This document shows positions 1 through 64,000 of a stretch of DNA of 64,000 nucleotides, one piece after another. Below the pieces are notes generated by a model. It was not told where the DNA came from and made no database searches. It saw only the letters and a program-made list of their open reading frames with translations. Positions within the stretch are counted from its first letter, which is position 1, and each line of letters starts with the position of its first letter. This stretch comes from Bdellovibrio svalbardensis (lineage in GTDB: Bacteria > Bdellovibrionota > Bdellovibrionia > Bdellovibrionales > Bdellovibrionaceae). The translations under genes were made by a program, and so were the position numbers. Where the stretch lies: assembly GCF_029531655.1 (NCBI RefSeq), contig NZ_JANRMI010000003.1, positions 186,001 through 250,000 on the forward strand, written 5' to 3'.

Positions 1-453
1 ATTTTTAACGTCGTAACGTTTCACACCTTGCACGGGAGTCAGGGCACTGGCACCTGTACCGAAGCCGATCGCACTTTTTGTGTCGATACGGTATCTGGCG
101 CTGATCGAACCACCCAAAGCCGTTTCAAAAGTTCCTACTGAACCATCCGGATTGGGTTGCATTGTGTTGTTAAGATCTCCCACTGGAGGTCCGTTGTAGC
201 TCAAGTTGAATTTCAAAGAGTAACGAGACAAAGACCCTGAGTCTGCTTTCAATTTTGAATCCGTGATGTCTTTATCGTCTTCAAATTTTTTGTTCGACAA
301 AACATCGCCGATTTTTACAGTTGAAGTTTGTGCTGCAGAAGCACCTTCAGAAGCTGTTTGAGTTGATGAGGGAACCGAAAGAGTTGTCGTGGAAGTCTGC
401 GCGTGGGCAGAAACCGACAAACCAAGCAGGGCACAAAGTACGAAGCTTTTCAT
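1..453 (-). CDS. Secreted or outer-membrane protein, N-terminal part (runs off the window)
   Basis: An open frame of 151 codons starts at the ATG at 453 and stays open to the window edge, so the C-terminus is missing. The first about 19 residues (MKSFVLCALLGLSVSAHAQ) form a clear Sec signal peptide with an AHAQ cleavage region. A Ser/Thr/Ala-rich linker follows, then alternating hydrophobic and polar stretches (SLKFNLSYNG, SARYRIDTKSAIGFG) that resemble beta strands of an outer-membrane protein. GGAG lies before the start. No family is recognised; a porin-like or barrel protein is a guess. Confidence 0.7.
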   Translation of the reverse strand, partial: MKSFVLCALLGLSVSAHAQTSTTTLSVPSSTQTASEGASAAQTSTVKIGDVLSNKKFEDDKDITDSKLKADSGSLSRYSLKFNLSYNGPPVGDLNNTMQPNPDGSVGTFETALGGSISARYRIDTKSAIGFGTGASALTPVQGVKRYDVKN

Positions 454-613
454 GAATTCTCCTGAGCTCTTGAAGTGTTTTAAGGACCTCAAGTTTCTAA
501 CTGCTTCGTAACAAAAAGGAAAGTCAGGCTTAGGTTAATCCCTATATTCTGCTCCTAGAAGGGCCTATTCTTGCCCCAATAGGCACAGTGCGATGAAAAA
601 AATACAGCCAAAT

Positions 614-1456
614 TCAACCTTTGCGGACCCTATGAATCACCTCCGGCAGGATCTCTATGACATCCGATGCCATGAGGGACAGAGAATCCCTCCCCTTTGC
701 CACCCAAAGATCGGCACAGGCGCCGTGCAGATAGGCTCCTAAAAGGGCGGCTCTTGCGGGTCTCAAACCTTGTGCGCGCAAGGCCGTGATCATCCCCGCC
801 AAGACATCCCCGGTTCCCGCTTTCGCCAAAGCTGAGTTGCCCGAAAGAATTTTATAAGTGCGCGCGGATCTTCTGATCAAAGTGCCATGACCTTTCAACA
901 AAACAACACATTGGAATTTCTCTTGAGCCAACTTCACAAAGTGCTCGCGATCTTGATCGATGTCTTCACTGGTCACTTTCAAACAACGAGCAAGCTCCCC
1001 GGTATGAGGAGTCACAATCCAAGTGCGTGGCAGAGGAAAAAGATTTTCTTGGGCACAGACGGTCAGCGCATCCGCATCTAGAATCACTTTTTCAAATTGA
1101 AGTTCTTTAAGTCGCCGAATCACTGAAGCCGTGAACTCATTCACTCCAAAGCCAGGACCAACAAGAATGGCATCAAACTTCAGTTCTTCCCAACGCTTGT
1201 CGTTGAGATCGCAGAGCAAAAAATCCGGATTTTCCAAAGAAGAGACGGCGATGTTAGGCTGAGCTAATATCACATAGCCACTGCCCATGCGTAAGGCGGC
1301 TCTGGCCGCAAGAACACCTGCTCCTGGATAATTATGACTGCCAGCAAGTAAAAGACTGCGTCCACGGCGGGCTTTGTTATCCCTCGTTGAGACTGCAGGC
1401 AGCAATCGCCCTGCTGATTTTCTTCCGAAATTAACAACTGAATCACTTTTTTTCAT
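614..1456 (-). CDS. nnrD: ADP-dependent NAD(P)H-hydrate dehydratase (YjeF C-terminal/carbohydrate kinase fold)
   Basis: This enzyme family repairs hydrated NADH and NADPH using ADP. The protein has the ribokinase-like signatures of the family: GSHNYPGAG near the N-terminus, the DADAL motif, TPHTGELARC, VLLKGHGT and the late AKAGTGDVLAGMI motif that contains the catalytic Asp. The YjeF N-terminal epimerase domain is absent, so this is the stand-alone dehydratase. I chose the ATG at 1456 (280 aa) because GAGCGGG sits just before it. An upstream ATG at 1510 would give 298 aa, but it overlaps the start codon of the divergent map gene and adds residues not expected in the family. Confidence 0.9.
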   Translation of the reverse strand: MKKSDSVVNFGRKSAGRLLPAVSTRDNKARRGRSLLLAGSHNYPGAGVLAARAALRMGSGYVILAQPNIAVSSLENPDFLLCDLNDKRWEELKFDAILVGPGFGVNEFTASVIRRLKELQFEKVILDADALTVCAQENLFPLPRTWIVTPHTGELARCLKVTSEDIDQDREHFVKLAQEKFQCVVLLKGHGTLIRRSARTYKILSGNSALAKAGTGDVLAGMITALRAQGLRPARAALLGAYLHGACADLWVAKGRDSLSLMASDVIEILPEVIHRVRKG

Positions 1457-1508
1457 CCCGCTCAGTCTATGCCTTGGATCTATATGGGTAAAGTTGTATA
1501 AGTGAAGC

Positions 1509-2267
1509 ATGATCGTTAAAACTCAGGCTGACATTGAAGGGCTCCAAAAAATTGGCAAAATTGTCGCCAACTGTCTTCACTATATGTTGGGAAAAGCCGA
1601 ACCTGGAATGACCACTAAAGAGTTGGATGATTTGGGCGGCGCTTATTTAGAATTGCATGGAGCTCGCTCGGGACCCAAATTGGCCTACGACTTTCCTGGC
1701 TTCAATTGCATCAGCCTCAATCAGGAAGCCGCTCACGGCGTGCCATCCGACAAGAAAATCATCCAAAAGGGCGATATGCTCAATATCGATGTCTCTGCGG
1801 AGCTCAATGGCTACTACGCCGACAATGGCGGCTCGATGGTGATTCCGCCTGGAACTGAAAAAGATTTTCTACTGCTTGAAGCCACCAAAATGGCATTGGA
1901 CATGGCGATTAAAGACGTCAAAGCTGGAATGCCCATCAATCGCATTGGCTACAACGTCGAGCAAGTTGCCGACAAATATGGTTTTAGCATCATTGAGAAT
2001 TTGGGCAGTCACGGTGTCGGAAAAAGTCTGCATGAAGAGCCAAAATTCATTGCCGGATTTTATGATAAGCGTGACAAACGAGTTCTCAAAGAAGGCCATG
2101 TCATTACTATCGAGCCTTTCTTATCAACAGGCGCATTCGGAGTGGACGAGGAAGCCGATGGATGGACTCTGGTGACAGGTCCCGAACATCGTTCAGCGCA
2201 ATTCGAACACACCATGATCGTTTTGAAAGATCGTGCGCTGATTGTCACGATCCCTGACTTAAAGTAG
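1509..2267 (+). CDS. map: Methionine aminopeptidase, type I
   Basis: Removes the N-terminal methionine from nascent proteins in the cytosol. All metal-ligand motifs of the pita-bread fold can be seen in order: HGVPSD (substrate His), NIDVSAELNGYYADN (two Asp ligands), GSHGVGKSLHEEP (His ligand), ITIEPFL (Glu ligand) and QFEHTMIV (last Glu). At 252 aa it has the usual type I length, with no N-terminal zinc-finger extension. It is transcribed head-to-head with nnrD. The Shine-Dalgarno before the ATG is weak. Confidence 0.95.
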   Translation: MIVKTQADIEGLQKIGKIVANCLHYMLGKAEPGMTTKELDDLGGAYLELHGARSGPKLAYDFPGFNCISLNQEAAHGVPSDKKIIQKGDMLNIDVSAELNGYYADNGGSMVIPPGTEKDFLLLEATKMALDMAIKDVKAGMPINRIGYNVEQVADKYGFSIIENLGSHGVGKSLHEEPKFIAGFYDKRDKRVLKEGHVITIEPFLSTGAFGVDEEADGWTLVTGPEHRSAQFEHTMIVLKDRALIVTIPDLK

Positions 2268-2388
2268 CCACAGCCCTTTGTTACGGAAGTAAAACGAACA
2301 AATCCTTCTAGACACAGCGCCTAAACACTAGGACCCCTCCCAAAAAGATGAAAGGCTTTACCTGTTCATTTTTAAAAAGGGGAACTTT

Positions 2389-2790
2389 ATGAAACTTATT
2401 TTTGCTCTTGTTGCGACTTTGATCGCTTTCTCTGCTCAAGCTAACGATCGTAAAATTGGCAACGTGATTGCAGTTGAAAGACAAATCACCAACCTTTACG
2501 AAAACTGCCTCAGCAATATCTCGACGGATGTATCGAAAGAACAAACCTTCTTCTATTGCAACATCAGCTATTTGAAATCTCCGCTTGAAATGCCGGTAAC
2601 CAAAGGTGGCGTGATTCGCTTCAACGACCAAAGATGCCGTGTGGATGCTGAAGCTGGCAACGGTGTTCTCATCCTTTCATTCGGAAGAGCAAAAGGATCC
2701 GTGTCTGACTTTGCAACTGCGAAAACTTGCTTGCAACGCGCGCTTCAGAACTCAAATTCAGTAAGCGTTCTTGTTTACACGATGGAGTAA
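2389..2790 (+). CDS. Small secreted protein of unknown function
   Basis: The 133-residue product begins with a good signal peptide (MKLIFALVATLIAFSAQA, then NDRK), so it should be periplasmic or secreted. The mature part has several cysteines spaced as if for disulfides (ENCLSN, FYCNIS, QRCRVD, KTCLQR). A purine-rich AAAAGGGG leader precedes the ATG, and a strong terminator follows the stop. No family is recognised. It stands alone, between map and the convergent efflux operon. Confidence 0.75.
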   Translation: MKLIFALVATLIAFSAQANDRKIGNVIAVERQITNLYENCLSNISTDVSKEQTFFYCNISYLKSPLEMPVTKGGVIRFNDQRCRVDAEAGNGVLILSFGRAKGSVSDFATAKTCLQRALQNSNSVSVLVYTME

Positions 2791-2821
2791 AGCTGCACAG
2801 CAGTTTTATTGCTCTGAAAAT

Positions 2822-2856
2822 AAAAAAGGGAAGCTGTTCTAGCTTCCCTTTTTTTA
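2822..2856. terminator. Bidirectional rho-independent terminator
   Basis: A 14-bp A/T-flanked stem (core GGGAAGCT/AGCTTCCC) with a 5-base loop is bordered by A6 on one side and T8 on the other. It can end the small secreted gene from the left and the efflux operon from the right. Confidence 0.9.
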
Positions 2857-2874
2857 TTTCTTAAACGCTTTGTC

Positions 2875-4443
2875 TTAGTGCGAGTCTACGATCTTCGTTG
2901 TTTTCTCTTTGAACTTCAGCAAGTACAAAGGAACGAAAGCAAACACCATCACAATCATAATGATAAACATGATTTCTCTAAAACTCAGAACGAAAACCTG
3001 CGCCTGCACACGCCCATAAATACTGCGAATCGCGATCTGCGCTTTAGAAGCCATCCCGACACTGGTCGAAAGCTTTTGACCACTCATCGCCTGGTTATAG
3101 GCAGACCAAGTGTTGTGATCAAGCAGAGTCACGTTGTTGGTCATGTCAGCGTAATGCTGCTTTCCGGTTTTGGTCATCATCGTACCAATGAAGGCAATCC
3201 CAATACTTCCGCCAATTTGACGGAATAGATTGAGCATCCCAGATACCTGCCCCATGGTGATCCCCGAGAACTGCGACAAAATCGAAGAGTTGATCGGAAC
3301 AAACAAGAAGGCCATTGCAAATCCGCGGATGTACAGAGCGTGCAACACCTGTTCTTTTGACGACTGCGGCGTCAGTAGAGTCATCGCATACAAAGTTCCT
3401 AACACACCGATGAAACCGATCGAGATCAGAAGCTTTGGATTCACGCCTTTGCCCAAGGCCTTACCGACAAATGGCATCACCATCGCGGTGATGATCGATC
3501 CGGGAATAAAGAGCATCCCTGTTTGAGTGGCATCGTAGTGGAAAGTCTGCGCGACAAAAACCGGAAGTGCGAAGACCAGACCGTAAAGGAAAAATCCAAG
3601 CATCCCCTGCAAAGCCGCGCCGTTTGCCACGATTCCATTCTTGAACAGTCTCACGTTCATAATAGGATCTTTGACTTTCGTTTCCCACCAAACAAACAGT
3701 GGCAGACAGACAACCGTCAAGAATGCACAGAATGAAATCACTTTAGAGTCGAACCAGTCATTCGATTCCCCACGCTCGAGCATGTACTGCAACGAACCAA
3801 TACCCAAGACCAGCAAGACCAAACCCCACGTGTCGAAGCCTTTTTTGTTTTCTTTGCTGCCAGTTGCAAACGCAGGATTTTCAATACAAGCCATACCGAT
3901 CAGAATCGCGATGATTCCCATTGGTAAGTTGACGTTGAAAATGGATCTCCAGCCGAAGTTATCTGTCAGCCAGCCACCCAATGTCGGCCCTAATGTCGGC
4001 CCGATCATCACAGACATACCGAAGATCGCTCCGGCAGTGCCCGCTTTTTCTTTCGGGAATTGCTCGTAAATCAAAGTTTGCGAAGTCGGCAGAAGAGCTC
4101 CACCCGCCAAGCCTTGGAGGATCCGGAAGAAAATCAATGTGTAAAGATTGGGAGCAAAACCACAGGCAACAGAGGTGAGTGTGAACAAGCCGATACAGCC
4201 CAAAAAGTATCTACGTCGACCAATGCGCTCCCCCGCCCACGCGGACACGGGAAGAATGATGGCATTGGCAATCGCGTAACCGGTGATGACCATACTGATA
4301 TCTTCCAGCGTGGCCCCTAAGTTACCCATCATGGTCGGCAAGGCTACGTTGACGATGGAGCTGTCGATAATCTCGAGCAGCGAAGCCATCACAGCAACCA
4401 GCACTATCAATTTGGATTTCGTATTCATAAAGTCAGCTTTCAT
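2875..4443 (-). CDS. emrB: DHA2-family drug:H+ antiporter, EmrB/QacA type
   Basis: The 522-residue protein has the 14-helix layout of DHA2 major facilitator transporters. Motif A appears as GERIGRRRYFLG, motif C as GMSVMIGPTLGPTLGGWL, and the first helix carries ALPTMMGNLGA, typical of EmrB. It should sit in the inner membrane and export drugs through the adjacent fusion protein and TolC-like channel. It is the last gene of a tolC-emrA-emrB operon that points away from a MarR regulator. MKADF is taken as the start, with AAGG upstream; an internal Met at residue 6 is possible. Confidence 0.93.
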   Translation of the reverse strand: MKADFMNTKSKLIVLVAVMASLLEIIDSSIVNVALPTMMGNLGATLEDISMVITGYAIANAIILPVSAWAGERIGRRRYFLGCIGLFTLTSVACGFAPNLYTLIFFRILQGLAGGALLPTSQTLIYEQFPKEKAGTAGAIFGMSVMIGPTLGPTLGGWLTDNFGWRSIFNVNLPMGIIAILIGMACIENPAFATGSKENKKGFDTWGLVLLVLGIGSLQYMLERGESNDWFDSKVISFCAFLTVVCLPLFVWWETKVKDPIMNVRLFKNGIVANGAALQGMLGFFLYGLVFALPVFVAQTFHYDATQTGMLFIPGSIITAMVMPFVGKALGKGVNPKLLISIGFIGVLGTLYAMTLLTPQSSKEQVLHALYIRGFAMAFLFVPINSSILSQFSGITMGQVSGMLNLFRQIGGSIGIAFIGTMMTKTGKQHYADMTNNVTLLDHNTWSAYNQAMSGQKLSTSVGMASKAQIAIRSIYGRVQAQVFVLSFREIMFIIMIVMVFAFVPLYLLKFKEKTTKIVDSH

Positions 4444-4489
4444 GGGAAGGCCTTAGCCTCCCCTTGTCTGAGTGAACTCTTGCCTAGCG

Positions 4490-5350
4490 CTAGTGAACTC
4501 TAACGGTCACGTTCGCAGACAAGCCCGCCTGCAATTTTTCAATATCTGCCGGAGTTAGATTCAAAAGCTTGATTCTGACAGGAACGCGTTGAACCACTTT
4601 CGTAAAGTTGCCCGTCGCATTGTCTGGAGGAAGCAAAGAAAACACGGCGCCGGTGCTTGGGCTCATGCTTTCCACTTCACCGTGGAAATCAGAACCTGGA
4701 AGCGCATCCACTTCAATTTTTACCGGTTTGCCTTTGGCGATATTCGTGATCTCGGTCTCTTTAAAGTTCGCTGTCACCCAACGAAGTGAAGAGTCGACGA
4801 AGCCGAACAAAGGCTGGCCCACCGGAATCACCATTCCCGGCTCTACGGCTTTACGTGCGATGCGACCATCGGAAGGCGCTTTGATCTCGGTATAGCTGGC
4901 ATTCAGTTGCGCTTGTGCCACCTGGGCCTGAATCGCCACCACACGTTTGTTCAACTCACGGTAAGTTGCTTCTGCTGTGTCATATTGCTGGCGAGATACC
5001 ACGCTTTTTTTGAAAAGCTCATTCATACGGCGATAGTTCGTTTCAGCATCGCGGAATTTTACTTTCGCTGACTCCAGCTCAGCTTCGATCTGGCGAAGGG
5101 AGTTGTTGTAGTCCTTGCTGTCGATACGTGCCAGAACCTGCCCCTCTTTTACGGAATCATTTTCTTGCACAAGAACTTCCATCACAATTCCTGAGACTTT
5201 TGAGGAAAGCATCAAAGTGTGAGCCTGGATTTGCGCATTATCGGTGGAGACATGAGACCATTCGTACCAACCGAAGACAGCAATCACGATCGCACCTAGA
5301 ATACCACCTGCGGTCATGACCTGTTTGCGTTTGCCTTTGAGTTTTTCCAT
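4490..5350 (-). CDS. emrA: HlyD/EmrA-family membrane fusion protein
   Basis: This is the periplasmic adaptor linking the EmrB-like pump to the outer-membrane channel. One N-terminal transmembrane helix (about residues 10-28) is followed by a split biotinyl-lipoyl domain (MLSSKVSGIVMEVLVQENDS and later YTEIKAPSDGRIARK), a helical hairpin between them, and the C-terminal EmrA signature LPPDNATGNFTKVVQRVPVR. The length (286 aa) is slightly short for EmrA, with a shorter hairpin. It starts 4 bases after the tolC-like stop, so the two are probably translationally coupled. Confidence 0.93.
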   Translation of the reverse strand: MEKLKGKRKQVMTAGGILGAIVIAVFGWYEWSHVSTDNAQIQAHTLMLSSKVSGIVMEVLVQENDSVKEGQVLARIDSKDYNNSLRQIEAELESAKVKFRDAETNYRRMNELFKKSVVSRQQYDTAEATYRELNKRVVAIQAQVAQAQLNASYTEIKAPSDGRIARKAVEPGMVIPVGQPLFGFVDSSLRWVTANFKETEITNIAKGKPVKIEVDALPGSDFHGEVESMSPSTGAVFSLLPPDNATGNFTKVVQRVPVRIKLLNLTPADIEKLQAGLSANVTVRVH

Positions 5351-5354
5351 AAAA

Positions 5355-6650
5355 TTACAATTCCTTCCCTATAGCTAATTCCAAATTCACCAAAGCTTCT
5401 GCCGCATTCACCTGAGCGTTCACGACGCCGGCGCGGGCTCTGAACAAATCCAACTCGGCATCCAAAACTTCAGAACTTGTGCGCGTTCCCGCTTTAAATG
5501 ATTGAGTGGCCAAACGAACACTTTCTTGAGCTTTCTCTACATCCACCAACTTTGCCTGATACAAAGAGGCCGAATAAAGATAACGACGCTTCCAGAAATC
5601 AAAGTCATAATTGCTTTTCAGACGAGCCTGGCGAGTGGTCTCAACCGCTTGCACCTGACGTGCATCCGCCTGTGCCGATCGTGCGGAAGAACCAAAACCA
5701 TCGAAGGCATTCCAAGTCATCGCAAGACCCACTTGATAAGCATTGTTATAGTCCTGATCATCAATGCCTTTACTGATGTTGTTGTAGTAGTCCGCCTGAC
5801 CAAATAATGAGAATTTTGGCAGCCAGTGTTTGTACGCTGCCAAGTGAGCTTTGTGTGCACTGAGCTCACGGTCTTGAGTTGCCAAGTAATCCAGACGCTC
5901 AATTGTTGTAGGCTTTTGCAAGCCAGAAACTTTTTTCGCACTTGGAACCGGCAAATCACCGGTCACAGTTTGACCTTCATCCTCAACACCCAAGTTGTTC
6001 AATAGGTTTTGTCTGGCCAAAATAGTGTTGTCTTCAGAGTTCAACTTTTCAGACTGCGCTTCATTCAACTGAACTTCCACACGCAGGACATCGAAATTTG
6101 TGCCGGCACCGCTCTGACGGAAAGCTTTGGCCCGATCGAGATGTTCTTGCAAAGTCTTGACGTTTTGATTCGCCACTTTTTCAAGCTCAACAGCCGAAAG
6201 CGCCTTATAGAATTGCATCTTTGTCTGCTGTCTTACTTGAAAACGCGCCCAGTCCGCTTCTTTCTGAGTGGCATCGGCCACCAAAGAGTTCGCTCTGTAG
6301 CTATCGTAATTTGCCAAAAAATCAAAAAACATCCAATCAGCACGGGCTGACCAGATCGTATAAGGCTGGATCAATAAAATGGTCGTCGGAGGTCCCCCAA
6401 TTGTGACCTGCTGGCGCATGAATTTTTCATCAAGAAGATGTGAGCCAATAACATTCAGTTTTGGAAGAAAGACCGAAAAGGATTCAACCTTTTTCCATTT
6501 AGCTTCGTCTTTTACGGCGTCAGCCTTGCGAACTTGGGGGGAACTTTCCTCGGCAACTTTCAGGGAGTCGGAGAGCGACAACTCTGCAGAACCCGCAGCT
6601 TGAACGAAAACGCAAACTGCTGAGAGGATCAATACTTTTACGCTTTTCAT
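5355..6650 (-). CDS. TolC-family outer-membrane efflux channel
   Basis: This is the first gene of the efflux operon. The signal peptide (MKSVKVLILSAVCVFVQAAGSA) precedes a protein with the duplicated outer-membrane efflux protein architecture: long amphipathic helices rich in Ala, Gln and Lys, and a C-terminal repeat ending with AGVVNAQVNAAEALVNLELAIG. The 431-aa length fits TolC relatives. The start is close to the palindromic operator and the MarR gene, so repression by that regulator is likely. Confidence 0.93.
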   Translation of the reverse strand: MKSVKVLILSAVCVFVQAAGSAELSLSDSLKVAEESSPQVRKADAVKDEAKWKKVESFSVFLPKLNVIGSHLLDEKFMRQQVTIGGPPTTILLIQPYTIWSARADWMFFDFLANYDSYRANSLVADATQKEADWARFQVRQQTKMQFYKALSAVELEKVANQNVKTLQEHLDRAKAFRQSGAGTNFDVLRVEVQLNEAQSEKLNSEDNTILARQNLLNNLGVEDEGQTVTGDLPVPSAKKVSGLQKPTTIERLDYLATQDRELSAHKAHLAAYKHWLPKFSLFGQADYYNNISKGIDDQDYNNAYQVGLAMTWNAFDGFGSSARSAQADARQVQAVETTRQARLKSNYDFDFWKRRYLYSASLYQAKLVDVEKAQESVRLATQSFKAGTRTSSEVLDAELDLFRARAGVVNAQVNAAEALVNLELAIGKEL

Positions 6651-6676
6651 GGAATCACCAAATTTTCTTGATTTTT

Positions 6677-6710
6677 GTTAGGACGCTAACTAATATAGTT
6701 AGGTATCTAA
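6677..6710. promoter_or_regulatory. Composite palindromic operator between efflux operon and marR
   Basis: GTTAG-N4-CTAAC at 6677-6690 is followed by a perfect inverted repeat, CTAACTA-ATA-TAGTTAG, at 6686-6702, and then by GTTAG-N4-CTAA at 6698-6710. The half-site CTAAC/GTTAG therefore occurs four times in alternating orientation. It sits between the divergent start codons at 6650 and 6809. A-T-rich palindromes of this size are typical MarR-family operators; binding by the adjacent regulator is inferred. Confidence 0.7.
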
Positions 6711-6808
6711 TTATTGTCAATCTTCGACTTCACATTTGTCCATTTTCAAGATGCGCGGATAATTTATCCGAACCAAATGTAAAATCGAACTCGGAATTGG
6801 AGCCCTCT

Positions 6809-7318
6809 ATGGCTAAATTGTTTCTAACTACTTTGCCCTCCCAAGAAGATATCCAAGCCTCGAGCTGCTCACTTTATCCCGATGCAGATCCGGCGTCACT
6901 TTACACAAATCTACTGTTTCGTAAGGCTGCCACTGACGTTGAAATTCATTACGACAACTACTTTGCAAAGTACGATCTGTCCCCAGGCCGCTTTACCCTA
7001 CTTCTTCTGCTTAAGAAGAAACCTGAAGGCATGATGCCGTCGGAACTCGCACAAAAGGTGGGGGTCACCCAAGCGACGATTTCTGGTCTGATTAACAGCC
7101 TCGAGAAAGCACAACTTGTTGCAAGGGAGACTCATGAAAAAGACGGCCGAGCTTTTGTCATTAAGCTCACTTCCCAAGGTCAGGGTCTTTTGGACAAGAT
7201 CGCACCGGATTGGTACCCACGAGTCATGAAATTCTGGAGTGTGTTTAATGAAGAGGAAAAAAATCTTCTGAATGGCATGCTTGATAAAATGATTCAGAAC
7301 ATTCACTTATTGAAATAA
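6809..7318 (+). CDS. MarR-family transcriptional regulator
   Basis: The product has the MarR winged helix-turn-helix: SRGRFTLLLLL-like helix (here SPGRFTLLLLLKKK), MMPSELAQKVGVTQATISGLINSLEKAQLV as the DNA-reading helices, and the wing ETHEKDGRAFVIKLTSQG. I chose the ATG at 6809 (169 aa) because GGAG lies before it and the residues upstream of it look non-coding and cross the operator region. It is divergent from the efflux operon, the usual arrangement for a ligand-released repressor of a multidrug pump. Confidence 0.88.
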   Translation: MAKLFLTTLPSQEDIQASSCSLYPDADPASLYTNLLFRKAATDVEIHYDNYFAKYDLSPGRFTLLLLLKKKPEGMMPSELAQKVGVTQATISGLINSLEKAQLVARETHEKDGRAFVIKLTSQGQGLLDKIAPDWYPRVMKFWSVFNEEEKNLLNGMLDKMIQNIHLLK

Positions 7319-7384
7319 TTTTGAGATCTCGAAGTCTCCACCCCCATGGGGTATCTACCTAAGTCAGTATCAAGGATTGCACAG

Positions 7385-7417
7385 ACTCCGAGCCCAGCTT
7401 AAAATAGAGCTCGGAGT
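7385..7417 (+). promoter_or_regulatory. 5'-leader hairpin covering the ribosome site of the Crp/Fnr gene
   Basis: ACTCCGAGC at 7385-7393 pairs perfectly with GCTCGGAGT at 7409-7417 around a 15-base A-rich loop. The right arm contains the GGAG ribosome-binding site of the gene starting at 7423. If the hairpin is in the mRNA, it would mask initiation. There is no T-tract, so it is not a simple terminator. Confidence 0.5.
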
Positions 7418-7422
7418 GTGCC

Positions 7423-8061
7423 ATGCAAAAGCGACATATAGATAACTGTCCGATCTGTTCCACTCAAGAAGAGGCCGTGACTGAACAAATACTCTCGGTC
7501 ATTCAAAAAAAGAGCTACGCAAAAAACGCCGTGATCTTCGAACCAGAAGAGAACACTCATGGACTTTTTTTGGTTATCAAAGGCAGCGTAAAAATCTCCA
7601 AGATCTCCGCGAATGGAAAAGAAATTGTTCTCGGCTTACTTGGGCCGGGAAAAACATTCGGCGAAAGCAGTTTGCTGGGACAGGATAGACAAGAGGATTC
7701 AGCGACAGCCTCAGAAGCCACGGATTTGCTCTACATTCCGAAAGGAAGTTTTCAGACAATTATTCAACAAAACCCTCAGCTCTATCAATCTGTGGTCGCC
7801 TCACTGGTCAGATGGATGTCCAACCTCAATCAGATCATTGAAAACATCAACACGCCTTCTGCGCGAGACCGTGTTTGGAGCTATCTCTGTCGATTAAAAA
7901 ACGACCAGCCTCATCCGCTCATCCAGCTCGATGGAAAAAAGCATGAAGTTGCTTTGATGCTTGGCTTGCGTCCTGAAACCTTCTCGAGAATTTTATCGGA
8001 CTTGGAAGCTGAAGGAAAAATTAAGATGAACCACCGGCAGATTCAATTTCTTGAGTCCTAA
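7423..8061 (+). CDS. Crp/Fnr-family regulator with FNR-type recognition helix
   Basis: The 212-residue protein has a cyclic-nucleotide-binding-like beta roll (about residues 25-115, with LVIKGSVKISK and GPGKTFGES), a dimer helix and a C-terminal helix-turn-helix, LGLRPETFSRILSDLE. The E..SR pattern in that helix is the one FNR and DNR use to read TTGAT-N4-ATCAA. The N-terminus carries CPIC (Cys9, Cys12), but I do not see the four-cysteine set of a [4Fe-4S] FNR, so direct oxygen sensing is uncertain; it could be a DNR/NnrR-like NO or redox sensor. It lies just upstream of nrdG-nrdD and near nnrS and nirK. Confidence 0.88.
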   Translation: MQKRHIDNCPICSTQEEAVTEQILSVIQKKSYAKNAVIFEPEENTHGLFLVIKGSVKISKISANGKEIVLGLLGPGKTFGESSLLGQDRQEDSATASEATDLLYIPKGSFQTIIQQNPQLYQSVVASLVRWMSNLNQIIENINTPSARDRVWSYLCRLKNDQPHPLIQLDGKKHEVALMLGLRPETFSRILSDLEAEGKIKMNHRQIQFLES

Positions 8062-8083
8062 AGTCACGCCCCCACTAGATGTG

Positions 8084-8097
8084 GTGATGCAAATCAT
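8084..8097. promoter_or_regulatory. FNR/DNR-like box upstream of nrdG
   Basis: GTGAT-GCAA-ATCAT is a two-mismatch match to TTGAT-N4-ATCAA with the inner TGAT/ATCA palindrome intact. It is centred about 72 bases before the nrdG start. Confidence 0.55.
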
Positions 8098-8162
8098 GAT
8101 TCCATACGATTCCTAGTGATTAAATAAAAGCCCTCTCTATTCTTGAAGCATGAGAGGGCACC

Positions 8163-8630
8163 ATGAACATCTACAAGTACGACATCGTTTATCAGGAAGT
8201 TCCCCATCATATTTCTTTGGCGCTTTATGTTTGCGGCTGTCCTTTACAATGCCCCGGTTGTCACTCCCCCGAACTCTGGACTGAAAAAACAGGAACCCCT
8301 CTAACCAGGGAGGGGCTCTTATCTTTGCTCAACAAATATTGTGACCGCATCAGCTGCGTGCTCTTTCTCGGTGGTGAATGGCACGAGCAGGAACTCGTCA
8401 GTCTACTGCAAGTAGCGCGAGAACAAAGTCTTCTCACTGCGCTTTATACGGGATTGGACGTCGTTTCCCCCGAGTTGGAAAAGCATCTGGATTTCTTGAA
8501 GACGGGCCCCTGGCGCCGCGAGCTCGGCGGCTTGGCATCCCCCAACACGAATCAAATCTTTCGAGACCTGCGCAATGGCCAGATTCTCAATCATCTATTT
8601 CAAACTAACAGCAAGGAGACATCTTTATGA
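8163..8630 (+). CDS. nrdG: Anaerobic ribonucleoside-triphosphate reductase activating enzyme
   Basis: This radical-SAM enzyme creates the glycyl radical on NrdD. Cysteines 26, 30 and 33 form the CX3CX2C iron-sulfur motif (CPLQCPGC), and VLFLGGEWHEQEL resembles the SAM-binding GGE segment. At 155 aa it has the typical compact NrdG length. Its stop overlaps the nrdD start (ATGA), so the two are translationally coupled. An FNR-type box lies upstream, consistent with use only without oxygen. Confidence 0.93.
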   Translation: MNIYKYDIVYQEVPHHISLALYVCGCPLQCPGCHSPELWTEKTGTPLTREGLLSLLNKYCDRISCVLFLGGEWHEQELVSLLQVAREQSLLTALYTGLDVVSPELEKHLDFLKTGPWRRELGGLASPNTNQIFRDLRNGQILNHLFQTNSKETSL

Positions 8631-10531
8631 TAAGACTCAGCCCAGAACAAATTCAGAAAAAAATCGACTTCATCAATCACTATAAGGCTGCCGCCAATCC
8701 CGCGGAAGGCTCCAAATTGGATGCCAATGCCAACGTCACACATAAAAACGTGGCGACGCTGGAAGCAGAGATCAACAAAGACATCAACATCCAAATTAAT
8801 CGTGCCTTGGTTGCCAATAAAATCAGTGCCCTTTTTGGTGCGGACTTGGCAAAAGAATATCACCGCCAAATTGAAGAGCATGAAATTTATGTTCATGACG
8901 AAACGTCCCTGAAGCCTTACTGTGCCTCCATCTCCATGTATCCGCTATTACTGGAAGGACTCAAAGGTTTGGGAGGAGAATCCAAAGCACCTCAACATCT
9001 GGAGAGTTTCTGTGGTTGTTTCGTGAATCTGGTTTTTGCGATCTCCTCTCAGTTTGCCGGGGCGGTCGCGACAGTGGAATGGATCATGTACTTCGACCAC
9101 TTCGCGCGCAAAGACTACGGTGATGACTATCTCAAGACACACACCAAAGTAATCAACAATCATTTACAGCATGTGGTCTATGCTTTGAATCAACCTGCGG
9201 CAGCTCGAGGCTATCAGTCGGTATTCTGGAATATTTCTGCTTACGATGAATACTACTTCAACTCTTTGTTCGGCGACTTTGTCTTTCCTGATGGCCAACG
9301 CCCCGTCTGGAAAAGTGTTGAAAGTTTGCAGAATCATTTTATGTCCTGGTTCAATCAAGAGCGAAAAAATGCCATTTTGACTTTCCCCGTGGTGACAGCC
9401 GCCATGTTAGTCGATAAGCAGGGCCCCCGAGATAACGAGTTTGCCCAAATGTGCGCTCGTGAACTCAGTGAGGGCAACAGCTTCTTCATGTATATGAGTG
9501 AATCGGCAGACAGCCTGGCAAGCTGCTGCCGCCTGCGCAATGAAATCTCTGACAACACTTTCAGTTATTCGTTAGGGGCCGGAGGTGTTGCTACCGGATC
9601 GATCAATGTGATTACTATCAACATGAACCGACTTGAGCAAAAAGATATTAGTTTGTCGGAAACCGTTGAGAAAGTTCAAAAATATCAAGTCGCCTATCGC
9701 AGCTTGATGCAGGAGTATCTTGATGCCGGTCTGCTCGGCGCTTATAGCGCAGGGTTCATCTCTTTGGACAAGCAATTTCTGACTATTGGTATCAACGGCA
9801 TGGTTGAGGCTGCGGAATTCGCAGGCTTGGAAATCAAGAACGAAGCTCCATACAAAAATTTTGTCCGTGAAAAACTTAAAGTTATCTTCGACGCCAACAA
9901 GAAGGCTCGTCAGGAATACGGTTTTATGTTCAACACCGAATTTGTTCCCGCCGAAAACTTGGGTGTCAAGAATGCCACTTGGGATCGTAAGGAAGGACTT
10001 TATGTTCCGCGCGATTGTTATAATTCTTACTTCTATGCCGTCGAGAGTGATCAACTCAATTCACTGGATAAAATGGATCTGCATGGGCAGGAGATGATGC
10101 AGTATTTGGATGGAGGCTCGGCCTTGCATTTAAATCTTGATGAGAAGCTGACCCAAGAAGGATTCATGAGGCTTATTCGTGCGGCGGCGATTTCTGGTTG
10201 CAACTATTGGTGTGTGAACATCAAGATCACCATTTGCAATAAGTGTGAACACATCGACAAAAGAACTCTACACCAATGTCAAAAATGCGGCAGCCCCGAT
10301 GTCGATCATGCCACTCGCGTGATTGGTTATCTGAAGAGAATCTCCGCCTTCAGTTCTGCTCGGCAGAAAGAGGCGGCGAAACGCTTCTATCACCCTACGA
10401 CTGTTTCGTCCGTACAATCTTTGGCAAAAACACCCAACCCCAAATCAACAGACCAAGAATCCATGTATAAGCCGCATAAAGCAGATGCGACTGATAGATT
10501 CCAGGAGCAAACCCTGCTGATAAACGCGTGA
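8627..10531 (+). CDS. nrdD: Anaerobic (class III) ribonucleoside-triphosphate reductase
   Basis: Reduces ribonucleotides to deoxyribonucleotides under anoxia using a glycyl radical. Visible signatures are ASCCRLRNE (active-site Cys), the C-terminal zinc site (CNKCEHIDK...CQKCGSPD, two CXXC pairs) and ATRVIGYLKRIS, the glycyl-radical loop at about residue 567. The conserved family sequence ends around RQKEAAKRFYH (about residue 589). The last 45 residues are low-complexity and lie wholly opposite the 3' end of nnrS, so they look like read-through into antisense sequence after loss of an earlier stop. It forms an operon with nrdG. Confidence 0.93.
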   Translation: MIRLSPEQIQKKIDFINHYKAAANPAEGSKLDANANVTHKNVATLEAEINKDINIQINRALVANKISALFGADLAKEYHRQIEEHEIYVHDETSLKPYCASISMYPLLLEGLKGLGGESKAPQHLESFCGCFVNLVFAISSQFAGAVATVEWIMYFDHFARKDYGDDYLKTHTKVINNHLQHVVYALNQPAAARGYQSVFWNISAYDEYYFNSLFGDFVFPDGQRPVWKSVESLQNHFMSWFNQERKNAILTFPVVTAAMLVDKQGPRDNEFAQMCARELSEGNSFFMYMSESADSLASCCRLRNEISDNTFSYSLGAGGVATGSINVITINMNRLEQKDISLSETVEKVQKYQVAYRSLMQEYLDAGLLGAYSAGFISLDKQFLTIGINGMVEAAEFAGLEIKNEAPYKNFVREKLKVIFDANKKARQEYGFMFNTEFVPAENLGVKNATWDRKEGLYVPRDCYNSYFYAVESDQLNSLDKMDLHGQEMMQYLDGGSALHLNLDEKLTQEGFMRLIRAAAISGCNYWCVNIKITICNKCEHIDKRTLHQCQKCGSPDVDHATRVIGYLKRISAFSSARQKEAAKRFYHPTTVSSVQSLAKTPNPKSTDQESMYKPHKADATDRFQEQTLLINA

Positions 10532-11537
10532 ATCCGGCAAATAGAATCAAAAAAGCTCCAAGGCCCAAAGCCTTGGAGTTCTTCTCTATAACCATATCAT
10601 GCCCACCATGAGATAGGCTGACGCGAACTGCGATCATAAAAGTCATGAGAGCTAAACCTGATATAAAAACCACGTGCAAAAGATGAATGCGATAGTTTTC
10701 TAAAAACACCAGCCCCCACTGCCCCAATAGCAACATCCAGGCAGAAGCCCACAAAAAATAAGGTTGAATGGCTTTTCTCTGAGGCACGCGGTGAATTTTC
10801 CAGAACAAAGCAAAAATCAAGGTGACCACGATCGCTCTAAGCAGGTTTCCTAACCAAGGCTGCACCCATACTTCAAGAATATAGCTCACCATGAAAGCCG
10901 CTGCCAAAAGCACAAACAACCTCAACTGAGATGACCGTTCTTTCTTTTCTGTTGGCAGCGGGGCCCATCCCAAAAGAGCGGGAATCAACCGACTTCCAAC
11001 TCCTAATACTAAGTACAGAATATACACTTGCAAAAACAGCAACCGACCAAACTGATAGATATCGGAGGGAAGATTATAAAATTCCTGTAGCGACATCAGA
11101 GCACTGCCAATCAGTCCTGAAAGCAGTCCAAAGCCCACAAAGATAAATGAATCCGGTGGATTTGATTTCCGATTCTTGAAACGTCGAAACATAAAAGCAA
11201 TCAGAAAAAGAAAAGTCGCATCGACTGCCAGAAAAAATATCAGTCGCTGCGGACTAAACAATGATAGAAAAAGAGCGCCAATCAGCGACCATGAAATTCT
11301 TTGCTCAAAGCCGGTTGGACCAAAACTGGAGGTAAACTTTGGCGCGGCAGTCATCAAAAAGCCACATACAAAGCATAAAAAGAAACCGCCCATCATAATT
11401 TCGGGATGACGAATCCCCGGATAAGACACCAGATTCCACGGAAAAAGAATCCACAGCATCACGCCCCAGATGCCCATAAGCCAACCCGCTGGAAAGAAGT
11501 ATCTATAAGCATCTATTTGTTGTTGTCCTGATTTCAT
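10395..11537 (-). CDS. nnrS: NnrS-family heme/copper membrane protein, nitric oxide response
   Basis: A polytopic inner-membrane protein with about 12 hydrophobic segments. The signature HPEIMMGGFFLCFVCGFL with TAAPKFTSS next to it is characteristic of NnrS, which protects against NO stress in denitrifiers. I chose the ATG at 11537 (380 aa) because CAGGAG lies 7 bases upstream; the open frame extends 20 codons further but over the regulatory boxes. The 3' end overlaps nrdD by 137 bases in convergent orientation. Two FNR/DNR-type boxes lie upstream, one centred 53 bases before the start. Confidence 0.88.
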   Translation of the reverse strand: MKSGQQQIDAYRYFFPAGWLMGIWGVMLWILFPWNLVSYPGIRHPEIMMGGFFLCFVCGFLMTAAPKFTSSFGPTGFEQRISWSLIGALFLSLFSPQRLIFFLAVDATFLFLIAFMFRRFKNRKSNPPDSFIFVGFGLLSGLIGSALMSLQEFYNLPSDIYQFGRLLFLQVYILYLVLGVGSRLIPALLGWAPLPTEKKERSSQLRLFVLLAAAFMVSYILEVWVQPWLGNLLRAIVVTLIFALFWKIHRVPQRKAIQPYFLWASAWMLLLGQWGLVFLENYRIHLLHVVFISGLALMTFMIAVRVSLSHGGHDMVIEKNSKALGLGAFLILFAGFTRLSAGFAPGIYQSHLLYAAYTWILGLLIWGWVFLPKIVRTKQS

Positions 11538-11583
11538 CGCGTACTCCTGTGATACATCCTGCCCTAGGGCGCCCCCCTTCAAC

Positions 11584-11597
11584 ATGACCGTGATCAA
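11584..11597. promoter_or_regulatory. FNR/DNR-like box upstream of nnrS
   Basis: Read on the minus strand it is TTGAT-CACG-GTCAT, with one perfect half-site and one degenerate half-site. Its centre is about 53 bases before the nnrS ATG, the same spacing as at several other genes here. Confidence 0.55.
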
Positions 11598-11612
11598 TAA
11601 ATGCTAAATAAA

Positions 11613-11626
11613 TTGATCGGGATCAT
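11613..11626. promoter_or_regulatory. FNR/DNR-like box upstream of the second Crp/Fnr gene
   Basis: TTGAT-CGGG-ATCAT matches TTGAT-N4-ATCAA at 9 of 10 defined positions. It lies in the divergent gap between nnrS and the regulator gene and is about 55 bases before the ATG at 11675. Confidence 0.65.
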
Positions 11627-11674
11627 GTCGGAAAGGGAATTTTCATGAAATTCTTCCAGATAGAGGTTACTCCC

Positions 11675-12427
11675 ATGCACGATATTAATAACTTATTGAG
11701 AAACCTGGATCTTTTTCGCGGCCTATCAGAAAGAGAGATGAAAAAAATATCTCCCTATCTGGAGGTCGTGCATGTTCCCAATAAACAGATGGTCTTCCTC
11801 AAAGGTGAGCCCATTGAAAATATATTCCTGATTTTATACGGCTCCGTCAAAATTCAGGAAACCTTGGATAAGAGAACCACCAAGATCTTTAACTTTCTCA
11901 CCCAGAAAGAATTTCTGGGCGTTGCTATGGCAGGTCTACCTCAACCTCGTTATCCCGCCTGTGCTCAAAGCAATGAAGACAGCACCTTATTAAAAATTCC
12001 ACTGCATTTGTTCTTCAATGTACTTATCAAGATCCCTGAAATCCGCCAGGCTGTCGCGCAACAGATCTCTGAGAGATTTTTAGAATTTCAAAATGACCTT
12101 TGCCGGGCACAGAAACTTGCCCCCTATCGAATTGCTGACTTTCTGCTTCGCCTGCTGGATCGCCAAGGTTCGTCCAGTCATGGGCGCATCGTAATTCCTT
12201 TATCACGTTCTGACATTGCCGATCGTGTTGGCGTTCAAAGTGAGACCGTCATACGCATACTCAGCAATTGGACAAAACGTGGACTCATCAGAACACAGGA
12301 TCATCATATTGAGATCTTAAACCGTCAGAATTTACTGGAGGTGCGACGTGAACGTCCTTCTAAAAAAGCTTCGCGAGGAGCATCAGATGATTCTGCAGAT
12401 GATAGATGCAAACGAGGACATCTTTAA
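11675..12427 (+). CDS. Second Crp/Fnr-family regulator
   Basis: The protein has a cupin-like sensor domain (LDLFRGLSEREMKKISPYLEV, then FLKGEPIENIFLILYGSVKIQ), a long dimer helix and the helix-turn-helix VGVQSETVIRILSNWTKRGLI. The recognition helix has E..IR, close to but not the same as the FNR E..SR. Chosen start: ATG at 11675 (250 aa), with GAGG upstream and the box at the usual distance; ATG at 11645 (AAGGGA upstream) is the alternative. The last 27 codons overlap the hemerythrin-like gene and look like a tail. NO sensing of the DNR/NnrR kind is inferred from context only. Confidence 0.82.
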   Translation: MHDINNLLRNLDLFRGLSEREMKKISPYLEVVHVPNKQMVFLKGEPIENIFLILYGSVKIQETLDKRTTKIFNFLTQKEFLGVAMAGLPQPRYPACAQSNEDSTLLKIPLHLFFNVLIKIPEIRQAVAQQISERFLEFQNDLCRAQKLAPYRIADFLLRLLDRQGSSSHGRIVIPLSRSDIADRVGVQSETVIRILSNWTKRGLIRTQDHHIEILNRQNLLEVRRERPSKKASRGASDDSADDRCKRGHL

Positions 12428-12863
12428 GATCATTCATTTCGTCGAAAACGTACATCATCCGCGGGAAGAACAGCAGCTTTTTCCTTTAGTGGCACAAAGT
12501 CCACTCTTGCGCCAAGGCGGACCTTTATGCACTTACTTCAAAGGGATAGAACTTGATTTAAATCCACTGTCAGCCGCACGCAAACATCTTGCTGACCTTT
12601 ATCAACAAGGCTGTCCACACCCTGAAGACTATCCGGATTTTCAGTGGCTCAATTCACAGAGCCCTCTCAGTATGCCGATGAATGAGCATCAGTTGGGGCA
12701 TGAATTGGCAGCAGCACTCAACTTCTTGAGTTCCAATCAGGAATCTTCCCTTTATAAAATATTCTTTTCTAAGATTTCAGAAGAGTATAAGAAATTACTT
12801 AAGGCCCACATAGACAAAGAGGATCACTGCCTCTTTGTCATATGTGAAAGAATTCTGGATTAA
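12348..12863 (+). CDS. Hemerythrin-like (HHE) diiron protein
   Basis: The 171-residue helical protein carries histidine/acid pairs spaced as in hemerythrin HHE domains: REEHQMI near the N-terminus, VHHPREEQQLFP, NEHQLGHE and AHIDKEDHCLF at the C-terminus. These can bind an oxygen- or NO-reactive diiron centre; related proteins (DnrN/YtfE, Hemerythrin-NnrR neighbours) repair iron-sulfur clusters or bind NO. The start is GTG at 12348 with a perfect GGAGG 6 bases upstream, inside the 3' end of the Crp/Fnr gene, so translation is coupled. It ends 4 bases into the convergent DUF2249 gene. Confidence 0.85.
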   Translation: MNVLLKKLREEHQMILQMIDANEDIFKIIHFVENVHHPREEQQLFPLVAQSPLLRQGGPLCTYFKGIELDLNPLSAARKHLADLYQQGCPHPEDYPDFQWLNSQSPLSMPMNEHQLGHELAAALNFLSSNQESSLYKIFFSKISEEYKKLLKAHIDKEDHCLFVICERILD

Positions 12864-13123
12864 GACTCGCCACAGAATCCGCAGCAGCCCTCTTTTTTCT
12901 TCTTGGTTAAACGCAAGCGCCATTCCGTAGGACCCTTTTGCAAATATTCATCCACGAATTGCTCTGGTCTGGTCTCTCGAAACTGACGAAGTAAGGGCAA
13001 AGGATCATGATTATTTACGATCAAGATACTCTCCCCTCCCTGCAAATTATCAAACTGTTGAAAAATAAAGGCATGGCGGTGCTGCGGCTCCATTTTTTGA
13101 ACTTCAATCACAAACTCAGTCAT
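12860..13123 (-). CDS. DUF2249-family small protein
   Basis: The 87-residue product matches the DUF2249 pattern: EPQHRHAFIFQQFDNLQGGE, then VNNHDPLPLLRQF and GPTEWRLRLTK. This family is often found beside hemerythrins and denitrification genes; its biochemical role is unsettled. Unusually, the protein ends with a lysine run and a CCGFCG cysteine cluster that could bind a metal. A perfect FNR/DNR box (TTGATCTCGATCAA) is centred 56 bases before the start, so it is probably a single-gene unit of the same regulon. Confidence 0.87.
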   Translation of the reverse strand: MTEFVIEVQKMEPQHRHAFIFQQFDNLQGGESILIVNNHDPLPLLRQFRETRPEQFVDEYLQKGPTEWRLRLTKKKKEGCCGFCGES

Positions 13124-13172
13124 AAAATACTCCTTTATGACCTGATTTTACTGGAGCCTTCTAAGAAGTTCC

Positions 13173-13186
13173 TTGATCTCGATCAA
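13173..13186. promoter_or_regulatory. Perfect FNR/DNR box upstream of the DUF2249 gene
   Basis: TTGATCTCGATCAA is a perfect TTGAT-N4-ATCAA palindrome. The identical 14-mer occurs at 45788 before the chemoreceptor gene. Confidence 0.78.
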
Positions 13187-13200
13187 ATCACGACGAATAT

Positions 13201-13812
13201 TTAAGGCAAAAATTTAATCAGATCCTTAGGATTTCCACCGGCTCCCACTTGCTTACCGCGAATCACACCTTCCTTATCCAGGACACTAATAACAAAGGAA
13301 TGATCGTAGTCACCACCTTCAACCTTCTTGTACTTAATGCCCAGAAGATTTGCGATCTCACGAGGCTCCTTGTCGGAATGAGAGGTCAAAAGACTCCAGC
13401 GCTCGCTGAGTTTTTTCTTCGCGGCGAAGTCAGACAGAACTTTTGGCGTATCTTTTTTAGGATCAAAACTTACCAAAACAAAATGGACATCTGTTTTTCC
13501 CGCCTCGACCAGTGCCTTTTCAATCTGCTGCATTTGCGCGACTATCAAAGGGCAAGTGTAAGTGCAGCTGGTATAAGCCATGGATATCACAACGGGCTGA
13601 CCGCGGAACATTTTTAAAGATACCGATTTCCCATCTTTATCGAGAAGTTCTGAATTCAAATTATAAATAGATTCATCGTTCAGATTGTCCGCGGCGGCGG
13701 CAACGGCGGGCTTATTAGTGGCCCCCTGATGATGTTCGTGAGTTTTCGCATTTGCACTGTGAATCCAAATCACCGCAGACATCAAACTTAAAACCATTTT
13801 TGGTATTTTCAT
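13201..13812 (-). CDS. SCO1/SenC-family copper chaperone, thioredoxin fold
   Basis: A secreted or membrane-anchored protein (signal at residues 1-22) with the SCO signature: MAYTSCTYTCPLIVAQM contains the CX3C copper-binding pair (about Cys85/Cys89), and GGDYDHSFVISVLD holds the later copper-ligand His. The mature N-terminus has a His-rich stretch (KTHEHHQG). It follows the NirV-like gene by 8 bases and is third in the nirK operon, which suggests that it loads copper into the nitrite reductase. A role in cytochrome oxidase assembly is the usual alternative. Confidence 0.9.
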   Translation of the reverse strand: MKIPKMVLSLMSAVIWIHSANAKTHEHHQGATNKPAVAAAADNLNDESIYNLNSELLDKDGKSVSLKMFRGQPVVISMAYTSCTYTCPLIVAQMQQIEKALVEAGKTDVHFVLVSFDPKKDTPKVLSDFAAKKKLSERWSLLTSHSDKEPREIANLLGIKYKKVEGGDYDHSFVISVLDKEGVIRGKQVGAGGNPKDLIKFLP

Positions 13813-13820
13813 AACGGCTC

Positions 13821-14612
13821 CTATTTCTCAGCATTCTTTTCTGTATTTAACTCAACAATATCTTTGGCGCAGCGGAAACCCAAATTTTGAACCGTGTAAC
13901 GGGCTTGCAAACTGCTTCTAAATGCAAATCTCATGAAGGCTGCATAGTCCGAAGGGTCCGCAGCGCCAGATGCGCCGGCACCACAAAATAAATTTTTATC
14001 CAAACTTCCATCCGCCCGGGACTCCCCGGTCACCAATGAAGAATTGAAATCTTCAACCCATTCCCAAATCACGCCATGCATATCGTAAACCCCCAGGCTG
14101 TTGAGGGATTTCTTTTTTACGACGGGCAATGGCCATTCCGTTCCCTTGCCGTACCATTCTAAAATCACGGACTTTATATCACCCTGATTTTTTAACGGTG
14201 CGGAAGCGACATACTCCCATTCGTTGATTGAAGGCAGGCGTTTCCCAACCCACTGGCAATAAGCTCGAGCCGCATACCAACTTACTTGGACGGCTGGAGA
14301 CTGTGGCAGTGCCACCTTGCCAAAATCATCATCCCGTTTCCAATAGTTCAGGTAACTGGCATCAGCGAAAATCTTCTTCACCCGCGATTTGCGCCACTCG
14401 GGAACAGCTTTTACAAATTCCAGGTACTCACGGTTCGTTACGGCATGTTCATCAATCTGAAATGAGGCGACGGCGATACTTTTCTTATTCAGTACCGCCG
14501 GCATCTTAAACTCCCCTGCTGGTACCGGTACCAATTCCTTGGCACTGGTACAGAGAGGACTTACCAGAAGGAAGAAAAGTGCTAATTTTCGAATATCAAA
14601 ATTGATGCTCAT
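13821..14612 (-). CDS. nirV: NirV-like protein, formylglycine-generating-enzyme (SUMF1) fold
   Basis: The product has a signal peptide (MSINFDIRKLALFFLLVSPLCTSA) and the SUMF1 fold markers: VPAGEFKM, QIDEHAVTNREYLEFV, QVSWYAARAYCQWVGKRLPS with NEWEYVA, and NLGFRCAKD at the end. It is unlikely to modify sulfatases here: a SUMF1-type gene, nirV, is a known partner of nirK in some denitrifiers. It lies between nirK (18 bases away) and SCO1. The symbol is assigned from fold and position, not from alignment. Confidence 0.78.
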   Translation of the reverse strand: MSINFDIRKLALFFLLVSPLCTSAKELVPVPAGEFKMPAVLNKKSIAVASFQIDEHAVTNREYLEFVKAVPEWRKSRVKKIFADASYLNYWKRDDDFGKVALPQSPAVQVSWYAARAYCQWVGKRLPSINEWEYVASAPLKNQGDIKSVILEWYGKGTEWPLPVVKKKSLNSLGVYDMHGVIWEWVEDFNSSLVTGESRADGSLDKNLFCGAGASGAADPSDYAAFMRFAFRSSLQARYTVQNLGFRCAKDIVELNTEKNAEK

Positions 14613-14630
14613 TTCTTCCCTCTATCTGAC

Positions 14631-16049
14631 TTACTTTTTACCGGCCGCGCGCACGGCTTTCACTTCTTCAGGAGTTACAACTTTTTTCGAGTTGCCCCAC
14701 ATACTGTAGACATAAGTCAAAACGTTTGCGGCATCTTCATCTGACAGCAATTGCGCTGGCATCACTGAGTTGAATTCTTTGCCGTTAACTTTGACTGGGC
14801 CTTCCAAACCGTGAATGACGGCTGAGATCGCTTTGTCTTTATTCTTATTCAAGAAATCAGAACCAGCAAGCGGAGGGAAGGCGCCCGGAAGACCTTGGCC
14901 ATTGCTTTGATGGCAGGCAAAACATGAAGTATCAAAGATACGTTTACCGCCAGCTAAGCGTTCTTCCAAGTTTTTCGCTGGAACCTGCTTAGGAGCTTCG
15001 GCTCCCATCTCTTGAATGACACCGCCTTCAGGCTGATAAATGCCGTCTGCAGTTTTACCAGAGTAGATTTCTTTATTTTCTTCGCCCTCAACTTTTATCA
15101 TTCCCAACGCTCCTTTATTGAAGGCACGGAAGATAGAATGGTCCACGAGGATCAAAGTTGAAGCTCTCTGAGTTTTGAATTCCACGATGGCAGAGCCGCC
15201 CGCAGGAATCAAAGTTGTCTGAACGTTTTCGTTCACAAGTTTACCGCCCTCAACATAGACCTTATCGAAAATCTCCCCGATCACATGGAAGGAAGATACA
15301 AGATTGGGTCCACCGTTACCGACAAACAAACGAATTGAGTCGCCCACTTTCGCTTTCAATGCTTTATCGCCAGTGATGGCTCCGACATTACCGTTGAAAA
15401 CGACATAGTCCGCTTTTTCCTCAACTGCTTTTGCCATGCTGAAAGGCTGCAAGCCTGGGGCTCCGTATTTTCCTTTTGTATAGAACTCACTTTGCATCAC
15501 ATAGAATTCACGATCGACTTTAGGAAGACCGTCTTTAGGTTCGACCAAAATCAAACCATACATTCCATTACCGATATGCATACCCACGGGGGCAGTCGCA
15601 CAGTGATAAACATAAAGACCAGCGTTCAATGCTTTAAAATTGAAAGTTGAGCTATGCCCTGGCGCTGTGAATGAGCCTTCCGCTCCCCCGCCCTGTCCAG
15701 TTACTGCGTGCAAGTCGATATTATGCGGCAATTTGCTGGATGGATGGTTGTGCAGATGGAACTCCACCTGATCTCCCTCTCTGATACGAATGAACTTACC
15801 TGGCACTTTTCCGCCAAAGGTCCAAAAAGTATAATCCACGCCGTCAGCCAAGCGCATCTTCACTTCTTTAGTTTCCAGATTCACGATCACTTTAGTTGAA
15901 TGTTTGCGAGTGATTGGTGGCGGAACTTCAGGCGCATCAGTCAGTACTGCGACTTCTTCACCTTTGATCGCATCCGCGGCATTCACGGTCGCCGGCAAGA
16001 GGCCAGCAAGCACAATTAACAATGCATTCTTGTAATTCCAAAATTTCAT
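14631..16049 (-). CDS. nirK: Copper nitrite reductase (NirK) with fused C-terminal cytochrome c
   Basis: Reduces nitrite to nitric oxide in the periplasm. After a signal peptide (cleaved near VNA/ADA) come two cupredoxin domains with every copper ligand: [10 protein letters not shown] (type 1 His, Asp, type 2 His), [17 protein letters not shown] (type 2 His, type 1 Cys, His, Met), SSFHVIGE and VDHSIFRAF (type 2 His and catalytic His). A monoheme cytochrome c (CFACH at about residue 373, distal Met near SVMPAQ) is fused at the C-terminus, as in the three-domain Ralstonia-type enzyme. The ATG at 16049 (472 aa) has AAGGAG before it; the longer frame to 16103 lacks one. First gene of nirK-nirV-sco. 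Confidence 0.95.
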
Positions 16050-16193
16050 AACGTTTCTCCTTAGAAGATATTGGGACGATATCATAATCGGACAAAAAAG
16101 CATGGGCTCCTATGATGGCCGTCAGTATTAACAAGATTTTTGCTCTTTTAAACCCCGGTGGGACACTCCCTCGGGCGTCAAAAGTCCTCAAAC

Positions 16194-16207
16194 TTGATCA
16201 GAATCAA
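16194..16207. promoter_or_regulatory. Perfect FNR/DNR box between nirK and the 45-aa peptide gene
   Basis: TTGAT-CAGA-ATCAA is a perfect palindrome. It lies about 70 bases before the small gene at 16271 and about 151 bases before nirK, so it could serve either or both. No closer box was seen for nirK. Confidence 0.75.
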
Positions 16208-16270
16208 GGAATTCTGATTTCCCCAGTCTTACCATTCAGCCAAATATTCAAAGAAACTCTGGAGACACGT

Positions 16271-16408
16271 ATGGGGTTGCTCAAAAAGATTGTTTATTCT
16301 AACGCTATTGGATTCTTTATGATTGTCGGAGCCTGTGTAGGAATTGTTGGCGGTTCCATGGTGATTTGCGGAGCCAGTGTGATTGGCTTGCTTCTTTCCG
16401 GCGGCTGA
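16271..16408 (+). CDS. 45-residue glycine-zipper membrane peptide
   Basis: A short frame with GGAG 6 bases before its ATG encodes two lysines followed by an almost wholly hydrophobic stretch (residues 7-43). Gly20, Gly24 and Gly28 form a GxxxGxxxG glycine zipper, and there are two cysteines (22 and 33), so a self-packing membrane helix or hairpin is expected. The frame stays open 53 codons upstream, but that part lies across the FNR-type box and looks non-coding. It sits opposite nirK, with a perfect FNR/DNR box 70 bases upstream. Function unknown; co-regulation with denitrification is inferred. Confidence 0.6.
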   Translation: MGLLKKIVYSNAIGFFMIVGACVGIVGGSMVICGASVIGLLLSGG

Positions 16409-16432
16409 GCTTGAACGTCTGGATCTCTAATT

Positions 16433-17179
16433 CTAAAAGTTGAAATGATTTGAAACAACGGCACTGACCGTTTCAACATCTAAGACCGTCATAAAATCAT
16501 AACAATCCAGATCCGGGTCGAAGACAGGCTGAAGACAGACCAAAGCTCCAGCCATTATGTAGGCCCGTAAAAGACTGGGAAGCAGTCTTTTCTTCATAGA
16601 AGATTCGGGTCTCTCCAGCACCAAGGCCTTATCAGAAAGAAATCCGTTACGAGCCTTAATGTCCTTGTGTGAAATCGTATAATTTTGATTCCTCAGATAG
16701 GCTACGATATCTAAGAGCTTGTCGGACTCGTCCAGCGTGATGCTCGCCAGACCAAATACATAACGGACTTTATGAGTTTTAAAAAACTCACTCAACCCCC
16801 GCCACATCAAGTGAATCACCCGTCCGTCACGATAATCTGGATGAACACAAGCCCAAGCCAGTTCAACCTTAACTCCGGGCTTCTGTAACAGGTCACCCAA
16901 AATAAAATCCTCTTCCGACTCAAAGGCATTTACTTGATGAGATAATGTGACCCGATAAGCTCCACACAATAATCCGTCAGCAGTGCGAACAAGCAAATGC
17001 TGGGCAATAAGGTCTGCATTGGTCAAAGAATCCTTAATCGCAGGAAAGCATATCTTCCGAAGCTCGAGCACATCGTGAAGATCCTCTTCACTTCGGCTCC
17101 ATTCCATCCGGAATTGATTCCCTGATTCATTCTTATGTTGAGCTGTCCCCAAAAAACTTCTCCCTGGCATTGAAGTCAT
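16433..17179 (-). CDS. GNAT-fold acyltransferase, OlsB/hemolysin-like
   Basis: The central motif VELAWACVHPDYRDGRVIHLMWRGL and the later YVFGLASI fit the N-acyl amino acid synthase/OlsB branch of GNAT proteins, which transfer acyl groups to an amine. An early ELRKICF segment is also typical. The C-terminal third (RAYIMAGALVCLQPVFDPDLDCYDFMTVLD) matches the end of such proteins, where the 'P.fD' segment is common. Possible roles are ornithine-lipid or acyl-homoserine-type synthesis; neither can be settled here. It is divergent from the YkgJ-like gene. Confidence 0.75.
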   Translation of the reverse strand: MTSMPGRSFLGTAQHKNESGNQFRMEWSRSEEDLHDVLELRKICFPAIKDSLTNADLIAQHLLVRTADGLLCGAYRVTLSHQVNAFESEEDFILGDLLQKPGVKVELAWACVHPDYRDGRVIHLMWRGLSEFFKTHKVRYVFGLASITLDESDKLLDIVAYLRNQNYTISHKDIKARNGFLSDKALVLERPESSMKKRLLPSLLRAYIMAGALVCLQPVFDPDLDCYDFMTVLDVETVSAVVSNHFNF

Positions 17180-17198
17180 TCTAGCTCATAGTCTTAAT

Positions 17199-17212
17199 TT
17201 AACAAATGTTAA
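17199..17212. promoter_or_regulatory. Short palindrome in a divergent promoter gap
   Basis: TTAACA-AA-TGTTAA lies between the divergent starts at 17179 and 17257. It may be an operator or simply A-T-rich promoter sequence. Confidence 0.3.
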
Positions 17213-17256
17213 CCTTTAAAGAACCGTCACTTAGTAGGGCGTGCTATCGTAAATGA

Positions 17257-17928
17257 ATGAAAAAGACTCCCCACTTGAAAGCCTTTTTGAAGCAATATGA
17301 GGATCTTCTTACATCCGAAGAGTTTGAAAGCTTTGATCGAGAGGTCACCCGACTTTTGGGGTATTACTCCGAAGTACTGGGCGCATATCCTCCCGGTGCC
17401 GAGCGAGGCCGCAAAGTTCATGAACTTATCAATGAACAGGAAGCCTTAAGCTCGCATATCAAAACAAGTTGCCAAAGGGGTTGCGGCGCCTGTTGCCATT
17501 TGGAAGTGGAGATCACTAAAGACGACGCTACAATTCTGGCGGATTCTTTGGCTGAGGGTCTATCTGATGGATTGGGTATTGATATGGCAAAGCTGTATCA
17601 GATGTCTCTGCGCAAGCGCCTTGATGTGGCTTGGGAACAGGGCTTTATCGAAGCCAATCGTTGTGTATTTTTAGGTGCCGACAATGCCTGTCGGAATTAC
17701 TACAATCGACCGACTGTGTGCCGAAAGCATTCGGTGATTTCAGCAGTGGACGAGTGTGAAAAAAAGGGTGGGCAGCCAGTTCCAAAACTAATGCCCGTAG
17801 CGGAAATCATTATGAGCGCGGCAGTCAATCTACCAAATAATGAATTTGGTGCTTTGGCAAAAATGCTGCAGCAGACTTTGGAGGAAAGAGCTCTGGCCAA
17901 AGTTCAGCTCTCTCCCCTGAATATTTAG
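17257..17928 (+). CDS. YkgJ-family cysteine-cluster protein
   Basis: The protein carries CQRGCGACCHLEVEI (CX3CX2CC) and later CVFLGADNACRNYYNRPTVCRKH, the eight-cysteine layout of the YkgJ/UPF0153 family. Such proteins bind zinc or an iron-sulfur cluster; some relatives act near methyltransferases or flagellin modification. The N-terminal third is acidic and helical. The gene ends 4 bases inside the convergent secreted-protein gene. The Shine-Dalgarno before the ATG is poor. Confidence 0.82.
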   Translation: MKKTPHLKAFLKQYEDLLTSEEFESFDREVTRLLGYYSEVLGAYPPGAERGRKVHELINEQEALSSHIKTSCQRGCGACCHLEVEITKDDATILADSLAEGLSDGLGIDMAKLYQMSLRKRLDVAWEQGFIEANRCVFLGADNACRNYYNRPTVCRKHSVISAVDECEKKGGQPVPKLMPVAEIIMSAAVNLPNNEFGALAKMLQQTLEERALAKVQLSPLNI

Positions 17929-19139
17929 TATTCGCCAGCAAGTGTACAACCTAATACTTCTTCGAGATTCGTTCCGACTGAGTTTTGGAACGGCCCGAAG
18001 TGGTTGTATGATTTTCCCGACGCGAAGTGCGGGCTCACACAACGTTCTGCTGCTGGCTTCAACTTACCACCGACTAGATTAGCCGGATGAGTGCTGCCTG
18101 ATTTTGTTGTATTCACTTGCACCGCGAACATTCCTGTTACTTTTGCAGCTCCGCAGAACGCGTTGAAGGTTTGCAAAGAACTTCCCACGACACGAATCAT
18201 TTCCGCCTGATTTGCCTTCGGTGAAATCGTGCACTTTGGATACAACTTGTTCCACTCACGAATACAAGCTTGCACGTTCCCGCCGGAATTTGGTGTGAAT
18301 TGGAACAAGCCAATGTTCAATTTAGAAGCGGCGTCTTGGTATGGATCTTCATAGAACAGTACACTTGCTGGGCGACGATAACCTGAAGGTGCATATTTGC
18401 TGGCGACACTATTTGATTTTGAAGTATTCGCTGAAGTTAAAGACTCTGTGTATGAAGTACACATCATGAACTTAGACCAAAGCTTCGAAGCTTTGACGTA
18501 ACCAGCACGATCCCCAGCCAAGGCCTGACGGCGATACTCGTTCATTTTATTTGCGAACTCATTTGCTTTTCTAATTGTCGATGCTGATGGAATCTTTTTG
18601 CCACCCAATGTAGTGTTTAAAGTATCTGCAGTCACCGTACAAAGAGGATGAGAAATCAAACTGTTCGGGAAATAGTTTTCTTCATTGCTGCTCAAACCAT
18701 ATGCGGAACCGACATAGCCCAAGCCCGCTTTTGATGGGTGCATCTTTACTTCCACCGCATAAGCAATACGGTCAGAAAAACGATCCTGTCCATCCGGAGT
18801 TGTGTCGCAGCTGTCTGAGTAATGGCCTTCCTGCGCATTTCGTTGTGGAAGCAGTTCTCGGTAAGATTGGAACTTTGAATCCACCAATTGTCCTACTGGA
18901 TAAGAGACTTCAGAAAATACATCAAAGTTTGCCGGCGTGATGGAGTCCGTCACCGCTGCTGGTTCGCGCACCGGCGGTTTGGGATTCGATGTCACTGGCG
19001 GTGTCGTCGCTTTCGGCGCGTCTGTTTCAGTTCCCGTCTCTTTGATCGGAGCCTGCGCCATCGCGAAACCATTCGATGAAATCAATGTTGTTACAAGAAG
19101 AGTAGCCAAGATGTTTGTCGTGTTGTTTTGTGTTTTCAT
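17925..19139 (-). CDS. Secreted protein with a possible lysozyme/transglycosylase-like core
   Basis: The signal peptide (about residues 1-28) is followed by a Pro/Thr-rich linker (to about residue 65) and a 330-residue domain. FMMCTSYTESLT followed about 45 residues later by LNIGLFQFTPNSGGNVQ resembles the catalytic Glu and the G(L)xQ segment of soluble lytic transglycosylases; this is a pattern match only. Eight or more cysteines suggest disulfides and periplasmic or extracellular action. AGGAGG lies just before the ATG, inside a perfect palindrome. A cell-wall role would suit a predator but is inferred. Confidence 0.65.
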   Translation of the reverse strand: MKTQNNTTNILATLLVTTLISSNGFAMAQAPIKETGTETDAPKATTPPVTSNPKPPVREPAAVTDSITPANFDVFSEVSYPVGQLVDSKFQSYRELLPQRNAQEGHYSDSCDTTPDGQDRFSDRIAYAVEVKMHPSKAGLGYVGSAYGLSSNEENYFPNSLISHPLCTVTADTLNTTLGGKKIPSASTIRKANEFANKMNEYRRQALAGDRAGYVKASKLWSKFMMCTSYTESLTSANTSKSNSVASKYAPSGYRRPASVLFYEDPYQDAASKLNIGLFQFTPNSGGNVQACIREWNKLYPKCTISPKANQAEMIRVVGSSLQTFNAFCGAAKVTGMFAVQVNTTKSGSTHPANLVGGKLKPAAERCVSPHFASGKSYNHFGPFQNSVGTNLEEVLGCTLAGEY

Positions 19140-19143
19140 ACCT

Positions 19144-19160
19144 CCTAGATCGGATCTAGG
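19144..19160 (-). promoter_or_regulatory. Palindrome overlapping the ribosome-binding site
   Basis: CCTAGATC-G-GATCTAGG is a perfect 17-base palindrome that partly overlaps the AGGAGG before the start at 19139. It could bind a repressor or, as a 6-bp RNA hairpin, hide the ribosome site. Confidence 0.4.
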
Positions 19161-19337
19161 TCTTAGGACTTTAGACTTCCTAGACCTTTTTCCCCGTAAA
19201 TTAGTCTTGTTTAAAAAAGTGGAAAATTATTATCCAGTCACTCTCAGGACCATGGTCCAGAGGGAAGCTCAAGAACTCGAATTATCCGACCGATATATTG
19301 AGTGAGTTCCAATAAATGAAAAAAAGGGAGTATCAAA

Positions 19338-19640
19338 ATGAGTCAGCAATATGATGTACCGAACCTCTACAGTTTCCTTGTGCACACACCAGAGGGCGGA
19401 CTCAGAAAAATGCTTGTCGATAACAAACCGTTCTCAGAAGCCCACTTCAATCTTATGATGAAAATCGTGCGCGCTTGTGATGAGTCGAAGTTCACAGAGC
19501 ATTTCGATAAACAGGATTTCCCAAAAATCAAAATGGGAGCTTCTGATATCAATATTAAAGAAAAATTTTGGGCTGAAGCGATGACGACATGGAACAACCG
19601 TGGACTTCTGACTCCGGCTGTGGCAACTAGAGCAGCGTGA
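19338..19640 (+). CDS. Small protein of unknown function
   Basis: A 100-residue soluble protein with AAAGGGAG a few bases before the ATG. It has no signal peptide or membrane segment; the sequence is mixed alpha-helical (ACDESKFTEHFDKQDF, KEKFWAEAMTTWNNRG). No family is recognised. Its stop overlaps the GTG of the downstream rRNA methyltransferase-like gene (GTGA), so the two are expressed together. Confidence 0.72.
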   Translation: MSQQYDVPNLYSFLVHTPEGGLRKMLVDNKPFSEAHFNLMMKIVRACDESKFTEHFDKQDFPKIKMGASDINIKEKFWAEAMTTWNNRGLLTPAVATRAA

Positions 19641-20536
19641 TTGCTTATCTTACTGTTGAAAAATTTCTTCCGGAGCTGCTTAAAGAACTGAAAAATGTTC
19701 GCTCAGTTCACGGAAATCTGGTTCTTACCGATGGGCCCATTCAGAATGCTGTCTGGGCCCATAATATTTGGCTGAACGCCGAAATCATCCCCTTTGAATC
19801 CATCACTCAAGCGGCAAAAGCTTTGAAAGGTCTAGGCAAGCTCTGGACTCACTACTCTTTTGAGAATCACCGCCGGGCTGAACTGATTCAAGATCAGCTG
19901 CCCAAACTTCGCCCCCGGGTGATGGACTTTTTGGGTGAACTTCCCAAGGATCCAATTGGCGCGTGGACTTTGCTCGATAAGAACACCCTGCTTGCAGCCA
20001 GCGAAACCAATTCACCCTTTCCTCTGGGTGAGGTTCAATTCAATGAGAATAAAGAGACCCCTCCTTCACGGGCTTACTTGAAGTTGTGGGAACTATTCAC
20101 CGTCTATGGAGTGCGCCCTTCCCCAGGCCAGAGAGTTGTCGACTTCGGCAGTTGTCCCGGTGGTTGGACTTGGGTTTTACAACAGATGGGCTGCGAGGTG
20201 ATCAGTATTGATCGCGCACCTTTGGATGAAAAGATCGCCCGTCTTCCCCGCATTCGATTTATGAAGACCAATGCCTTTAATGTGAAACCCGAAGACATCG
20301 GGGCCATCGATTGGTTTTTCTCTGATATTATCTGCTATCCCGAGAAGCTTCTTGAACTTGTAAAGAATTGGCAAAGTTCAGGACTATGCTCGAACTTTGT
20401 TTGCACGATAAAATTCCAAGGTAAGACCGACTTTGAGACCCTAGCGGCATTTCAAGGTTTGGAAAACTCGCGTATCCAACATTTGGTTCACAATAAGCAC
20501 GAGGTCACTGTATGGATAAGGAAATCTTCAGCCTAA
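19637..20536 (+). CDS. RlmM/FtsJ-like SAM-dependent 2'-O-ribose methyltransferase
   Basis: The C-terminal half has the Rossmann motif VVDFGSCPGGWTWVLQQMG typical of RrmJ/RlmM enzymes, the acidic loop EVISIDRAP, the catalytic Asp in DWFFSDIICYP, the Lys in CTIKFQGKTD and a Glu in NKHEVTVW. With the Lys of YLKLWELF this fits the K-D-K-E catalytic set. The N-terminal domain (about residues 1-130) resembles the RNA-binding region of RlmM, which methylates C2498 of 23S rRNA. At 299 aa it is shorter than E. coli RlmM, so the exact target is uncertain. The start is GTG. Confidence 0.82.
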   Translation: MIAYLTVEKFLPELLKELKNVRSVHGNLVLTDGPIQNAVWAHNIWLNAEIIPFESITQAAKALKGLGKLWTHYSFENHRRAELIQDQLPKLRPRVMDFLGELPKDPIGAWTLLDKNTLLAASETNSPFPLGEVQFNENKETPPSRAYLKLWELFTVYGVRPSPGQRVVDFGSCPGGWTWVLQQMGCEVISIDRAPLDEKIARLPRIRFMKTNAFNVKPEDIGAIDWFFSDIICYPEKLLELVKNWQSSGLCSNFVCTIKFQGKTDFETLAAFQGLENSRIQHLVHNKHEVTVWIRKSSA

Positions 20537-21192
20537 TCAGCAAAGTGGAAGAGAAAACCAAGCTCTTCCAGGACCTTGCCAATGCGCGAGGTGAAATTCT
20601 TTGCAAAGGCCAAGATGAGAACCTGGTAAAACTCCGTGTGCAGACCTACACCGAAAAGACTCAGTTTCTTGATTGCATCAGTGAATCTCAAGCCTCTCTA
20701 AAGAATGATGAAGAATTTTTGGGCTACTTCTTTCTGGGTGGTGAAAAATACTACTTCGAAGGCAAGATCATCGCTTATCAAAACAGATACTCTGTGCAAC
20801 TGCCAACAGAGCTCTATCATCTGCAAAGACGTCAAAATTATCGTGTCAAAGTTCCCGATGGTTATACGTCTTCATTCAATATTATCACCGTCAACGGGAA
20901 GGCCTCAAATATCATTGGCCAACTGGCAGACATCAGCAGCCAAGGCTGTCGCGTGATCTACCGCATGGACAATCCCTTAATGAAAGTGGGTGACCAAGTC
21001 GTCGGCCATTTGATTGTGGGCAAGCGCGCCCCTTTTGAACTTCAGGGCATTGTTCGACATATCAAAGTCGATGAGGGAAACAAGGTCATTCAAACTTTCG
21101 GGATTGAGTTCACTCCTCTGTCGCCGATCCTTGAAAACAAACTCTTTGCCATCACCATGGAACTTCACAAGGAAATCTTCAAACGCCCTTAA
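20512..21192 (+). CDS. PilZ-domain protein, putative c-di-GMP receptor
   Basis: RRQNYRVKVP (RxxxR type) followed about 45 residues later by DISSQGCRV (DxSxxG) is the c-di-GMP-binding signature of PilZ domains. The N-terminal about 110 residues form a beta-rich region like the flagellar-brake domain of YcgR (ending QLPTELYHLQRRQ). The start overlaps the methyltransferase gene by 25 bases. In Bdellovibrio relatives, c-di-GMP controls predation and motility, so a regulatory role is likely; the partner is unknown. Confidence 0.83.
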   Translation: MDKEIFSLISKVEEKTKLFQDLANARGEILCKGQDENLVKLRVQTYTEKTQFLDCISESQASLKNDEEFLGYFFLGGEKYYFEGKIIAYQNRYSVQLPTELYHLQRRQNYRVKVPDGYTSSFNIITVNGKASNIIGQLADISSQGCRVIYRMDNPLMKVGDQVVGHLIVGKRAPFELQGIVRHIKVDEGNKVIQTFGIEFTPLSPILENKLFAITMELHKEIFKRP

Positions 21193-21219
21193 GCAAAAGG
21201 TGCCAGGCACCTTTTGCTT
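21191..21219. repeat. REP palindrome, copy 1
   Basis: A 29-base perfect palindrome with core GGTGCC-A-GGCACC, extended outward by AAGCAAAA/TTTTGCTT, starts inside the stop codon of the PilZ gene. The same unit, including the following CACTC, recurs at 22584. It probably also ends transcription. A weaker GGTGGCAGGGACACACC lies 22 bases beyond it. Confidence 0.85.
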
Positions 21220-21401
21220 CACTCGTCGTGTTAAGAAATATGGTGGCAGGGACACACCTACCGCATGTTCTAGCATCTTCCAGAACCGACACGTTTCACT
21301 ATGAGAAAGTGTTGATTGCTACAGACGGTGTCTAAACATCCTCCAGTTATAACAAATAAGGGCGCCCTGGAGGCGGTCTCTTTTTTGCTTTAACATTTGG
21401 T

Positions 21402-22139
21402 ATGAAACAACACATCTGTCTCACGAACGTTTTTCAAAAGAGCTGCAAGTTTGTATCTCAACCATTGGTGTTATGCGCGTTGATTGCAACCGCCCAAGCT
21501 GGCAGCTCTAGAAATGTCTGCAGCAGTGACGTTGCAGTTTCCAGCATCTACTTCATTCCGCATATCAAAGACTATTGCCGTACTTCTACCCCTTGTGAAA
21601 AGTTCAAACGCCAAGTGCGTCTGCAAGGTTCTGGAACTCTATCCGGGAACAGACTTCTTACTTATACTGGTAAAACTCGCTCTATGGGCTCTTGTGATAC
21701 CTCATTCGGCGCCAGTGGCAATTGCTTGATTCCATTTATTTCCGTTGCCGCAGATCCAAGATTTTACAGCATGGGTGATATCATTCAAATGCCCAGCATG
21801 AAGGGCAAAGTTCTGACACTTCCGAATGGCAAAACCATGGTCCACCCCGGTTTTTTGATTGTGCATGATACAGGCGGAGCCATCAGAGGCAAAAATCGTT
21901 TTGATTTCTTCACGGGATCTTACAGCATGCGCGACCCCGGAAACCCCTTCGGATCTAAAGGCCGAAAAGACCTGCAGATGCTCGACCGCACTAGCTGTAC
22001 AGACAACAAAAAATTTACGGTCGTGCGCAGAGGATCCTATTACTATCAGAATTCTTTGTTAGCGATCGAGGATTCATTGAGAGACGTTTACTCAGATCGC
22101 AAAGTGATGGTCGCATCAAACAGCCGAGGAGCAAGATAA
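21402..22139 (+). CDS. Secreted 3D-domain protein (MltA/YuiC-like fold)
   Basis: A signal peptide with an unusually long n-region (about 33 residues, ending TAQAG) precedes a protein with the 3D-domain pattern: ISVAADPRFYSMGDIIQMP, HPGFLIVHDTGGAIRGKNRFDFFTG, holding the three conserved Asp residues. 3D domains occur in MltA lytic transglycosylases and peptidoglycan-binding proteins. Cysteines in the N-terminal half (CSSD, DYCRTSTPCEKF, GSCDTS, GNCLIP) probably pair. Its stop overlaps the next start (TAATG), so they form an operon. Peptidoglycan cleavage is inferred. Confidence 0.8.
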   Translation: MKQHICLTNVFQKSCKFVSQPLVLCALIATAQAGSSRNVCSSDVAVSSIYFIPHIKDYCRTSTPCEKFKRQVRLQGSGTLSGNRLLTYTGKTRSMGSCDTSFGASGNCLIPFISVAADPRFYSMGDIIQMPSMKGKVLTLPNGKTMVHPGFLIVHDTGGAIRGKNRFDFFTGSYSMRDPGNPFGSKGRKDLQMLDRTSCTDNKKFTVVRRGSYYYQNSLLAIEDSLRDVYSDRKVMVASNSRGAR

Positions 22140-22585
22140 TGAGACTTTCAACTTTCACTCTTCTTCTGGCTTTTTGCCTTTTATCTTTGGGATTGACCTC
22201 ATTTGCGAAGGCTTCAGAAAACGTGGAGCAATCTGAAAGCATCGACATGTCTGAGCCACCCTTTTATATGTCATCTTATGATGAGTTTCATGATCTTCAG
22301 CCAGAACAAAAAGAATTCTATCTGGAAAAGTTTTTGCCTTTGGTGAATACAAAAATTCCCAGTCTCGAAAAGGTTTCCAAAGAAAAGCTGCAAGAAGCCT
22401 CTGAGTGGCATGAAACCTGGAACAGTCTTCGTAAGAAACTTTATGAATCTTGCCAAGACTCATCCCTGAAAGACTCGTGCGAACAAATCGCCGAAGTTCG
22501 AATTAAGGCATTGAATCTGTTCGCGAATCAAAAAGAAGAAAATCGCAAAGCCGACGAAGAAGAGGAAGCCGCCGCAAAAAAATAA
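22139..22585 (+). CDS. Small secreted charged protein, unknown
   Basis: The signal peptide (MRLSTFTLLLAFCLLSLGLTSFAKA) is followed by an acidic, helical mature part of about 120 residues with two close cysteines (ESCQDSSLKDSCEQ) and a tail of Glu, Ala and Lys. No family recognised. It is coupled to the 3D-domain gene upstream and ends at a REP palindrome that overlaps the stop codon. Confidence 0.72.
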   Translation: MRLSTFTLLLAFCLLSLGLTSFAKASENVEQSESIDMSEPPFYMSSYDEFHDLQPEQKEFYLEKFLPLVNTKIPSLEKVSKEKLQEASEWHETWNSLRKKLYESCQDSSLKDSCEQIAEVRIKALNLFANQKEENRKADEEEEAAAKK

Positions 22586-22659
22586 GCAAAAGGTGCCTGG
22601 CACCTTTTGCTTCACTCACCGCGTTTATCGCGGCGAGCCTCAAAAAGGTACGGCGTACC
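22584..22659. repeat. REP palindrome, copy 2, with two further palindromes in tandem
   Basis: The 29-base REP unit (core GGTGCC-T-GGCACC) at 22584-22612 is followed by CACTCA, then CCGCG-TTTAT-CGCGG at 22619-22633, then GGTACG-G-CGTACC at 22647-22659. The last abuts the stop of the convergent coiled-coil gene. Together they look like a compound REP cluster that also separates two convergent genes. Confidence 0.78.
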
Positions 22660-23409
22660 CTATTCGCCTTCGGGGCCGAGGGGGATGGCTGGTTTTTGAC
22701 GGATGGGTTCGTATTCTTTATCGAGATCTTTTTCCAGATTCTTGCGCTTTTCCGCGGTTTGTTTTTTTAGATCCGCTTGGGCTTTCTTATTTTCCTCATA
22801 GCGTTTGGTGTAATCACGGTGAAGCTGGTTGAACTCGTCGGTTTTTGCGCGCACATAATCATCGAAATTTTTTCGTTTATCACGCATGTCTTCTTCAAAG
22901 GCATCGCGCTTTTCTTTTTGTCCCGCATAGAAGTCTTTGCGTTTGCCTTCAAGGTCATCATAGAACTCAGAGCGTTCCGAGGAAGAAGTCTTTTTCTTTG
23001 AGAACTCTTTGCGTTGCTCACCTTGGTCTTTGGTGAATGTTTCGCGCTCTTTGGATTGAGCTTTTGAGAAATCTTCGCGCTTCTTGGTCATATCCTTGCT
23101 GAAAACTTCGCGCTTTTTATTCAGGATCGATTGAAATTTACTGCGAACATCCGATGGGTTCTTTGAAAGATCCGACATCATGTCATCCATGAAGGCCTTT
23201 TCATCGTTCTCTTTCTTCACATTTGCCGGGATGTTCTTACGAAGGGACTCCAGGGCTTCGCGATCTGCTTTCAACGAATATTTTTCATCCACCAAGGTGG
23301 ATTCATCATTGGCGAAGGCGCTCCCACAAATCAGAATTGCCAAGGGCATCAAGACCAAGGTCTTGAAAGATCGCGAAGGTCCTGTATTTTTCTCAGTTGC
23401 TGAACTCAT
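22660..23409 (-). CDS. Secreted coiled-coil protein with 11-residue repeats
   Basis: A signal peptide (about residues 1-34, ending SAFA) precedes a highly charged helical protein. From about residue 98 an 11-residue unit repeats: KREVFSKDMTK, KREDFSKAQSK, ERETFTKDQGE, QRKEFSKKKTS, then after a two-residue slip KRKDFYAGQKE, KRDAFEEDMRD and KRKNFDDYVRA. Each unit has (K/R)R(E/D)xF. An 11-residue (hendecad) period gives a right-handed coiled coil or long single helix. No family is recognised; a periplasmic spacer or fibre-like role is possible. Pro-rich tail. Confidence 0.75.
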   Translation of the reverse strand: MSSATEKNTGPSRSFKTLVLMPLAILICGSAFANDESTLVDEKYSLKADREALESLRKNIPANVKKENDEKAFMDDMMSDLSKNPSDVRSKFQSILNKKREVFSKDMTKKREDFSKAQSKERETFTKDQGEQRKEFSKKKTSSSERSEFYDDLEGKRKDFYAGQKEKRDAFEEDMRDKRKNFDDYVRAKTDEFNQLHRDYTKRYEENKKAQADLKKQTAEKRKNLEKDLDKEYEPIRQKPAIPLGPEGE

Positions 23410-23499
23410 GAGGGCGCTCCTAGGTTGAAACTGTGCAATCTGTCTTTATTTGAGAATAATTGGACTCTCTGGAAAACTCAACTCACCGATAAGAAGACT

Positions 23500-24159
23500 A
23501 TGCTTTATGGAAGAAGAGTTATCGAGCCACAGCGAGTACCCCATGGACAAAGTCCTAAGCGGTATATTTTAAACAAAGCCTTTCAGTATAAATACTGTTG
23601 GTACATGATCACGGCCGTGGCCGGTGGCGCTCTTTTGTTTTTGCTTCCCGCTTACTACTTTATTGCTCAGAACTATGAGCTCTTTAAAAGCATTGCTTAC
23701 GACACTCATCCGCATTTTATTCAGCATTTAGAACGTGAAGTAACGTGGTTACGGGTGTTCTTGACTGCAGCCTTTGTGCTGATTACGGGTGTTACTTTGG
23801 CTTTAAGTATTCGTATGACGAAAAATCTTTTGTCGCCATTAGTGACCATGGAAAAGCATATGCATCGCTTGATGCTGGGACAGTGGGATATTCCTGATTA
23901 TCATATCCCGGAAGAAGATGACTTCCGCGATCTCTCCATGACCTATGACTATTTCTATCGTTCTTTGAAAGCCAATACAGAGACAGAATTAAGACTTCTG
24001 GAAAAGCTTAGCATCGACCCGCAAAATCGTGAAGCCTATGCCGCTTGGAAGAATTTGCTGACGATTAAAAGATCACGCTTGGGAATACAAGAAGAGTTTA
24101 TCTCTAACGAGAGCGTCTTAGTGTCGAACGAATTTGATCGGAAACGTCACGCTTCTTAA
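23500..24159 (+). CDS. Two-helix membrane protein with a HAMP-like linker
   Basis: From the chosen ATG at 23500 (219 aa) there are two transmembrane segments (about residues 32-55 and 85-105) around a short external loop, then a HAMP-like stretch (RMTKNLLSPLVTMEKHMHRLMLGQWDIPDYHIPEEDDFRDLSMTYDYF) and a helical tail. There is no kinase, receptor or output domain, so it resembles a truncated signalling protein. A longer frame to 23425 exists but reaches into the divergent gene's promoter. The 3' end overlaps smpB by 56 bases. Confidence 0.68.
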   Translation: MLYGRRVIEPQRVPHGQSPKRYILNKAFQYKYCWYMITAVAGGALLFLLPAYYFIAQNYELFKSIAYDTHPHFIQHLEREVTWLRVFLTAAFVLITGVTLALSIRMTKNLLSPLVTMEKHMHRLMLGQWDIPDYHIPEEDDFRDLSMTYDYFYRSLKANTETELRLLEKLSIDPQNREAYAAWKNLLTIKRSRLGIQEEFISNESVLVSNEFDRKRHAS

Positions 24160-24571
24160 TCGCCTCGCGCTTATCGTGGGTTTGCTTACCCTTCACCAAA
24201 GCGATCTCAAGCTTAGCCCGACCTTCTTTAAAATAGATTTTTAAAGGCACACAGGAGTAGCCTCTTTCACGGAGGGCTCCGTAGATTTCATCGAGCTCTT
24301 TACGGTTCATCAAGAGTTTGCGGTGACGTTCCGGCGCATGATTGTTGTAGCTGGAAGGCTTGTATTCGGCGATATGAGCATTCTGCAAGTAAGCCTCATC
24401 GCCCTTAAAGCTGATATATGAGTCTTTCAACTGCACGTCTTTCGCGCGCAAGGACTTCACTTCACTCCCCATAAGCATCAGACCCGCTTCATACGTTTCA
24501 ACAATCGTATAATCGAAGCGAGCTTTCTTATTTTCCTGAATGATCAGAATGTTGCTGAGGGGTTTACTCAT
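24104..24571 (-). CDS. smpB: SsrA-binding protein SmpB
   Basis: Binds tmRNA and delivers it to stalled ribosomes. The family sequence is plain: [29 protein letters not shown], then [41 protein letters not shown]. The 155-aa length and basic C-terminal tail are normal. It is coupled to rsmA by a 4-base overlap and convergent with the upstream-strand membrane protein gene. No tmRNA gene is seen in this window. Confidence 0.96.
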   Translation of the reverse strand: [155 protein letters not shown]

Positions 24572-25395
24572 GATTCAAATCCAAATTTCTGGTAAAGCTT
24601 CACAAATTGAACTGGGCTGAGTTCTTCGGCACGTGCGGTTTCCGGGAAACCAAGTTCCGCCAACCAGCCGATCAGCTGCTCTTCAGTTATCTTTTTTTGA
24701 TTTAAAACACCAGTTAAATTCTTCTTTAGAAGCTTACGTCTTTGCGCAAAAGCGCATTTAACGAAGGTTAGGAAGGCTTTCCTGTTTTTGACCTCAGTCG
24801 GAATGCGCGAGAAAGCCAAGACCCGGCTTTGCACCTTCGGCGCCGGCTGGAAGTCCCTCGCCCCGGCTTCCGTGACCATCGAGATCTTCCAGAAAGTCTG
24901 TGCGATAACACTCAAAAGTCCGTAATGATCATCACGAGCGATGCCACGAATTCTTTGCGCCACTTCTTTTTGGAACATCAAAACCATGTGCTCGGGACCC
25001 ACATCTTCCAAAGAGCGTTCAATCACGATACTGGAAGAGATTTGATAAGGCAGATTGCTGACGAAGACTAATTTTTTGTCAGAGTAAAACTGGCTCCAGT
25101 CCATTTGCAGGGCATCCTGCTCAATGACCGGCAAACCTTGATCACGCCAATAAGCGGCGATCACATGGTCCAACTCGATCAACTGAAGCGGCACATTCAT
25201 TTGTTTTAAGAAATAAGTCAAAGCGCCAGGACCCGGGCCCACCTCAATCAGAGCTTCCGGTTTAAAATCTTTAACTTGATCAATGATTCTTTGAATAACC
25301 ACATCACTGACCAGAAAGTTCTGTCCGAGAGATTTTTTGGCAGTTACTTCCAAGATGGCTAAAGCTTCTTTGAGTCTTTCACGGGCGGTACTCAT
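24568..25395 (-). CDS. rsmA: 16S rRNA dimethyladenosine transferase RsmA/KsgA
   Basis: Dimethylates A1518/A1519 of 16S rRNA. Motifs: KSLGQNFLVSD at the N-terminus, EVGPGPGALTYFLKQ (SAM binding), FVSNLPYQISSSIV (NLPY catalytic) and FAQRRKLLKKNL in the C-terminal domain. At 275 aa it has family length. It overlaps tsaD upstream and smpB downstream by 4 bases each, forming a tight operon. Confidence 0.96.
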   Translation of the reverse strand: MSTARERLKEALAILEVTAKKSLGQNFLVSDVVIQRIIDQVKDFKPEALIEVGPGPGALTYFLKQMNVPLQLIELDHVIAAYWRDQGLPVIEQDALQMDWSQFYSDKKLVFVSNLPYQISSSIVIERSLEDVGPEHMVLMFQKEVAQRIRGIARDDHYGLLSVIAQTFWKISMVTEAGARDFQPAPKVQSRVLAFSRIPTEVKNRKAFLTFVKCAFAQRRKLLKKNLTGVLNQKKITEEQLIGWLAELGFPETARAEELSPVQFVKLYQKFGFES

Positions 25396-26429
25396 TTAAA
25401 ATCCGATGCTAGGGCTTGCGGTGAAGGACCCAAATCAATCGCAGACGTTTCACCACGTGCCATACGAAGAGCGCCAACATAACCGATCATGGCCGCGTTG
25501 TCTGTGCAATAACGAATCGGCGGAATAACCAAGCGAAGATTTTTTCTTTTCGCCAGATCTTCCGCGCGCGCACGAAGGCGAGAGTTCGCGCTCACTCCAC
25601 CCGTCAGAATAATACGTTTCGCTTTATAAAATTTTGCAGCTTTATCCAATTTTGCAATCAAGACATCGACGATAGCTTCTTGGAAAGAGGCACACAGATC
25701 CGGCAGGTTCTCTTTCACGCGTTCCGGCCCTAATTGTTCGAGCATTCTTTGGCCTGAAGACTTCAAACCGGAAAAGCTCATATCAAAAGTGTCGTCGTGA
25801 ATCATGCTGCGTGGAAATTCATAGGCCTCTGGGTTGCCGGTTTTGGCAAGCTGATCGACTTTCACTCCACCCGGGAAACCCAAGCCTGCCATCTTCGCAA
25901 ACTTATCGAAACATTCGCCGGCAGCATCGTCCTTGGTAGTACCCAAAACATGATATTCGCCCAGACCCGTGATGTGATAAAGACTGGTGTGTCCACCACT
26001 GATGGCCAAACCCACATAAGGATAATCAAAATCTTCAGGCGGAGTATGTTGGGCATCTTTCAAGAAAGGTGCAAGCAAATGCCCTTCAAGATGATTGATC
26101 CCCAAAAACGGAATGTGTTTTGCCTGAGACAAAGACTTCGCGGTCACCAAACCCACGATCAAGGCACCAATAAGACCGGGACGATTGGTTACGGCAATAC
26201 CGTGAATATCGTTCCAAGACATATTGGCTTTTTTAAAAGCCTCTTCAATGAGTGGGATTAACGCGATGGAGTGATTGCGAGCGGCGATTTCAGGAACGAT
26301 TCCGCCATACATTTCATGTTCCAGATCCTGCGAAGCAGCCACCACAGAGTGTACGAACCCCGAGCGATCCACGATCGCTACGGAGGTATCATCACAACTG
26401 GTCTCGATGGCTAAAACTCTTTCAATCAC
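25392..26429 (-). CDS. tsaD: tRNA N6-threonylcarbamoyladenosine transferase TsaD
   Basis: Transfers threonylcarbamoyl to A37 of ANN-decoding tRNAs with TsaB/TsaE. It has LAIETSCDDTSVAIVD (ASKHA phosphate-1), INHLEGHLLAPF (HxxxH metal ligands), LAISGGHTSLYHI, TGGVSANSRLR and CTDNAAMIGYVG with the last metal-ligand Asp. At 345 aa it has normal length. It begins 2 bases after the cpoB-like stop, so it is part of the same transcript. Confidence 0.96.
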   Translation of the reverse strand: MIERVLAIETSCDDTSVAIVDRSGFVHSVVAASQDLEHEMYGGIVPEIAARNHSIALIPLIEEAFKKANMSWNDIHGIAVTNRPGLIGALIVGLVTAKSLSQAKHIPFLGINHLEGHLLAPFLKDAQHTPPEDFDYPYVGLAISGGHTSLYHITGLGEYHVLGTTKDDAAGECFDKFAKMAGLGFPGGVKVDQLAKTGNPEAYEFPRSMIHDDTFDMSFSGLKSSGQRMLEQLGPERVKENLPDLCASFQEAIVDVLIAKLDKAAKFYKAKRIILTGGVSANSRLRARAEDLAKRKNLRLVIPPIRYCTDNAAMIGYVGALRMARGETSAIDLGPSPQALASDFK

Positions 26430-26431
26430 GT

Positions 26432-27115
26432 TTATTTCTTAAGTCCTTTGATACGGATCTTAGCACGACGGGCCTCTTCTGACTTCGGATATTTGCTAAC
26501 AACTTCGTCGTAGAAAGTCTTGGCTTCGTCCTTCATACCCAATTCCTGGAAAGCGACTCCGATTTTGTAGGTCGCATCCGCAAAATGTGAGCCTTTGGGG
26601 CTTTCATCGCGGTATTTTTGATACTGCAGAATCGCCTGTTTCCAGTCTTTTTTAGTGAAAAACTCTTGGCCCGCTTCGTAGCCGTCTTTACGAGACTCTT
26701 TTTTAGAAGACACTTCAGAAGCGCGAGAAGCCGCTGCCGCTTGGTTCGCTTTCAAAGCCTGGATTTCAGAATTCATCGCATCCATTTGCTTATCCATTTT
26801 CACCAAAGCGTCCTGCAACAAAACCACTTTCTGACTCAAGTCCATGTTTTGCTGTTGAGAACTTTTAAGAGCCGATTCAACGCCAGAGTTGCTTTGACCA
26901 AGCTTGTTTTCCACAACATCCACACGTCCTGTTAGCGAACGCATTTCCTCTTCAAGGTCAGAGAAGCGATTGCCCACATCAGCGTTGGTTTTTTGCAAAG
27001 TCGATACTTGTTGTTGCATTACGTGACGTTGTTCATTGTCGCGAACGTCATTTCGGGTTTGCAAGCAGCCTGTCAGCATAAGTCCTGTTAATGCGACAAC
27101 AACTAGTGACTTCAT
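26432..27115 (-). CDS. CpoB/YbgF-like lipoprotein: coiled coil plus TPR
   Basis: The lipobox (LTGC) gives a lipid-anchored protein. Residues about 25-125 form a coiled coil (QQQVSTLQKTNADVGNRF onward), followed by an Ala/Ser linker and two TPR-like repeats (DGYEAGQEFFTKKDWKQAILQYQKY and GSHFADATYKIGVAFQELGMKDEAKTFYDEVVSKYP), the YbgF C-terminal signature. CpoB links Tol-Pal to cell-wall synthesis. Its place just after pal and a DUF4398 gene supports that role. E. coli CpoB is periplasmic and soluble, so the lipobox differs. Confidence 0.85.
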   Translation of the reverse strand: MKSLVVVALTGLMLTGCLQTRNDVRDNEQRHVMQQQVSTLQKTNADVGNRFSDLEEEMRSLTGRVDVVENKLGQSNSGVESALKSSQQQNMDLSQKVVLLQDALVKMDKQMDAMNSEIQALKANQAAAASRASEVSSKKESRKDGYEAGQEFFTKKDWKQAILQYQKYRDESPKGSHFADATYKIGVAFQELGMKDEAKTFYDEVVSKYPKSEEARRAKIRIKGLKK

Positions 27116-27420
27116 AATACATCTCCGGTTCTTTGACGAATTAGACGAGCGGAATTCTCTGCTTTTTCAGCAGCGATCCTTGCGCGTACAAATTGTTCTT
27201 TTGCTTTGGAATAGTCGCGATCTTCGTAATAGAAGCGACCTTTGCGATAAGCTTCTTCCGCCTGATGCCAGAATCCTGGGGAATGGCGAGCCGCTTGAAC
27301 TGAACGGGCCGCATCGATAGCGGCCCGAGCAAGTGAGTAGTCTTCAACAGGTGCTGGGACAGTCTGACAACCAACGATCACCAAAAAAATAATTCCGATG
27401 AATAGTCTAGTCGCTTTCAC
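27112..27420 (-). CDS. DUF4398-type small lipoprotein
   Basis: A 102-residue lipoprotein: signal peptide with VIVGC lipobox, then a helical domain (YSLARAAIDAARSVQAARHSPGFW, HQAEEAYRKGRFYYEDRDYSKAKEQFVRARIAAEKAENSARL) that looks like a TPR-like helical pair and matches the DUF4398 pattern. It is sandwiched between pal and the cpoB-like gene (4-base overlap with the latter), so an outer-membrane/peptidoglycan stability role is likely. Confidence 0.8.
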   Translation of the reverse strand: MKATRLFIGIIFLVIVGCQTVPAPVEDYSLARAAIDAARSVQAARHSPGFWHQAEEAYRKGRFYYEDRDYSKAKEQFVRARIAAEKAENSARLIRQRTGDVL

Positions 27421-27442
27421 TCAACACCTTTCAAAAAACGAT

Positions 27443-27946
27443 TTACTGAGCTGGAACGAAGTTCGCTCTGCGGTTTTTAGCCCAAGCCGCTTCAGAGTCA
27501 CCAGCTTCAACTGGTTTTTCTTTACCGTAGCTGATTGTGCTCAAACGGTCTGCAGCAACACCCAAGCTTACCATGTAAGCTTTAACAGCGTTAGCACGAC
27601 GTTCGCCCAAAGCTACGTTGTACTCAATAGTACCACGAGAGTCACAGTGACCTTCGATTTGAACTTTCGCGCCAGAATTCTTTTTCATCCACTCAACGTT
27701 CTGAGCGATTTCCTTCTTCGCAGAAGCATCAAGGCTAGACTTGTCGTAGCCGAAATGAACAGTCACAAGACCGTCGATTTTACCAGAATCAGAACCCATT
27801 GGGTCGAAGCTCAATGGAGCTGAATCAATCGCAGTGGATTGACCTGTCTGTGCCGTTTCAATATTTTCGTTTGATTGAGTTTGTTTAGATTTGCAACCAG
27901 CAACTAGTGCGCAAGCAACAAGACCAAGAGCCAATTTACGAACCAT
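27443..27946 (-). CDS. pal: Peptidoglycan-associated lipoprotein Pal
   Basis: Lipobox VAGC at the N-terminus, a short disordered linker, then an OmpA-like domain (VHFGYDKSSLDASAKKEIAQN, KVQIEGHCDSRGTIEYNVALGERRANAVKAYMVSLGV) that binds diaminopimelate in peptidoglycan. The length (167 aa) is typical. It leads an operon with the DUF4398 lipoprotein, CpoB-like protein, tsaD, rsmA and smpB. Upstream DNA is very A-T-rich, fitting a strong promoter. Confidence 0.94.
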   Translation of the reverse strand: MVRKLALGLVACALVAGCKSKQTQSNENIETAQTGQSTAIDSAPLSFDPMGSDSGKIDGLVTVHFGYDKSSLDASAKKEIAQNVEWMKKNSGAKVQIEGHCDSRGTIEYNVALGERRANAVKAYMVSLGVAADRLSTISYGKEKPVEAGDSEAAWAKNRRANFVPAQ

Positions 27947-28109
27947 GATGTCCTCCTATGAAGTTCGGAACTATATACTCTAAAAGAATCTTTAAAAACA
28001 TATAGTTTTATATACTTATTAGTAAAAACTTTGAATTTATAGCAGCTCATTGTCAAACCTTAGATTTTCTAAAGTGGTGTTGCGTTGCCATAACGAGTTG
28101 AGAAAAAAT

Positions 28110-31055
28110 ATGCACAATTGTTTACGCATCTTGAGTTCCATCATCTTACTCTGTCTTCTTGCACTTCGTACAGAGGCTCAATGGGAAGTTCGCCCCGAAA
28201 TTCAGTGGAAAGTGATTCATACGCCTCATTTTGAGGTGATCTATGACGCCAACCAGCAGGACCTCGGACTTCTCTATGCAGAGAAACTTGAGAAAGCCTT
28301 TTATCAGCTGCGCTCGTATTTCAGTGAGGCACCTGAAAAAATCTCGGTCGTCATCAATGATAAAACCGATATCACCAACGGCTATGCAACTCGCCTGCCG
28401 TATCCACACATCATGGCCTATCCGGTTATGCCAGGACCTGAAGAAAGCTTGGCTGATACCGGAGACTGGGCTTTCGAACTTTTGGCCCACGAATACACGC
28501 ACGTTCTCAACTTCGAACCCGCTGGCGGAGTGATGAAACCCTTGCGCGCCATCTTCGGCAATGTCATCGCCCCCAATCTTCTGCTGCCGACGTGGTGGAA
28601 AGAAGGTCTCGCAGTTAATATGGAGACTCGTCTTGGTAAGTTCGGTCGTTTACGTTCCACCTATCAAGAATCTGCAATACGCGCGATGGTCGAAGATCAA
28701 ACTCTATTTAACTTCGACCTTGCCCAGGTGAACGAAATGATCCCTTCTTGGCCAGAGGGAATGCGACCGTATTTATTTGGATCCTTGATGTGGAGTCAGA
28801 TGATTGCCGATCAAGGTGAAAAAGTCGTGGATGAGCTCAACCAACGCCACGGCCGCCGTGTGCCTTACTTTGTGGAAACACCTGCCCGCGAATACCTCGG
28901 AGTTCCCTATCAAGTTGCCTATGGAACCGCAATGTCACAGACCTCTGAGCGGGCGATGACCCAACTAAAGACTTTGCGTGAAGAAAAACCCACGCCGATG
29001 ACGATAGCAAAAAACAGCTACCAATACATTAGCGCCCCTTCGATCTCTCCCAGCGGCAAACATCTGGCATTTATCGCTGAGGATGACAGCAACTCTCGCT
29101 CGGTCAAAATTCTTTCCCGCGAAGATTTGCAACAAAGCTTCCTCGATTCTAAAACCGCTGACACCATCGAAAAATTTGACCAAAACCTGTCTCCGCCATT
29201 GTCTTCTCCCGATGAACCGATGTCTGGCAGTATCCAGCGCGTCAGCTGGTTCCCCGACTCAAAGCGCTTGGTTTACGACAAGATTGACCTCACCAATCGC
29301 GTCGAAAGTTTTTCCGATCTTTACGTCTACAATCTGGAAACAAAAAATACTGAACACCTGAGCCACGGCCTCAGAGCACGCGAACCTGCCGTTTCAACAG
29401 ATGGAAATTTGATCGCCTTCGTAAAACTTTCAGGCGGCAAAACACAACTGGCAGTGATGAAGCTCGATCAGGAATCAAAACCTGTGGAAATTCTGGTCGC
29501 TGCCCCTATGGAAGAACGCATTTCTTATCCGACCTTTGTAAACGCCCAGGAACTTGTGTTTTCTTGGCGCAACAACGAAGGCAGCGAGCATCTCTATCGC
29601 TATTCTTTTACAAGTGGCAAAGTCGAGGCGATCTTAAGCGACTATCCGAATGCTCGTTACGCCCGCATGACTTCCGAAGGTCTGCTGTTTGCCTCAAATA
29701 AGAATGGTACAAACAATCTGTATTTGGCCGATGCAAATCTGCTCACGGCTCGTCCGATCACTCATGCTTTGACCGCCTTCTTCATGTCGGATATTGACCC
29801 TGCCCGCAAAGATATTTTTGCGACCACGATGACCTCCAAGGGCTTCAAAGTGGCTTCGATCCTCAAACAGGATTGGGAACAAACTCCAAAAGAGCTTCCA
29901 CAAATCAGCCCGATGTTTGGCGATCGTCTTCCTGCCGTGACCAATGATAGCGAAGCAACTGCCGCCGCCAAAAGTGCCGTCGCCAGTGCCGAGATCAAGG
30001 ATTATTCTCCTTATGGATACTTGTGGCCTCAATACTGGATTCCCTTCATTGTCGGATCCTCCAGTGAAACCGGTATCGTTCTACAGGCGATGACTTCGGG
30101 ATTTGACCCGCTGAAAAAACATTCCTATAGCCTCATGGGATCTTGGGATACGCGTTTGAATAAAGGCAGCATCCAGGGAACTTATCTCAATCAAACAACC
30201 CCTCTGCCTTTTGCGCTGTCTGCGTACCGCCGAGCTTCTTATTTAGGCGATGTGAACAACAATATCGAAGACACGTCTCTGTCGCTGGCGGCTCTGCCGG
30301 ATATGTTCTGGCTGTCTCGCTATGCCAGCTTACAAATGGGTTGGCAGAATTTTGAAAGATCCACGGACACCTCTTCAACCAAACGCACCGGTCCTTTCGC
30401 GATGTTGTCGTACACCAATTACACTCAATCGGGGGCGCAAATTTCTCCTGAGAGTGGTGGCGGCGTTTACTTTGGAATTTTCGATTTTATACCTAAAGAC
30501 GATTACCTGACTCATTGGCAGTACTGGCTGGGCGGTGAAAAGTATTTGAATACCTTCTTACCGAAACATCATGCCCTGATGATTCGCGCCAAAGGCGTCT
30601 ATACTCCGGAAAAGATTCCTTCTTTGTACGGGGTTTCGACCGATGCTTTGGTCTTCATTCCTGACAACCCGTTGCCCGAGTACATTATGCGCGGCTATCA
30701 ACGCGGGCAGTTCTTCGGAAGAAACTTGGCCAACGTGAATTTGGAGTATCGCTTCCCCTTCTGGAATATCTATCGCGGTTCAGGCACTGACCCGCTGTTC
30801 CTTCGCCGTATCTCAGGAGCCTTGGTGGGTGACGGTGTGGCCACGGACGGTCTTTTTGTAAATACCGACACTGGCAAGTATGAATCGGTCTCAATGAGTC
30901 GTTCATTCTGGAGTGCCGGCTTTGAAGCTCGTATTGAAACAACGATTGGATATGTCTTCCCGGTGACCTTGGTGGTGGGTGTTTACGATGCCTTCAATGC
31001 GCCCAAAGGACCTGAAACCGTGGTGGGTTCGAGCCTTCAGATTTCTGGGTTCTAA
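28110..31055 (+). CDS. Large protein: HEXXH peptidase-like domain, beta-propeller and C-terminal barrel
   Basis: From the ATG at 28110 (981 aa), chosen because a signal peptide begins there (cleaved near TEA/QWE). Residues about 30-270 hold LLAHEYTHVLNF (HEXXH at about 127-131) and a later WWKEGLAVNMETR with the Glu expected of a gluzincin (peptidase MA-like). Residues about 300-610 carry WD40-like/TolB repeats (SPSGKHLAFIAEDD, WFPDSKRLVYDKI, STDGNLIAFVKL). The last 320 residues are strand-rich and end in a barrel-like SSLQISGF with a terminal Phe, as in BamA-type surface antigens. This suggests an outer-membrane metalloprotease. The start at 28050 is less likely. Confidence 0.78.
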   Translation: MHNCLRILSSIILLCLLALRTEAQWEVRPEIQWKVIHTPHFEVIYDANQQDLGLLYAEKLEKAFYQLRSYFSEAPEKISVVINDKTDITNGYATRLPYPHIMAYPVMPGPEESLADTGDWAFELLAHEYTHVLNFEPAGGVMKPLRAIFGNVIAPNLLLPTWWKEGLAVNMETRLGKFGRLRSTYQESAIRAMVEDQTLFNFDLAQVNEMIPSWPEGMRPYLFGSLMWSQMIADQGEKVVDELNQRHGRRVPYFVETPAREYLGVPYQVAYGTAMSQTSERAMTQLKTLREEKPTPMTIAKNSYQYISAPSISPSGKHLAFIAEDDSNSRSVKILSREDLQQSFLDSKTADTIEKFDQNLSPPLSSPDEPMSGSIQRVSWFPDSKRLVYDKIDLTNRVESFSDLYVYNLETKNTEHLSHGLRAREPAVSTDGNLIAFVKLSGGKTQLAVMKLDQESKPVEILVAAPMEERISYPTFVNAQELVFSWRNNEGSEHLYRYSFTSGKVEAILSDYPNARYARMTSEGLLFASNKNGTNNLYLADANLLTARPITHALTAFFMSDIDPARKDIFATTMTSKGFKVASILKQDWEQTPKELPQISPMFGDRLPAVTNDSEATAAAKSAVASAEIKDYSPYGYLWPQYWIPFIVGSSSETGIVLQAMTSGFDPLKKHSYSLMGSWDTRLNKGSIQGTYLNQTTPLPFALSAYRRASYLGDVNNNIEDTSLSLAALPDMFWLSRYASLQMGWQNFERSTDTSSTKRTGPFAMLSYTNYTQSGAQISPESGGGVYFGIFDFIPKDDYLTHWQYWLGGEKYLNTFLPKHHALMIRAKGVYTPEKIPSLYGVSTDALVFIPDNPLPEYIMRGYQRGQFFGRNLANVNLEYRFPFWNIYRGSGTDPLFLRRISGALVGDGVATDGLFVNTDTGKYESVSMSRSFWSAGFEARIETTIGYVFPVTLVVGVYDAFNAPKGPETVVGSSLQISGF

Positions 31056-31365
31056 CTTTTTTGATTAACCTCTCCGCCAAGTTGGTGGGTCCTACTTATG
31101 AGAGCCGATGGTTCCCCATCGCTTCCAAAAAAGGTCCCCCACCTTCATGGAGCGATGGGTTCGTCCCCCCTTTTTAGGGCCCCTCCTCTATCTTATTGCG
31201 TTGAGCCAAACTCCTCCATCTTGACAAAGCGCGAGGCCCCCGAAACTATTGAAGATATCGACAACTAGCGGCGAGGATGCTGCTTTTTGCTGGGGCACCT
31301 TTAATTGAATTCATTTTTGAATTCCTGTTAGAATCCCTTTTTTGCCAATCCTTTTGGAGGACCTC
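31056..31365. other. Intergenic spacer with nested hairpins
   Basis: No gene is seen in these 310 bases. A stem CCCATCGCT(T)CC at 31115-31126 pairs with GGAGCGATGGG at 31149-31159, and its loop contains a second stem AAGGT-CCCCC-ACCTT. The run TCGTCCCCCCTTTTT follows, so it could terminate the large protease gene. The remainder is a leader for the gene at 31366. Confidence 0.5.
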
Positions 31366-31875
31366 GTGGAAAAAATCAGCTGGATTAAAGAACTTGTGAA
31401 AGCTGAACAACAGATGGAAGAGTCTGGACTCGTAGATATGAGTTTTGGCTTCGACGCTGATAAGATTCTTATCAGCGAAACAATTCAGTTTTTGCTCGCA
31501 CTTAAAACTGAATTCGTCGATGCATCTTCTTCGTTCAACGAATTGAAACCTTCTGCTCTAGGTCGCATTAAGATCTATGGTATCGCAAAGACTCACGCTG
31601 ACTTTATGTTGTTCCGTAACGGCTTCAAAATGATCTTCTCTTTGAAAGCTCCAGGACAAATCAGTGTGCGCTTTAACTTCATTGGAACAAACTACATCCC
31701 AACTCCAGGTGCTGAAAATGCAGCAGCGGCTTCAAACGTCATGGATGAACATATTGTCGAAGCAAAATGGGGCGCGTTCGGTGAGATCATTTGGACTTAC
31801 CAAAACCAACCTGTGAAGTTGGAGTACATGGTTCGCCACTATCTGACTCTTTTCATCAAAGAGAGCTCTAAGTAG
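31366..31875 (+). CDS. Conserved-looking cytosolic protein, unknown
   Basis: The 169-residue protein starts at GTG 31366, five bases after a perfect GGAGG; an upstream TTG in frame is less likely. It has no signal peptide or membrane segment. The sequence looks like a compact alpha/beta domain with strands such as FMLFRNGFKMIFSLKAPGQ and SVRFNFIGTNYIPTPG. Strong ribosome site, clean codon use and an excellent terminator downstream suggest a well-expressed gene. No family is recognised. Confidence 0.75.
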   Translation: MEKISWIKELVKAEQQMEESGLVDMSFGFDADKILISETIQFLLALKTEFVDASSSFNELKPSALGRIKIYGIAKTHADFMLFRNGFKMIFSLKAPGQISVRFNFIGTNYIPTPGAENAAAASNVMDEHIVEAKWGAFGEIIWTYQNQPVKLEYMVRHYLTLFIKESSK

Positions 31876-31900
31876 TTTTGTTTTGAAATTCGAACTTCTA

Positions 31901-31935
31901 AAAACCCACTTGGAAACAAGTGGGTTTTTTCTTTT
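31901..31935 (+). terminator. Strong rho-independent terminator
   Basis: A 12-bp stem (AAAACCCACTTG/CAAGTGGGTTTT) with a GAAA tetraloop is followed by a T-rich run. It ends the gene at 31366-31875 and faces the convergent HTTM gene. Confidence 0.92.
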
Positions 31936-31955
31936 AGATTTAAGCTTGAAAGAAC

Positions 31956-32894
31956 CTAGGTGGTGGTGACATGAGCGGAAGACAGGGCCATATCTCGCTT
32001 GTGTTTTAACTTTTGAATTATCGCCTCCAGATCTCGAGAGTCGATCATGCAAATCATCATGACTATCATAGCCCACTCAAATACTGGAATGCTCATAGTG
32101 TACTCAATACCCAGGTGCAAGGCCACGCCTCCGAGCAAAACCCAGTAGCGAAATTCCTTGATCCAAACCAAGGTGCCCATAGACAGCTCCACCAGCAATG
32201 TGGACCAAGTGAGGAATTTCACAAAGTACATGGAATTTAGCAAAGGCAGCTCATACCTGACAAAATCATCCAAACGAGTTGCCACATAAACAGCAGTTCC
32301 ATCCATCCAACGCTCTCCCTTTAACTTGAAAAGAACCGTCGCAATGTAGATGGTGCAAAACTGCAATTGAATAAGCCGCAAAGCCCATGGGGCCTTCTCC
32401 AATGGAACCTCTGGAGCCAATCCTCTTAACCTTAAAATCCATCGATCCACCGAGAAGGCATCCGCGCAGGGAGTAAACAAAAGAAAAAACAGAAAAATAC
32501 GCAAGACTGAATCCGCACTGTTAATAATAAACCCATTGCGGTGGTGGAACGAAACCAGCGTCACAAAAGCTATAAAGATAGATCGTTTCGTCCAAAACCC
32601 AAATGTAAGCGCAAGAACGGCAAGCAAATGAATCACCGCCAGGGCGAGGGTCGTATTTGCAGTGTTTGGCAAATAATCAAAAAGTGAAAAACGCAGTTGA
32701 TTTCCATAGTTTTGCGCTGTTGCCAGGGAGATGATTCCATCGGGTCCATAGAGAGAGTCCAAATCACAATATATCATGGCCCAATTCAAAAGCAGCAAGC
32801 ACCCCATACCGATACGCAAGAGGGCCACACTATAGACAGGTTGAGCTTTGAACAGAAATTCATCAAATAGATTAGCGAGAGTTTTTAGCTTCAT
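31956..32894 (-). CDS. HTTM-family membrane protein (gamma-carboxylase-like fold)
   Basis: About eight to nine transmembrane helices and the HTTM pattern LLRIGMGCLLLLNW, FVTLVSFHHRNGFIINSADSVLRIFLFFLLFTPC, and FCTIYIATVLFKLKGERWMDG identify the family related to vitamin K-dependent gamma-glutamyl carboxylase. Most bacterial members have no known reaction. The start overlaps the preceding gene by 23 bases, so the two form a pair. The protein probably sits in the inner membrane. Confidence 0.82.
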   Translation of the reverse strand: MKLKTLANLFDEFLFKAQPVYSVALLRIGMGCLLLLNWAMIYCDLDSLYGPDGIISLATAQNYGNQLRFSLFDYLPNTANTTLALAVIHLLAVLALTFGFWTKRSIFIAFVTLVSFHHRNGFIINSADSVLRIFLFFLLFTPCADAFSVDRWILRLRGLAPEVPLEKAPWALRLIQLQFCTIYIATVLFKLKGERWMDGTAVYVATRLDDFVRYELPLLNSMYFVKFLTWSTLLVELSMGTLVWIKEFRYWVLLGGVALHLGIEYTMSIPVFEWAMIVMMICMIDSRDLEAIIQKLKHKRDMALSSAHVTTT

Positions 32895-33462
32895 GTCCTA
32901 TTTTCTCCGTTGTTGATGCATAGACAAACACTGGTTCTGCTTCGAAAGAGGAACTCAGAGTGCCATGAGGTCTCAATGGCTCCTCTGGTGGAGGCGAAAC
33001 TCTGTTGGTATATCTCTTAAAAATAATCCTGCTTAAAGTGCGATGGCGTCCTTTGTTCTCATTCAGCAATACTTGCCTTGAAACGAATTTCGAGACATCC
33101 AGCCAGACCTCTTCATTTTTATAGGGTAATAAAGACTCCTGAGCCAATAGACGATAGCGATCGCCAACAAAGATCTTTCGCATGCCGGAAAGAATCTTTT
33201 GTCTCGGTAAAGGCCAAACCTCACTGGTTCCATCGGTAAAGTAGACTTCAGCATCCACGTAGGCATTTGTATTCATCGGATTGGGGGCAAACATCGCCCA
33301 TGGCTGATAAAGCATGGTGAGCGCCTCATAGCGCGCAATGAGCTTGATAAATTTAGCACCTACGACACTTCGATCGGGAAGTCCGTCGATTATCATGATA
33401 CTTACGTTGAGCGCAAAAAATAAAACAATGGCCGTTTTCTTCAGGGAATTGGTGGCATCCAT
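32872..33462 (-). CDS. Partner protein of the HTTM gene, one membrane helix
   Basis: One N-terminal transmembrane helix (about residues 9-27) is followed by a largely extracytoplasmic domain with TMLYQPWAMFAPNPMNTNAYVDAEVYFTDG. The WxMFAPNP motif recurs in proteins encoded beside HTTM membrane proteins. Residues 75-150 look beta-rich. Its 3' end overlaps the HTTM start. No biochemical function is known to me; a complex with the HTTM protein is inferred from linkage. Confidence 0.72.
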   Translation of the reverse strand: MDATNSLKKTAIVLFFALNVSIMIIDGLPDRSVVGAKFIKLIARYEALTMLYQPWAMFAPNPMNTNAYVDAEVYFTDGTSEVWPLPRQKILSGMRKIFVGDRYRLLAQESLLPYKNEEVWLDVSKFVSRQVLLNENKGRHRTLSRIIFKRYTNRVSPPPEEPLRPHGTLSSSFEAEPVFVYASTTEKIGHEAKNSR

Positions 33463-33583
33463 GTATTCATCCTACCCGTTGAGGAATTAATTGCCCTGAT
33501 GCTTAACATGGTTTGAATAGGAAGTTTCTTTAACACTTTGAAACCAACATGAAACTTGAGTAAGGTCGATGGCCCAAAAATAA

Positions 33584-33613
33584 AAAACCACAATCCGAAG
33601 ATTGTGGTTTTTA
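33584..33613 (-). terminator. Rho-independent terminator after the trypsin gene
   Basis: A 13-bp stem (AAAAACCACAATC/GATTGTGGTTTTT) with a 4-base loop lies 27 bases downstream of the protease stop. Read on the minus strand it ends in a T-run. Confidence 0.9.
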
Positions 33614-33639
33614 AAATCATTTATAATTTTCTTAAACGA

Positions 33640-34410
33640 TTATTGAGCGTTAGCCATGATCCAGTCATAACCAGCATTTACTTTGCTGTAAACACCTGGG
33701 TAGCCCGCGCGAGCGCAACCACGACCCCAGCTTACAACACCGATCAAGTAAGTTTGACCGTCGTCAGCTTTAGCAACAAGAGGTCCACCGCTGTCACCTT
33801 GGCAAGAATCTTTTCCACCTTCAGTGTAACCAGCACAGATCATACGATCTGTAATTTTGTTTGGATAAGATTTGTTACAAGCAGCTTGAGATACCAATGG
33901 TACGTCAACTCTTTGAAGAAGATTTGGCAAAGAGTAAGAACCTTCTGTTGTTGTTCCCCAACCAGCAACCGTTGACATGATCGGAGCACCGCTGTCAGAG
34001 ATAGCGATTTCAGTCGTGTTCAAAGCGATTGGTGTGAAAGAAGAATCTCTGCTTAGTTCGATCAATGCGAAATCATAATCAGTTGCAGATGCATTGTACT
34101 GAGGATGAGCGATAATACGCTTAGGAGCGATTTTTTCAGCGTTTGTTGTGTTTTTAAGATCGTGAAGACCAATAACAACATTCTTAACAGATCCGCCCTT
34201 TACACAGTGAGCAGCCGTCAATACCCAGTTCTTCTTGATCAAAGATCCACCGCAGAAGTGGCTAGATGATTGAAGTGAAACGATGTAAGGAAATTCATTG
34301 ATAGCAGCCTCCGTGCCTCCAACGATTTTACCAACAACTTTATCGGCTTGAGCTGAAACGCTCGCAGCAACGATAAGACCCGCAACAAATAGATGGTTCA
34401 ATACTTTCAT
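33640..34410 (-). CDS. Secreted trypsin-like serine protease (S1 family)
   Basis: The signal peptide (MKVLNHLFVAGLIVAASVSAQA) is followed by a short propeptide (DKVVGK) and the mature N-terminus IVGGTEA, the classic trypsin activation site. The catalytic triad is visible: His in LTAAHC (about residue 66), Asp in DYDFALIEL and Ser in CQGDSGGPLV (about residue 204). Asp in DSCQGDSGG precedes Ser at the S1-pocket position, predicting cleavage after Lys/Arg. Disulfide cysteines match the family. Secreted S1 proteases are abundant in predatory Bdellovibrio. Confidence 0.95.
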   Translation of the reverse strand: MKVLNHLFVAGLIVAASVSAQADKVVGKIVGGTEAAINEFPYIVSLQSSSHFCGGSLIKKNWVLTAAHCVKGGSVKNVVIGLHDLKNTTNAEKIAPKRIIAHPQYNASATDYDFALIELSRDSSFTPIALNTTEIAISDSGAPIMSTVAGWGTTTEGSYSLPNLLQRVDVPLVSQAACNKSYPNKITDRMICAGYTEGGKDSCQGDSGGPLVAKADDGQTYLIGVVSWGRGCARAGYPGVYSKVNAGYDWIMANAQ

Positions 34411-34587
34411 TTTATTCCCCTCTGGTTTTGAATCCGTTCAAAACACCTATTTAGTCTTCAGTCTTTCAGACCAAGGTTCAAAGGAAAGTAAGAATAGTGC
34501 ATCAACTCTGGTCCTAAAGACAGTTGATATTTTGTCAGCAAATTCATCTCTGTTAAGAGAAAGGGGTGGACGCAAATCGACAACATT

Positions 34588-34635
34588 ACTCCAGCAAAGC
34601 TGGAGTGTAGAAAATTACTCCAGCTTTGCTGGAGT
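34588..34635. repeat. Paired inverted hairpin units (REP-like twin)
   Basis: ACTCCAGC-AAA-GCTGGAGT at 34588-34606 and ACTCCAGC-TTT-GCTGGAGT at 34617-34635 are each perfect palindromes and are reverse complements of each other. Each is framed by TT on the left and GTA on the right, and an 10-base A-rich spacer separates them. This is a BIME-like arrangement in the gap before the gene at 34896. Confidence 0.75.
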
Positions 34636-34653
34636 GTAAACCAGACGCGCTTC

Positions 34654-34896
34654 TTAGACGACTCGCTGGAATCTTGTGGAATGAGAATTGAATACTTGAA
34701 ACTGCAATGGCTCAAGACTCATCACTTGAAGGCGAATGCTTTGTCCTTTGGAAATCATCTGACCTGTCAGATTGGAGATTCGCAGAAGATCACCTTGAAA
34801 ATTGAGAAGAATACCGGTCACTGAAGAAATATCCTCCACTTGTGCGTGGAGGATTTGGCCCTTCTTTAAGGAAGTCAAAAAGGCCTTACTTGCCAT
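34654..34896 (-). CDS. Small beta-rich protein, unknown
   Basis: An 80-residue protein with KKGQILHAQVEDISSVTGILLNF, GDLLRISNLTG and GQSIRLQVMSLEPLQFQVF. The spacing of glycine and hydrophobic residues suggests a small beta barrel, similar to N-terminal segments of flagellar hook-length-control-like proteins, but that is a weak pattern match. It follows the coiled-coil membrane gene by 3 bases, so they form an operon. Confidence 0.6.
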   Translation of the reverse strand: MASKAFLTSLKKGQILHAQVEDISSVTGILLNFQGDLLRISNLTGQMISKGQSIRLQVMSLEPLQFQVFNSHSTRFQRVV

Positions 34897-34899
34897 TTA

Positions 34900-35799
34900 T
34901 TATCCAAGATCTCTGGAAAGATCGATGCGACGAAATTCCACCGGGCGAATCACGGGCTCACCGATATTTTTAGTTGGAATATGTTGCTTCTGAGGTGACT
35001 TGGCTGTGGTTTGTGTTTTCTCACCTAAGAAGTTTTGCGCCATATCTTGGGTCACGCCAAATATAGTCGGCGACGCAGGTTTTTCCTCCTGCTCTTTCAC
35101 TTCCATACAGGCCGCCTTAAAGGCCTCTCCCAGCTTCTTCAATGATGCGCTCTCGTTTTTAGGAACTTCAAACACTGAACTGATATCTTGTTTGTTTTCC
35201 CTTTGCAAAGGAGCCATGAAAGACATGTTATCCACATCACTCAAATCCGAAGCACCCGAGGTCTCTTCATCCTCTTGTCCATTTTGTGCCCATTCCGGCA
35301 GGCTCTCTTCGCAGAACTGCAACTGATCGCGATTGATCTTGGCGATGAATTCAATTTCACCGCGAGACAGATCCGTCACTTGCTCTGCAATCTCATCAAC
35401 GCTCAGACCTTGATGCGCCAAGCGCGCAGCTTTGACATACTTTATGGTATTTTTACGCTCCACAATTTCACTGTGCGGAATGCGATCCTGGAAGATTTTT
35501 GCGACTTCCAGACTCTTCTGCATGCTCATGTCGATTTTTGACAATTGCTTTTCTGAAGATTGAATCTTGGCTTGAATGTCTTTCACTTTTTGTTCAAGCA
35601 AAGCTGTTAGTTGATTCACTTGGGTTTCAGTGCGATCCGAAAGATCTTCTAAAACGGCGATCTTACTTTGCAAAAGCTGCAAACCTTTGCTTAAACGTGG
35701 ATCATCTTTAGGAGGACGATTGAGGCGCACCCACATTCCCACAATTCCCGCCAAAAGAATTACGTTCACCAGCAGTTGAAGTAGAAACCAAAAACTCAC
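34900..35799 (-). CDS. Membrane-anchored coiled-coil protein with a DUF2802/DUF6115-like helix-turn-helix
   Basis: One N-terminal transmembrane helix (about residues 5-24), a coiled coil (about residues 40-100, SKIAVLEDLSDRTETQVNQL onward), then YVKAARLAHQGLSVDEIAEQVTDLSRGEIEFIAKI, which resembles the DUF2802/DUF6115 helix-turn-helix often found in flagellar clusters. An acidic, Ser-rich tail follows. Here it is not beside structural flagellar genes, so a motility role is only possible. Operon with the small beta-rich gene. Confidence 0.7.
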   Translation of the reverse strand: MSFWFLLQLLVNVILLAGIVGMWVRLNRPPKDDPRLSKGLQLLQSKIAVLEDLSDRTETQVNQLTALLEQKVKDIQAKIQSSEKQLSKIDMSMQKSLEVAKIFQDRIPHSEIVERKNTIKYVKAARLAHQGLSVDEIAEQVTDLSRGEIEFIAKINRDQLQFCEESLPEWAQNGQEDEETSGASDLSDVDNMSFMAPLQRENKQDISSVFEVPKNESASLKKLGEAFKAACMEVKEQEEKPASPTIFGVTQDMAQNFLGEKTQTTAKSPQKQHIPTKNIGEPVIRPVEFRRIDLSRDLG

Positions 35800-35994
35800 A
35801 CTGAGCTCCCCTCGATACGTTTTCAGCCAAGCTGAAATGTAGACCCAGCTTTGATTCTAAGCTGCCTTTGGTCTGTCTCACAATGAGACCTAGGTCTAAT
35901 TGTCTTTACCCGCGCTTCAAACCCAGACTGGACCTGGAGAATTTTGAGATGAATTACTCTTATATGTTATTCTGCATAAAGGGGGAATTGAAGT

Positions 35995-37254
35995 ATGTTT
36001 ACAACGTTATCTGAGAAGACCGTGAAGCTTTTGCCAATGCTTCTTCTTGTAGGTCTTTCTGCTTGTGGTCCCGTAAAATTTTCTGGGTCATCGACAACGT
36101 CTACTGAGGGTGCCATCCCCGTGACACCAGCAACACCAACTCCTGGTGTTTCGCCAACGGCCACGCCATCAAATCTTAGAGATGTGTCTTATGTGAGTAC
36201 AGTCGCGGCATCCAATAATAAATTGGACATTATTTTGGTGCTCGACGACTCCAACTCCATGCTTACAGACAATCAGAAGTTGGCGGCGAAGCTTTCAAAC
36301 TTTGTGACCACTTTGCAAAACAACGCCAATTTAGACTGGCAAGCTTGTGTGACGGTTACTCGCGCTCTCCCAGTGGGTGGCGGCAACACAGCCTGGGGCG
36401 CATCTCTTTACTGGCAAACCAGCGCCACTTATTCTCCTAACCTGGGCGTTGTTCTTAAAAAAGGCCAAGCCAACCTTCCTGCGATTTTTGCAAATACGAT
36501 CAACTACATTGGTGCGGGCTGGGCTGGAACAGATGATGAACGTGGTATCAAAGCCGCTTATCACCATGTTTACAATGGCGACTATCATTACTCTAACGTG
36601 AGCGGTTGCTACCGTGATGGCGCGGCTATCGCCTATATCATCATCTCTGATGAAGACGAACGTAGCATTGCTGGCGACGCTTCTCAAAAATACTATGCCA
36701 ATGAATTGCAACCCCTTGAAGCAGACGATCAGCCGGCAAATTTTGTTTCTTATGTGAAAAACACTTTCGGCAACGACAAACGCTTTACTGTGAATTCAAT
36801 CATCGTAAAACCCGGTGATACAGCTTGTATGACCGCACAAGATAACGCTGTGGATGCTCAAGGTAAGAAATCAAAAAGTCACTACGGCACTAAATACAAT
36901 GAACTGTCTTATCTTACGGGTGGTGGCATCGGAAGCATCTGTGATGCGGACTTCTCGACAAATCTGAACTTGTTCATTGATAAAATCACTGACTCCCTCA
37001 GTTCAATCCCTCTGGAGTGTACTCCTGTTGGTGAAGTCAGCGTGACCATCACTCCGACGGTAGGTGTAATTAGCGCTTCTGTTCAAGGTATGAACTTAGT
37101 CTTTGATAAACCAGTTCCTGCGGGCCGCAATATTGATGTGCAATACAAGTGTAACGACAATCGCGTCCCAAGTTCTGTGAACAAACCTGTTGTTAAGGTC
37201 TCAGAGGACGGTTTCTTCGCTCGCATTGTTTCATTCTTTAAAGGCTTGTTCTAA
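35995..37254 (+). CDS. Lipoprotein with von Willebrand factor A domain
   Basis: The lipobox LSAC at about residue 24 is followed by a Thr/Pro-rich linker, then a VWA-type domain (DIILVLDDSNSMLTDNQKL contains the DxSxS metal-binding motif; IIISDEDERSIAG is the later strand). After residue 320 comes a beta-rich C-terminal region. VWA lipoproteins usually bind partners at the cell surface or in the periplasm. GGGGG lies 8 bases before the ATG. It is a single gene between two terminator-like structures. Confidence 0.85.
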   Translation: MFTTLSEKTVKLLPMLLLVGLSACGPVKFSGSSTTSTEGAIPVTPATPTPGVSPTATPSNLRDVSYVSTVAASNNKLDIILVLDDSNSMLTDNQKLAAKLSNFVTTLQNNANLDWQACVTVTRALPVGGGNTAWGASLYWQTSATYSPNLGVVLKKGQANLPAIFANTINYIGAGWAGTDDERGIKAAYHHVYNGDYHYSNVSGCYRDGAAIAYIIISDEDERSIAGDASQKYYANELQPLEADDQPANFVSYVKNTFGNDKRFTVNSIIVKPGDTACMTAQDNAVDAQGKKSKSHYGTKYNELSYLTGGGIGSICDADFSTNLNLFIDKITDSLSSIPLECTPVGEVSVTITPTVGVISASVQGMNLVFDKPVPAGRNIDVQYKCNDNRVPSSVNKPVVKVSEDGFFARIVSFFKGLF

Positions 37255-37287
37255 GCCTAAGAATTTGTCACATCTTAATTCACTTCA

Positions 37288-37317
37288 GGAGACACCAGCA
37301 TGGTGTCTCCTTTTTTT
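37288..37317 (+). terminator. Rho-independent terminator
   Basis: A 10-bp stem (GGAGACACCA/TGGTGTCTCC) with a 3-base loop is followed by seven T. It ends the VWA lipoprotein gene and lies just before the convergent protease stop. Confidence 0.93.
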
Positions 37318-37326
37318 ACCCTGACC

Positions 37327-38859
37327 TCACTTACGCCCACCACCTGACGGGCTGCTTTGCAAACTGATGGTCACAGTGGCCGTCGCAGTGAGACGTCCAT
37401 CCGTGATCGTATAACTAAAACTATCGCTGCCTTTAAACCCCTTGGCCGGACTGTAGGTCAAAGTACCATCCGCATTCAAAATAACCTTTCCTTTAGCTCC
37501 CTGAGTAAAGCTGCTCACACTAATGACCTCAGCATCTGGGTCAAAGTCATTTGCTAAAACCGAGATCACCACGGGTGCTATTTTTTGGATCAATACATTA
37601 TCAGCATTCGCGACCGGTGCTTGATTCGGTTTCGGCACTGGATCGTTACCAGACGCAGACCCGAACTTTACACTGACCGTGGCAAGAAGACCGTCTGCCT
37701 TGTCAGCAGTGATTGTCAGACCTGAAACTGGATCGGTGAAACTTTTTCCAATAGGAAGAGCGGGATCAAACCAATCCGCATAACCATATGTGGCATAAAA
37801 AGGTGAATCCATATGCATATGTAAAAGCTGACTGCTGTTAGGTGAATTGTCTTCCCCTAAGCGAATCACGACTCCATTCGTGACCTCTTGGCGGTAAAGG
37901 CGATAAGATCGTTTACTTAAGAAGCTGTCGTACCCGACTGCTTGACGGTATTCCACATAAAACCACGTCTGATTGCCCGTCAGAGGATTGATACCTCGTG
38001 GAATCTTCAAAGCTTTGGCTCCACTACTCATGGTCTCAAAAACAGACACTGAATAACTACCATTGGCTGTCGCACTGATGATCGCAGGCGAGACATTATA
38101 ATTCAACCAGCCAAGTCTTTCCTTTTGAAAGGCGGAAAAATGACCGAAGTCTGGGTTGCCCATAGTGTCGTAGCTATCGCCGTACTCGATAGAGGAACAA
38201 GAAGTTCCGATGGTGACGCCGCCACAATCCAAAGCATGTGAGTGATAGAGTCCAAAGTTATGACCCATCTCATGAGAAATATTGTCGGCCGTGAACGCCC
38301 CACTGCCATTGATATAAGCTCGGGAAGGAACATCCCCGACCGTGCCCATGCCGCTGACATTGCACGGAGTTTTCGTAAACAAATAGACAATCCTCGTGTA
38401 AGAGGAAAGATTAACTCCCTTGGAAATCGCGATTTGATCAGCCGCCTTGCCTGCGGCAGAAAGATCGCACACGGCATTTGAAAGAGGCAGGGTATACCAA
38501 CCGTAAACATCTCCAACCAATTTAGTTTGCTGATAAGACGCCTCATAGAAAAACCCGCTGACTTGGCCAAAGATCAAACTGCGTGCCTGATCTGCGGTAA
38601 TGGGCTGCGAGGTGGAATCTTCCTGGAAATTTGCCATGATGACGAGAGTGCGCTGATCTCCAAGAGCGGACGCTAAAACCCCGGGAGTCCCACCGTTGGT
38701 ACCGCCATCAGTTCCCCCACCTAAAGCCAGAGTCAGAACTGCATTATCCTTCTGGTTGAGCAACTGCTCCGAGTGTTGCGAGTGACAGACCGTTGCAACA
38801 AAAAATATAGATACTAAAACCCAGTGACTACTGCTTACAAGTTTTCCAATTTTCTTCAC
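37327..38859 (-). CDS. Secreted metzincin-type metalloprotease with cadherin-like C-terminal domain
   Basis: GTG at 38859 has GGAGG upstream and starts a signal peptide (VKKIGK...VCHS); the longer ATG frame to 38910 lacks both. The catalytic domain holds ISHEMGHNFGLYHSH (HEXXHxxGxxH zinc site at about residue 195), with a downstream DSYDTMGNPDF Met-turn, as in peptidase M11 (gametolysin). Residues about 420-510 form a VCBS/cadherin-like module (NADGTLTYSPAKGFKGSDSFSYTITDG). An extracellular role in digestion of prey is plausible but inferred. Confidence 0.87.
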   Translation of the reverse strand: MKKIGKLVSSSHWVLVSIFFVATVCHSQHSEQLLNQKDNAVLTLALGGGTDGGTNGGTPGVLASALGDQRTLVIMANFQEDSTSQPITADQARSLIFGQVSGFFYEASYQQTKLVGDVYGWYTLPLSNAVCDLSAAGKAADQIAISKGVNLSSYTRIVYLFTKTPCNVSGMGTVGDVPSRAYINGSGAFTADNISHEMGHNFGLYHSHALDCGGVTIGTSCSSIEYGDSYDTMGNPDFGHFSAFQKERLGWLNYNVSPAIISATANGSYSVSVFETMSSGAKALKIPRGINPLTGNQTWFYVEYRQAVGYDSFLSKRSYRLYRQEVTNGVVIRLGEDNSPNSSQLLHMHMDSPFYATYGYADWFDPALPIGKSFTDPVSGLTITADKADGLLATVSVKFGSASGNDPVPKPNQAPVANADNVLIQKIAPVVISVLANDFDPDAEVISVSSFTQGAKGKVILNADGTLTYSPAKGFKGSDSFSYTITDGRLTATATVTISLQSSPSGGGRK

Positions 38860-39090
38860 GCGCTTCCTCCGGTTATTCGATATAAGGAAAGGCTGCAAGT
38901 GCAGCGCCACGTAGACATTTGCAGGATGAAAATTCTGTTCAGCAGATCACAACATTGATATGCGGTTTTAGACTCCGAATTCATTTCACTCAATGTTAAT
39001 GAACTAGACGCTGCTCATACCTACGACACCTCCAAAATTCAATCTCCTCTGGGAAGTATCAATGTGGGAGTCTCATTTTAGATGAGGACT

Positions 39091-41028
39091 TTATAGTAGC
39101 GGCAACAGCAAGCTCGTCAAGGCCTCGGGCAGTTTATGCGGATTAGGTAAAATCTGAATATTCGCAGCGCCAAACATTTGTGGCAGATAGAACTTGGCCT
39201 TCTCGTCTATGGCAAGGCATTTGACTTGGACTTTCTGTTGCTGAGCCTCGCGCAAAGCTTGCTTAATATCCTCCATGCCATATCTGCCTTCGTACTGATC
39301 ATAATCGGAGGCCTTCCCATCACTCAGAAGAATGATGATCTTGTGGCGAGCTGAAGATTCCTGCAGTAGCTCCACACCGTGGCGAAGTGCTGGCCCAATC
39401 CGCGTGTAACCTTCTGGCTCCAAGTCATTAAGATGTTGCTTCAAATGATGCCAAGAATGTTGAAAGCTCTTCATTTCATCATAGACGCAATGATGACGGG
39501 TGTTGCTGTGAAAGGCCGCGACACTCACACATCTTTCTTCCTGAATAAGTGCGTCCGCAATCAGACATACGCTGTTTTTAATAACATCCAAAACTCGTTC
39601 ATTGGCAACCCAGGAATCGGTGGAAAGACTGCTATCGATCAAAAGAAGGCACTGCCACTCTTTCAGGCCCTTTTGTTTGCGCATATAAAAGCGATCTTCC
39701 GAAGAATTTCCACTTTTCAAATCGGCATGCCGAACCACCAAAGAATCCAAATCCAACTCGGTGCCGTCTTTTTGCCGTTTCTTCCAAAGAGGCTGATGAC
39801 GAACCTGTTCAAAGAGCTTCTGCATGTCACGTTTTTCTTTGGCGTAGCTATCTTGCAATTGAAATGGCGGAACTTCACTTTTTCTGTTCCAAGCCTCAAT
39901 ACGACACCAGTCCTTTCTATAGGACTTGGTTTTGAAATCCCATTCCGGATACAGAAACACCTGGGAAGAATCTGAATCTGACAAGTTCCGACTGAGCATA
40001 TCGGGTATACCCGCATTGATGCGAATGTCAGCTTTATAGATGGAATTTGTTCGTTCCTGACTTCGCACCACTTCCCGCAGTTTCAGCTCTTCCAAAGCCT
40101 CTGCATGATCAGCCAGATGATCGTCGCCATCCTGAGTCCGCATTCCTCCTTGATATTCCTCTAAGGTTTCAACCTTCTCAAAGGTGTGCATAACGGGATT
40201 GCTCTCATCCCCGGCTTTAGCCAATTGAACGGTCACAACTTCTTCGCGATTTTTCCCTTGAATCTCGGTTCCATTTGCCAACGCCTCGGCACTCAATGGG
40301 TCTTCGCCATTTTCGATTGAATTTTGCAAAGTCCCCGGAGCCATCAAAACGCCCCATAACACGAAGGCCTGCTCCGGAAGAGCCCGGCCCACAGGCAGGG
40401 GCGCCACATGGGTTTTATAAACGGCTTCAGCAAAGCTCCAAAAATCTACCTGACTCTTGTGATCGCAATTAAGAATATTTTGCCATGGGCTGCTGACGTT
40501 GCCACTCAAGATCTGATCTATCCACTCGGCGATCAAGCCATTCTGTGTGTTCCGGTCTTGCTTCAGTAAAATCTGCAATTCTGTTCTTATCTGCTTTCCA
40601 AGGACTTCCAAAACCTGGGCCGCACTTGAAAATTCGTGGTGAATATACTGATAGATCTGATAAAGAGCGAGACAGGTATAGACTTCCCTCTCGATCTTCG
40701 AAAGCCCCGCCACTGGCAAGGAAAATCCCAAATGTTTGGCTGAGCTGTTAAATAAAGTCCTTTGAATATAAATCGACTCGTTCATCGATTTGGAATTAAA
40801 GAGGCACAAAGATTTCGGATAGTAAAAATGCTCCCCCGAAAATCCTCCCATGGTTTCAGCTTCAAGAATTTGAATTGATTTTCCACACAGAGATTTCGCA
40901 ATAAATTGCAGTCGAGACTCGAGTTCACTCAGTTCCGCACGCTGATCATAATAAACCGGCTTTGGCTCTGCGGTGAATTTTTTAAAAAGGCGATGGCCAA
41001 AGGCAAAAAGCGCCTCATCAAAGCTCAT
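39091..41028 (-). CDS. norD: Nitric oxide reductase activation protein NorD
   Basis: Needed with NorQ to assemble active nitric oxide reductase. The 645-residue cytoplasmic protein has a helical N-terminal region, an acidic middle (DGDDHLADHAEALEEL) and a C-terminal VWA domain with LLIDSSLSTDSW (DxSxS MIDAS) and IIILLSDGKASDY. The order norC-norB-norQ-norD on the minus strand is the classic operon; it starts 4 bases after norQ. It has normal length for the family. Confidence 0.93.
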   Translation of the reverse strand: MSFDEALFAFGHRLFKKFTAEPKPVYYDQRAELSELESRLQFIAKSLCGKSIQILEAETMGGFSGEHFYYPKSLCLFNSKSMNESIYIQRTLFNSSAKHLGFSLPVAGLSKIEREVYTCLALYQIYQYIHHEFSSAAQVLEVLGKQIRTELQILLKQDRNTQNGLIAEWIDQILSGNVSSPWQNILNCDHKSQVDFWSFAEAVYKTHVAPLPVGRALPEQAFVLWGVLMAPGTLQNSIENGEDPLSAEALANGTEIQGKNREEVVTVQLAKAGDESNPVMHTFEKVETLEEYQGGMRTQDGDDHLADHAEALEELKLREVVRSQERTNSIYKADIRINAGIPDMLSRNLSDSDSSQVFLYPEWDFKTKSYRKDWCRIEAWNRKSEVPPFQLQDSYAKEKRDMQKLFEQVRHQPLWKKRQKDGTELDLDSLVVRHADLKSGNSSEDRFYMRKQKGLKEWQCLLLIDSSLSTDSWVANERVLDVIKNSVCLIADALIQEERCVSVAAFHSNTRHHCVYDEMKSFQHSWHHLKQHLNDLEPEGYTRIGPALRHGVELLQESSARHKIIILLSDGKASDYDQYEGRYGMEDIKQALREAQQQKVQVKCLAIDEKAKFYLPQMFGAANIQILPNPHKLPEALTSLLLPLL

Positions 41029-41031
41029 AAG

Positions 41032-41820
41032 TTAAAATATCATGGCAGCCACGTCCCGCAGGGCTATCATGACATCTCCATCATCTGTAAGAGGTTGTAT
41101 GATGGCCACATCACATGCCAAGCGCGCCTCCAGGCCGTCCCTCATAAGTTTACCAGCATCAACCAGAAGCCGAGTGGATGCGGTTTCAGTCAATCCCAAC
41201 TCTTTGAGGTTGCGAATTTTATGACCGAACTTCACTAGTTTTTTTGCGATCTCAAGAGAGCACTGCGCTTCCTTGCTGACAATCTCGGTTTCAAGCTCTG
41301 CCTTGGGATAGTCAAAGTGTATGGCGACAAATCTTTGCCGCGTCGAAGGCTTTAATTCCTTCAGTCCTTTTTGATATCCGGGATTGAAACTCACGATCAA
41401 CATAAATTCCGGAGAGGCTTTAATTTCTTCGTTGCGCTTATCCAAAGTGATTGTACGCCGATGATCCGTGAGAGGATGCAAGACCACGATGACGTCTTCC
41501 CGAGCCTCTGAAATTTCATCTAAATAAAGTATCGCGCCCTCACGCAAAGCGCGTGTCACTGGGCCATCCTGCCAAACCGTATCCCCCCCTTGAATGAGAT
41601 ACCGCCCAAGTAAATCCGTTGCCGACGTGTCTTCATTGCAAGCAACAGAAATAAGTGGGCGGCCCAATCTTGCCGCCATGGCCTCAACAAATCTCGACTT
41701 TCCACAACCTGTTGGCCCCTTGAGCATCAAAGGAAGACAATTTCGATAAGCACATTGAAGCACTAACTCTTCGTCGCCAACAGCTTCATAGTAAGGATAT
41801 TTAATTTGTGGCTTTAGCAT
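41032..41820 (-). CDS. norQ: NorQ/CbbQ-type AAA+ ATPase
   Basis: The MoxR-type AAA+ ATPase for NO-reductase maturation. Walker A (GPTGCGKSRFVEA), the NorQ-typical SVACNEDTSATDLLGRYL, Walker B (ILYLDEISEA) and MLIVSFNPGYQKGLKELKPSTRQRF (sensor and arginine-finger region) are all present. The 262-aa length is normal. The start overlaps the norB 3' end by 20 bases, so translation is coupled. It acts with NorD to insert the non-heme iron or otherwise activate NorB. Confidence 0.95.
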   Translation of the reverse strand: MLKPQIKYPYYEAVGDEELVLQCAYRNCLPLMLKGPTGCGKSRFVEAMAARLGRPLISVACNEDTSATDLLGRYLIQGGDTVWQDGPVTRALREGAILYLDEISEAREDVIVVLHPLTDHRRTITLDKRNEEIKASPEFMLIVSFNPGYQKGLKELKPSTRQRFVAIHFDYPKAELETEIVSKEAQCSLEIAKKLVKFGHKIRNLKELGLTETASTRLLVDAGKLMRDGLEARLACDVAIIQPLTDDGDVMIALRDVAAMIF

Positions 41821-43144
41821 GTTCTATTTTTCCTTTGGGAGGTCCATACTTAATAAATATCCAAATAAACGCGAAGATTCCGAGACTGAATAAGGCCGCC
41901 GCAAGTACCAATCCTAAAAAGTGGACCTGAATTTCCTTTTGCACCAAAAGAAAATCCATTCCCATACGCCGCTCTAAATAAACTTGTGCAATCCCCGCCA
42001 CACCAAACGCCAAGGTCATCGCCACCATACCAATATTCGAAGCCCAAAAGGCAAAGACGCTCCAGCCACTGTCAAAGAGCTTTCGGCCCGTCAAATTCGG
42101 AAGTGCGTAGGCAATCATCGCAAAGATCAACATCGCATAAGCACCCCAGAACGCTAAATGTCCATGCATCGCAGTGACCAAGGTTCCATGAGTGTAGATA
42201 TTCACCTGTGGCAGAGTGTGCGCGAATCCAAGAAATCCCGCCCCTACAAAGGACATCACAGCGCAGCCGATGGTCCAAGTCAGAGCCAGTTTATTGGGAT
42301 GTTGTCGTCCGCCTTTTTTAGCCATCGCAATCGCATACATCGCCATGCCAAGGAAAGCGAGGGGCTCTAGAGCACCAAAGATTCCACCAATCATCAGCCA
42401 ATAACGAGGAGTCCCGATGAAATAGTAGTGATGGCCCGTCCCAAGAATTCCCGACAAGAACGTGAAACCCACGATGACATAGAGCCATTTTTCAATGATC
42501 TCGCGATCGACCCCCGTCAATTTAATCAACAAGAAGCTAAGAATCGCGCCCATGATCAACTCCCAAACCCCCTCAACCCACAGATGCACAACCCACCATC
42601 TCCAGTAGGAATCCATGGTTTGATTTGTCGTAGGAATCATGCCCGGAAGATAAAGAAGAGCGGCACTTAACAAACCGAAAAAGAGCACCATGCTCGTGGT
42701 GCTATATCTTTTGCCCTTCCAAATAGTTCCACCGATCAGGAAAATGAACAGCAAGACGTCGACGACCACCAAATAGTCCAAGGGACGTGGAATCTCCAAG
42801 AACTTACGACCTTCCCACCAGTTAAAATGAAACCCGATAATTGCCGTAACTCCCACAGCAACAAAAGCCCCGAGCTGCACCAACGCCAATTTAGGAAAAA
42901 TAAGATCACGGCCGGATTCTTCGGGAATAATGTAGTATGCAGACCCCATGAACCCCGCCAAGAGCCACATCACCAAAAGATTGGTGTGCGTCGCCCGAGC
43001 GGTATGGAAGGGTATGATACTGTGAAGATTGTCATACCCCATGTGGGCGAATCCCATGATGAAGCCATAAACAATCTGCAGCGTTAGCAGCAACATACAC
43101 ACGGCGAAAAAATAATATGCAATTTTTTGTGTTTTAAATTTCAT
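41801..43144 (-). CDS. norB: Nitric oxide reductase large subunit NorB (cNOR)
   Basis: Reduces two NO to N2O in the inner membrane. The 12-helix heme-copper-oxidase fold is visible with its histidine ligands: IPFHTARATHTNLLVMWLL, VVHLWVEGVWELIMG (FeB His and Glu), GTGHHYYFIG (two FeB His) and MHGHLAFWGAYAML (heme b and b3 His). The length (447 aa) is normal for cytochrome c-dependent NorB; there is no N-terminal quinol-type extension. It follows norC by 10 bases. Confidence 0.96.
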   Translation of the reverse strand: MKFKTQKIAYYFFAVCMLLLTLQIVYGFIMGFAHMGYDNLHSIIPFHTARATHTNLLVMWLLAGFMGSAYYIIPEESGRDLIFPKLALVQLGAFVAVGVTAIIGFHFNWWEGRKFLEIPRPLDYLVVVDVLLFIFLIGGTIWKGKRYSTTSMVLFFGLLSAALLYLPGMIPTTNQTMDSYWRWWVVHLWVEGVWELIMGAILSFLLIKLTGVDREIIEKWLYVIVGFTFLSGILGTGHHYYFIGTPRYWLMIGGIFGALEPLAFLGMAMYAIAMAKKGGRQHPNKLALTWTIGCAVMSFVGAGFLGFAHTLPQVNIYTHGTLVTAMHGHLAFWGAYAMLIFAMIAYALPNLTGRKLFDSGWSVFAFWASNIGMVAMTLAFGVAGIAQVYLERRMGMDFLLVQKEIQVHFLGLVLAAALFSLGIFAFIWIFIKYGPPKGKIEHAKATN

Positions 43145-43154
43145 GACGGAGCCC

Positions 43155-43853
43155 TTACTTCAACTGTGAAAGGAAATTTGCTAACTCTTGAACCTGTTCA
43201 TCTGTGAGGGGCAGCTTCGGCATTTTTGAATCTGCCTTGACTGCCAGCGGATCTTTTAGCCAGGACACTAAGAAATCATGATTACGACGATTTCCCACAC
43301 CATCCAGTACGGGGCCGACGGCTCCACCTTTCCCCTGAAGAGCATGGCAAGCCACGCATACTTGATCGAAAACAGCGGGTTTCGTTGGCAGTGGCAGTTC
43401 TGAAAGCTGTGCGGTGTTTGCTGTCGGCGCCGCAGGAACTAGATCCGGTTTTTTAGGGAAGCCATTAAGGTCTACTTCTCCGATCCACTTTAAAAATGCG
43501 ACCAAGGAATCAATCTCGGTTTCTGTGAAATTATACTTTTGCATGTTCCTTTGCCCCGGGAACATGGCTTGAGGATCCTTTAACATGGACTTAATGAAAA
43601 TCGGCCCTCGACGTTCATAGACCTTAGTTAACTCCGGAGCATAATAAGCTCCCTCGCCCATAATAGTGTGACACCCCATACAGTTGTTATGATCCCACAG
43701 ATCCTTTCCGTGAATGACTTCGGGAGTGATATTTTCAGCATGACTTTGCTGCGGCACCTTTTGGACAGTATCTACAGTCAACAAGACGAAACAACCTGAA
43801 CAAACAACCGTACCAATAAGAAAGAACTTCTTCGCGGCTGACTTTGATAACAT
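43155..43853 (-). CDS. norC: NorC subunit with an extra C-terminal cytochrome c domain (diheme)
   Basis: An N-terminal membrane anchor (about residues 8-28) is followed by the NorC heme motif NNCMGCHTIMGEGAYYAPELTKVY (CXXCH at about residue 57), with RNMQKYNFTETEIDSLVAFLKWI as the rest of the domain. A linker (PAAPTANTAQ) leads to a second c-type domain with VCVACHALQGKGGAVGP (CXXCH at about residue 166) and MPKLPLTDEQVQELANFLS. Usual NorC is about 150 aa with one heme; this is 232 aa with two. AAGGAG precedes the ATG, and an FNR-type box lies about 59 bases upstream. Confidence 0.93.
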   Translation of the reverse strand: MLSKSAAKKFFLIGTVVCSGCFVLLTVDTVQKVPQQSHAENITPEVIHGKDLWDHNNCMGCHTIMGEGAYYAPELTKVYERRGPIFIKSMLKDPQAMFPGQRNMQKYNFTETEIDSLVAFLKWIGEVDLNGFPKKPDLVPAAPTANTAQLSELPLPTKPAVFDQVCVACHALQGKGGAVGPVLDGVGNRRNHDFLVSWLKDPLAVKADSKMPKLPLTDEQVQELANFLSQLK

Positions 43854-43905
43854 GGAGACTCCTTTAAATATAACTGGATATTAATCAGGAAGAAGCCCTA
43901 TAAAA

Positions 43906-43919
43906 ATGATTTGAATCAA
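43906..43919. promoter_or_regulatory. FNR/DNR-like box upstream of norC
   Basis: ATGAT-TTGA-ATCAA differs from TTGAT-N4-ATCAA at one defined base. It is centred about 59 bases before the norC start, in the short gap after the chemoreceptor gene. Confidence 0.68.
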
Positions 43920-43948
43920 GAATTGAACGAAAATTCCAGCAAGAGCCG

Positions 43949-45736
43949 TCAGTGGATATTCTTATTTTGACCGTTAACGATGAGATTCAGACCGTTCACC
44001 ACCACCAACAGACTGCGCCCATGACCTGACATCTTGCTACTTAAGGCTGAGACTTCTTCCGCGGCGGCGGCGTTTCCCTGAGTCGCAGAATCAAGTTGAT
44101 TCATGGCTTCCGCAATCTGAGAAAATCCCGTTGCCTGCTCTTGACTGACGCTGTTAATTTCCACGTTTAAGGTGTTTATTTTACGGATCCCTTGTGCCAG
44201 CTCTCGCAACGAGGTCCCACTGACTTCAACGATGTTGGTCCCGCGCTCAATTCCTGCGACACTGGTTGAAATCAGCGAACTGATGTCTTTGGCCGCCGAT
44301 GCACTTTTTTGCGCCAAAGAACGAACCGCATCCGCCACAACGGCAAAGCCTTTGCCCTGCTCACCAGCCCTAGCGGCCTCTACGGCCGCATTCAATGCCA
44401 GCAAATTTGTTTGGAATGCCAGATCATCAATGACAGCAATAATTTCCTGAATTTTCTTAGAATCCCCGGTGATTTCGCTCATGGATTTGACCAAATTGTC
44501 TGTATGAGATTCGCCCTCTTCAGCCTTCAAGGCTCCATCACTTGACAATGAAGCTGCCAGTTCAGCTCTTTTTGCTGTTTCCCGGGCAATACTGGTTAAT
44601 TCTTCGACCGAAGCCACAGTCTCTTCCAAGGAGGCTGCAGTTTCCGTGGTTCCTTCAGAAACTTGCTGGCTGGAGTTCGCTAAAAGATCACTCGCGGTGG
44701 CAACCTCGAGGGCAATTTCATGAAGAGTCTGCATCGCGCCGTCGATGCTTTTCACCAAAGAATGAACAGTTTTTAAAACAAGTCCTACCGTCGCCAAAAG
44801 AATCAAAGCCGCGAGCCCCAGCGAAAGGTAGATCGTTGACGTAATCGCCTTTGCCTCCGTTTGCAAGGCAGCAGAAGATCTTGCGCTTTCCCGATCAATC
44901 AAATCGTTCATCAAATCCAAAGAGGAAGTAATAGCTGTATAAAACTCCTTCGGATCAAAACCATAGTGTCCTGCACCTGACTTTTCATTCACACCATCAA
45001 CGACATGAAGAACCTTTTTCCAGCTCTCAGAGTTCACAAAAGACTCAATTTCGGCCATGCCTTGTGGTGATACATCCATAGCCGGTGAGTTCAGATTGAC
45101 CAGCATACCGACTCTCAATGCATTCAAACGACCGATTTGCTGAGCGGTTAGAGCTTTGTCCTCGGTCAGAATACTAATGACTTGCGCACGCAGCTGCCCG
45201 GCCGACTCTTTAGCTGTGTTGAAAATTGCCAGAGCCAAAATATGATTTTCAAATCCTCGAAAAGTGACAGTACGAGAAAGTCCCACCTGAACTTTCAATA
45301 TTGATGCAATGGATCTGCTATACTGTTCAGACGACTGAGGGGCATCAATGACACTGTCGTTAATGCTCCTTCTTAAATTTTCCAGGTTCGATTTTAGTGG
45401 TTTCCAAGCCTCCAGGCTTTTGCTATCCAGACGCGTTTGAATCAACTCTTTATCAGCTTGATCAAGAAGTATATCTGTCTCTTTGCGAACTTGATTGAGT
45501 TCCTCCAAGGATAAATTCTTCCCTAAGAAAAGACTACTTCGGGCTCTTTCCTTCTGCATATTATGAGTTAAATGAGAAAAGGCTACGAACGCAGAACTAT
45601 GCCGAATAAGCTGGCTGGCTTCATCCACATCGTGAAGTGCTTCCCGGGCCAATTTACCCCCCACCACTCCGCTAAGGAAAAAGGGGATAAACATGAGAAG
45701 AAGTATCTTTCTTTTTAAATTGAGTGTCTTAAGCAT
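43949..45736 (-). CDS. Methyl-accepting chemotaxis protein with NIT-like sensor
   Basis: Two transmembrane helices (about residues 10-28 and 303-325) flank a large periplasmic helical domain. That domain has [31 protein letters not shown] and later [19 protein letters not shown], the pattern of the NIT (nitrate/nitrite-sensing, PF08376) module; this is by eye. The cytoplasmic part has the MCP hairpin tip [21 protein letters not shown] at about residue 447-465. A perfect FNR/DNR box is centred about 58 bases before the ATG, and norC lies just downstream, so it is probably a denitrification-linked chemoreceptor. Confidence 0.88.
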
Positions 45737-45787
45737 GGGCCCTCTTTGCGTTTAGATTATTCTATACTTCGCAAAGGCCCATTTTCT

Positions 45788-45801
45788 TTGATCTCGATCA
45801 A
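45788..45801. promoter_or_regulatory. Perfect FNR/DNR box upstream of the chemoreceptor
   Basis: TTGATCTCGATCAA is a perfect TTGAT-N4-ATCAA palindrome, identical to that before the DUF2249 gene at 13173. It is centred about 58 bases before the chemoreceptor ATG. Confidence 0.8.
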
Positions 45802-45819
45802 GTTTCCTCAATCATTTTT

Positions 45820-47022
45820 TTATGATAGCTGAGAAATGAAATCTTTCATACGAGTGATCGCACGCTTCATGGTCTCTTCCGAAACCGCAAAACTCAAGCG
45901 CATGAATCCCTCAGAACCGCACTCGACTCCAGGAACGGTCGCTACAAAGAACTTCTCGAGTAAAATATCACAGAAGTCTTTGGAGGTGCGAATATGGCGA
46001 TCACCAAAGTTTTTTCCCAAGCAGGCTTTGATATCCACCCAATAGTAAAAAGCACCTTCCGGGTTGGCGACTTTGAATTGTGGAATGCTTGCAAACTCTG
46101 CCAAGCCCGAGTCTTTTCTTGCGATCAATTTTTTTACCACTTCCGCAATATCTGGTTCACAGTTTTTAAGAGCAGCCACAGCGGCGTGCTGTGAGATACT
46201 TGAAGGCGATCCCGTCGATTGGCTTTGATAGTCGGCCATTGCGGTGATGAGCTTTTCAGGGCCCGCCGCCCAACCGATTCTCCAACCGGTCATAGAGTAA
46301 GCCTTCGAACCACCATTCACAACAACCGTGCGATCACGCAGATCCGGTGCCACTTGCAAAATATGCGGAGCTACAGTTGTTCCATCGAACACCAAGCGGT
46401 TGTACATATCATCGGAGATCACAACCACCTGAGGATGTCTTCTTAAAACATCTGCAAGTGCCTTCAGCTCTTCCGCAGAATATAACAAGCCCGTCGGATT
46501 GCTGGGCGAACAAAACAAGAAGCCTTTGGTTCTGGCGTTAATGGCTTTTTCTAGTTTTTCAGGAGTGATCTTAAAGTTTTCATCTTCGCCGCATTCAACA
46601 ATATGAGGAACGCCATCCGCCAGTTCTACCATTGTGGGGTAGCTGACCCAATAAGGTGTCGCAATGATCACCTCATCGCCAGGAGAGCAAATCATCTGCA
46701 AGGCTGCGAAAACGATATACTTTGCACCGGAGGCCACGGTGATTTCTTTTGTCGAATAGGCCTGGCCCAATTCATTCTTAATCTTTACACCAATAGCCTG
46801 ACGAAGTTCGACGGTTCCATTGGCCGGAGTGTATTTCGTAATACCTTTTTCAATAGCTTCAATTCCCGCTTTCGAAGGAATATCAAAAGTCGGCCAATCT
46901 GGCTCTCCTACCGTCAAAGAAATCACATCATGTCCCTGGGCCGCAAGTTCCTTGGCTTTTGCCACCAGGAAAAGGGTCGGAGACGTTTTCAGATTTTGCG
47001 CTCTTTTCGATAGTTGAACCAA
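45820..47022 (-). CDS. Aspartate/aromatic aminotransferase, class I
   Basis: A PLP-dependent transaminase. The catalytic Lys is in VNGGSKAYSMTGWRIGW (about residue 237); other marks are SLTVGEPDWPTFDIP, NGTVELRQAI, FLFCSPSNPTG (PLP Asn) and the late MRLSFAVSEETM (Arg binding the substrate carboxylate). At 400 aa it fits the aspC/aspAT I-gamma subgroup. The preferred amino acid cannot be decided from sequence. It starts a minus-strand group that is not coupled to the neighbouring chemoreceptor. Confidence 0.92.
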   Translation of the reverse strand: MVQLSKRAQNLKTSPTLFLVAKAKELAAQGHDVISLTVGEPDWPTFDIPSKAGIEAIEKGITKYTPANGTVELRQAIGVKIKNELGQAYSTKEITVASGAKYIVFAALQMICSPGDEVIIATPYWVSYPTMVELADGVPHIVECGEDENFKITPEKLEKAINARTKGFLFCSPSNPTGLLYSAEELKALADVLRRHPQVVVISDDMYNRLVFDGTTVAPHILQVAPDLRDRTVVVNGGSKAYSMTGWRIGWAAGPEKLITAMADYQSQSTGSPSSISQHAAVAALKNCEPDIAEVVKKLIARKDSGLAEFASIPQFKVANPEGAFYYWVDIKACLGKNFGDRHIRTSKDFCDILLEKFFVATVPGVECGSEGFMRLSFAVSEETMKRAITRMKDFISQLS

Positions 47023-47055
47023 GTTCGACTCCTATTTTGCCCACTGCTTCTGCAG

Positions 47056-47538
47056 CTACTTTTTCAATTTCTTCGCCATCGCATCAATAACCACATCGGG
47101 AACCAAGTCGGTCAAAGCACCACCATTAAAGGCCAATTCTTTCACACCGCGAGATGAGATGTAGTAGTACTCGGGGCTGGCGAACACCAGAAGCGTTTCT
47201 ATCTCTGGCGCAATTTTCTTATTCATATTCGCCATCGTCATTTCATATTCAAAATCAACCACCGCACGCAACCCTCTGACGATGACTTGAGCGTTGTGCT
47301 TTTTCATATAATCCGTGGTCAAACCTTTGAAAAAATCCACTTTGACGTTTTTTAAGTGCGACAAAGATTTCTCAATCAAAACTTTTCGTTCTTCCAGTGT
47401 AAACAAAGCACTCTTTTGAGAAGACTCTGCGACCAACACGATCACTTGATCATAAAGTGGCGACATTCGATTAATAATATCCACATGCCCCATTGTGATC
47501 GGATCAAAACTTCCAGGGTAGACTGCAATCTTACTCAT
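47056..47538 (-). CDS. coaD: Phosphopantetheine adenylyltransferase CoaD
   Basis: Penultimate step of coenzyme A synthesis: ATP plus 4'-phosphopantetheine to dephospho-CoA. It has the nucleotidyltransferase signatures YPGSFDPITMGHVDI (T/HxGH) and ISSRGVKELA. The length (160 aa) is normal. The start overlaps the rsmD 3' end by 8 bases. Confidence 0.97.
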   Translation of the reverse strand: MSKIAVYPGSFDPITMGHVDIINRMSPLYDQVIVLVAESSQKSALFTLEERKVLIEKSLSHLKNVKVDFFKGLTTDYMKKHNAQVIVRGLRAVVDFEYEMTMANMNKKIAPEIETLLVFASPEYYYISSRGVKELAFNGGALTDLVPDVVIDAMAKKLKK

Positions 47539-48109
47539 GATCTTCTTCTTCCTTCAGAGCGCTTTCGTGACAGAACATACTCAAATACTTATCGCCGTAA
47601 TCTTTTTTACTAAAACGAACTAAAGATCCATAACGATCTTCCATTCTTTCTTTTGCTTGCGACTCAATCGCCAACTGAGTATTCGGTCCGAAAGCAGCAC
47701 TGGTACTGGCAGCTTCCATCACATCGTGAGCCATTTTTTCAGTAAATGGCGGATCGGCAAAGATAATATCAAAAGCTTCCCCGGTGTATGCTTTCAAAAA
47801 TGAAATGACATCCATATTAACGATTTTGTAAGAGCCCGGCGGCACTTTCAGTTTTTCCAGGTTTTGGCGGGTGATCGTTAAAGACTTGGGATTCTTTTCT
47901 ACAAAGGTACAAAACCTGGCATCACGGGAAAGTGCTTCGATTCCCAAATTGCCTGTCCCACAGAAAAGATCAGCAACTTTGGCATCCCCAATATCAAACT
48001 GGAGTTTATTGAATAATGTTTCCTTCACGCGGTCGGTGGTGGGACGAATATGATCGGCCTTAAACGCCACCAACTGATGTCCACGATATTTTCCTGCAAT
48101 AATTCTCAT
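47531..48109 (-). CDS. rsmD: 16S rRNA (guanine966-N2)-methyltransferase RsmD
   Basis: Methylates G966 of 16S rRNA. Motifs: MRIIAGKYRGHQLV at the N-terminus, DLFCGTGNLGIEALSRDA (SAM binding) and FADPPF, the DPPF catalytic loop. The 192-aa length is typical. The gene overlaps the response regulator upstream by 4 bases and coaD downstream, a widely conserved rsmD-coaD pair. Confidence 0.96.
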   Translation of the reverse strand: MRIIAGKYRGHQLVAFKADHIRPTTDRVKETLFNKLQFDIGDAKVADLFCGTGNLGIEALSRDARFCTFVEKNPKSLTITRQNLEKLKVPPGSYKIVNMDVISFLKAYTGEAFDIIFADPPFTEKMAHDVMEAASTSAAFGPNTQLAIESQAKERMEDRYGSLVRFSKKDYGDKYLSMFCHESALKEEEDHE

Positions 48110-48459
48110 GACAACAAATCCTCAGCCATCTTTACGATAGCGAATATATCTTCAAATGGCTTCGGTACGAAGACATCGGCGCCCATCTGCTGAGCCGTCT
48201 CCATATTATGCTCTCCGGCAAAAGCTGACATCAGGACAACCTTTCCAGAACGCAGATGCCCCATCTCTTTAAGAACCTCGGGCCCATTCAGACCGGGCAT
48301 CAAGACATCTAAAAAAACCAGATCCGGATGAACCTTCTTCCATTGTTCCAGTCCATCATTGCCATCCACGGCCTCAATGACCTCATGGCCTTTTGAGCGC
48401 AATGCACGACTCAGAGATCTGCGAACAAGAGCCTCATCATCAATCACCAAAAACTTCAC
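48106..48459 (-). CDS. Single-domain response regulator (receiver only)
   Basis: A stand-alone REC domain of 117 aa with no output domain. It has VIDDEALVRRSL (acidic pocket), LVFLDVLMPG (phospho-Asp at about residue 52), VVLMSAFAG (Thr/Ser switch) and FVPKPFED (Lys). It may relay a phosphate from the histidine kinase just upstream (25 bases), as CheY- or Spo0F-like proteins do. Placed between that kinase and rsmD. Confidence 0.93.
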   Translation of the reverse strand: MKFLVIDDEALVRRSLSRALRSKGHEVIEAVDGNDGLEQWKKVHPDLVFLDVLMPGLNGPEVLKEMGHLRSGKVVLMSAFAGEHNMETAQQMGADVFVPKPFEDIFAIVKMAEDLLS

Positions 48460-48483
48460 AATAACCTCACAATAACTTAAGCC

Positions 48484-50517
48484 CTAAAGACTTTTCTGCG
48501 GAAGGGTTATTACAAAACAGGCCCCATGAGGTTTTATGTTTCGCACCTCAATGCCACCACCGAATTTCTCGATGATAGACTTAGACATACTTAACCCAAG
48601 ACCCGTGCCATGTCCTTCTTTTTTTGTCGTGAAGAAGGGCTCAAAAATACGACGCTGAATTTCCACCGGGATGCCAGGTCCCGTGTCTTCAATTTCCAAA
48701 ACAATTTTATTGCCGTCTTGGCGAGAACTCACACTCAAACGACCTGGATCCTTCATCGCCTGACAAGCATTGTTAATTAGATTGAACACCACTTGCTGTA
48801 CCAAATGCGGCTCCACCAGAACAGTCTTATCCAGAGTCTGCAAATTCACGTCAAGACGATGTGTGCGCAGAGCCGACTTCACCATTGGCAAAGTTCTTTC
48901 CACAATCTCATCCACGCTAATATATTCAGCCGGCTGGTCTTCACCTTTTGAAAAGTCGAGGAGGTTTTTGATGATTCGTTGTGAACGTGCCGTGGCCTTT
49001 TCAATTTCCAGCAAATCCGAATAGAGATGCGATTTTTGATCAGCTTCCTGCAATAGCACCTGACTCAAAGAGCGCAAACCTGTCAGAGGATTATTAAGCT
49101 CATGGGCAATGTTTCCAGCCAACAAACCAATCGCGCCCATCTTTTCATTCTGCAGCATTCGCAAATAGAGTTCACGTGACTGGGTGATATCGACATACTG
49201 ATTCACTACATTCGTAGGATTGCCGCCCTGGTCAAACTGCACCGGATAACTGTGCACCTGAAAGATGCGACCATCCACTTGGATCTGCCCACTTTGGGGC
49301 TTGCCCTCTTTGAGGGCTTGCGAAACCGGGCACCCTTCGCACACGCTTTTTCCATGTGCGAAACTTTCGTAGCATTTGTTTTGCAGAAACTTATCACTAA
49401 ATTTACGATTGGCGCGAACCACGCTGTAGTCAATATCCACGATCGCAATCGGATCCCGCATGCCGTCGAAGGTTTTCTCCCAACGGTACGAGAACGCTGA
49501 AAGTTGATTTTCCAAAAGAACACGGTCCAAGGCCATGCTCAAAGGGCGCATTCGATCCGTCATAAAATCAATGAAGGGTCCCATCTCTTTATCGCTTAAA
49601 GAATTCTCGATACACAGAATGGCTTCACCCTTGCCACCCAAAAGATGATTGGTGAGGCGAAGCTCTAAGGGCACCACGTAGGCCTTTACAAAAGGACGTC
49701 CAAAGTGATTTGCGAAATAGCGCACCAACTCTGCACTTGGAACCTGGGCCGACTTCGGGAATTCAAAACTGACAGTAGATTCAGTTTGCGTAAGATTTCC
49801 AAGCTGAAAGCTCATGAAAACTGTTTTGGCCTCTTCCAATCGATAGGCCAAAATGGGATCGCCAATCTTATGAAACTTGCGAATCTCTTTTCTTAAGATC
49901 ACCAGAATGTCTTCAAAGGAAGTCTGCGTCGCCAAGTCCTTGATAAACCTTAAAAGCTGTCTTTCACGATTGAGCTTATCTCCCTCTTCCTGATGCGACA
50001 TCTCGATGTACTGAGTTCTTTCATCAACCATGGCTTCCAAGGAATGGGTCAAAGCTTCGAGTTGCTTATTCTGATGCGAGGACTCTCTTAGCAGCAAAGA
50101 GCGAGAGAAAAACATGGAGTGCGTCTGCAAAGCATCTTCAAGCTGTGCCCACACCTCGCGCTCTGTGAGCGGCCAACGAATAAAGCGATAGACTTGCGCC
50201 TTATTAATCCCCTCGCGCACCTCTTCTTCAGACAGATCAGATGAAATATAAAAACGAGGGGCCATCGGCTGATATAGGCGCGCCTGCACCAACAACTCCA
50301 GGCCGTCACCGGTGCCGGAATCCTGGACTAAGATCGAGGAAAATTTCTGAGTTTGTAAAAGCGGCAGAGCTTCCTGGACGGAAGCCCTGATGATGATCTC
50401 AACTTCCCTTTTTTGAAAAGGAAAGAAGCGAGGAAGCCTAATTGGCGATACGTTTCCGACCCACAGTATCGGATCCAGTCTGTTTGGATTGGACAGTAGG
50501 TCCTGAGTATTCCCCAT
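48484..50517 (-). CDS. Histidine kinase with receiver-like, PAS and HisKA/HATPase domains
   Basis: Chosen ATG at 50517 (677 aa), with GGAG upstream. Residues about 20-130 look like a receiver domain with no clear phospho-Asp. A coiled-coil linker and possible GAF region follow. A PAS domain holds the Cys cluster CYESFAHGKSVCEGCP (about residues 380-395), which may bind a metal or redox cofactor. HisKA is GNIAHELNNPLTG (His at about 475), then NLINNACQA, DTGPGIP and GTGLGLSMSK form the ATP lid. Its 5' end overlaps the gene upstream by 80 bases. It pairs with the receiver gene downstream. Confidence 0.9.
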   Translation of the reverse strand: MGNTQDLLSNPNRLDPILWVGNVSPIRLPRFFPFQKREVEIIIRASVQEALPLLQTQKFSSILVQDSGTGDGLELLVQARLYQPMAPRFYISSDLSEEEVREGINKAQVYRFIRWPLTEREVWAQLEDALQTHSMFFSRSLLLRESSHQNKQLEALTHSLEAMVDERTQYIEMSHQEEGDKLNRERQLLRFIKDLATQTSFEDILVILRKEIRKFHKIGDPILAYRLEEAKTVFMSFQLGNLTQTESTVSFEFPKSAQVPSAELVRYFANHFGRPFVKAYVVPLELRLTNHLLGGKGEAILCIENSLSDKEMGPFIDFMTDRMRPLSMALDRVLLENQLSAFSYRWEKTFDGMRDPIAIVDIDYSVVRANRKFSDKFLQNKCYESFAHGKSVCEGCPVSQALKEGKPQSGQIQVDGRIFQVHSYPVQFDQGGNPTNVVNQYVDITQSRELYLRMLQNEKMGAIGLLAGNIAHELNNPLTGLRSLSQVLLQEADQKSHLYSDLLEIEKATARSQRIIKNLLDFSKGEDQPAEYISVDEIVERTLPMVKSALRTHRLDVNLQTLDKTVLVEPHLVQQVVFNLINNACQAMKDPGRLSVSSRQDGNKIVLEIEDTGPGIPVEIQRRIFEPFFTTKKEGHGTGLGLSMSKSIIEKFGGGIEVRNIKPHGACFVITLPQKSL

Positions 50518-51121
50518 TGAGTGATTTCTCCAAAGCCTGCAAATGCTCAAACCACATTTGCAGAACGTTGTTTAGATCATACTCTAGGACATCCGCTAAA
50601 AGAACAAAATCCTTATTTTCCAAAGCGCGCAAAGCTTCCAAAACCGTTTTCTTGCTTTCATTCTCAGCTTTGAGCCAATCCACTGGACTAGCTACCAAGA
50701 ACTGGTCGCCCATAAGTTCTTTCAAGGACATTACGCTATCAATCAGGAACTCACAGTTTTGCACGAGATCATGAATGGGCTTTAGCAGACCACTCAATCC
50801 CTGGGCGCGCATACGCTTCGAAAGGTTTTCCGTTCGTTGCATCAACTCAGGAAGAGCCTCAATCCAACCGCGCAAGACTGAACTCATCAAGTCGTTGCTG
50901 TTCTCAGTCAAATACTCAAGAGTTTCAATTTGCTCCAATGTCACAGTTCCGAAACGCTTTTCATCGGATTCACTGATCTCAAGGCCGTTGATCACATAAC
51001 GACAAACCACTTGATTGGTGGAACGAAGATCATTCTCGATATCTTTAAAGACGCGAGAAAGATCAACATTGCCGTTATAAAAATTTCTTAGCTCTTCGCC
51101 AGATACTTTAAAGCGTTCCAT
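50438..51121 (-). CDS. Helical protein of unknown function
   Basis: Start at ATG 51121 (227 aa), nine bases after a strong GGAGG; this places the start within the 3' end of the GT9 gene. The protein is soluble and mostly helical (LEQIETLEYLTENSNDLMSSVLRGWIEALP, MRAQGLSGLLKPIHDLVQNCEFL). The tail is Gln/Thr/Ser-rich. No family is recognised. It overlaps both the glycosyltransferase upstream and the kinase downstream, so it belongs to the same transcript; a regulatory or assembly role is possible. Confidence 0.72.
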   Translation of the reverse strand: MERFKVSGEELRNFYNGNVDLSRVFKDIENDLRSTNQVVCRYVINGLEISESDEKRFGTVTLEQIETLEYLTENSNDLMSSVLRGWIEALPELMQRTENLSKRMRAQGLSGLLKPIHDLVQNCEFLIDSVMSLKELMGDQFLVASPVDWLKAENESKKTVLEALRALENKDFVLLADVLEYDLNNVLQMWFEHLQALEKSLNGEYSGPTVQSKQTGSDTVGRKRIAN

Positions 51122-52568
51122 CAACAACCTCCGCCTTCTTTTCTTCTTCTTGAGGAATATAGGCTCGAAGTTGCTGATTAAAGCGTTCATGGACATTCAA
51201 AGTTGCGGTGCGAATTTCCTCTTGAGTGCCCGGTGCCACGCGGATTTTCTCTGCATGGTACCAGTTAATAAGAGGACTCATCTCAGGGACGATTCGGCTA
51301 ATCGTTTTAATGATTTCTTCGCCCTGCTCGATCAAAGGCGCCACTTTTTCAAGTCCCAGCACTGAGATCAAATTGAACTGCTCAATCATGAAGTTATTAA
51401 CATCTTGAAGCTTCATGGCCGCTTGGATCACCTCCAAACGCTCTGCCATTGGATAACGCCCACCAAGGTAAATGGCTTGAACCAAGTTCCATTGGAAAGC
51501 TTCAATCGCTGTTTCGTCCTCCTTGGCATAGCTGACAAGGCCCGAAGTACGAATGACCAGATCCTGATCGACGATCCCCGCCAAAAGCTGGTTAATTGCG
51601 GAACCAATTCTGTCTCCGGAAAGATCTTGTTCGGTTTCACCTCTCAAGATGAAAGACAAACTTGCTTTCGGACCGGTTTCCCAGAAATTGACATTGCCAA
51701 CACTGATATTCATTGTCGGAGTGTCCGTCAAAGAAGCAATGTGAATCGGCGCGCTGTCACATCCAATTAACAAATCAGATCCTTTGATGACTGCAAACAA
51801 ATCTGAAATTTGTGTGCGCCCGACAAGGTCGAAAATGCGAAGACCTGAACACTGCGAAATAATCTCTCGAGCGTAAATTTGCTCTGCCCCCGCACCGATC
51901 AACACAACTGCCGCATTAGGATGAGCATCTGCAATTTGCTGCAAAGCGGTCGCCCAGGTTGTCGAAGACAAAGCTTTGTGTTTTTCACTCGCGCCCACAT
52001 GCAGGACCATGTAGTTCTCTGGCAGATTGAAGTTATGAGCTTTGATTTCTGGCGCAGCCCAATCCTCCTCAATGTATTCGATATCCAGCATGGCAGCGAA
52101 AATATCCGCAAGATGCACACGGTTTGGCTTGTTAATACCCACCTGTGCATAAAAATAGGCGCTCATATCATCAGCGGGACGGAAATAACCGTCATCAAAG
52201 CGCGTATAGCCACTCACCCTCGTTGTTTCAGAGGAAAGCGCGTGGGTCAGATAGCTCGAGAAAGGTGAAAAAGTCAGATTGATAATCCAATCATACTTTT
52301 CAGCCTGCAAGGGCGCTGTGAAATCACTCATTCTTTGCAGAGCTTCATTGAGGTCGGCATTCTCTTGAACAAGTGGCGCCAGGATGTTGCCACTTGATAA
52401 TGACAAATGCTTATCAATCGCCGTCAACCCTTCCACCGCTCCTTCAAAACGGGGGCGAGTCAGGAAATGAATCTCTGCATCAGGATGCAAACGGCGTACG
52501 GCCCGCACAGCAGGCCAGCTCATATAAATATCACCCAGTCTAGCGAGCTGAAGTATTAGAATTTTCAT
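51108..52568 (-). CDS. Glycosyltransferase family 9 (heptosyltransferase-like), first copy
   Basis: The GT9 signature MKILILQLARLGDIYMSWP with AVRRLHPDAEIHFLT opens the protein, and the C-terminal nucleotide-sugar domain has AAVVLIGAGAEQIY and LLIGCDSAPIHIASLTDTPTM. An about 120-residue extension follows the normal end (RTSGLVSYAKEDETAIEAF onward). GT9 enzymes add heptose to lipopolysaccharide, but this gene sits with flagellar chaperones and a Maf-like gene, so glycosylation of flagellin is a reasonable alternative. The second GT9 lies just upstream. Confidence 0.83.
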   Translation of the reverse strand: MKILILQLARLGDIYMSWPAVRAVRRLHPDAEIHFLTRPRFEGAVEGLTAIDKHLSLSSGNILAPLVQENADLNEALQRMSDFTAPLQAEKYDWIINLTFSPFSSYLTHALSSETTRVSGYTRFDDGYFRPADDMSAYFYAQVGINKPNRVHLADIFAAMLDIEYIEEDWAAPEIKAHNFNLPENYMVLHVGASEKHKALSSTTWATALQQIADAHPNAAVVLIGAGAEQIYAREIISQCSGLRIFDLVGRTQISDLFAVIKGSDLLIGCDSAPIHIASLTDTPTMNISVGNVNFWETGPKASLSFILRGETEQDLSGDRIGSAINQLLAGIVDQDLVIRTSGLVSYAKEDETAIEAFQWNLVQAIYLGGRYPMAERLEVIQAAMKLQDVNNFMIEQFNLISVLGLEKVAPLIEQGEEIIKTISRIVPEMSPLINWYHAEKIRVAPGTQEEIRTATLNVHERFNQQLRAYIPQEEEKKAEVVDGTL

Positions 52569-52591
52569 CTTTAACCTGTTCCTTTGCTAGT

Positions 52592-54202
52592 TCACTCAAA
52601 AGTTTCAAGTTCTCGGCTTCTGCGTTGTAGGACTGACTGTTCGTCAGTTCGTTGTAGGCCTGCTCGAGTTTCTTCAAAGCCACCGATAGATAATTGTCCA
52701 ATTCCTGTTGCATAGTAGGCTCCTTCCGTGGAGAGGAATTCTAAGTAGCGAGTTAAGTTATTTCTAATTTCAATAAGCTCTCGCACTTCTTCGAGAGCTT
52801 GATGAACGCGGTCATAGATCTGCACCGGGTGCGAGAATCTTCCAACCAGGCTTTCCAAGAAATTTTGGAAATAGCCCGCGTCATCTTGTTTTGAGCGCAG
52901 GATGTCCTGCCCCACCATAATCAGTTCCGCCAGTTCACTGGATTGAACCGCCTTCTTGGCCAGAAGACTTTCACGCGAAGGCAAAGCTCTTTCTGCGCGC
53001 TCCAACCAAGAATTCAATTGCTGAGCCTTCTTCTTAGACTCCACAAGGATCTCAGGGAGGTTCGAGGTCTCCTGATTAAATTTTTGCGCTGCTTGCAGAT
53101 ACAAAGGTTCAATTTCCTGATGTCCTCTGTTCAGATAAAGACTCCACACGGCGCGTTCGAAATCGCGAACCTGTGAAGCTTTCTTTGGCTTCTCCCCGCC
53201 AAGTTGGTCCCACACCGCCGCAAAAACCTGATCTACACTTAGATCATCCGCACAAAGATGTGATTTTTGTGTGCAAGCTTGAGAGTGGTTGCACGGGGCG
53301 CAAGGCACCGCACTTGTCAGAATTCGACTCGCATCTGTAAAGGCGGAGGTCTTTGAAGGGTCACTGCTGCCAATGGCAATTTCCACCACCGGAGTTCCGA
53401 TCTGAGCCGCCAAATGTTTAATACTGGTATCACCAGTCACTAAAAGCGCCGCATTTTGCAAATGAGCTTTGGCTTCCACCAAATCACAAATCACCAAATC
53501 ATCGTCAGCAAAGACCTTCGACAACTGCTCGCGTTCGAAAGAAGCCCCCAAAATACTGACTTTGTAATCAACAAGTCCATTTTCAATTGTTCTTTTCAGT
53601 TGCTGGAAATTGTCCAAGCCCCAGTTCTTCTTCACATCGCTGGTAAGGCATTGAAACAAAACCACCTTGGACTTCTTTTTACTCTCGGTCTGAACAAGAG
53701 CTTTTTTGGGAGTTGGGATGTCGAAGGAATTACCCAACAACTCAATATAATGAAAGAGGGATTTTTGCGTTCCAGAAAAGCGATCGTTAAAATAACGAAG
53801 CCAACGGTTTTCCAAACCTTGGAACTTTCCATTGTCCTGGTACAATCCGCGTTTATCCGGAGAGGTCACAGCCCCTATCAAATAAGCACTGAGTTTATTG
53901 TGAGTGAAGTTAAGAACTTGATCATAGTTCTGCCCATTCAATTGGTTTACCAAAGCTTCCAATTGATTATAGGACCAAAGAATATTGAATTCAGCTTCAC
54001 CCAAGCCTCTTTGGAGAGATTCCCGATCAAAGGTGAAATAACGATCCACCACACCCGAAAGCAATCTTTCGATGCTCGCAAACTGTTTATTGAGCAGGAC
54101 ATGAATCTCAGCATCGGGATGTTTCTCGCGAAGACCACGCAACAGGGGTTCCTGCTGAATGATGTCACCCAAACGCAATAAAGAGACGACCAATATTTTC
54201 AT
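52592..54202 (-). CDS. Glycosyltransferase family 9 (heptosyltransferase-like), second copy
   Basis: MKILVVSLLRLGDIIQQEP with LREKHPDAEIHVLL and the C-terminal LLVTGDTSIKHLAAQIGTPVVEI identify GT9. A segment CAPCNHSQACTQKSHLCADDL holds a cysteine cluster also known in some GT9 proteins. Like its neighbour it has a long extra C-terminal region (about 200 residues, helical). The two genes look like a diverged duplicate. The Maf-like and TPR genes precede it in one operon behind a sigma-54-like promoter. Confidence 0.83.
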   Translation of the reverse strand: MKILVVSLLRLGDIIQQEPLLRGLREKHPDAEIHVLLNKQFASIERLLSGVVDRYFTFDRESLQRGLGEAEFNILWSYNQLEALVNQLNGQNYDQVLNFTHNKLSAYLIGAVTSPDKRGLYQDNGKFQGLENRWLRYFNDRFSGTQKSLFHYIELLGNSFDIPTPKKALVQTESKKKSKVVLFQCLTSDVKKNWGLDNFQQLKRTIENGLVDYKVSILGASFEREQLSKVFADDDLVICDLVEAKAHLQNAALLVTGDTSIKHLAAQIGTPVVEIAIGSSDPSKTSAFTDASRILTSAVPCAPCNHSQACTQKSHLCADDLSVDQVFAAVWDQLGGEKPKKASQVRDFERAVWSLYLNRGHQEIEPLYLQAAQKFNQETSNLPEILVESKKKAQQLNSWLERAERALPSRESLLAKKAVQSSELAELIMVGQDILRSKQDDAGYFQNFLESLVGRFSHPVQIYDRVHQALEEVRELIEIRNNLTRYLEFLSTEGAYYATGIGQLSIGGFEETRAGLQRTDEQSVLQRRSRELETFE

Positions 54203-54227
54203 CTATTTAACTCCAAAGCCCAAACGC

Positions 54228-54839
54228 CTATTTCACCAGCTCGCCAAGAGCTCTAAAAATTTGTTTTTTATTTTCGGGCATGACTGAGGCCTCCACGACA
54301 GGAAGCACATCTTTAATTGAAAGAAGATTATTGCTTTGGAAATACAAAGCTTTCATATTGATTCCAAATTCAGCAAAATGAAACTTTACTGATTCCGTCG
54401 TTCTGCCGGTCAAATGGGCGAAGAACTCTGAATACAGATTCACCTGGCTGCCCCAGCACTCACGGAATGAAATCACATAAGCACGATCACGCACAACATC
54501 CGCATAAAGATCTGACTTCATCAAATCCTGTACATTTTCCGCAATTAGAATGTTCACGCGACCTTCGAGCTCAGGGAATTGAGATCTAAAAACCGGGATC
54601 AAAGACTCACGAGAGTCCACCACCGTGATTTGCACCGTAGGATCCAAATCTGCCAAAGCAGAAATATGAAAACCTGAACCAAGACCTACGATCACCACAT
54701 GATTTGAAGGAAATGCCCCCAAAGAGTAAACCCATTTTAAAGCTTCACCGCGAGGATCACGCAAAGAAGCCAGAGCTTGGCCTTCTTCGAAAGAAATAAG
54801 TGAAGATTCATGATTTTCTGAGAAAGTAATCATAGACAT
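54228..54839 (-). CDS. Maf-like protein (N-terminal domain type), possible flagellin glycosylation factor
   Basis: The 203-residue protein has a Rossmann-like core: NHVVIVGLGSGFHISALADLD, then VQITVVDSRESLIPVFRSQF, and INMKALYFQSNNLLS. The arrangement of GLGSG and the acidic VDSRE resembles the N-terminal part of motility accessory factors (Maf/DUF115) that transfer nonulosonic acids to flagellin, but the protein is much shorter. It lies between the TPR gene (2-base gap) and the GT9 genes. The function is inferred from position. Confidence 0.6.
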   Translation of the reverse strand: MSMITFSENHESSLISFEEGQALASLRDPRGEALKWVYSLGAFPSNHVVIVGLGSGFHISALADLDPTVQITVVDSRESLIPVFRSQFPELEGRVNILIAENVQDLMKSDLYADVVRDRAYVISFRECWGSQVNLYSEFFAHLTGRTTESVKFHFAEFGINMKALYFQSNNLLSIKDVLPVVEASVMPENKKQIFRALGELVK

Positions 54840-54841
54840 AA

Positions 54842-55909
54842 TTATGCTGCCCTTTGCGATGAAGTGATTTTCTTTTTAAGCGCGCGAACTTCTTTATGAT
54901 CCGGATTCCACAAGAGCACTCTTTCCATTTCCAGGAGGGCCTTGTCGATCTGACCGGTGGTGCAGAAAAGATTGATCAGAACCAAAGACATATCTTCGTC
55001 CTCTTCAACCTCACCAAGATAGTTTTGCAAAGCTTCAATGGCTTTCAACGTCTTGCCATCACGCAATCCCCAGTTCGCCGCCAGATGTGCAGCCGTTCTG
55101 TTTTGAGGCTTGATATCCAGCGCAGTTTCAAGGTTTGCCCAAGCGAGTTCACTGTCACCAAACTGGTTGTGAACCATTGCCAAACCGACCCACGCTTTAT
55201 CATTTTCGGGATTAATTTCGACAGCTTTACGGAAGCAATACAAAGATTTGTCGAAGTCATTTCTTTGCACTTCCAAAGTTCCGAAATTCACCAATAACAC
55301 GTCGGACTGAGTGTTCACGGTGTAAGCTTTATTGTAGTACTCTTCAGCACCATCAAAGTCGCCTTGGCGAACAAAGATATTGCCCATGTTTTTGTAAAGT
55401 TCGAAGAGATTGTCATCTTCCTCTGTTAATACAGAAAGAGCTTCAAAATATTTATCTAGAGCTTCTTGATCGCGTCCCACTTTATAGAGAGCTGTCGCCA
55501 ACCCGAACAGGCTTTCAAAGCCATAGTCTACGGTGACTAAGTTCTTTCTGACGATCAAAGCTTCTTGCAGACGAGCCGTCTTGTCCAAGCAGAAGGCCAA
55601 AAGCTTCAGAGTCTCTGGATTGTTTGAATCGCGATTGCTGGCTTCACGCAAAAGATTCAATGCCAGTTTATACTCTCTGTGTTTTGCCAATATGCGAGCA
55701 TTTAACAGATAGGTCGGAATTTTCGCGTCACGAGCCGGTGTTGGAAGATCTGTTTGAATTTCCGATTCGAAATCCGCGATCGCCTGTTGCGGGTCAAAAT
55801 AAATTCTGCCAGCGCCTTCATTGAAATTTTCTATAGATGAGTTCTCACCTTGATTCTCGGTGATTTTGTCACTGGACTTTTGAACGAACTGATTTTCCAA
55901 CATCTGCAT
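54842..55909 (-). CDS. Tetratricopeptide-repeat protein
   Basis: After a Glu/Asn-rich N-terminus (about 50 residues) come about eight TPR units, including YLLNARILAKHREYKLALNLLREAS, LYKNMGNIFVRQGDFDGAEEYYNKAY, and AWVGLAMVHNQFGDSELAWANLETAL. TPR proteins of this kind often accompany flagellar glycosyltransferases (O-GlcNAc transferase-like scaffolds), but no catalytic domain is attached. It is the first gene of the Maf-like/GT9 operon, with a strong SD and a sigma-54-like promoter 25 bases upstream. Confidence 0.82.
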   Translation of the reverse strand: MQMLENQFVQKSSDKITENQGENSSIENFNEGAGRIYFDPQQAIADFESEIQTDLPTPARDAKIPTYLLNARILAKHREYKLALNLLREASNRDSNNPETLKLLAFCLDKTARLQEALIVRKNLVTVDYGFESLFGLATALYKVGRDQEALDKYFEALSVLTEEDDNLFELYKNMGNIFVRQGDFDGAEEYYNKAYTVNTQSDVLLVNFGTLEVQRNDFDKSLYCFRKAVEINPENDKAWVGLAMVHNQFGDSELAWANLETALDIKPQNRTAAHLAANWGLRDGKTLKAIEALQNYLGEVEEDEDMSLVLINLFCTTGQIDKALLEMERVLLWNPDHKEVRALKKKITSSQRAA

Positions 55910-55933
55910 GGATCTCCTCCGACGAAATGATGG

Positions 55934-55950
55934 AGCAACACAGATGCCAA
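55934..55950 (-). promoter_or_regulatory. Sigma-54-like promoter of the TPR-GT9 operon
   Basis: On the minus strand, TTGGCAT-CTGTG-TTGCT matches the -24 (TGGCAY) and -12 (TTGCW) elements with the required 5-base gap. The -12 element ends about 25 bases before the TPR start. No other good match was seen in the neighbouring gaps. Confidence 0.6.
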
Positions 55951-56085
55951 TGCTTCTTCTTGGATTTTATTGAATCTGAGGCAAGTTCAGCGTGGAGTCG
56001 TCATCAATATTGACTCTTTCACCGAACCCGCCGTCATATTTTTGTCGGGAAAAATTTTCCCAGACCGGTCTATTGGTCGTAAGAC

Positions 56086-56511
56086 CTAAGCTTCTTCATT
56101 AAGGCGGTTTGTGAAAGTATTCACTTTATAACCGCTGATACCTTTGCGATTACGGCGAACTTCCTGCAATTCCTTAATGATTGAATTTTTCGCAGTTTCG
56201 ATACAAGTCAGTACTTGAATGTCCTGTTCGATAATGCGAGTCACATATTCATCCTTGATGCTTAATGCTTCGCGAACCTGTGTGCGATCATTTTCCGTCA
56301 AAGTTGCATTTGGACCCATTTCGCCATGAGCCTTCTCGATTTGTGCATCCACGTATTTCAGCACATCCAGAATTCTTTCGCGAGTTTGATAAAAATGCTG
56401 CAAGTTATCGAATTGCCCTTGAGCAAAATTCGCCAACTCCACTTCATTCAAAGAGTAGAACTTTTCGAGATAATGATTTTTTTCGTTCAGCAACGTGATG
56501 ATTCTTGTCAT
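56086..56511 (-). CDS. FliT/FlgN-like flagellar chaperone
   Basis: A 141-residue all-helical protein, start ATG 56511 with GGAGG at the right distance. Composition and length fit the FliT/FlgN chaperone group (long N-terminal helices EKNHYLEKFYSLNEVELANFAQGQF, then ILDVLKYVDAQIEKAHG and a helical tail). There is no strong sequence motif for these families. Position directly after fliS, the usual place of fliT, supports the call. It could bind FliD. Confidence 0.65.
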   Translation of the reverse strand: MTRIITLLNEKNHYLEKFYSLNEVELANFAQGQFDNLQHFYQTRERILDVLKYVDAQIEKAHGEMGPNATLTENDRTQVREALSIKDEYVTRIIEQDIQVLTCIETAKNSIIKELQEVRRNRKGISGYKVNTFTNRLNEEA

Positions 56512-56528
56512 GTTCCCCTCCATGAAAA

Positions 56529-56936
56529 TTAGCCCGCTTTCTTATCTGAGTCTTCAGTTTCTCTTTTTAGTTTTTCAACTGCCTGCACCCATCCATCATA
56601 GAGGGTCTGCAATAGCTTCAAGTTAGCTTGAAGAGGTGCCGCATCTCCGTTGATGTTGGCTTTCGTGTATTGCTCCATCATGAACATATAAAGCTGCTCC
56701 AGCTGAGAAGCGATGTCCCCTCCCACTTTGTGGTCCAGGGTATTGTTCAGCTCCATGACGATGTCAAAAGCCCGACCGATATTCATTCCACGATCAGCGA
56801 TCTTCTTTTCTTCGATGGCTTTAATCGCCAACTTCGTGAACTTGATCGCCCCTTCATAGAGCATCAACAAGATCTTTTCGCGGCTCGCGCTTTGCACTGA
56901 CGTCTGCTTATACTTCTGATATGCATTCTTGTTCAT
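56529..56936 (-). CDS. fliS: Flagellar secretion chaperone FliS
   Basis: The 135-residue protein shows the FliS pattern: NAYQKYKQTSVQSASREKILLMLYEGAIKFTKLA, then NIGRAFDIVMELNNTLDHKVGGDIASQLEQLYMFMMEQ. FliS binds flagellin C-termini and keeps them unfolded for export. It follows fliD and precedes the fliT-like gene, the typical order. Confidence 0.95.
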   Translation of the reverse strand: MNKNAYQKYKQTSVQSASREKILLMLYEGAIKFTKLAIKAIEEKKIADRGMNIGRAFDIVMELNNTLDHKVGGDIASQLEQLYMFMMEQYTKANINGDAAPLQANLKLLQTLYDGWVQAVEKLKRETEDSDKKAG

Positions 56937-56993
56937 TGTCCCCTCTTCGTCCTTAACTTAAAAAAATCATCTTATCTATTCAGTAAGGCGGGA

Positions 56994-58364
56994 TTAGCCG
57001 CCCTGTTTCGCCATTGCTGCAAACTTCGCCTGTTGAGCCTGCATCTCTGACATCTTTTGCTCGAGGTTTGCGAACTTCATGCGCAAACTGTCTTCTTTTC
57101 TTTCGAGCTGTCTTTCCTTCGTATCGATCCGTGAGTTGATCTGCTTAATCTGGCTTTCCAAGCCTCGTTTTCGGTTCGAGATCCCCCCGAACTGCCCGTT
57201 CGTAAGTGTTCCCACCATTCTCTTCACAGTCGCCACAAATCCTGTCGCAAATCCATCACCCCTAAAGAAAGCCGCCACCCCTTGTGGATTGGCATTCAGA
57301 ACCTTGTTGAACTTGTCCTGGCTGAAATCCAAAGTACCGTTTCTGTTAAAAGTAATACCCAGCTCACTGATTCTTGTAATTGGTGACTGCACACCATTTA
57401 CCGGAGCCAAGAGCGTTTGGCGCAGGGTGCTCTCTATCGAGCGAAGCAATCCATCGCCGCCCAAAGGACCCAAAGACGGATTTTTTCCGTTCGGTCCCGG
57501 CTGCAACTGATGTTGCTTCTGGATAAAGCCCAATGCTGCGTTGTAAGCATCGACAAAGCTTTTCACTTTGCCGCTGATCACTTCCAAGTTTTCTTTCACA
57601 GTCATGTTGATGGTTTTTCCAGGAGCCGCAGACTTCAAATCCAACGTCACGCCTGGAACCAAATCTGTCGATTTGTTTTCCGGAAGTTCAATTTCAAACC
57701 CGTCAACTTTTACTCTTGCGTTCTTTGAAGGACGAGATTGATCAAAGTACATATCTTGATCGCCATCCAACAGATAGATTTTTGGAAATGTGACTTGCTT
57801 GTCGTCCCCAGTTCCCAAACCCGAAACCAAAAGCTTAAACGGATTCTCCTTGTCCTTATGGTCCTCCAACACTTGGGCTTTCAATCCTACATTCGCGGCG
57901 TTGATCTGCTTAGAGACGCCCTCCAATGTAGAGTTCTTCCCATTGATATAAACTTCTTTCGTTCCATCCGGTGTTTCGAACTTGATATAGCCGACACCGA
58001 TCTGAGTTTCATTTTTGTCTGGAAAACCGTTTGAAATTGCCGAAGGCTTTTCCGCCAACTGCAAAACTTCCAAAGAGTAGTTTCCTGGCACCGCGACCGC
58101 TGGATCAAGCTGTCCATCAACAACCGAGTTATCGCTCGTGATAAACTTCTTATCCGCAAAACCGCCATTACTTGTGAGCTCACCCAAGTTCTTGGTGATG
58201 TCATTCACCTTGCTCTCAAGCTCGCCGACGAGTTTAAGTTTGCTGTCCTTCTCGCCGCGCTTTTCTTCCATTTGCTTAACAGGAATACGCTCAGCATCCA
58301 TCAGCTGATCGACTATATTCGGTGGTAGCCCAGAGGCCATGCCTGTTATGCGTATACCTGCCAT
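56994..58364 (-). CDS. fliD: Flagellar filament cap protein FliD
   Basis: Caps the growing filament. The N-terminal GMASGLPPNIVDQLMDAERIP, the D-domain strands (PGNYSLEVLQLAE), and the C-terminal coiled coil (QIKQINSRIDTKERQLERKEDSLRMKFANLEQKMSEM) match FliD. The 456-aa length is typical. It is upstream of fliS in the same direction with a 57-base gap that shows no clear promoter. Confidence 0.95.
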   Translation of the reverse strand: MAGIRITGMASGLPPNIVDQLMDAERIPVKQMEEKRGEKDSKLKLVGELESKVNDITKNLGELTSNGGFADKKFITSDNSVVDGQLDPAVAVPGNYSLEVLQLAEKPSAISNGFPDKNETQIGVGYIKFETPDGTKEVYINGKNSTLEGVSKQINAANVGLKAQVLEDHKDKENPFKLLVSGLGTGDDKQVTFPKIYLLDGDQDMYFDQSRPSKNARVKVDGFEIELPENKSTDLVPGVTLDLKSAAPGKTINMTVKENLEVISGKVKSFVDAYNAALGFIQKQHQLQPGPNGKNPSLGPLGGDGLLRSIESTLRQTLLAPVNGVQSPITRISELGITFNRNGTLDFSQDKFNKVLNANPQGVAAFFRGDGFATGFVATVKRMVGTLTNGQFGGISNRKRGLESQIKQINSRIDTKERQLERKEDSLRMKFANLEQKMSEMQAQQAKFAAMAKQGG

Positions 58365-58595
58365 GAATTTATCGTCTCAAATTCATACAGTGATAGTGAG
58401 TCAATTAAATGTCTGTAGAAAGGCCCAGCAGCATGGGTTTTTCGCCTCTAATGCGAATAAAGCTGCAGCGGTTTTGACAGGGGTCTTTGAAAGGATGTTT
58501 TTCAGGACGTATATATAGGAAGCAAATGCTTCTCTTAAAAACTTAAATTGCACCAGAGATATTCCACTAGCCTATTTTCTCACAAAAAATACCAG

Positions 58596-58970
58596 CTAGG
58601 CGGCCCGTTTCAAAAGCTGTCCTCGAGGAGAGCTGTCTGAGGGCAAGGTCCACAATTCGGCTTCAGGAATTTTGCGAATCAAAGTTCCCAGATTATCTTT
58701 CACCAATACAAAGCGCGCACCTTTTTCGTTGAAATCAAGTTCCACTGTCCAGCGGTGCTCTTTAAAAGAAGGAAGAGCACGAAGATGCTCCATCGCTTTT
58801 TCCAATTGCTCCTCAGTCATCGGCGGTTTTTCCTGCTGATTCTGACTGTAAGCCTCTTGTCCGTTACCATCGCGATCATGTGTGGAGTCGGATTGAATAG
58901 CACGGCCCGCGCGATCAATCGATCTCACTTCTGACGGCTGAATGCTGGGAATCAATCCTTTGATATTCAT
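58596..58970 (-). CDS. flaG: FlaG-family flagellar protein
   Basis: The C-terminal VELDFNEKGARFVLVKDNLGTLIRKIPEAELW is the FlaG signature; FlaG affects filament length. I chose the ATG at 58970 (124 aa), just after a sigma-28-type -10 box; an in-frame ATG at 59000 (AGGTG upstream) lies within the promoter and would add ten residues. The middle is Gln/Glu-rich (NQQEKPPMTEEQLEKAMEHL). It lies 231 bases before fliD with no clear terminator between. Confidence 0.87.
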   Translation of the reverse strand: MNIKGLIPSIQPSEVRSIDRAGRAIQSDSTHDRDGNGQEAYSQNQQEKPPMTEEQLEKAMEHLRALPSFKEHRWTVELDFNEKGARFVLVKDNLGTLIRKIPEAELWTLPSDSSPRGQLLKRAA

Positions 58971-58980
58971 AACAGAATAC

Positions 58981-59007
58981 TTATCGGCATTTCTGCCCAT
59001 CACTTGA
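58981..59007 (-). promoter_or_regulatory. Sigma-28-like promoter of flaG
   Basis: On the minus strand, TCAAGTGA-N11-GCCGATAA matches the -35 at 5 of 8 and the -10 (GCCGATAA) perfectly, with the canonical 11-base spacing. The expected start point lies within a few bases of the ATG at 58970, so the leader would be very short. Confidence 0.6.
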
Positions 59008-59037
59008 GCACACCTGTCTTAAGTCGAGATTTCAACG

Positions 59038-59910
59038 CTAAACTTCTTTGTCTAACTGATTAATTAGCGGCTGCAACCACTGCGCAATCGGTTCAGCATG
59101 AAACCCTTCTCTCGCAGCCTTCTCGACATTGACATACCAATCTTGTGAAATACCAAATGGGGACCAGTCTTTTTCCGATGGCTCGTTCAGCAGGTTTGCC
59201 TTCATGCCAACCGTCTCTTCGATCATCTTAATGAGATCTTTCATTTGAATTGGATCTTGAGCGGCAAAATTATATGGACCTGATTTTTTATTCTTTAAGA
59301 GCCATAGCAAAGATTTTGCGGCGTCCGCTGAGGTTATAAACGAAAAATGTGCATCGAGATTTGGATAGTAGATCGGCGTCCCTTGCTTCACGCGAATGAT
59401 TTGCTCGTGCAACCTGCGAGTGTAATCATCCTCACCCAATACCACCGGAAATCTGGCAAAGCCAGCCCGGAAGGGAGCTCGAGTTGCCAAAACAGATTCA
59501 GCCGCTCTTTTTCCTTCGCCGTATTCTTCCATGGGGTTTGTCGGCACTCTGGCTTGATAAGCCCTTGGGTCTACAGCCTCTTCTTTCAAGTCAGCCCCGA
59601 AATCATAGACGGACACAGTCGATGTCATCAGGTAGTAGTCAGTTTTTCCTTTGAAAATTTGAATTGCGTCTTCAGCCTGTTGAGAAGTCATGCAGATTTG
59701 ATCGACAACCGCATCGAATTGCAGGTCGCCAATGGACCGAATAACGGCCTGTTTGTCATTGCGATCTGCAATCAGACGATGGACCTTCGCTCCAAATCCA
59801 TCCGCCATCAGACCGCGACTGAGTGTCCAAACCTCACTCCCCTCTTGCAACAGATTTTGAACTAGTCGCTTACCAAAATATCGCGTGCCACCCAAGACTA
59901 GAACTCTCAT
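59038..59910 (-). CDS. NAD-dependent epimerase/dehydratase (extended SDR)
   Basis: The N-terminal VLVLGGTRYFGKRLVQNLLQEG is the NAD(P)-binding glycine motif; VYDFGADLKEE and MEEYGEGKRAAESVL place the YxxxK catalytic pair. The C-terminal NFAAQDPIQMKDLIKMIEETVG fits sugar epimerase-like SDRs. The length (290 aa) is short for UDP-sugar epimerases, so the substrate cannot be named. It may supply a sugar for the nearby glycosyltransferases, but distance and direction do not prove this. Confidence 0.85.
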   Translation of the reverse strand: MRVLVLGGTRYFGKRLVQNLLQEGSEVWTLSRGLMADGFGAKVHRLIADRNDKQAVIRSIGDLQFDAVVDQICMTSQQAEDAIQIFKGKTDYYLMTSTVSVYDFGADLKEEAVDPRAYQARVPTNPMEEYGEGKRAAESVLATRAPFRAGFARFPVVLGEDDYTRRLHEQIIRVKQGTPIYYPNLDAHFSFITSADAAKSLLWLLKNKKSGPYNFAAQDPIQMKDLIKMIEETVGMKANLLNEPSEKDWSPFGISQDWYVNVEKAAREGFHAEPIAQWLQPLINQLDKEV

Positions 59911-60038
59911 TCCCTGACTCCTTCATATATACAAATCAGTATGTCAGGAAATCCAGACTGAATTCCAGTGACGCTTGGAAAGTATCAAATTTTGCGCCCT
60001 ATTGTCCACGCAAGGGATATCTATTCAAGCTTCAGATC

Positions 60039-61634
60039 CTACCGACTGCCTCGATAGAATGTGTCGAAGTCTGAGTCTTTCTTTCGTGGAGAAATGCCAG
60101 GAGTTTTCTCCTCTTTCTGCACTGGCGTCAAATCGTGGATTGCAGGGCCATTCAACACCTCTCCCATTTTACTAAAGCGCGAACCGTGACATGGACAGTC
60201 CCAAGTTTGCTCCGCTCCATTCCATTTAACCACACCACCCATGTGCGGGCAGGTGGCAGACAGACGATGAAGATCCCCATCACTGTCTCGGAACACTGCC
60301 GTTTTTGTTAAGCCATCGGAAACAACACAGCCTTGCCCCGGAAGTAAATCAGCTACATCCTTTTCATCTCGATAGATCCAATCCACATATTGAATTCCTG
60401 ACTGAGCGTTGTCCTTCATGAAATGTCCAAGACTTCGCCAATTGAAGCGACTTGGGTCATAGACCGACTCCCAGCGATGGTTTTCGCCTTTGATTAAAGA
60501 TGTTAAAAGGAGTGATGCAATTGCCCCATGCGTGATCCCTTGCCCCGAGTCCCCGGTTACAATGTAAACGTTTTTCTCTCCAGGATTTCTGCCGATATAC
60601 GCAAGCCCATCCATAGGTTCTACGATCTGCCCTGACCAGTTGTAGACTACTTCCAAATCGGAAATTCCCAGGCGCTTCTGTGCCCAATCGCGAAGTTTTT
60701 GGAAGATCAACTCAGGATGCTCTTCTTGTCCAACGCGATGATCCTCCCCGCCTACAATCAGAACATCGAAGTCCCGCTCAGGCGCGGAATCAATGCGGAT
60801 GTAGTGATAAGGGGTGCCCGTATCCCAATACAAAGCAGACGGAACACTGCCCCGGGGGATCTTCATTCCCACCACATAGGTTCGGAACGCGGCTTCCTTC
60901 AAATGAACGGACATCAGATTATTGATCGGAACGTTGGTCGCGACTACCACATGATCCGCAGAGACTCTGTAACCATGAACTGTCTCGGCAAAGGGATTCT
61001 TTCCATCTTGAACGAATTCCACTCTTGTCCGTGTATAGATTTGCCCGCCCATAGCCCGAATGCGCTCACACAATCCGTTAATAAATTTCAGAGGATGAAA
61101 CTGCGCCTGATGAGCAAATCTCAAACAGGTCCCAGTGTCAAAGAACGCCTTCAGAGGTTGAGTCAGAAGCTGAACATCCACGACCCCGCAATCCTGCGCC
61201 GCCTTCATCTCATCCTGTAAATAAACGCGGTCATGCTCGGGCGCCAGAAATAGATAACCTTCAAGCCGGCGAAAATCACAATCGATCTTCTCGTCGTGAA
61301 TAATTCGCTCAATGGTATCAATGGCCTCCATATGACTTTGATAAGCCAAACGTGCCCGGTCCAAGCCATTCTTTTTTAATATCTCTTTGAAATGATCATC
61401 AAATACATCTGAGAGATGTGCACTCGACAAAGCTGTTTCTCCATAACCAAGATCATCTTTTTCTAAGATGACTACTTTGAATTCGTTCTTCAAAAGTTGA
61501 TAGGCCGTTAGCAAACCGGATATGCCTGCTCCGACGATACAAACATCTGTCGTCAAGGAACGATTCAGCATCGGCATGTCTGACAAAATCACATCTTCCT
61601 GCCACAAGGATAAATTATTTTGATGAAAGTGCAT
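60039..61634 (-). CDS. FAD-dependent oxidoreductase (DAO) with C-terminal Rieske domain
   Basis: ATG at 61634 has GGGGAGG just upstream (531 aa); the longer frame lacks this. The FAD domain opens with TDVCIVGAGISGLLTAYQLLK, and VYIVTGDSGQGITHGAIASLL is the second FAD contact. The last about 100 residues hold a Rieske [2Fe-2S] site: CPHMGGVVKWN and CPCHGSRFS (CxH...CxxH). This DAO-Rieske fusion is a known family of unclear substrate (often called glycine/sarcosine oxidase-like). It is convergent to the epimerase and divergent from the PfpI-like gene. Confidence 0.9.
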   Translation of the reverse strand: MHFHQNNLSLWQEDVILSDMPMLNRSLTTDVCIVGAGISGLLTAYQLLKNEFKVVILEKDDLGYGETALSSAHLSDVFDDHFKEILKKNGLDRARLAYQSHMEAIDTIERIIHDEKIDCDFRRLEGYLFLAPEHDRVYLQDEMKAAQDCGVVDVQLLTQPLKAFFDTGTCLRFAHQAQFHPLKFINGLCERIRAMGGQIYTRTRVEFVQDGKNPFAETVHGYRVSADHVVVATNVPINNLMSVHLKEAAFRTYVVGMKIPRGSVPSALYWDTGTPYHYIRIDSAPERDFDVLIVGGEDHRVGQEEHPELIFQKLRDWAQKRLGISDLEVVYNWSGQIVEPMDGLAYIGRNPGEKNVYIVTGDSGQGITHGAIASLLLTSLIKGENHRWESVYDPSRFNWRSLGHFMKDNAQSGIQYVDWIYRDEKDVADLLPGQGCVVSDGLTKTAVFRDSDGDLHRLSATCPHMGGVVKWNGAEQTWDCPCHGSRFSKMGEVLNGPAIHDLTPVQKEEKTPGISPRKKDSDFDTFYRGSR

Positions 61635-61798
61635 AAATCCTCCCCGATTTTTTATTTTCAGAGCAGCTTGATGACGGCACAAGAGGAAAGCCGAAGCCTG
61701 AGTTCTTACAATGGAAAACCTGTCATTGCTCAATTCCTTCGGTGGAATTTGCGCACCTTCGTTTCCTGTCTGAAGATCTAATCAGTCATGGAGGTTCT

Positions 61799-62434
61799 AT
61801 GAAGAAATCTTTAGAGGGAAAAAGAGTTGCGATTCTTGCGGCGGACGGCTTCGAGCAATCGGAGCTCTTTGAACCAAGAAAAGCCTTAGAAGAAGCTGGA
61901 GCAAAGGTCGATATTATTTCTTTAAAGTCTGGAACCATTAAGGGTTGGGAGAAAAAGAACTGGGGCGACACAATCCTGGTCGATGCAACTGTCGAATCCG
62001 CGCACGCTGATGATTATGATGCTTTGCTGTTACCTGGTGGAGTTATGAGTCCCGACAAACTTCGCGGTAATGAATCAGCGGTTCATTTTGTTCAGGATTT
62101 TGTAGACTCCGGCAAACCGATTGCAGCAATTTGCCATGGCCCGCAGACTCTGATTGAAACCGGAGCGCTTCGAGGTCGCAACATGACGAGCTATAGTTCA
62201 TTAAGGACTGATATGATTAATGCGGGAGCAAACTGGTCGGATGCAGAAGTGGTCGTGGATAATGGTCTGGTGACAAGTCGCATGCCCAGCGATATTCCGG
62301 CATTCAACAAAAAGATGATCGAAATATTTGCAGAAGGTCCGCATGATATTTCGCTGTTCGGTTCTTATTCTGCCAAGAAAACTGAGGCTGCAAAACAACC
62401 GAATGATCGTTGGCGACAAGAGACTGGAACTTAG
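61799..62434 (+). CDS. DJ-1/PfpI-family protein (YhbO/Hsp31-like)
   Basis: A GGAGG motif precedes the ATG at 61799 (211 aa). AILAADGFEQSELFEPRKALEEAG and DDYDALLLPGG are the family's N-terminal motifs; the nucleophile elbow is AAICHGPQTLIETG with the reactive Cys. The Glu of FEQSE completes the usual pair. Members act as stress chaperone/glyoxalase or deglycase; older names call them proteases. It is divergent from the FAD/Rieske gene, and the two may respond to the same stress. Confidence 0.88.
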   Translation: MKKSLEGKRVAILAADGFEQSELFEPRKALEEAGAKVDIISLKSGTIKGWEKKNWGDTILVDATVESAHADDYDALLLPGGVMSPDKLRGNESAVHFVQDFVDSGKPIAAICHGPQTLIETGALRGRNMTSYSSLRTDMINAGANWSDAEVVVDNGLVTSRMPSDIPAFNKKMIEIFAEGPHDISLFGSYSAKKTEAAKQPNDRWRQETGT

Positions 62435-62556
62435 ACTTCACAAAAAACAAAAAGGACAGAAGTTTCGCTGCTGCCCACACCTTAAGTACCCCAGGAGACC
62501 TGTCTACGCTTTGAAAATTTCAAAACAAGCCTAGATTTCCTGGGTAGGTTGGTACC

Positions 62557-62580
62557 GAGAGGACACGGAGGCGTCCTCTC
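62557..62580. terminator. Hairpin downstream of the flagellin gene
   Basis: GAGAGGAC-ACGGAGGC-GTCCTCTC gives an 8-bp perfect stem. It lies between the convergent PfpI-like and flagellin stops. The T-run is weak on either strand, so termination strength is uncertain. Confidence 0.55.
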
Positions 62581-62607
62581 AGATCAAACTTTATTTTCTA
62601 TTCTAAA

Positions 62608-63441
62608 TTAACCGATCAATTTCAATGCCGCTTGTGGCATTTGATTCGCTTGCGCAAGAACACTCGTGTTAGCTTGCAACAACACTGTGTTACGAGCTGA
62701 CTCAGCAGACGCTGCTGCGACGTCAGTATCACGGATACGTGAGTTCGCTGCAGAGATGTTCTCGTTTTGTACACCCAAGTTATCCACTGTAGATGTCAAA
62801 CGATTTTGAAGGGCACCGAGACCAGCGCGGAAACCATTCACTTGCGTTTGCGCTTTATCGATCATTTCTAGCGCATCTTGTGCACCGGCTTTAGACGAGA
62901 AGTCGAAACCAGCGATACCCAAGTTGTCGATAGATGCATTTGTTTCAGATGCGTTATAAGTGATTCTATCCGCTTCGTTATCGTTACCGATACCAACTTG
63001 GAAATCGAATTTATCACCAGAACCATCGATCAGTTTCGCATTACCGAAACGAGTTGTTTGTGTAATACGTTGTGATTCTGCTTTAAGTTGTTGAACCTCT
63101 TTATTCAAGAAACCGCGCTCTGTATCACCGATCGTGTCAGAAGAAGCTTGGATACCCAGTTCTCTCATACGAGTGAGGATGTTGGACACTTCATTCAAAC
63201 CGCCCTCAGCTGTTTGAACCATCGAGATACCATCGTTCGCATTTCGTTGAGCTTGACCTAGAGATCTGATTTGGGATTTCATTCCCTCACTGATCGCCAA
63301 GCCGGCAGCGTCGTCAGCTGCTTTGTTGATGCGTGAACCAGAAGCCAATTGCTCCATTGATTTACCGATTGAACGTTGTGATTGCACCAAAGTTCTTTGT
63401 GCGTTCACTGCTGAAATATTTGTTGATACTCTCATTCCCAT
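62608..63441 (-). CDS. fliC: Flagellin
   Basis: A 277-residue flagellin with only the D0/D1 core and a short variable middle. The N-terminal VSTNISAVNAQRTL, ASGSRINKAADDAAGLAISEGM, ANDGISMVQTAEGGLNEVSNILTRMRELGIQA and the C-terminal NISAANSRIRDTDVAAASAE with LAQANQMPQAALKLIG match the conserved ends. A sigma-28-like promoter lies a few bases upstream. The start is ATG at 63441 or the Met two codons later. Filaments of this type are built by the fliD/fliS/flaG set seen in the same window; Bdellovibrio has several flagellins. Confidence 0.97.
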   Translation of the reverse strand: MGMRVSTNISAVNAQRTLVQSQRSIGKSMEQLASGSRINKAADDAAGLAISEGMKSQIRSLGQAQRNANDGISMVQTAEGGLNEVSNILTRMRELGIQASSDTIGDTERGFLNKEVQQLKAESQRITQTTRFGNAKLIDGSGDKFDFQVGIGNDNEADRITYNASETNASIDNLGIAGFDFSSKAGAQDALEMIDKAQTQVNGFRAGLGALQNRLTSTVDNLGVQNENISAANSRIRDTDVAAASAESARNTVLLQANTSVLAQANQMPQAALKLIG

Positions 63442-63456
63442 TTGGGACCCCCATTA

Positions 63457-63483
63457 TTAGCGGCAAGCCTTATACCTACTTAG
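63457..63483 (-). promoter_or_regulatory. Sigma-28-like promoter of flagellin
   Basis: On the minus strand, CTAAGTAG-N11-GCCGCTAA has a -10 at 7 of 8 and a weak -35 at 4 of 8, with exact 11-base spacing. The ATG at 63441 is 16 bases beyond the -10. GGGGG at 63446-63450 may be the ribosome site. Confidence 0.5.
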
Positions 63484-63919
63484 ACTCACCTGTTGTACAC
63501 GTTGTGACTTCACTTTCGTCTGGGCTCTCTAGTAGCGATCCTTATCGGGCAGTCACACCTTTTAAGTCTCTCGAGCGCTTTCGACTTCAGATCCATCGTT
63601 GCTTCTGACATACCTTTCGGCGAGGTCCGTGAAGGCTTTAGTCTCGTCCTGCAGAACTAGACCAACATCCTGGATTTTCCAGACCATAGTCCTGAAAACC
63701 AGCCCATCTTCCAGCAAATTCCCAGACCAAAGCCCAGCCCAAGACCATCCGCCATCAGACCAAAACCCAAAAGGGTGCCTGCCATCTTCTCGGAAAAGGT
63801 GCCTGCCATCTTTTTGGGCCTACAACGCGTTAATTTCCGGCGAATGCGGATATCAATGGGTGCACGGGCAAAACCTTTGCACTTATAGATTTCTCTGGAA
63901 TTTGCTGGGTTGAGTGAAC
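63484..63919. other. Spacer between flagellin and the RAYT gene
   Basis: No standard gene is seen. From 63657 to 63770 the DNA is a degenerate tandem series of CCAGACC(A)-like units. On the minus strand this keeps a 50-codon frame open (63809 down to 63657) rich in Gly, Leu and Met, without a ribosome site. The REP-like units at 63769-63812 sit inside it. Confidence 0.4.
63769..63812. repeat. Two degenerate REP units upstream of the RAYT gene
   Basis: AAAAGG(G)TGCCTGCCATCTT occurs at 63769-63788 and 63794-63812. It shares AAAAGGTGCCTG with the perfect REP palindromes at 21191 and 22584, but the right arm is degenerate. Flanking CCCAAAA/TTTTTGGG can pair across the pair. They lie about 110 bases before the transposase start. 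Confidence 0.6.
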
Positions 63920-64000
63920 ATGCCTAGAACAAAGTTTGTTAGACAGTCCGAACTTCCATATCACGTCACTGCAAGATGCATTAACAAAGAGTGGTTCGCC
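63920..64000 (+). mobile_element. REP-associated tyrosine transposase (RAYT), start only
   Basis: An ATG at 63920 opens 27 codons to the window edge: MPRTKFVRQSELPYHVTARC, then INKEWFA. The block LPYHVTARCINKEWF matches the N-terminus of Y1-type (IS200-like) RAYT proteins, where the histidine-containing YHVT strand precedes the catalytic site. Degenerate REP units just upstream support this. The catalytic Tyr lies beyond the window. Confidence 0.72.

Follow-up and report, generated by a model that had tools for sequence, protein, structure and literature searches.

The norC gene of the window (the whole 64,000-nucleotide stretch of DNA analyzed here) encodes the small subunit of a nitric oxide reductase, a NorC with two heme motifs, hereafter two-heme NorC. 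In this protein a linker joins a canonical membrane-anchored cytochrome c domain to another class I cytochrome c domain at the C-terminal end. This second domain is probably a tethered electron donor that takes the place of a free carrier, a reading in which heme attachment, docking, the direction of electron flow and alternative complex III (ACIII) as the partner are all predicted from sequence. The N-terminal part of the protein would be ordinary, a membrane anchor with a heme c that feeds NorB, and a flexible linker of ~25 residues would hold the second domain in the periplasm. A quinol-oxidising complex, most likely ACIII in the window's genome, would reduce the heme of domain 2, which would then move to the docking face of NorC, the one used by a soluble cytochrome or azurin in other denitrifiers, and pass electrons via heme 1 of NorC to NorB. 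Textbook cNOR schemes make NO reduction dependent on a diffusing cytochrome or azurin. Should the tethered donor be real, the gene for a soluble donor would be no guide to NO reduction in many uncultured denitrifiers, and NO reduction may couple directly to a quinol-oxidising complex.

Architecture of the Two-Heme NorC

The norC reading frame (232 amino acids, 43155..43853, minus strand) runs from an ATG at 43853 to 43155, with a ribosome-binding-site-like AAGGAG read directly from the sequence 5 bases upstream (43859..43864, minus strand); the plus strand across 43155-43853 is full of stops. It was identified from the frame and its translation, a match to Pseudomonas aeruginosa NorC (3o0r_C) and two Pfam cytochrome c assignments. 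All the parts described below lie on the minus strand. An N-terminal helix at residues 4-36 (43746..43844), H4-36 in the AlphaFold2 model, aligns with the membrane anchor of 3o0r_C. The first, canonical cytochrome c domain spans residues 43-133 (43455..43727) according to Pfam, the 3o0r_C match and structure comparison, and contains the heme motif CMGCH at residue 58 (43668-43682) and a candidate ligand, Met104 (43542-43544). A linker rich in Ala, Pro, Thr and Ser across relatives (residues 134-158, 43380..43454), modeled with low pLDDT, leads to the second domain at residues 159-232 (43158..43379), delimited by Pfam, the AlphaFold2 model and structure comparison, with the heme motif CVACH at residue 166 (43344-43358) and Met211 (43221-43223) as candidate ligand. 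The length of the protein and the position of CVACH are as given by an earlier sequence-only reading of this DNA.

Two stretches of the protein match Pfam Cytochrom_C (E 1.4e-20), and residues 160-228 match Cytochrome_CBB3 (E 4.9e-12). Residues 3-134 resemble 3o0r_C (E 7.6e-27) and residues 2-132 the NorC of R. denitrificans, 4xyd_B (E 1.7e-15). The sequence-only reading had placed the second CxxCH in a domain of its own, which the Pfam match at 160-228 and the two-domain model bear out, and had proposed structure prediction as a check; the AlphaFold2 model, built from a 29-row alignment (mean pLDDT 83.9), consists of two confidently folded domains on either side of a low-confidence stretch in which pLDDT falls below 50 at residues 140-148. 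On structure comparison, residues 2-136 superimpose on 3o0r_C (Z 12.1, 134 residues) and residues 156-232 on SoxX 1h32_B (Z 10.6, rmsd 1.8 Å, 77 residues), and the structural matches of the latter segment are single-heme class I cytochromes. In the model, residues 156-232 are a separate class I cytochrome c domain behind a low-confidence linker.

The nor Operon and the Class of the Enzyme

norC is the first gene of a compact and intact norCBQD operon that extends from 43853 to 39091. It is followed by norB, encoding the catalytic subunit of 447 amino acids (41801..43144, minus strand; COX1 family), norQ, encoding an AAA+ ATPase of 262 amino acids with a CbbQ/NirQ/NorQ C-terminal domain (41032..41820, minus strand; CbbQ_C E 2.4e-30), and a gene for a VWA-domain protein of 645 amino acids (39091..41028, minus strand; VWA E 7.1e-10) that is named norD from its position and domain. 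NorB matches 3o0r_B with E 8.1e-111, and the WWVVHLWVEGVWE, GTGHHY and LEPL blocks with their conserved His and Glu residues align. We take the letters in these blocks to be the ligands of heme b, heme b3 and FeB together with conserved glutamates. With NorB blocks that align, an anchored NorC fold containing CxxCH and Met, and norQ and norD linked to norCB, the locus is assigned as a cNOR-type, cytochrome c-dependent NO reductase, with predicted NO to N2O activity.

Other identities were also considered. A qNOR does not fit, norC and norB being separate genes and NorC having two CxxCH motifs. CcoP and CcoO profiles score far below their cut-offs on NorC (TIGR00782, 20.7 bits vs 179.95; TIGR00781, 23.6 bits vs 200.65), and Pfam FixO exceeds its cut-off (33.6 vs 29.6) over part of the model only. 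Domain 2 also just passes the SoxX profile TIGR04485 (61.1 bits vs 61), a likeness of the domain only, as the N-terminal half is NorC; automatic annotation could therefore label a two-heme NorC as a sulfur-oxidation cytochrome SoxX.

Conservation and Distribution

Both CxxCH motifs and a downstream Met-Pro/Ala, the candidate Met ligand, are kept in 57 of 57 distinct two-heme NorCs, a set that leaves out the duplicate loci L048-L059, L063 and L066. In the 29-row alignment C58, C61, H62 and M104 of domain 1 and C166, C169, H170, M211 and P212 of domain 2 are invariant. Among four close relatives dN is 0.12-0.17 for domain 2 vs 0.07-0.13 for domain 1 (most pairs have reached saturation in dS, and we make no statement on dN/dS). 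The complete retention of both motifs and the slow change of domain 2 exclude chance as the source of the two-heme form. Together with the kept Met, they also speak against a second domain that is free of heme, cleaved off or an NO sensor, alternatives that we consider very improbable; His/Met coordination of heme is a feature of electron carriers, and an NO sensor would be expected to leave the coordination site open.

If domain 2 is a tethered donor, is it fixed or mobile? The linker is the fastest-changing part of the protein (dN 0.42-0.82 among the four close relatives) and varies in length from 15 to 32 amino acids, with a median of 24 (55 proteins). Its variability and low model confidence favor a mobile tethered carrier over a fixed arrangement, and the internal electron wire to NorB proposed by the sequence-only reading is upheld as regards the presence of a second heme c module, but not as a fixed wire.

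NorC was detected (E < 1e-30) in 36 of 368 Bdellovibrionota genomes, with two heme motifs in 28 (29 copies) and one in eight. The one-heme genomes include G084, where norC lies in two pieces on separate contigs (L060, L061). At family level (66 genomes), two-heme NorC occurs in 17, one of which carries two, and one-heme NorC in G057. A scan of a genome collection yielded 581 confirmed NorC relatives, and the best 80 of the 581 comprise 29 two-heme and 51 one-heme loci; these were ranked by likeness to the window's NorC and so describe spread, not frequency in other phyla. Three of these 29 two-heme loci bear Bdellovibrionales titles, two of them contigs already counted in the phylum. The other 26 are titled to Planctomycetota, Myxococcota, other 'Deltaproteobacteria', Verrucomicrobia, Spirochaetia, Leptospiraceae, Sericytochromatia, Acidimicrobiales, Bacteroidota, Gemmatimonadetes or plain 'bacterium', and as all are MAGs, single taxonomic assignments may be wrong. 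Among cultured Burkholderiales, Aquabacterium olei and Eleftheria terrae each have a plasmid that encodes a NorC of 290 amino acids. The A. olei protein has two CxxCH motifs, and that of E. terrae is 74.5% identical to it over its whole length. Of 243 NorC-like plasmid records, 2 match the Aquabacterium protein along 80% or more of its length.

Two-heme NorC is a recurring variant of cNOR and no one-off. The sequence-only reading had set it apart from the usual one-heme protein, a rarity that does not survive its presence in 28 of the 36 NorC-bearing Bdellovibrionota genomes and at loci titled to other groups. That reading also allowed that such a protein might prove common and already described: it is common in certain lineages, but no description was found in the searchable literature.

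Origins of the Fusion

On a NorB tree of 78 rows the one-heme and two-heme states require at least four changes. The tree was made by a quick method with SH-aLRT support only, and duplicates, NorB pieces shorter than 250 amino acids and two thirds of the Bacteroidota loci were left out. A single clade of all two-heme NorCs is rejected (AU p 0.0053), and it is still rejected once two outliers (L026 and L139), the A. olei and Gemmatimonadetes rows, are removed (AU p 0.0151), the groups tested having been chosen in part after the tree was seen. In searches of a small private database, second domains of the main group match that of the window with E 6e-12 or better, the A. olei domain with E 1e-4 over 24 aligned residues and the Gemmatimonadetes domain with E 0.28. 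The AU rejection and the poor match of these two outliers make it likely that NorC was fused at least twice and that the main group has seen additional gains or losses, and the NorC of the A. olei and E. terrae plasmids is probably a separate fusion.

What was the source of the second domain? It is nearest to the first domains of NorC, with 34% identity to its own and up to 39% to those of relatives; the NirK cytochrome (29%) and those of c4, CcoO, CcoP and ActE all fall below NorC first domains, in a comparison that excluded the genome's own caa3 subunit II domain. Elsewhere in the phylum, a cytochrome that forms part of a fusion with a cytochrome b-like protein (G107, L173) is 45% identical to residues 141-232. 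These comparisons do not distinguish a duplicated domain 1 from a captured free class I cytochrome as the origin.

Similar domains were also seen in other proteins. Two loci of family f12 (L172, L174) encode a protein of ~945 amino acids with a TM-like N-terminus, eight CxxCH motifs and a C-terminal part resembling NorC domain 2. In G147 (contig C6, ~179-183 kb) the eight-CxxCH protein is encoded ~3 kb from a cytochrome b gene, and the f12 protein may be part of an unusual bc complex. Three further loci (L176, L178, L023) encode proteins of 277-285 amino acids with a C-terminal cytochrome c domain like NorC domain 2 and an N-terminal part that is perhaps molybdopterin-binding.

Free Electron Donors

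Is a free electron donor retained beside a two-heme NorC? Within Bdellovibrionota, a gene for a free, signal-bearing single-heme cytochrome lies next to norC in five of the eight one-heme genomes vs one of the 29 two-heme copies (Fisher p 0.0007, kinship ignored; four of the five one-heme cases belong to one clade). The neighbor is c551-like in G071, G076, G077 and G147 and of another type in G084. That an adjacent free cytochrome is nearly excluded at two-heme loci fits replacement of the donor better than a docking module. The single exception, G130, has a two-heme NorC and an adjacent c551-like cytochrome and so counts against a tethered donor. An adjacent free cytochrome was found at 3 of 51 one-heme loci among the best 80 of 581, and one-heme Bacteroidota, which mostly lack one too, likewise count against it. 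Adjacency of a cytochrome to one-heme norC is no general rule.

The locus in G084 (L060, contig C94, 1-1978) is unfused, with a one-heme norC cut at the contig edge, a divergent gene for a free cytochrome c of 128 amino acids and a nirK of 374 amino acids without cytochrome, and is a natural contrast to the fused NorC and NirK of the window. Bdellovibrionota as a whole offer such a comparison, between one-heme NorC with a neighboring free cytochrome and two-heme NorC without one.

In genome-wide searches with the free cytochrome of G121 as query, itself from a one-heme genome, the best match in most two-heme genomes is their own NorC domain 2, and seven of the eight one-heme genomes give non-NorC frames of 122-166 amino acids; on the two-heme side a small non-NorC frame appears only in G012 (153 amino acids). 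Frames of 233-235 amino acids were returned from G020 and G021, also two-heme genomes. With domain 2 of the window's NorC as query, NorC is the best match in 28 of 28 two-heme genomes. Further small frames came from two-heme G012 (153 amino acids), G014 (165), G237 (99) and G130 (a 29-amino-acid piece at a contig edge), and from one-heme G121, G084, G057 and G077; those in G012, G014 and G237 are a point against the tethered donor.

Two Pfam searches of the window's genome (16 and 14 matches) returned no class I cytochrome in an open frame of 170 amino acids or less, and a c551-like donor is absent at E 0.01. The respiratory class I matches are anchored or fused: we take them to be a CcoO fused to CcoN, a CcoP-like subunit, an ActE-like protein beside ActF, ActD, ActC and ActB, NirK and NorC, and a caa3 operon presumably supplies a membrane-tethered cytochrome and a fused subunit II. 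Several larger two-heme proteins have the look of peroxidases or lipoproteins. No plastocyanin/azurin-family cupredoxin was matched in this genome, in a search of low sensitivity, since the weak match of NirK itself went unlisted too. The genome is apparently without a small free class I cytochrome or cupredoxin donor. The suggestion of the sequence-only reading that the extra heme may replace a soluble donor gains comparative support from this and from the adjacency contrast.

As a separate observation, contig C2 of this genome (L182) encodes a cbb3 CcoN and CcoO that are apparently fused (7401-9521, 706 amino acids, one CxxCH) and a CcoP-like subunit of 185 amino acids with a single heme motif (6675-7232).

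The clearest candidate for a free donor in the window's genome is, we assume, a c4-like two-heme cytochrome. It could be the free donor of NorC, a point against a tethered one, and its retention would suit a second domain that still needs a free cytochrome and either stores electrons or docks NirK so as to limit the escape of NO. The c4-like gene does not lie near nor; it adjoins the gene of what we take to be a TsdA-like two-heme protein, and this position, like the missing free cytochrome beside two-heme norC, argues against a storage or docking role. Contacts between NirS and NorC in Pseudomonas and Paracoccus, reported in PMC6872814, lend docking some support. We think such a role unlikely and retain the tethered donor as the favored reading.

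ACIII and bc Complex as Candidate Partners

Which complex would reduce the second heme? In the window's genome (G000) no bc-type cytochrome b was found, and ACIII is present. In R. marinus, electrons pass directly from ACIII to the cytochrome domain of the caa3 oxidase, as reported in PMC5928083. In Flavobacterium johnsoniae ACIII is the sole electron source of the aa3 oxidase, and ActA has an extra mobile heme domain that the oxidase lacks, according to PMC8552683; R. marinus is described as the reverse, with the extra heme domain on the oxidase side (PMC5928083 and PMC8552683).

Such reciprocity, with one-heme NorC accompanied by a six-heme ActA, was rejected within the phylum, where ActA has five hemes in both groups. 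Five CxxCH motifs were counted in ActA of six of six readable one-heme genomes and nine of ten readable two-heme genomes, the tenth having four in the frame as called (16 readable of 20 fetched genomes, out of 36 with NorC). A strong ActF match places ACIII in eight of eight one-heme and 24 of 28 two-heme NorC genomes. With ACIII equally common in both groups, which tells against the tethered donor, and a five-heme ActA in both, ACIII does not select for the fusion. Cytochrome b (PF00033) occurs in five of eight one-heme vs two of 28 two-heme genomes; a bc complex as opposed to ACIII was dropped as a predictor of the NorC form because all five one-heme cases belong to family f12.

A broader possibility, which we put forward tentatively and think may well not hold, is a carrier-free branch of denitrification, in which, in Bdellovibrionota and other groups, quinol oxidation and NO reduction take place in one membrane assembly and a soluble cytochrome was captured into NorC at least twice. 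If true, the assembly would work as a quinol:NO oxidoreductase and could do without a diffusing carrier, with electrons in the window's genome passing from ACIII to heme 2 of NorC, heme 1 and NorB.

The NirK Fusion and Its Neighbors

The window also encodes a NirK of 490 amino acids with a C-terminal cytochrome c domain (14631..16103, minus strand). It scores 358.9 bits on TIGR02376 (cut-off 296.3), and its Cytochrom_C domain covers residues 385-469 with the heme motif CFACH; the cytochrome fusion claimed by the sequence-only reading was thus correctly seen. Beside nirK lie what we take to be a SCO1/SenC-like gene (13201-13812, minus strand) and a sulfatase-modifying-factor-like gene (13821-14612, minus strand), and a similar gene order after nirK was seen in G057 (L053). 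Positions 7423-12863 have an anaerobic look, presumably with two CRP/FNR-like regulators and a hemerythrin-like protein, the activase and large subunit of an anaerobic ribonucleotide reductase (8163-10531) and an NnrS-like membrane protein (10395-11597).

NirK exceeds its cut-off in 28 of the 36 NorC genomes (25 of 28 two-heme, three of eight one-heme), and 27 of the 28 best NirK genes encode a C-terminal CxxCH, the exception being G084. The fusion is real and already published: NirK with a C-terminal class I heme domain is known from Burkholderia, Ralstonia, Bdellovibrio and 39 further sequences, as set out in PMC4770552.

Could the second heme of NorC be a branch point or exit, passing electrons on to a different reductase of the periplasm, for instance the NirK with its fused cytochrome? 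The frequency of NirK in two-heme genomes and the presence of nirK in the same window would allow this, and the extra heme of CcoP in Neisseria gonorrhoeae serves the nitrite reductase AniA, as described in PMC8552683. The window's NirK, however, has a cytochrome c of its own through which it could receive electrons directly. Three genomes with two-heme NorC, G065, G312 and G228 (the last 61% complete), have no full NirK match, and a fused NirK accompanies one-heme NorC in G057 and G071. We judge a branch point improbable, and the tethered donor remains the preferred account. The sequence-only reading had suggested that both enzymes may be built to accept electrons directly; with G057 and G071 in view, there is no sign that the two fusions belong together as a matched design.

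Comparison With Known Systems

No description of a two-heme NorC was found in the open-licence full-text literature, and an earlier account may exist elsewhere. The closest known enzymes are the cNORs of P. aeruginosa (3o0r) and R. denitrificans (4xyd), which resemble that of the window in NorB, the N-terminal domain of NorC, its anchor and heme site and the norCBQD order, but whose NorC chains of 146 and 150 amino acids have no second heme domain, the match ending at residue 134 of the window's NorC. The A. olei and E. terrae plasmids share a C-terminal second CxxCH domain in a NorC encoded ahead of norB, norQ and a VWA gene, but their linker is longer and their second domain contains an insert.

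In other enzyme families the same principle is met in different hosts. The caa3 oxidases also tether a cytochrome c domain to the electron-entry subunit of a heme-copper enzyme; subunit II 2yev_B matches NorC domain 2 weakly (E 0.0013), but the rest of the subunit is unrelated, being a CuA protein of an enzyme that reduces O2. The cbb3 subunits CcoP and CcoO, and CcoO-cytochrome c fusions, likewise are anchored subunits with at least two class I hemes, but the partner of the window's NorC is NorB and not CcoN (PRK14486, 30.9 vs cut-off 447). In the NirK-cytochrome fusion the host is an unrelated copper nitrite reductase. QcrC of the actinobacterial bc1-aa3 supercomplexes, where it replaces a soluble cytochrome, also has two cytochrome c domains in one anchored subunit, and 7e1v_O and 7q21_C match NorC weakly; QcrC, however, is a subunit of the donor-side bc1 complex, and NorC scores 55.8 on NF050122 (cut-off 200). 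As far as the searched literature goes, two-heme NorC is new, and it is of the same kind as caa3, CcoP and the NirK-cytochrome c fusion.

Follow-up and report, generated by a model that had tools for sequence, protein, structure and literature searches.

The chemoreceptor gene next to the norCBQD cluster of Bdellovibrio svalbardensis encodes a methyl-accepting chemotaxis protein (MCP) whose outer part, as modelled, has the fold and key arginines of the nitrate/nitrite sensor (NIT) type, and a perfect FNR/DNR-type box precedes it at promoter distance. Both lie in a 64,000-nucleotide stretch of contig NZ_JANRMI010000003.1 (positions 186,001 to 250,000), hereafter the window, for which a first-pass annotation had proposed a receptor coupling denitrification to tactic behaviour in a predator. 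We confirm that observation, and on sequence grounds its functional reading is plausible: we consider it somewhat probable that the protein is a nitrite/nitrate-type chemoreceptor, driven from its box together with the denitrification genes by a Crp/Fnr-family regulator, and that it steers the predator. Domain, fold, motifs, box and spacing, gene order and co-occurrence are observed, and from these we infer ligand, regulator and taxis. The receptor comprises the following features.

43949-45736, minus strand: NIT-domain methyl-accepting chemotaxis protein, 595 aa (ORF translation and Pfam)
44891-45571, minus strand: NIT sensor domain, residues 56-282 (PF08376, 88.8 bits, and NasR fold)
44084-44545, minus strand: MCP signalling domain, residues 398-551 (PF00015, E 5e-44)
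45545-45556, minus strand: Q61-K-E-R64 codons with the first pocket arginine, equivalent to QCER50 of NasR (alignments)
45188-45199, minus strand: G180-Q-L-R183 codons with the second pocket arginine, equivalent to GQER176 of NasR (alignments; PMC7496416, PMC8199190)

The NIT profile (PF08376) matched the MCP over profile positions 2-233 of 239 with an E-value of 9.6e-25 and 88.8 bits, the curated cut-off being 24.9 bits. In a genome-wide profile search (3,898,044 bases) this was the sole NIT domain, and MCP matches numbered 21. The hairpin tip of the signalling domain is intact in the translation, and a Pfam scan of the protein gave no match to HAMP. Transmembrane (TM) segments were placed by hydropathy peaks, which fall near residues 7-30 and 295-329; since these two hydrophobic stretches bracket the sensor, the NIT domain is predicted to be periplasmic, as the first-pass annotation had claimed for a helical domain of NIT pattern.

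The structure prediction and profile search which that annotation had called for both returned NIT. An AlphaFold model, made from an alignment of the sensor regions of 18 NIT MCPs of Bdellovibrionota, reached a mean pLDDT of 89.9, and its best-ranked Foldseek match was NasR of Klebsiella oxytoca (PDB 4AKK; E 3.7e-6, TM 0.71). VIA-align superposed the model on NasR over 270 residues with Z 31.0 and rmsd 3.0, the runner-up chain scoring Z 13.9; because mostly helical models commonly attain Z of about 14 by chance, the NasR match is well clear of that level. The profile of the 18-sequence alignment likewise found NasR among PDB sequences (4.7e-15). A PilJ-type LBD was considered and set aside, as McpN and PilJ chains cover only part of the model and score far below NasR.

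The motifs quoted in the first reading are present in the MCP, the first from residue 61 and the second with GQLR at 180-183. Pairing of R64 with NasR R50 follows our own numbering, with a 27-residue offset. Eight columns are invariant among the 18 aligned sensors (Q61, E63, R64, R122, R183, A184, L207, and G256), and these include both pocket arginines, R64 and R183; the second arginine is absent in the weak NIT-like MCPs of genomes G019 and G009 (L121, L035). The nitrate pocket predicted for NasR contains E175 and R176 (PMC7496416); with respect to the G-x-x-R motif NasR has both arginines, one glycine being changed to glutamine (PMC8199190).

That the receptor is co-regulated and has a real NIT fold but binds a different ligand, still serving redox- or prey-linked behaviour during denitrification, is a possibility that we take seriously while thinking it unlikely. 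The NIT domain of the Pseudomonas aeruginosa MCP PA4520, compared here by description, bound neither nitrate nor nitrite, and the mutant retained nitrate taxis (PMC6381276); thus, the NIT fold does not settle the ligand of the window MCP. The window sensor is also strongly divergent, sharing 21-28% identity with other Bdellovibrionota NIT domains and sitting on a long branch of the tree, so its ligand could differ. Against this, both NasR pocket motifs are retained, and PMC13215616 reports nitrate taxis for the NIT-domain MCP PacN of Pectobacterium, citing a NIT-receptor study, while Dd15070 of Dickeya, also a NIT-domain MCP, is listed as a nitrate/nitrite receptor in PMC10832524.

Between the two ions, gene content favours nitrite. 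A genome search found no NarG/NapA-type nitrate reductase; its one molybdopterin-family match, to an Act/Qrc-like fused protein, scored at the cut-off. The respiratory chain here would then start at nitrite, which places nitrite ahead of nitrate as the likelier respiratory cue. Nitric oxide was rejected as a direct ligand since the MCP offers no evidence of a haem or iron site. Of the original interpretation, then, the NIT-type sensor, FNR/DNR-type promoter, nor linkage, and predator genus stood, NO sensing found no support, and nitrite came to be favoured over nitrate.

The genes and sites that tie the receptor to denitrification fall in two parts of the window.

39091-41028, minus strand: norD, von Willebrand A domain
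41032-41820, minus strand: norQ, AAA and CbbQ_C
41801-43144, minus strand: norB, COX1 family
43155-43853, minus strand: norC, 232 aa, two cytochrome c domains
43906-43919, unstranded: one-mismatch box ahead of norC, with TAATAT 22 nt further on
45759-45764, minus strand: candidate -10 element TAGAAT, 23 nt after the MCP box
45788-45801, unstranded: perfect box of FNR/DNR type, TTGATctcgATCAA, 51 nt upstream of the ATG of the MCP (pattern search)
12860-13123, minus strand: DUF2249 gene
13173-13186, unstranded: identical perfect box before the DUF2249 gene, with -10-like TAAAAT at 22 nt
14631-16103, minus strand: nirK, Cu nitrite reductase with C-terminal cytochrome c (TIGR02376, 358.9 bits)
16194-16207, unstranded: perfect box, 90 nt upstream of the start of the nirK ORF as called

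Both a nitrite reductase and an NO reductase are encoded in the genome; for nosZ, a nos_propeller search that lacked a positive control gave no match. The MCP does lie directly upstream of norC, as first described, with a gap of 95 bp followed by norC, norB, norQ, and norD in that order, yet nor has its own one-mismatch box. The usual NorC has one cytochrome c domain; NorC here (43155-43853) has two.

The 14-mer at 45788-45801, TTGATCTCGATCAA, is identical to the box at 13173-13186 before DUF2249, bearing out the earlier statement that the two genes share it. At the MCP the perfect TTGAT-N4-ATCAA is followed by a candidate -10 whose spacing is one base off the commonest (23 versus 22 nt); a box to -10 spacing of about 22 nt is the class II geometry of FNR-type activators. 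In the orientation of this box the MCP is the sole downstream gene, the aminotransferase gene on the same strand ending at 45820.

A genome-wide pattern search, followed by inspection of the flanking stretch of every site, found 28 perfect boxes and three of the reversed pattern. Twenty-five of the 28 lie inside ORFs, and the idea of a large regulon suggested by 28 against three was dropped on that account. The remaining three are all in the window, at DUF2249, nirK, and the MCP, if the 98-aa ORF overlapping the nirK-side box is taken as spurious; that ORF spans 16112-16408, and the -10-like TAnnAT of the box points toward it and away from nirK. The three non-ORF boxes, each at a denitrification-linked gene, fall within 33 kb in a genome of 3.9 Mb, a clustering that is not chance-like. 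All three carry TAnnAT on one flank at 22-23 nt (at nirK, this is the flank facing away from the gene); none of the other 25 carries it at 21-23 nt. Among intergenic box orientations aimed at a gene within 200 nt in the fetched loci of other genomes, TAnnAT stood exactly 22 nt after the box in four of ten, and at no other spacing within 10-35. Perfect or one-mismatch boxes also precede norC in G020, G008, G017, and G003. Elsewhere, in G020 and G008, perfect boxes separate NnrS from a gene of the U32 family (TrhP/UbiU-like; L084:1286, L085:4328), a hint that one or other of these genes belongs to the regulon there.

The box could nevertheless be a regulatory coincidence, exerting no control over the MCP, or the arrangement could reflect mainly mcp-nor read-through with the MCP as a passenger. 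Perfect boxes are not generally enriched between genes (3/28), nor is preceded by a box of its own, and no terminator-like site separates MCP and norC on that strand. We judge this account improbable: the box stands at promoter distance, its -10 has near-class-II spacing, and in that orientation no gene but the MCP lies downstream. In addition, the independent NIT MCP of G009, which is not beside nor, shows the same layout, a perfect box of its own standing 53 nt ahead of its start with TACGAT spaced at 22 nt.

Two Crp/Fnr-family regulators are encoded in the window.

7423-8061, plus strand: Crp/Fnr-family regulator, recognition helix ETFSR; of the local genes, the best candidate to read the box
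11645-12427, plus strand: second Crp/Fnr-family regulator, with ETVIR helix

HTH_Crp_2 genes number six in the genome, and in three of these the recognition helix is of the E-x-x-SR type, the window gene having ETFSR and two genes elsewhere ESFSR and ESLSR. Compared with PDB sequences, the 7423-8061 regulator has DNR among its matches (3dkw, 4e-14), with other Crp-family chains scoring better, and it has C9, C12, and one later cysteine rather than the four cluster-ligating cysteines of FNR. By its sequence it is a candidate regulator of the MCP box. Its gene stands directly before nrdG-nrdD (class III ribonucleotide reductase; 7423-10531), an order kept in G008 and G006.

The nearest named relatives of NorB belong to Bdellovibrio sp., and comparison across that genus supports a link between receptor and operon. 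NIT MCPs with both arginines occur in seven of ten nor-positive genomes (G000, which is this genome, G003, G008, G009, G014, G017, and G020) and in none of 14 nor-negative ones (Fisher p 3.5e-4, leaving out the degenerate NIT-like MCP of G019, in which the second arginine is lost; p 0.0023 if it is counted). After correction for kinship using the aminotransferase tree, the traits move together in four to five of six independent pairs and never apart (p 0.06-0.125), six pairs being too few for the co-occurrence to reach significance.

Proximity adds to this. In five of the seven genomes with enough flank around nor to be assessed (G000, G008, G020, G006, and G023), nor has an MCP within 5 kb, for which p is about 6e-5 if genomes are independent and 5e-4 if G006 and G023 are counted once, given an expectation of about one MCP per 190 kb. 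The sensors beside nor are NIT in three genomes, helical and non-NIT in two, and PAS-bearing in another Bdellovibrionales record; an MCP is absent from most of the other 80 NorB-neighbour loci. In G006 and G023 the MCP without NIT follows norD, and in both the norB gene (L091:9157-10488 and L092) is interrupted by one in-frame TGA, with norQ, norD, and the adjacent MCP intact. The PAS domain of the record outside the genus is C-terminal, in an MCP just after norD (L134:9976-11184). In G008 a gene for a PLP-dependent decarboxylase (L085:12407-14188) sits immediately upstream of the norC box; in G003 (L087:6342-8117) one small ORF lies in between.

Five relatives have the aminotransferase gene, then zero to two unrelated genes and then w35995, with neither nor nor MCP at the site; in the window the MCP-norCBQD genes and a 527-aa ORF (37327-38910) stand between the aminotransferase gene and w35995. 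The MCP-norCBQD block appears to have arrived or moved as a unit, separately from the nirK cluster, which lies some 23 kb off. Placement of the window MCP within a clade of Bdellovibrio NIT MCPs was neither supported nor rejected (AU test p 0.24).

Under the favoured reading, a drop in oxygen or the presence of NO would lead the predator to make a nitrite/NO respiration chain together with the receptor. A Crp/Fnr-family regulator would read TTGAT-N4-ATCAA, turning on the MCP along with DUF2249 and the nirK region, and norCBQD would be turned on through its own box and possibly also by read-through from the MCP. The periplasmic NasR-like domain would bind nitrite and/or nitrate between R64 and R183, the signal would pass via TM2 to the standard MCP hairpin and then to CheA, and the receptor would guide swimming along nitrite/nitrate gradients. 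The output might instead be something other than flagellar taxis, the MCP feeding a pathway for gliding, attack, or c-di-GMP; chemoreceptors can communicate with other circuits (PMC13215616) and the organism is a predator, but the signalling domain is standard and no non-flagellar che genes were seen beside the MCP, which leaves this very unlikely.

Each element of the nitrite/nitrate receptor scheme has precedent. NasR shares the NIT fold over 270 residues and the Q-x-E-R and G-x-x-R pocket motifs, but is a soluble NIT-ANTAR antiterminator of nitrate assimilation, whereas the window protein is a membrane MCP. The receptor encoded by P. aeruginosa aer is a PAS-FAD energy sensor, not a NIT protein, and we know of no tie between it and nor. 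It is, like the receptor proposed here, a taxis receptor under an FNR-type regulator, ANR, according to a citation within PMC4498747 (Hong, 2004). McpN of P. aeruginosa is a nitrate chemoreceptor whose LBD aligns to part of the sensor model (Z 11.9), but it has a PilJ domain, is specific for nitrate only, and is repressed by nitrate (PMC6381276). For PacN and Dd15070, the literature searched mentions no tie to a nor operon or FNR-type box. Likewise, the literature searched held no study of nitrate or nitrite taxis in Bdellovibrio, and within it the combination of these elements in a predator, with repeated MCP-nor pairing, is as far as we could find new.

A broader and speculative proposal, which we hold to be doubtful, is that the nor locus in Bdellovibrio may be a recurring docking site for MCPs of differing sensors, such that partial denitrification would bring along a taxis module of its own when inherited, and a predator lacking nitrate reductase would track nitrite/nitrate released around denitrifying prey. 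A NIT receptor as divergent as the window protein, and retaining both arginines of the pocket, could help decide which NIT domains bind nitrogen oxyanions. The receptor also connects, in a way that can be tested, how a bacterial predator respires with where it swims.
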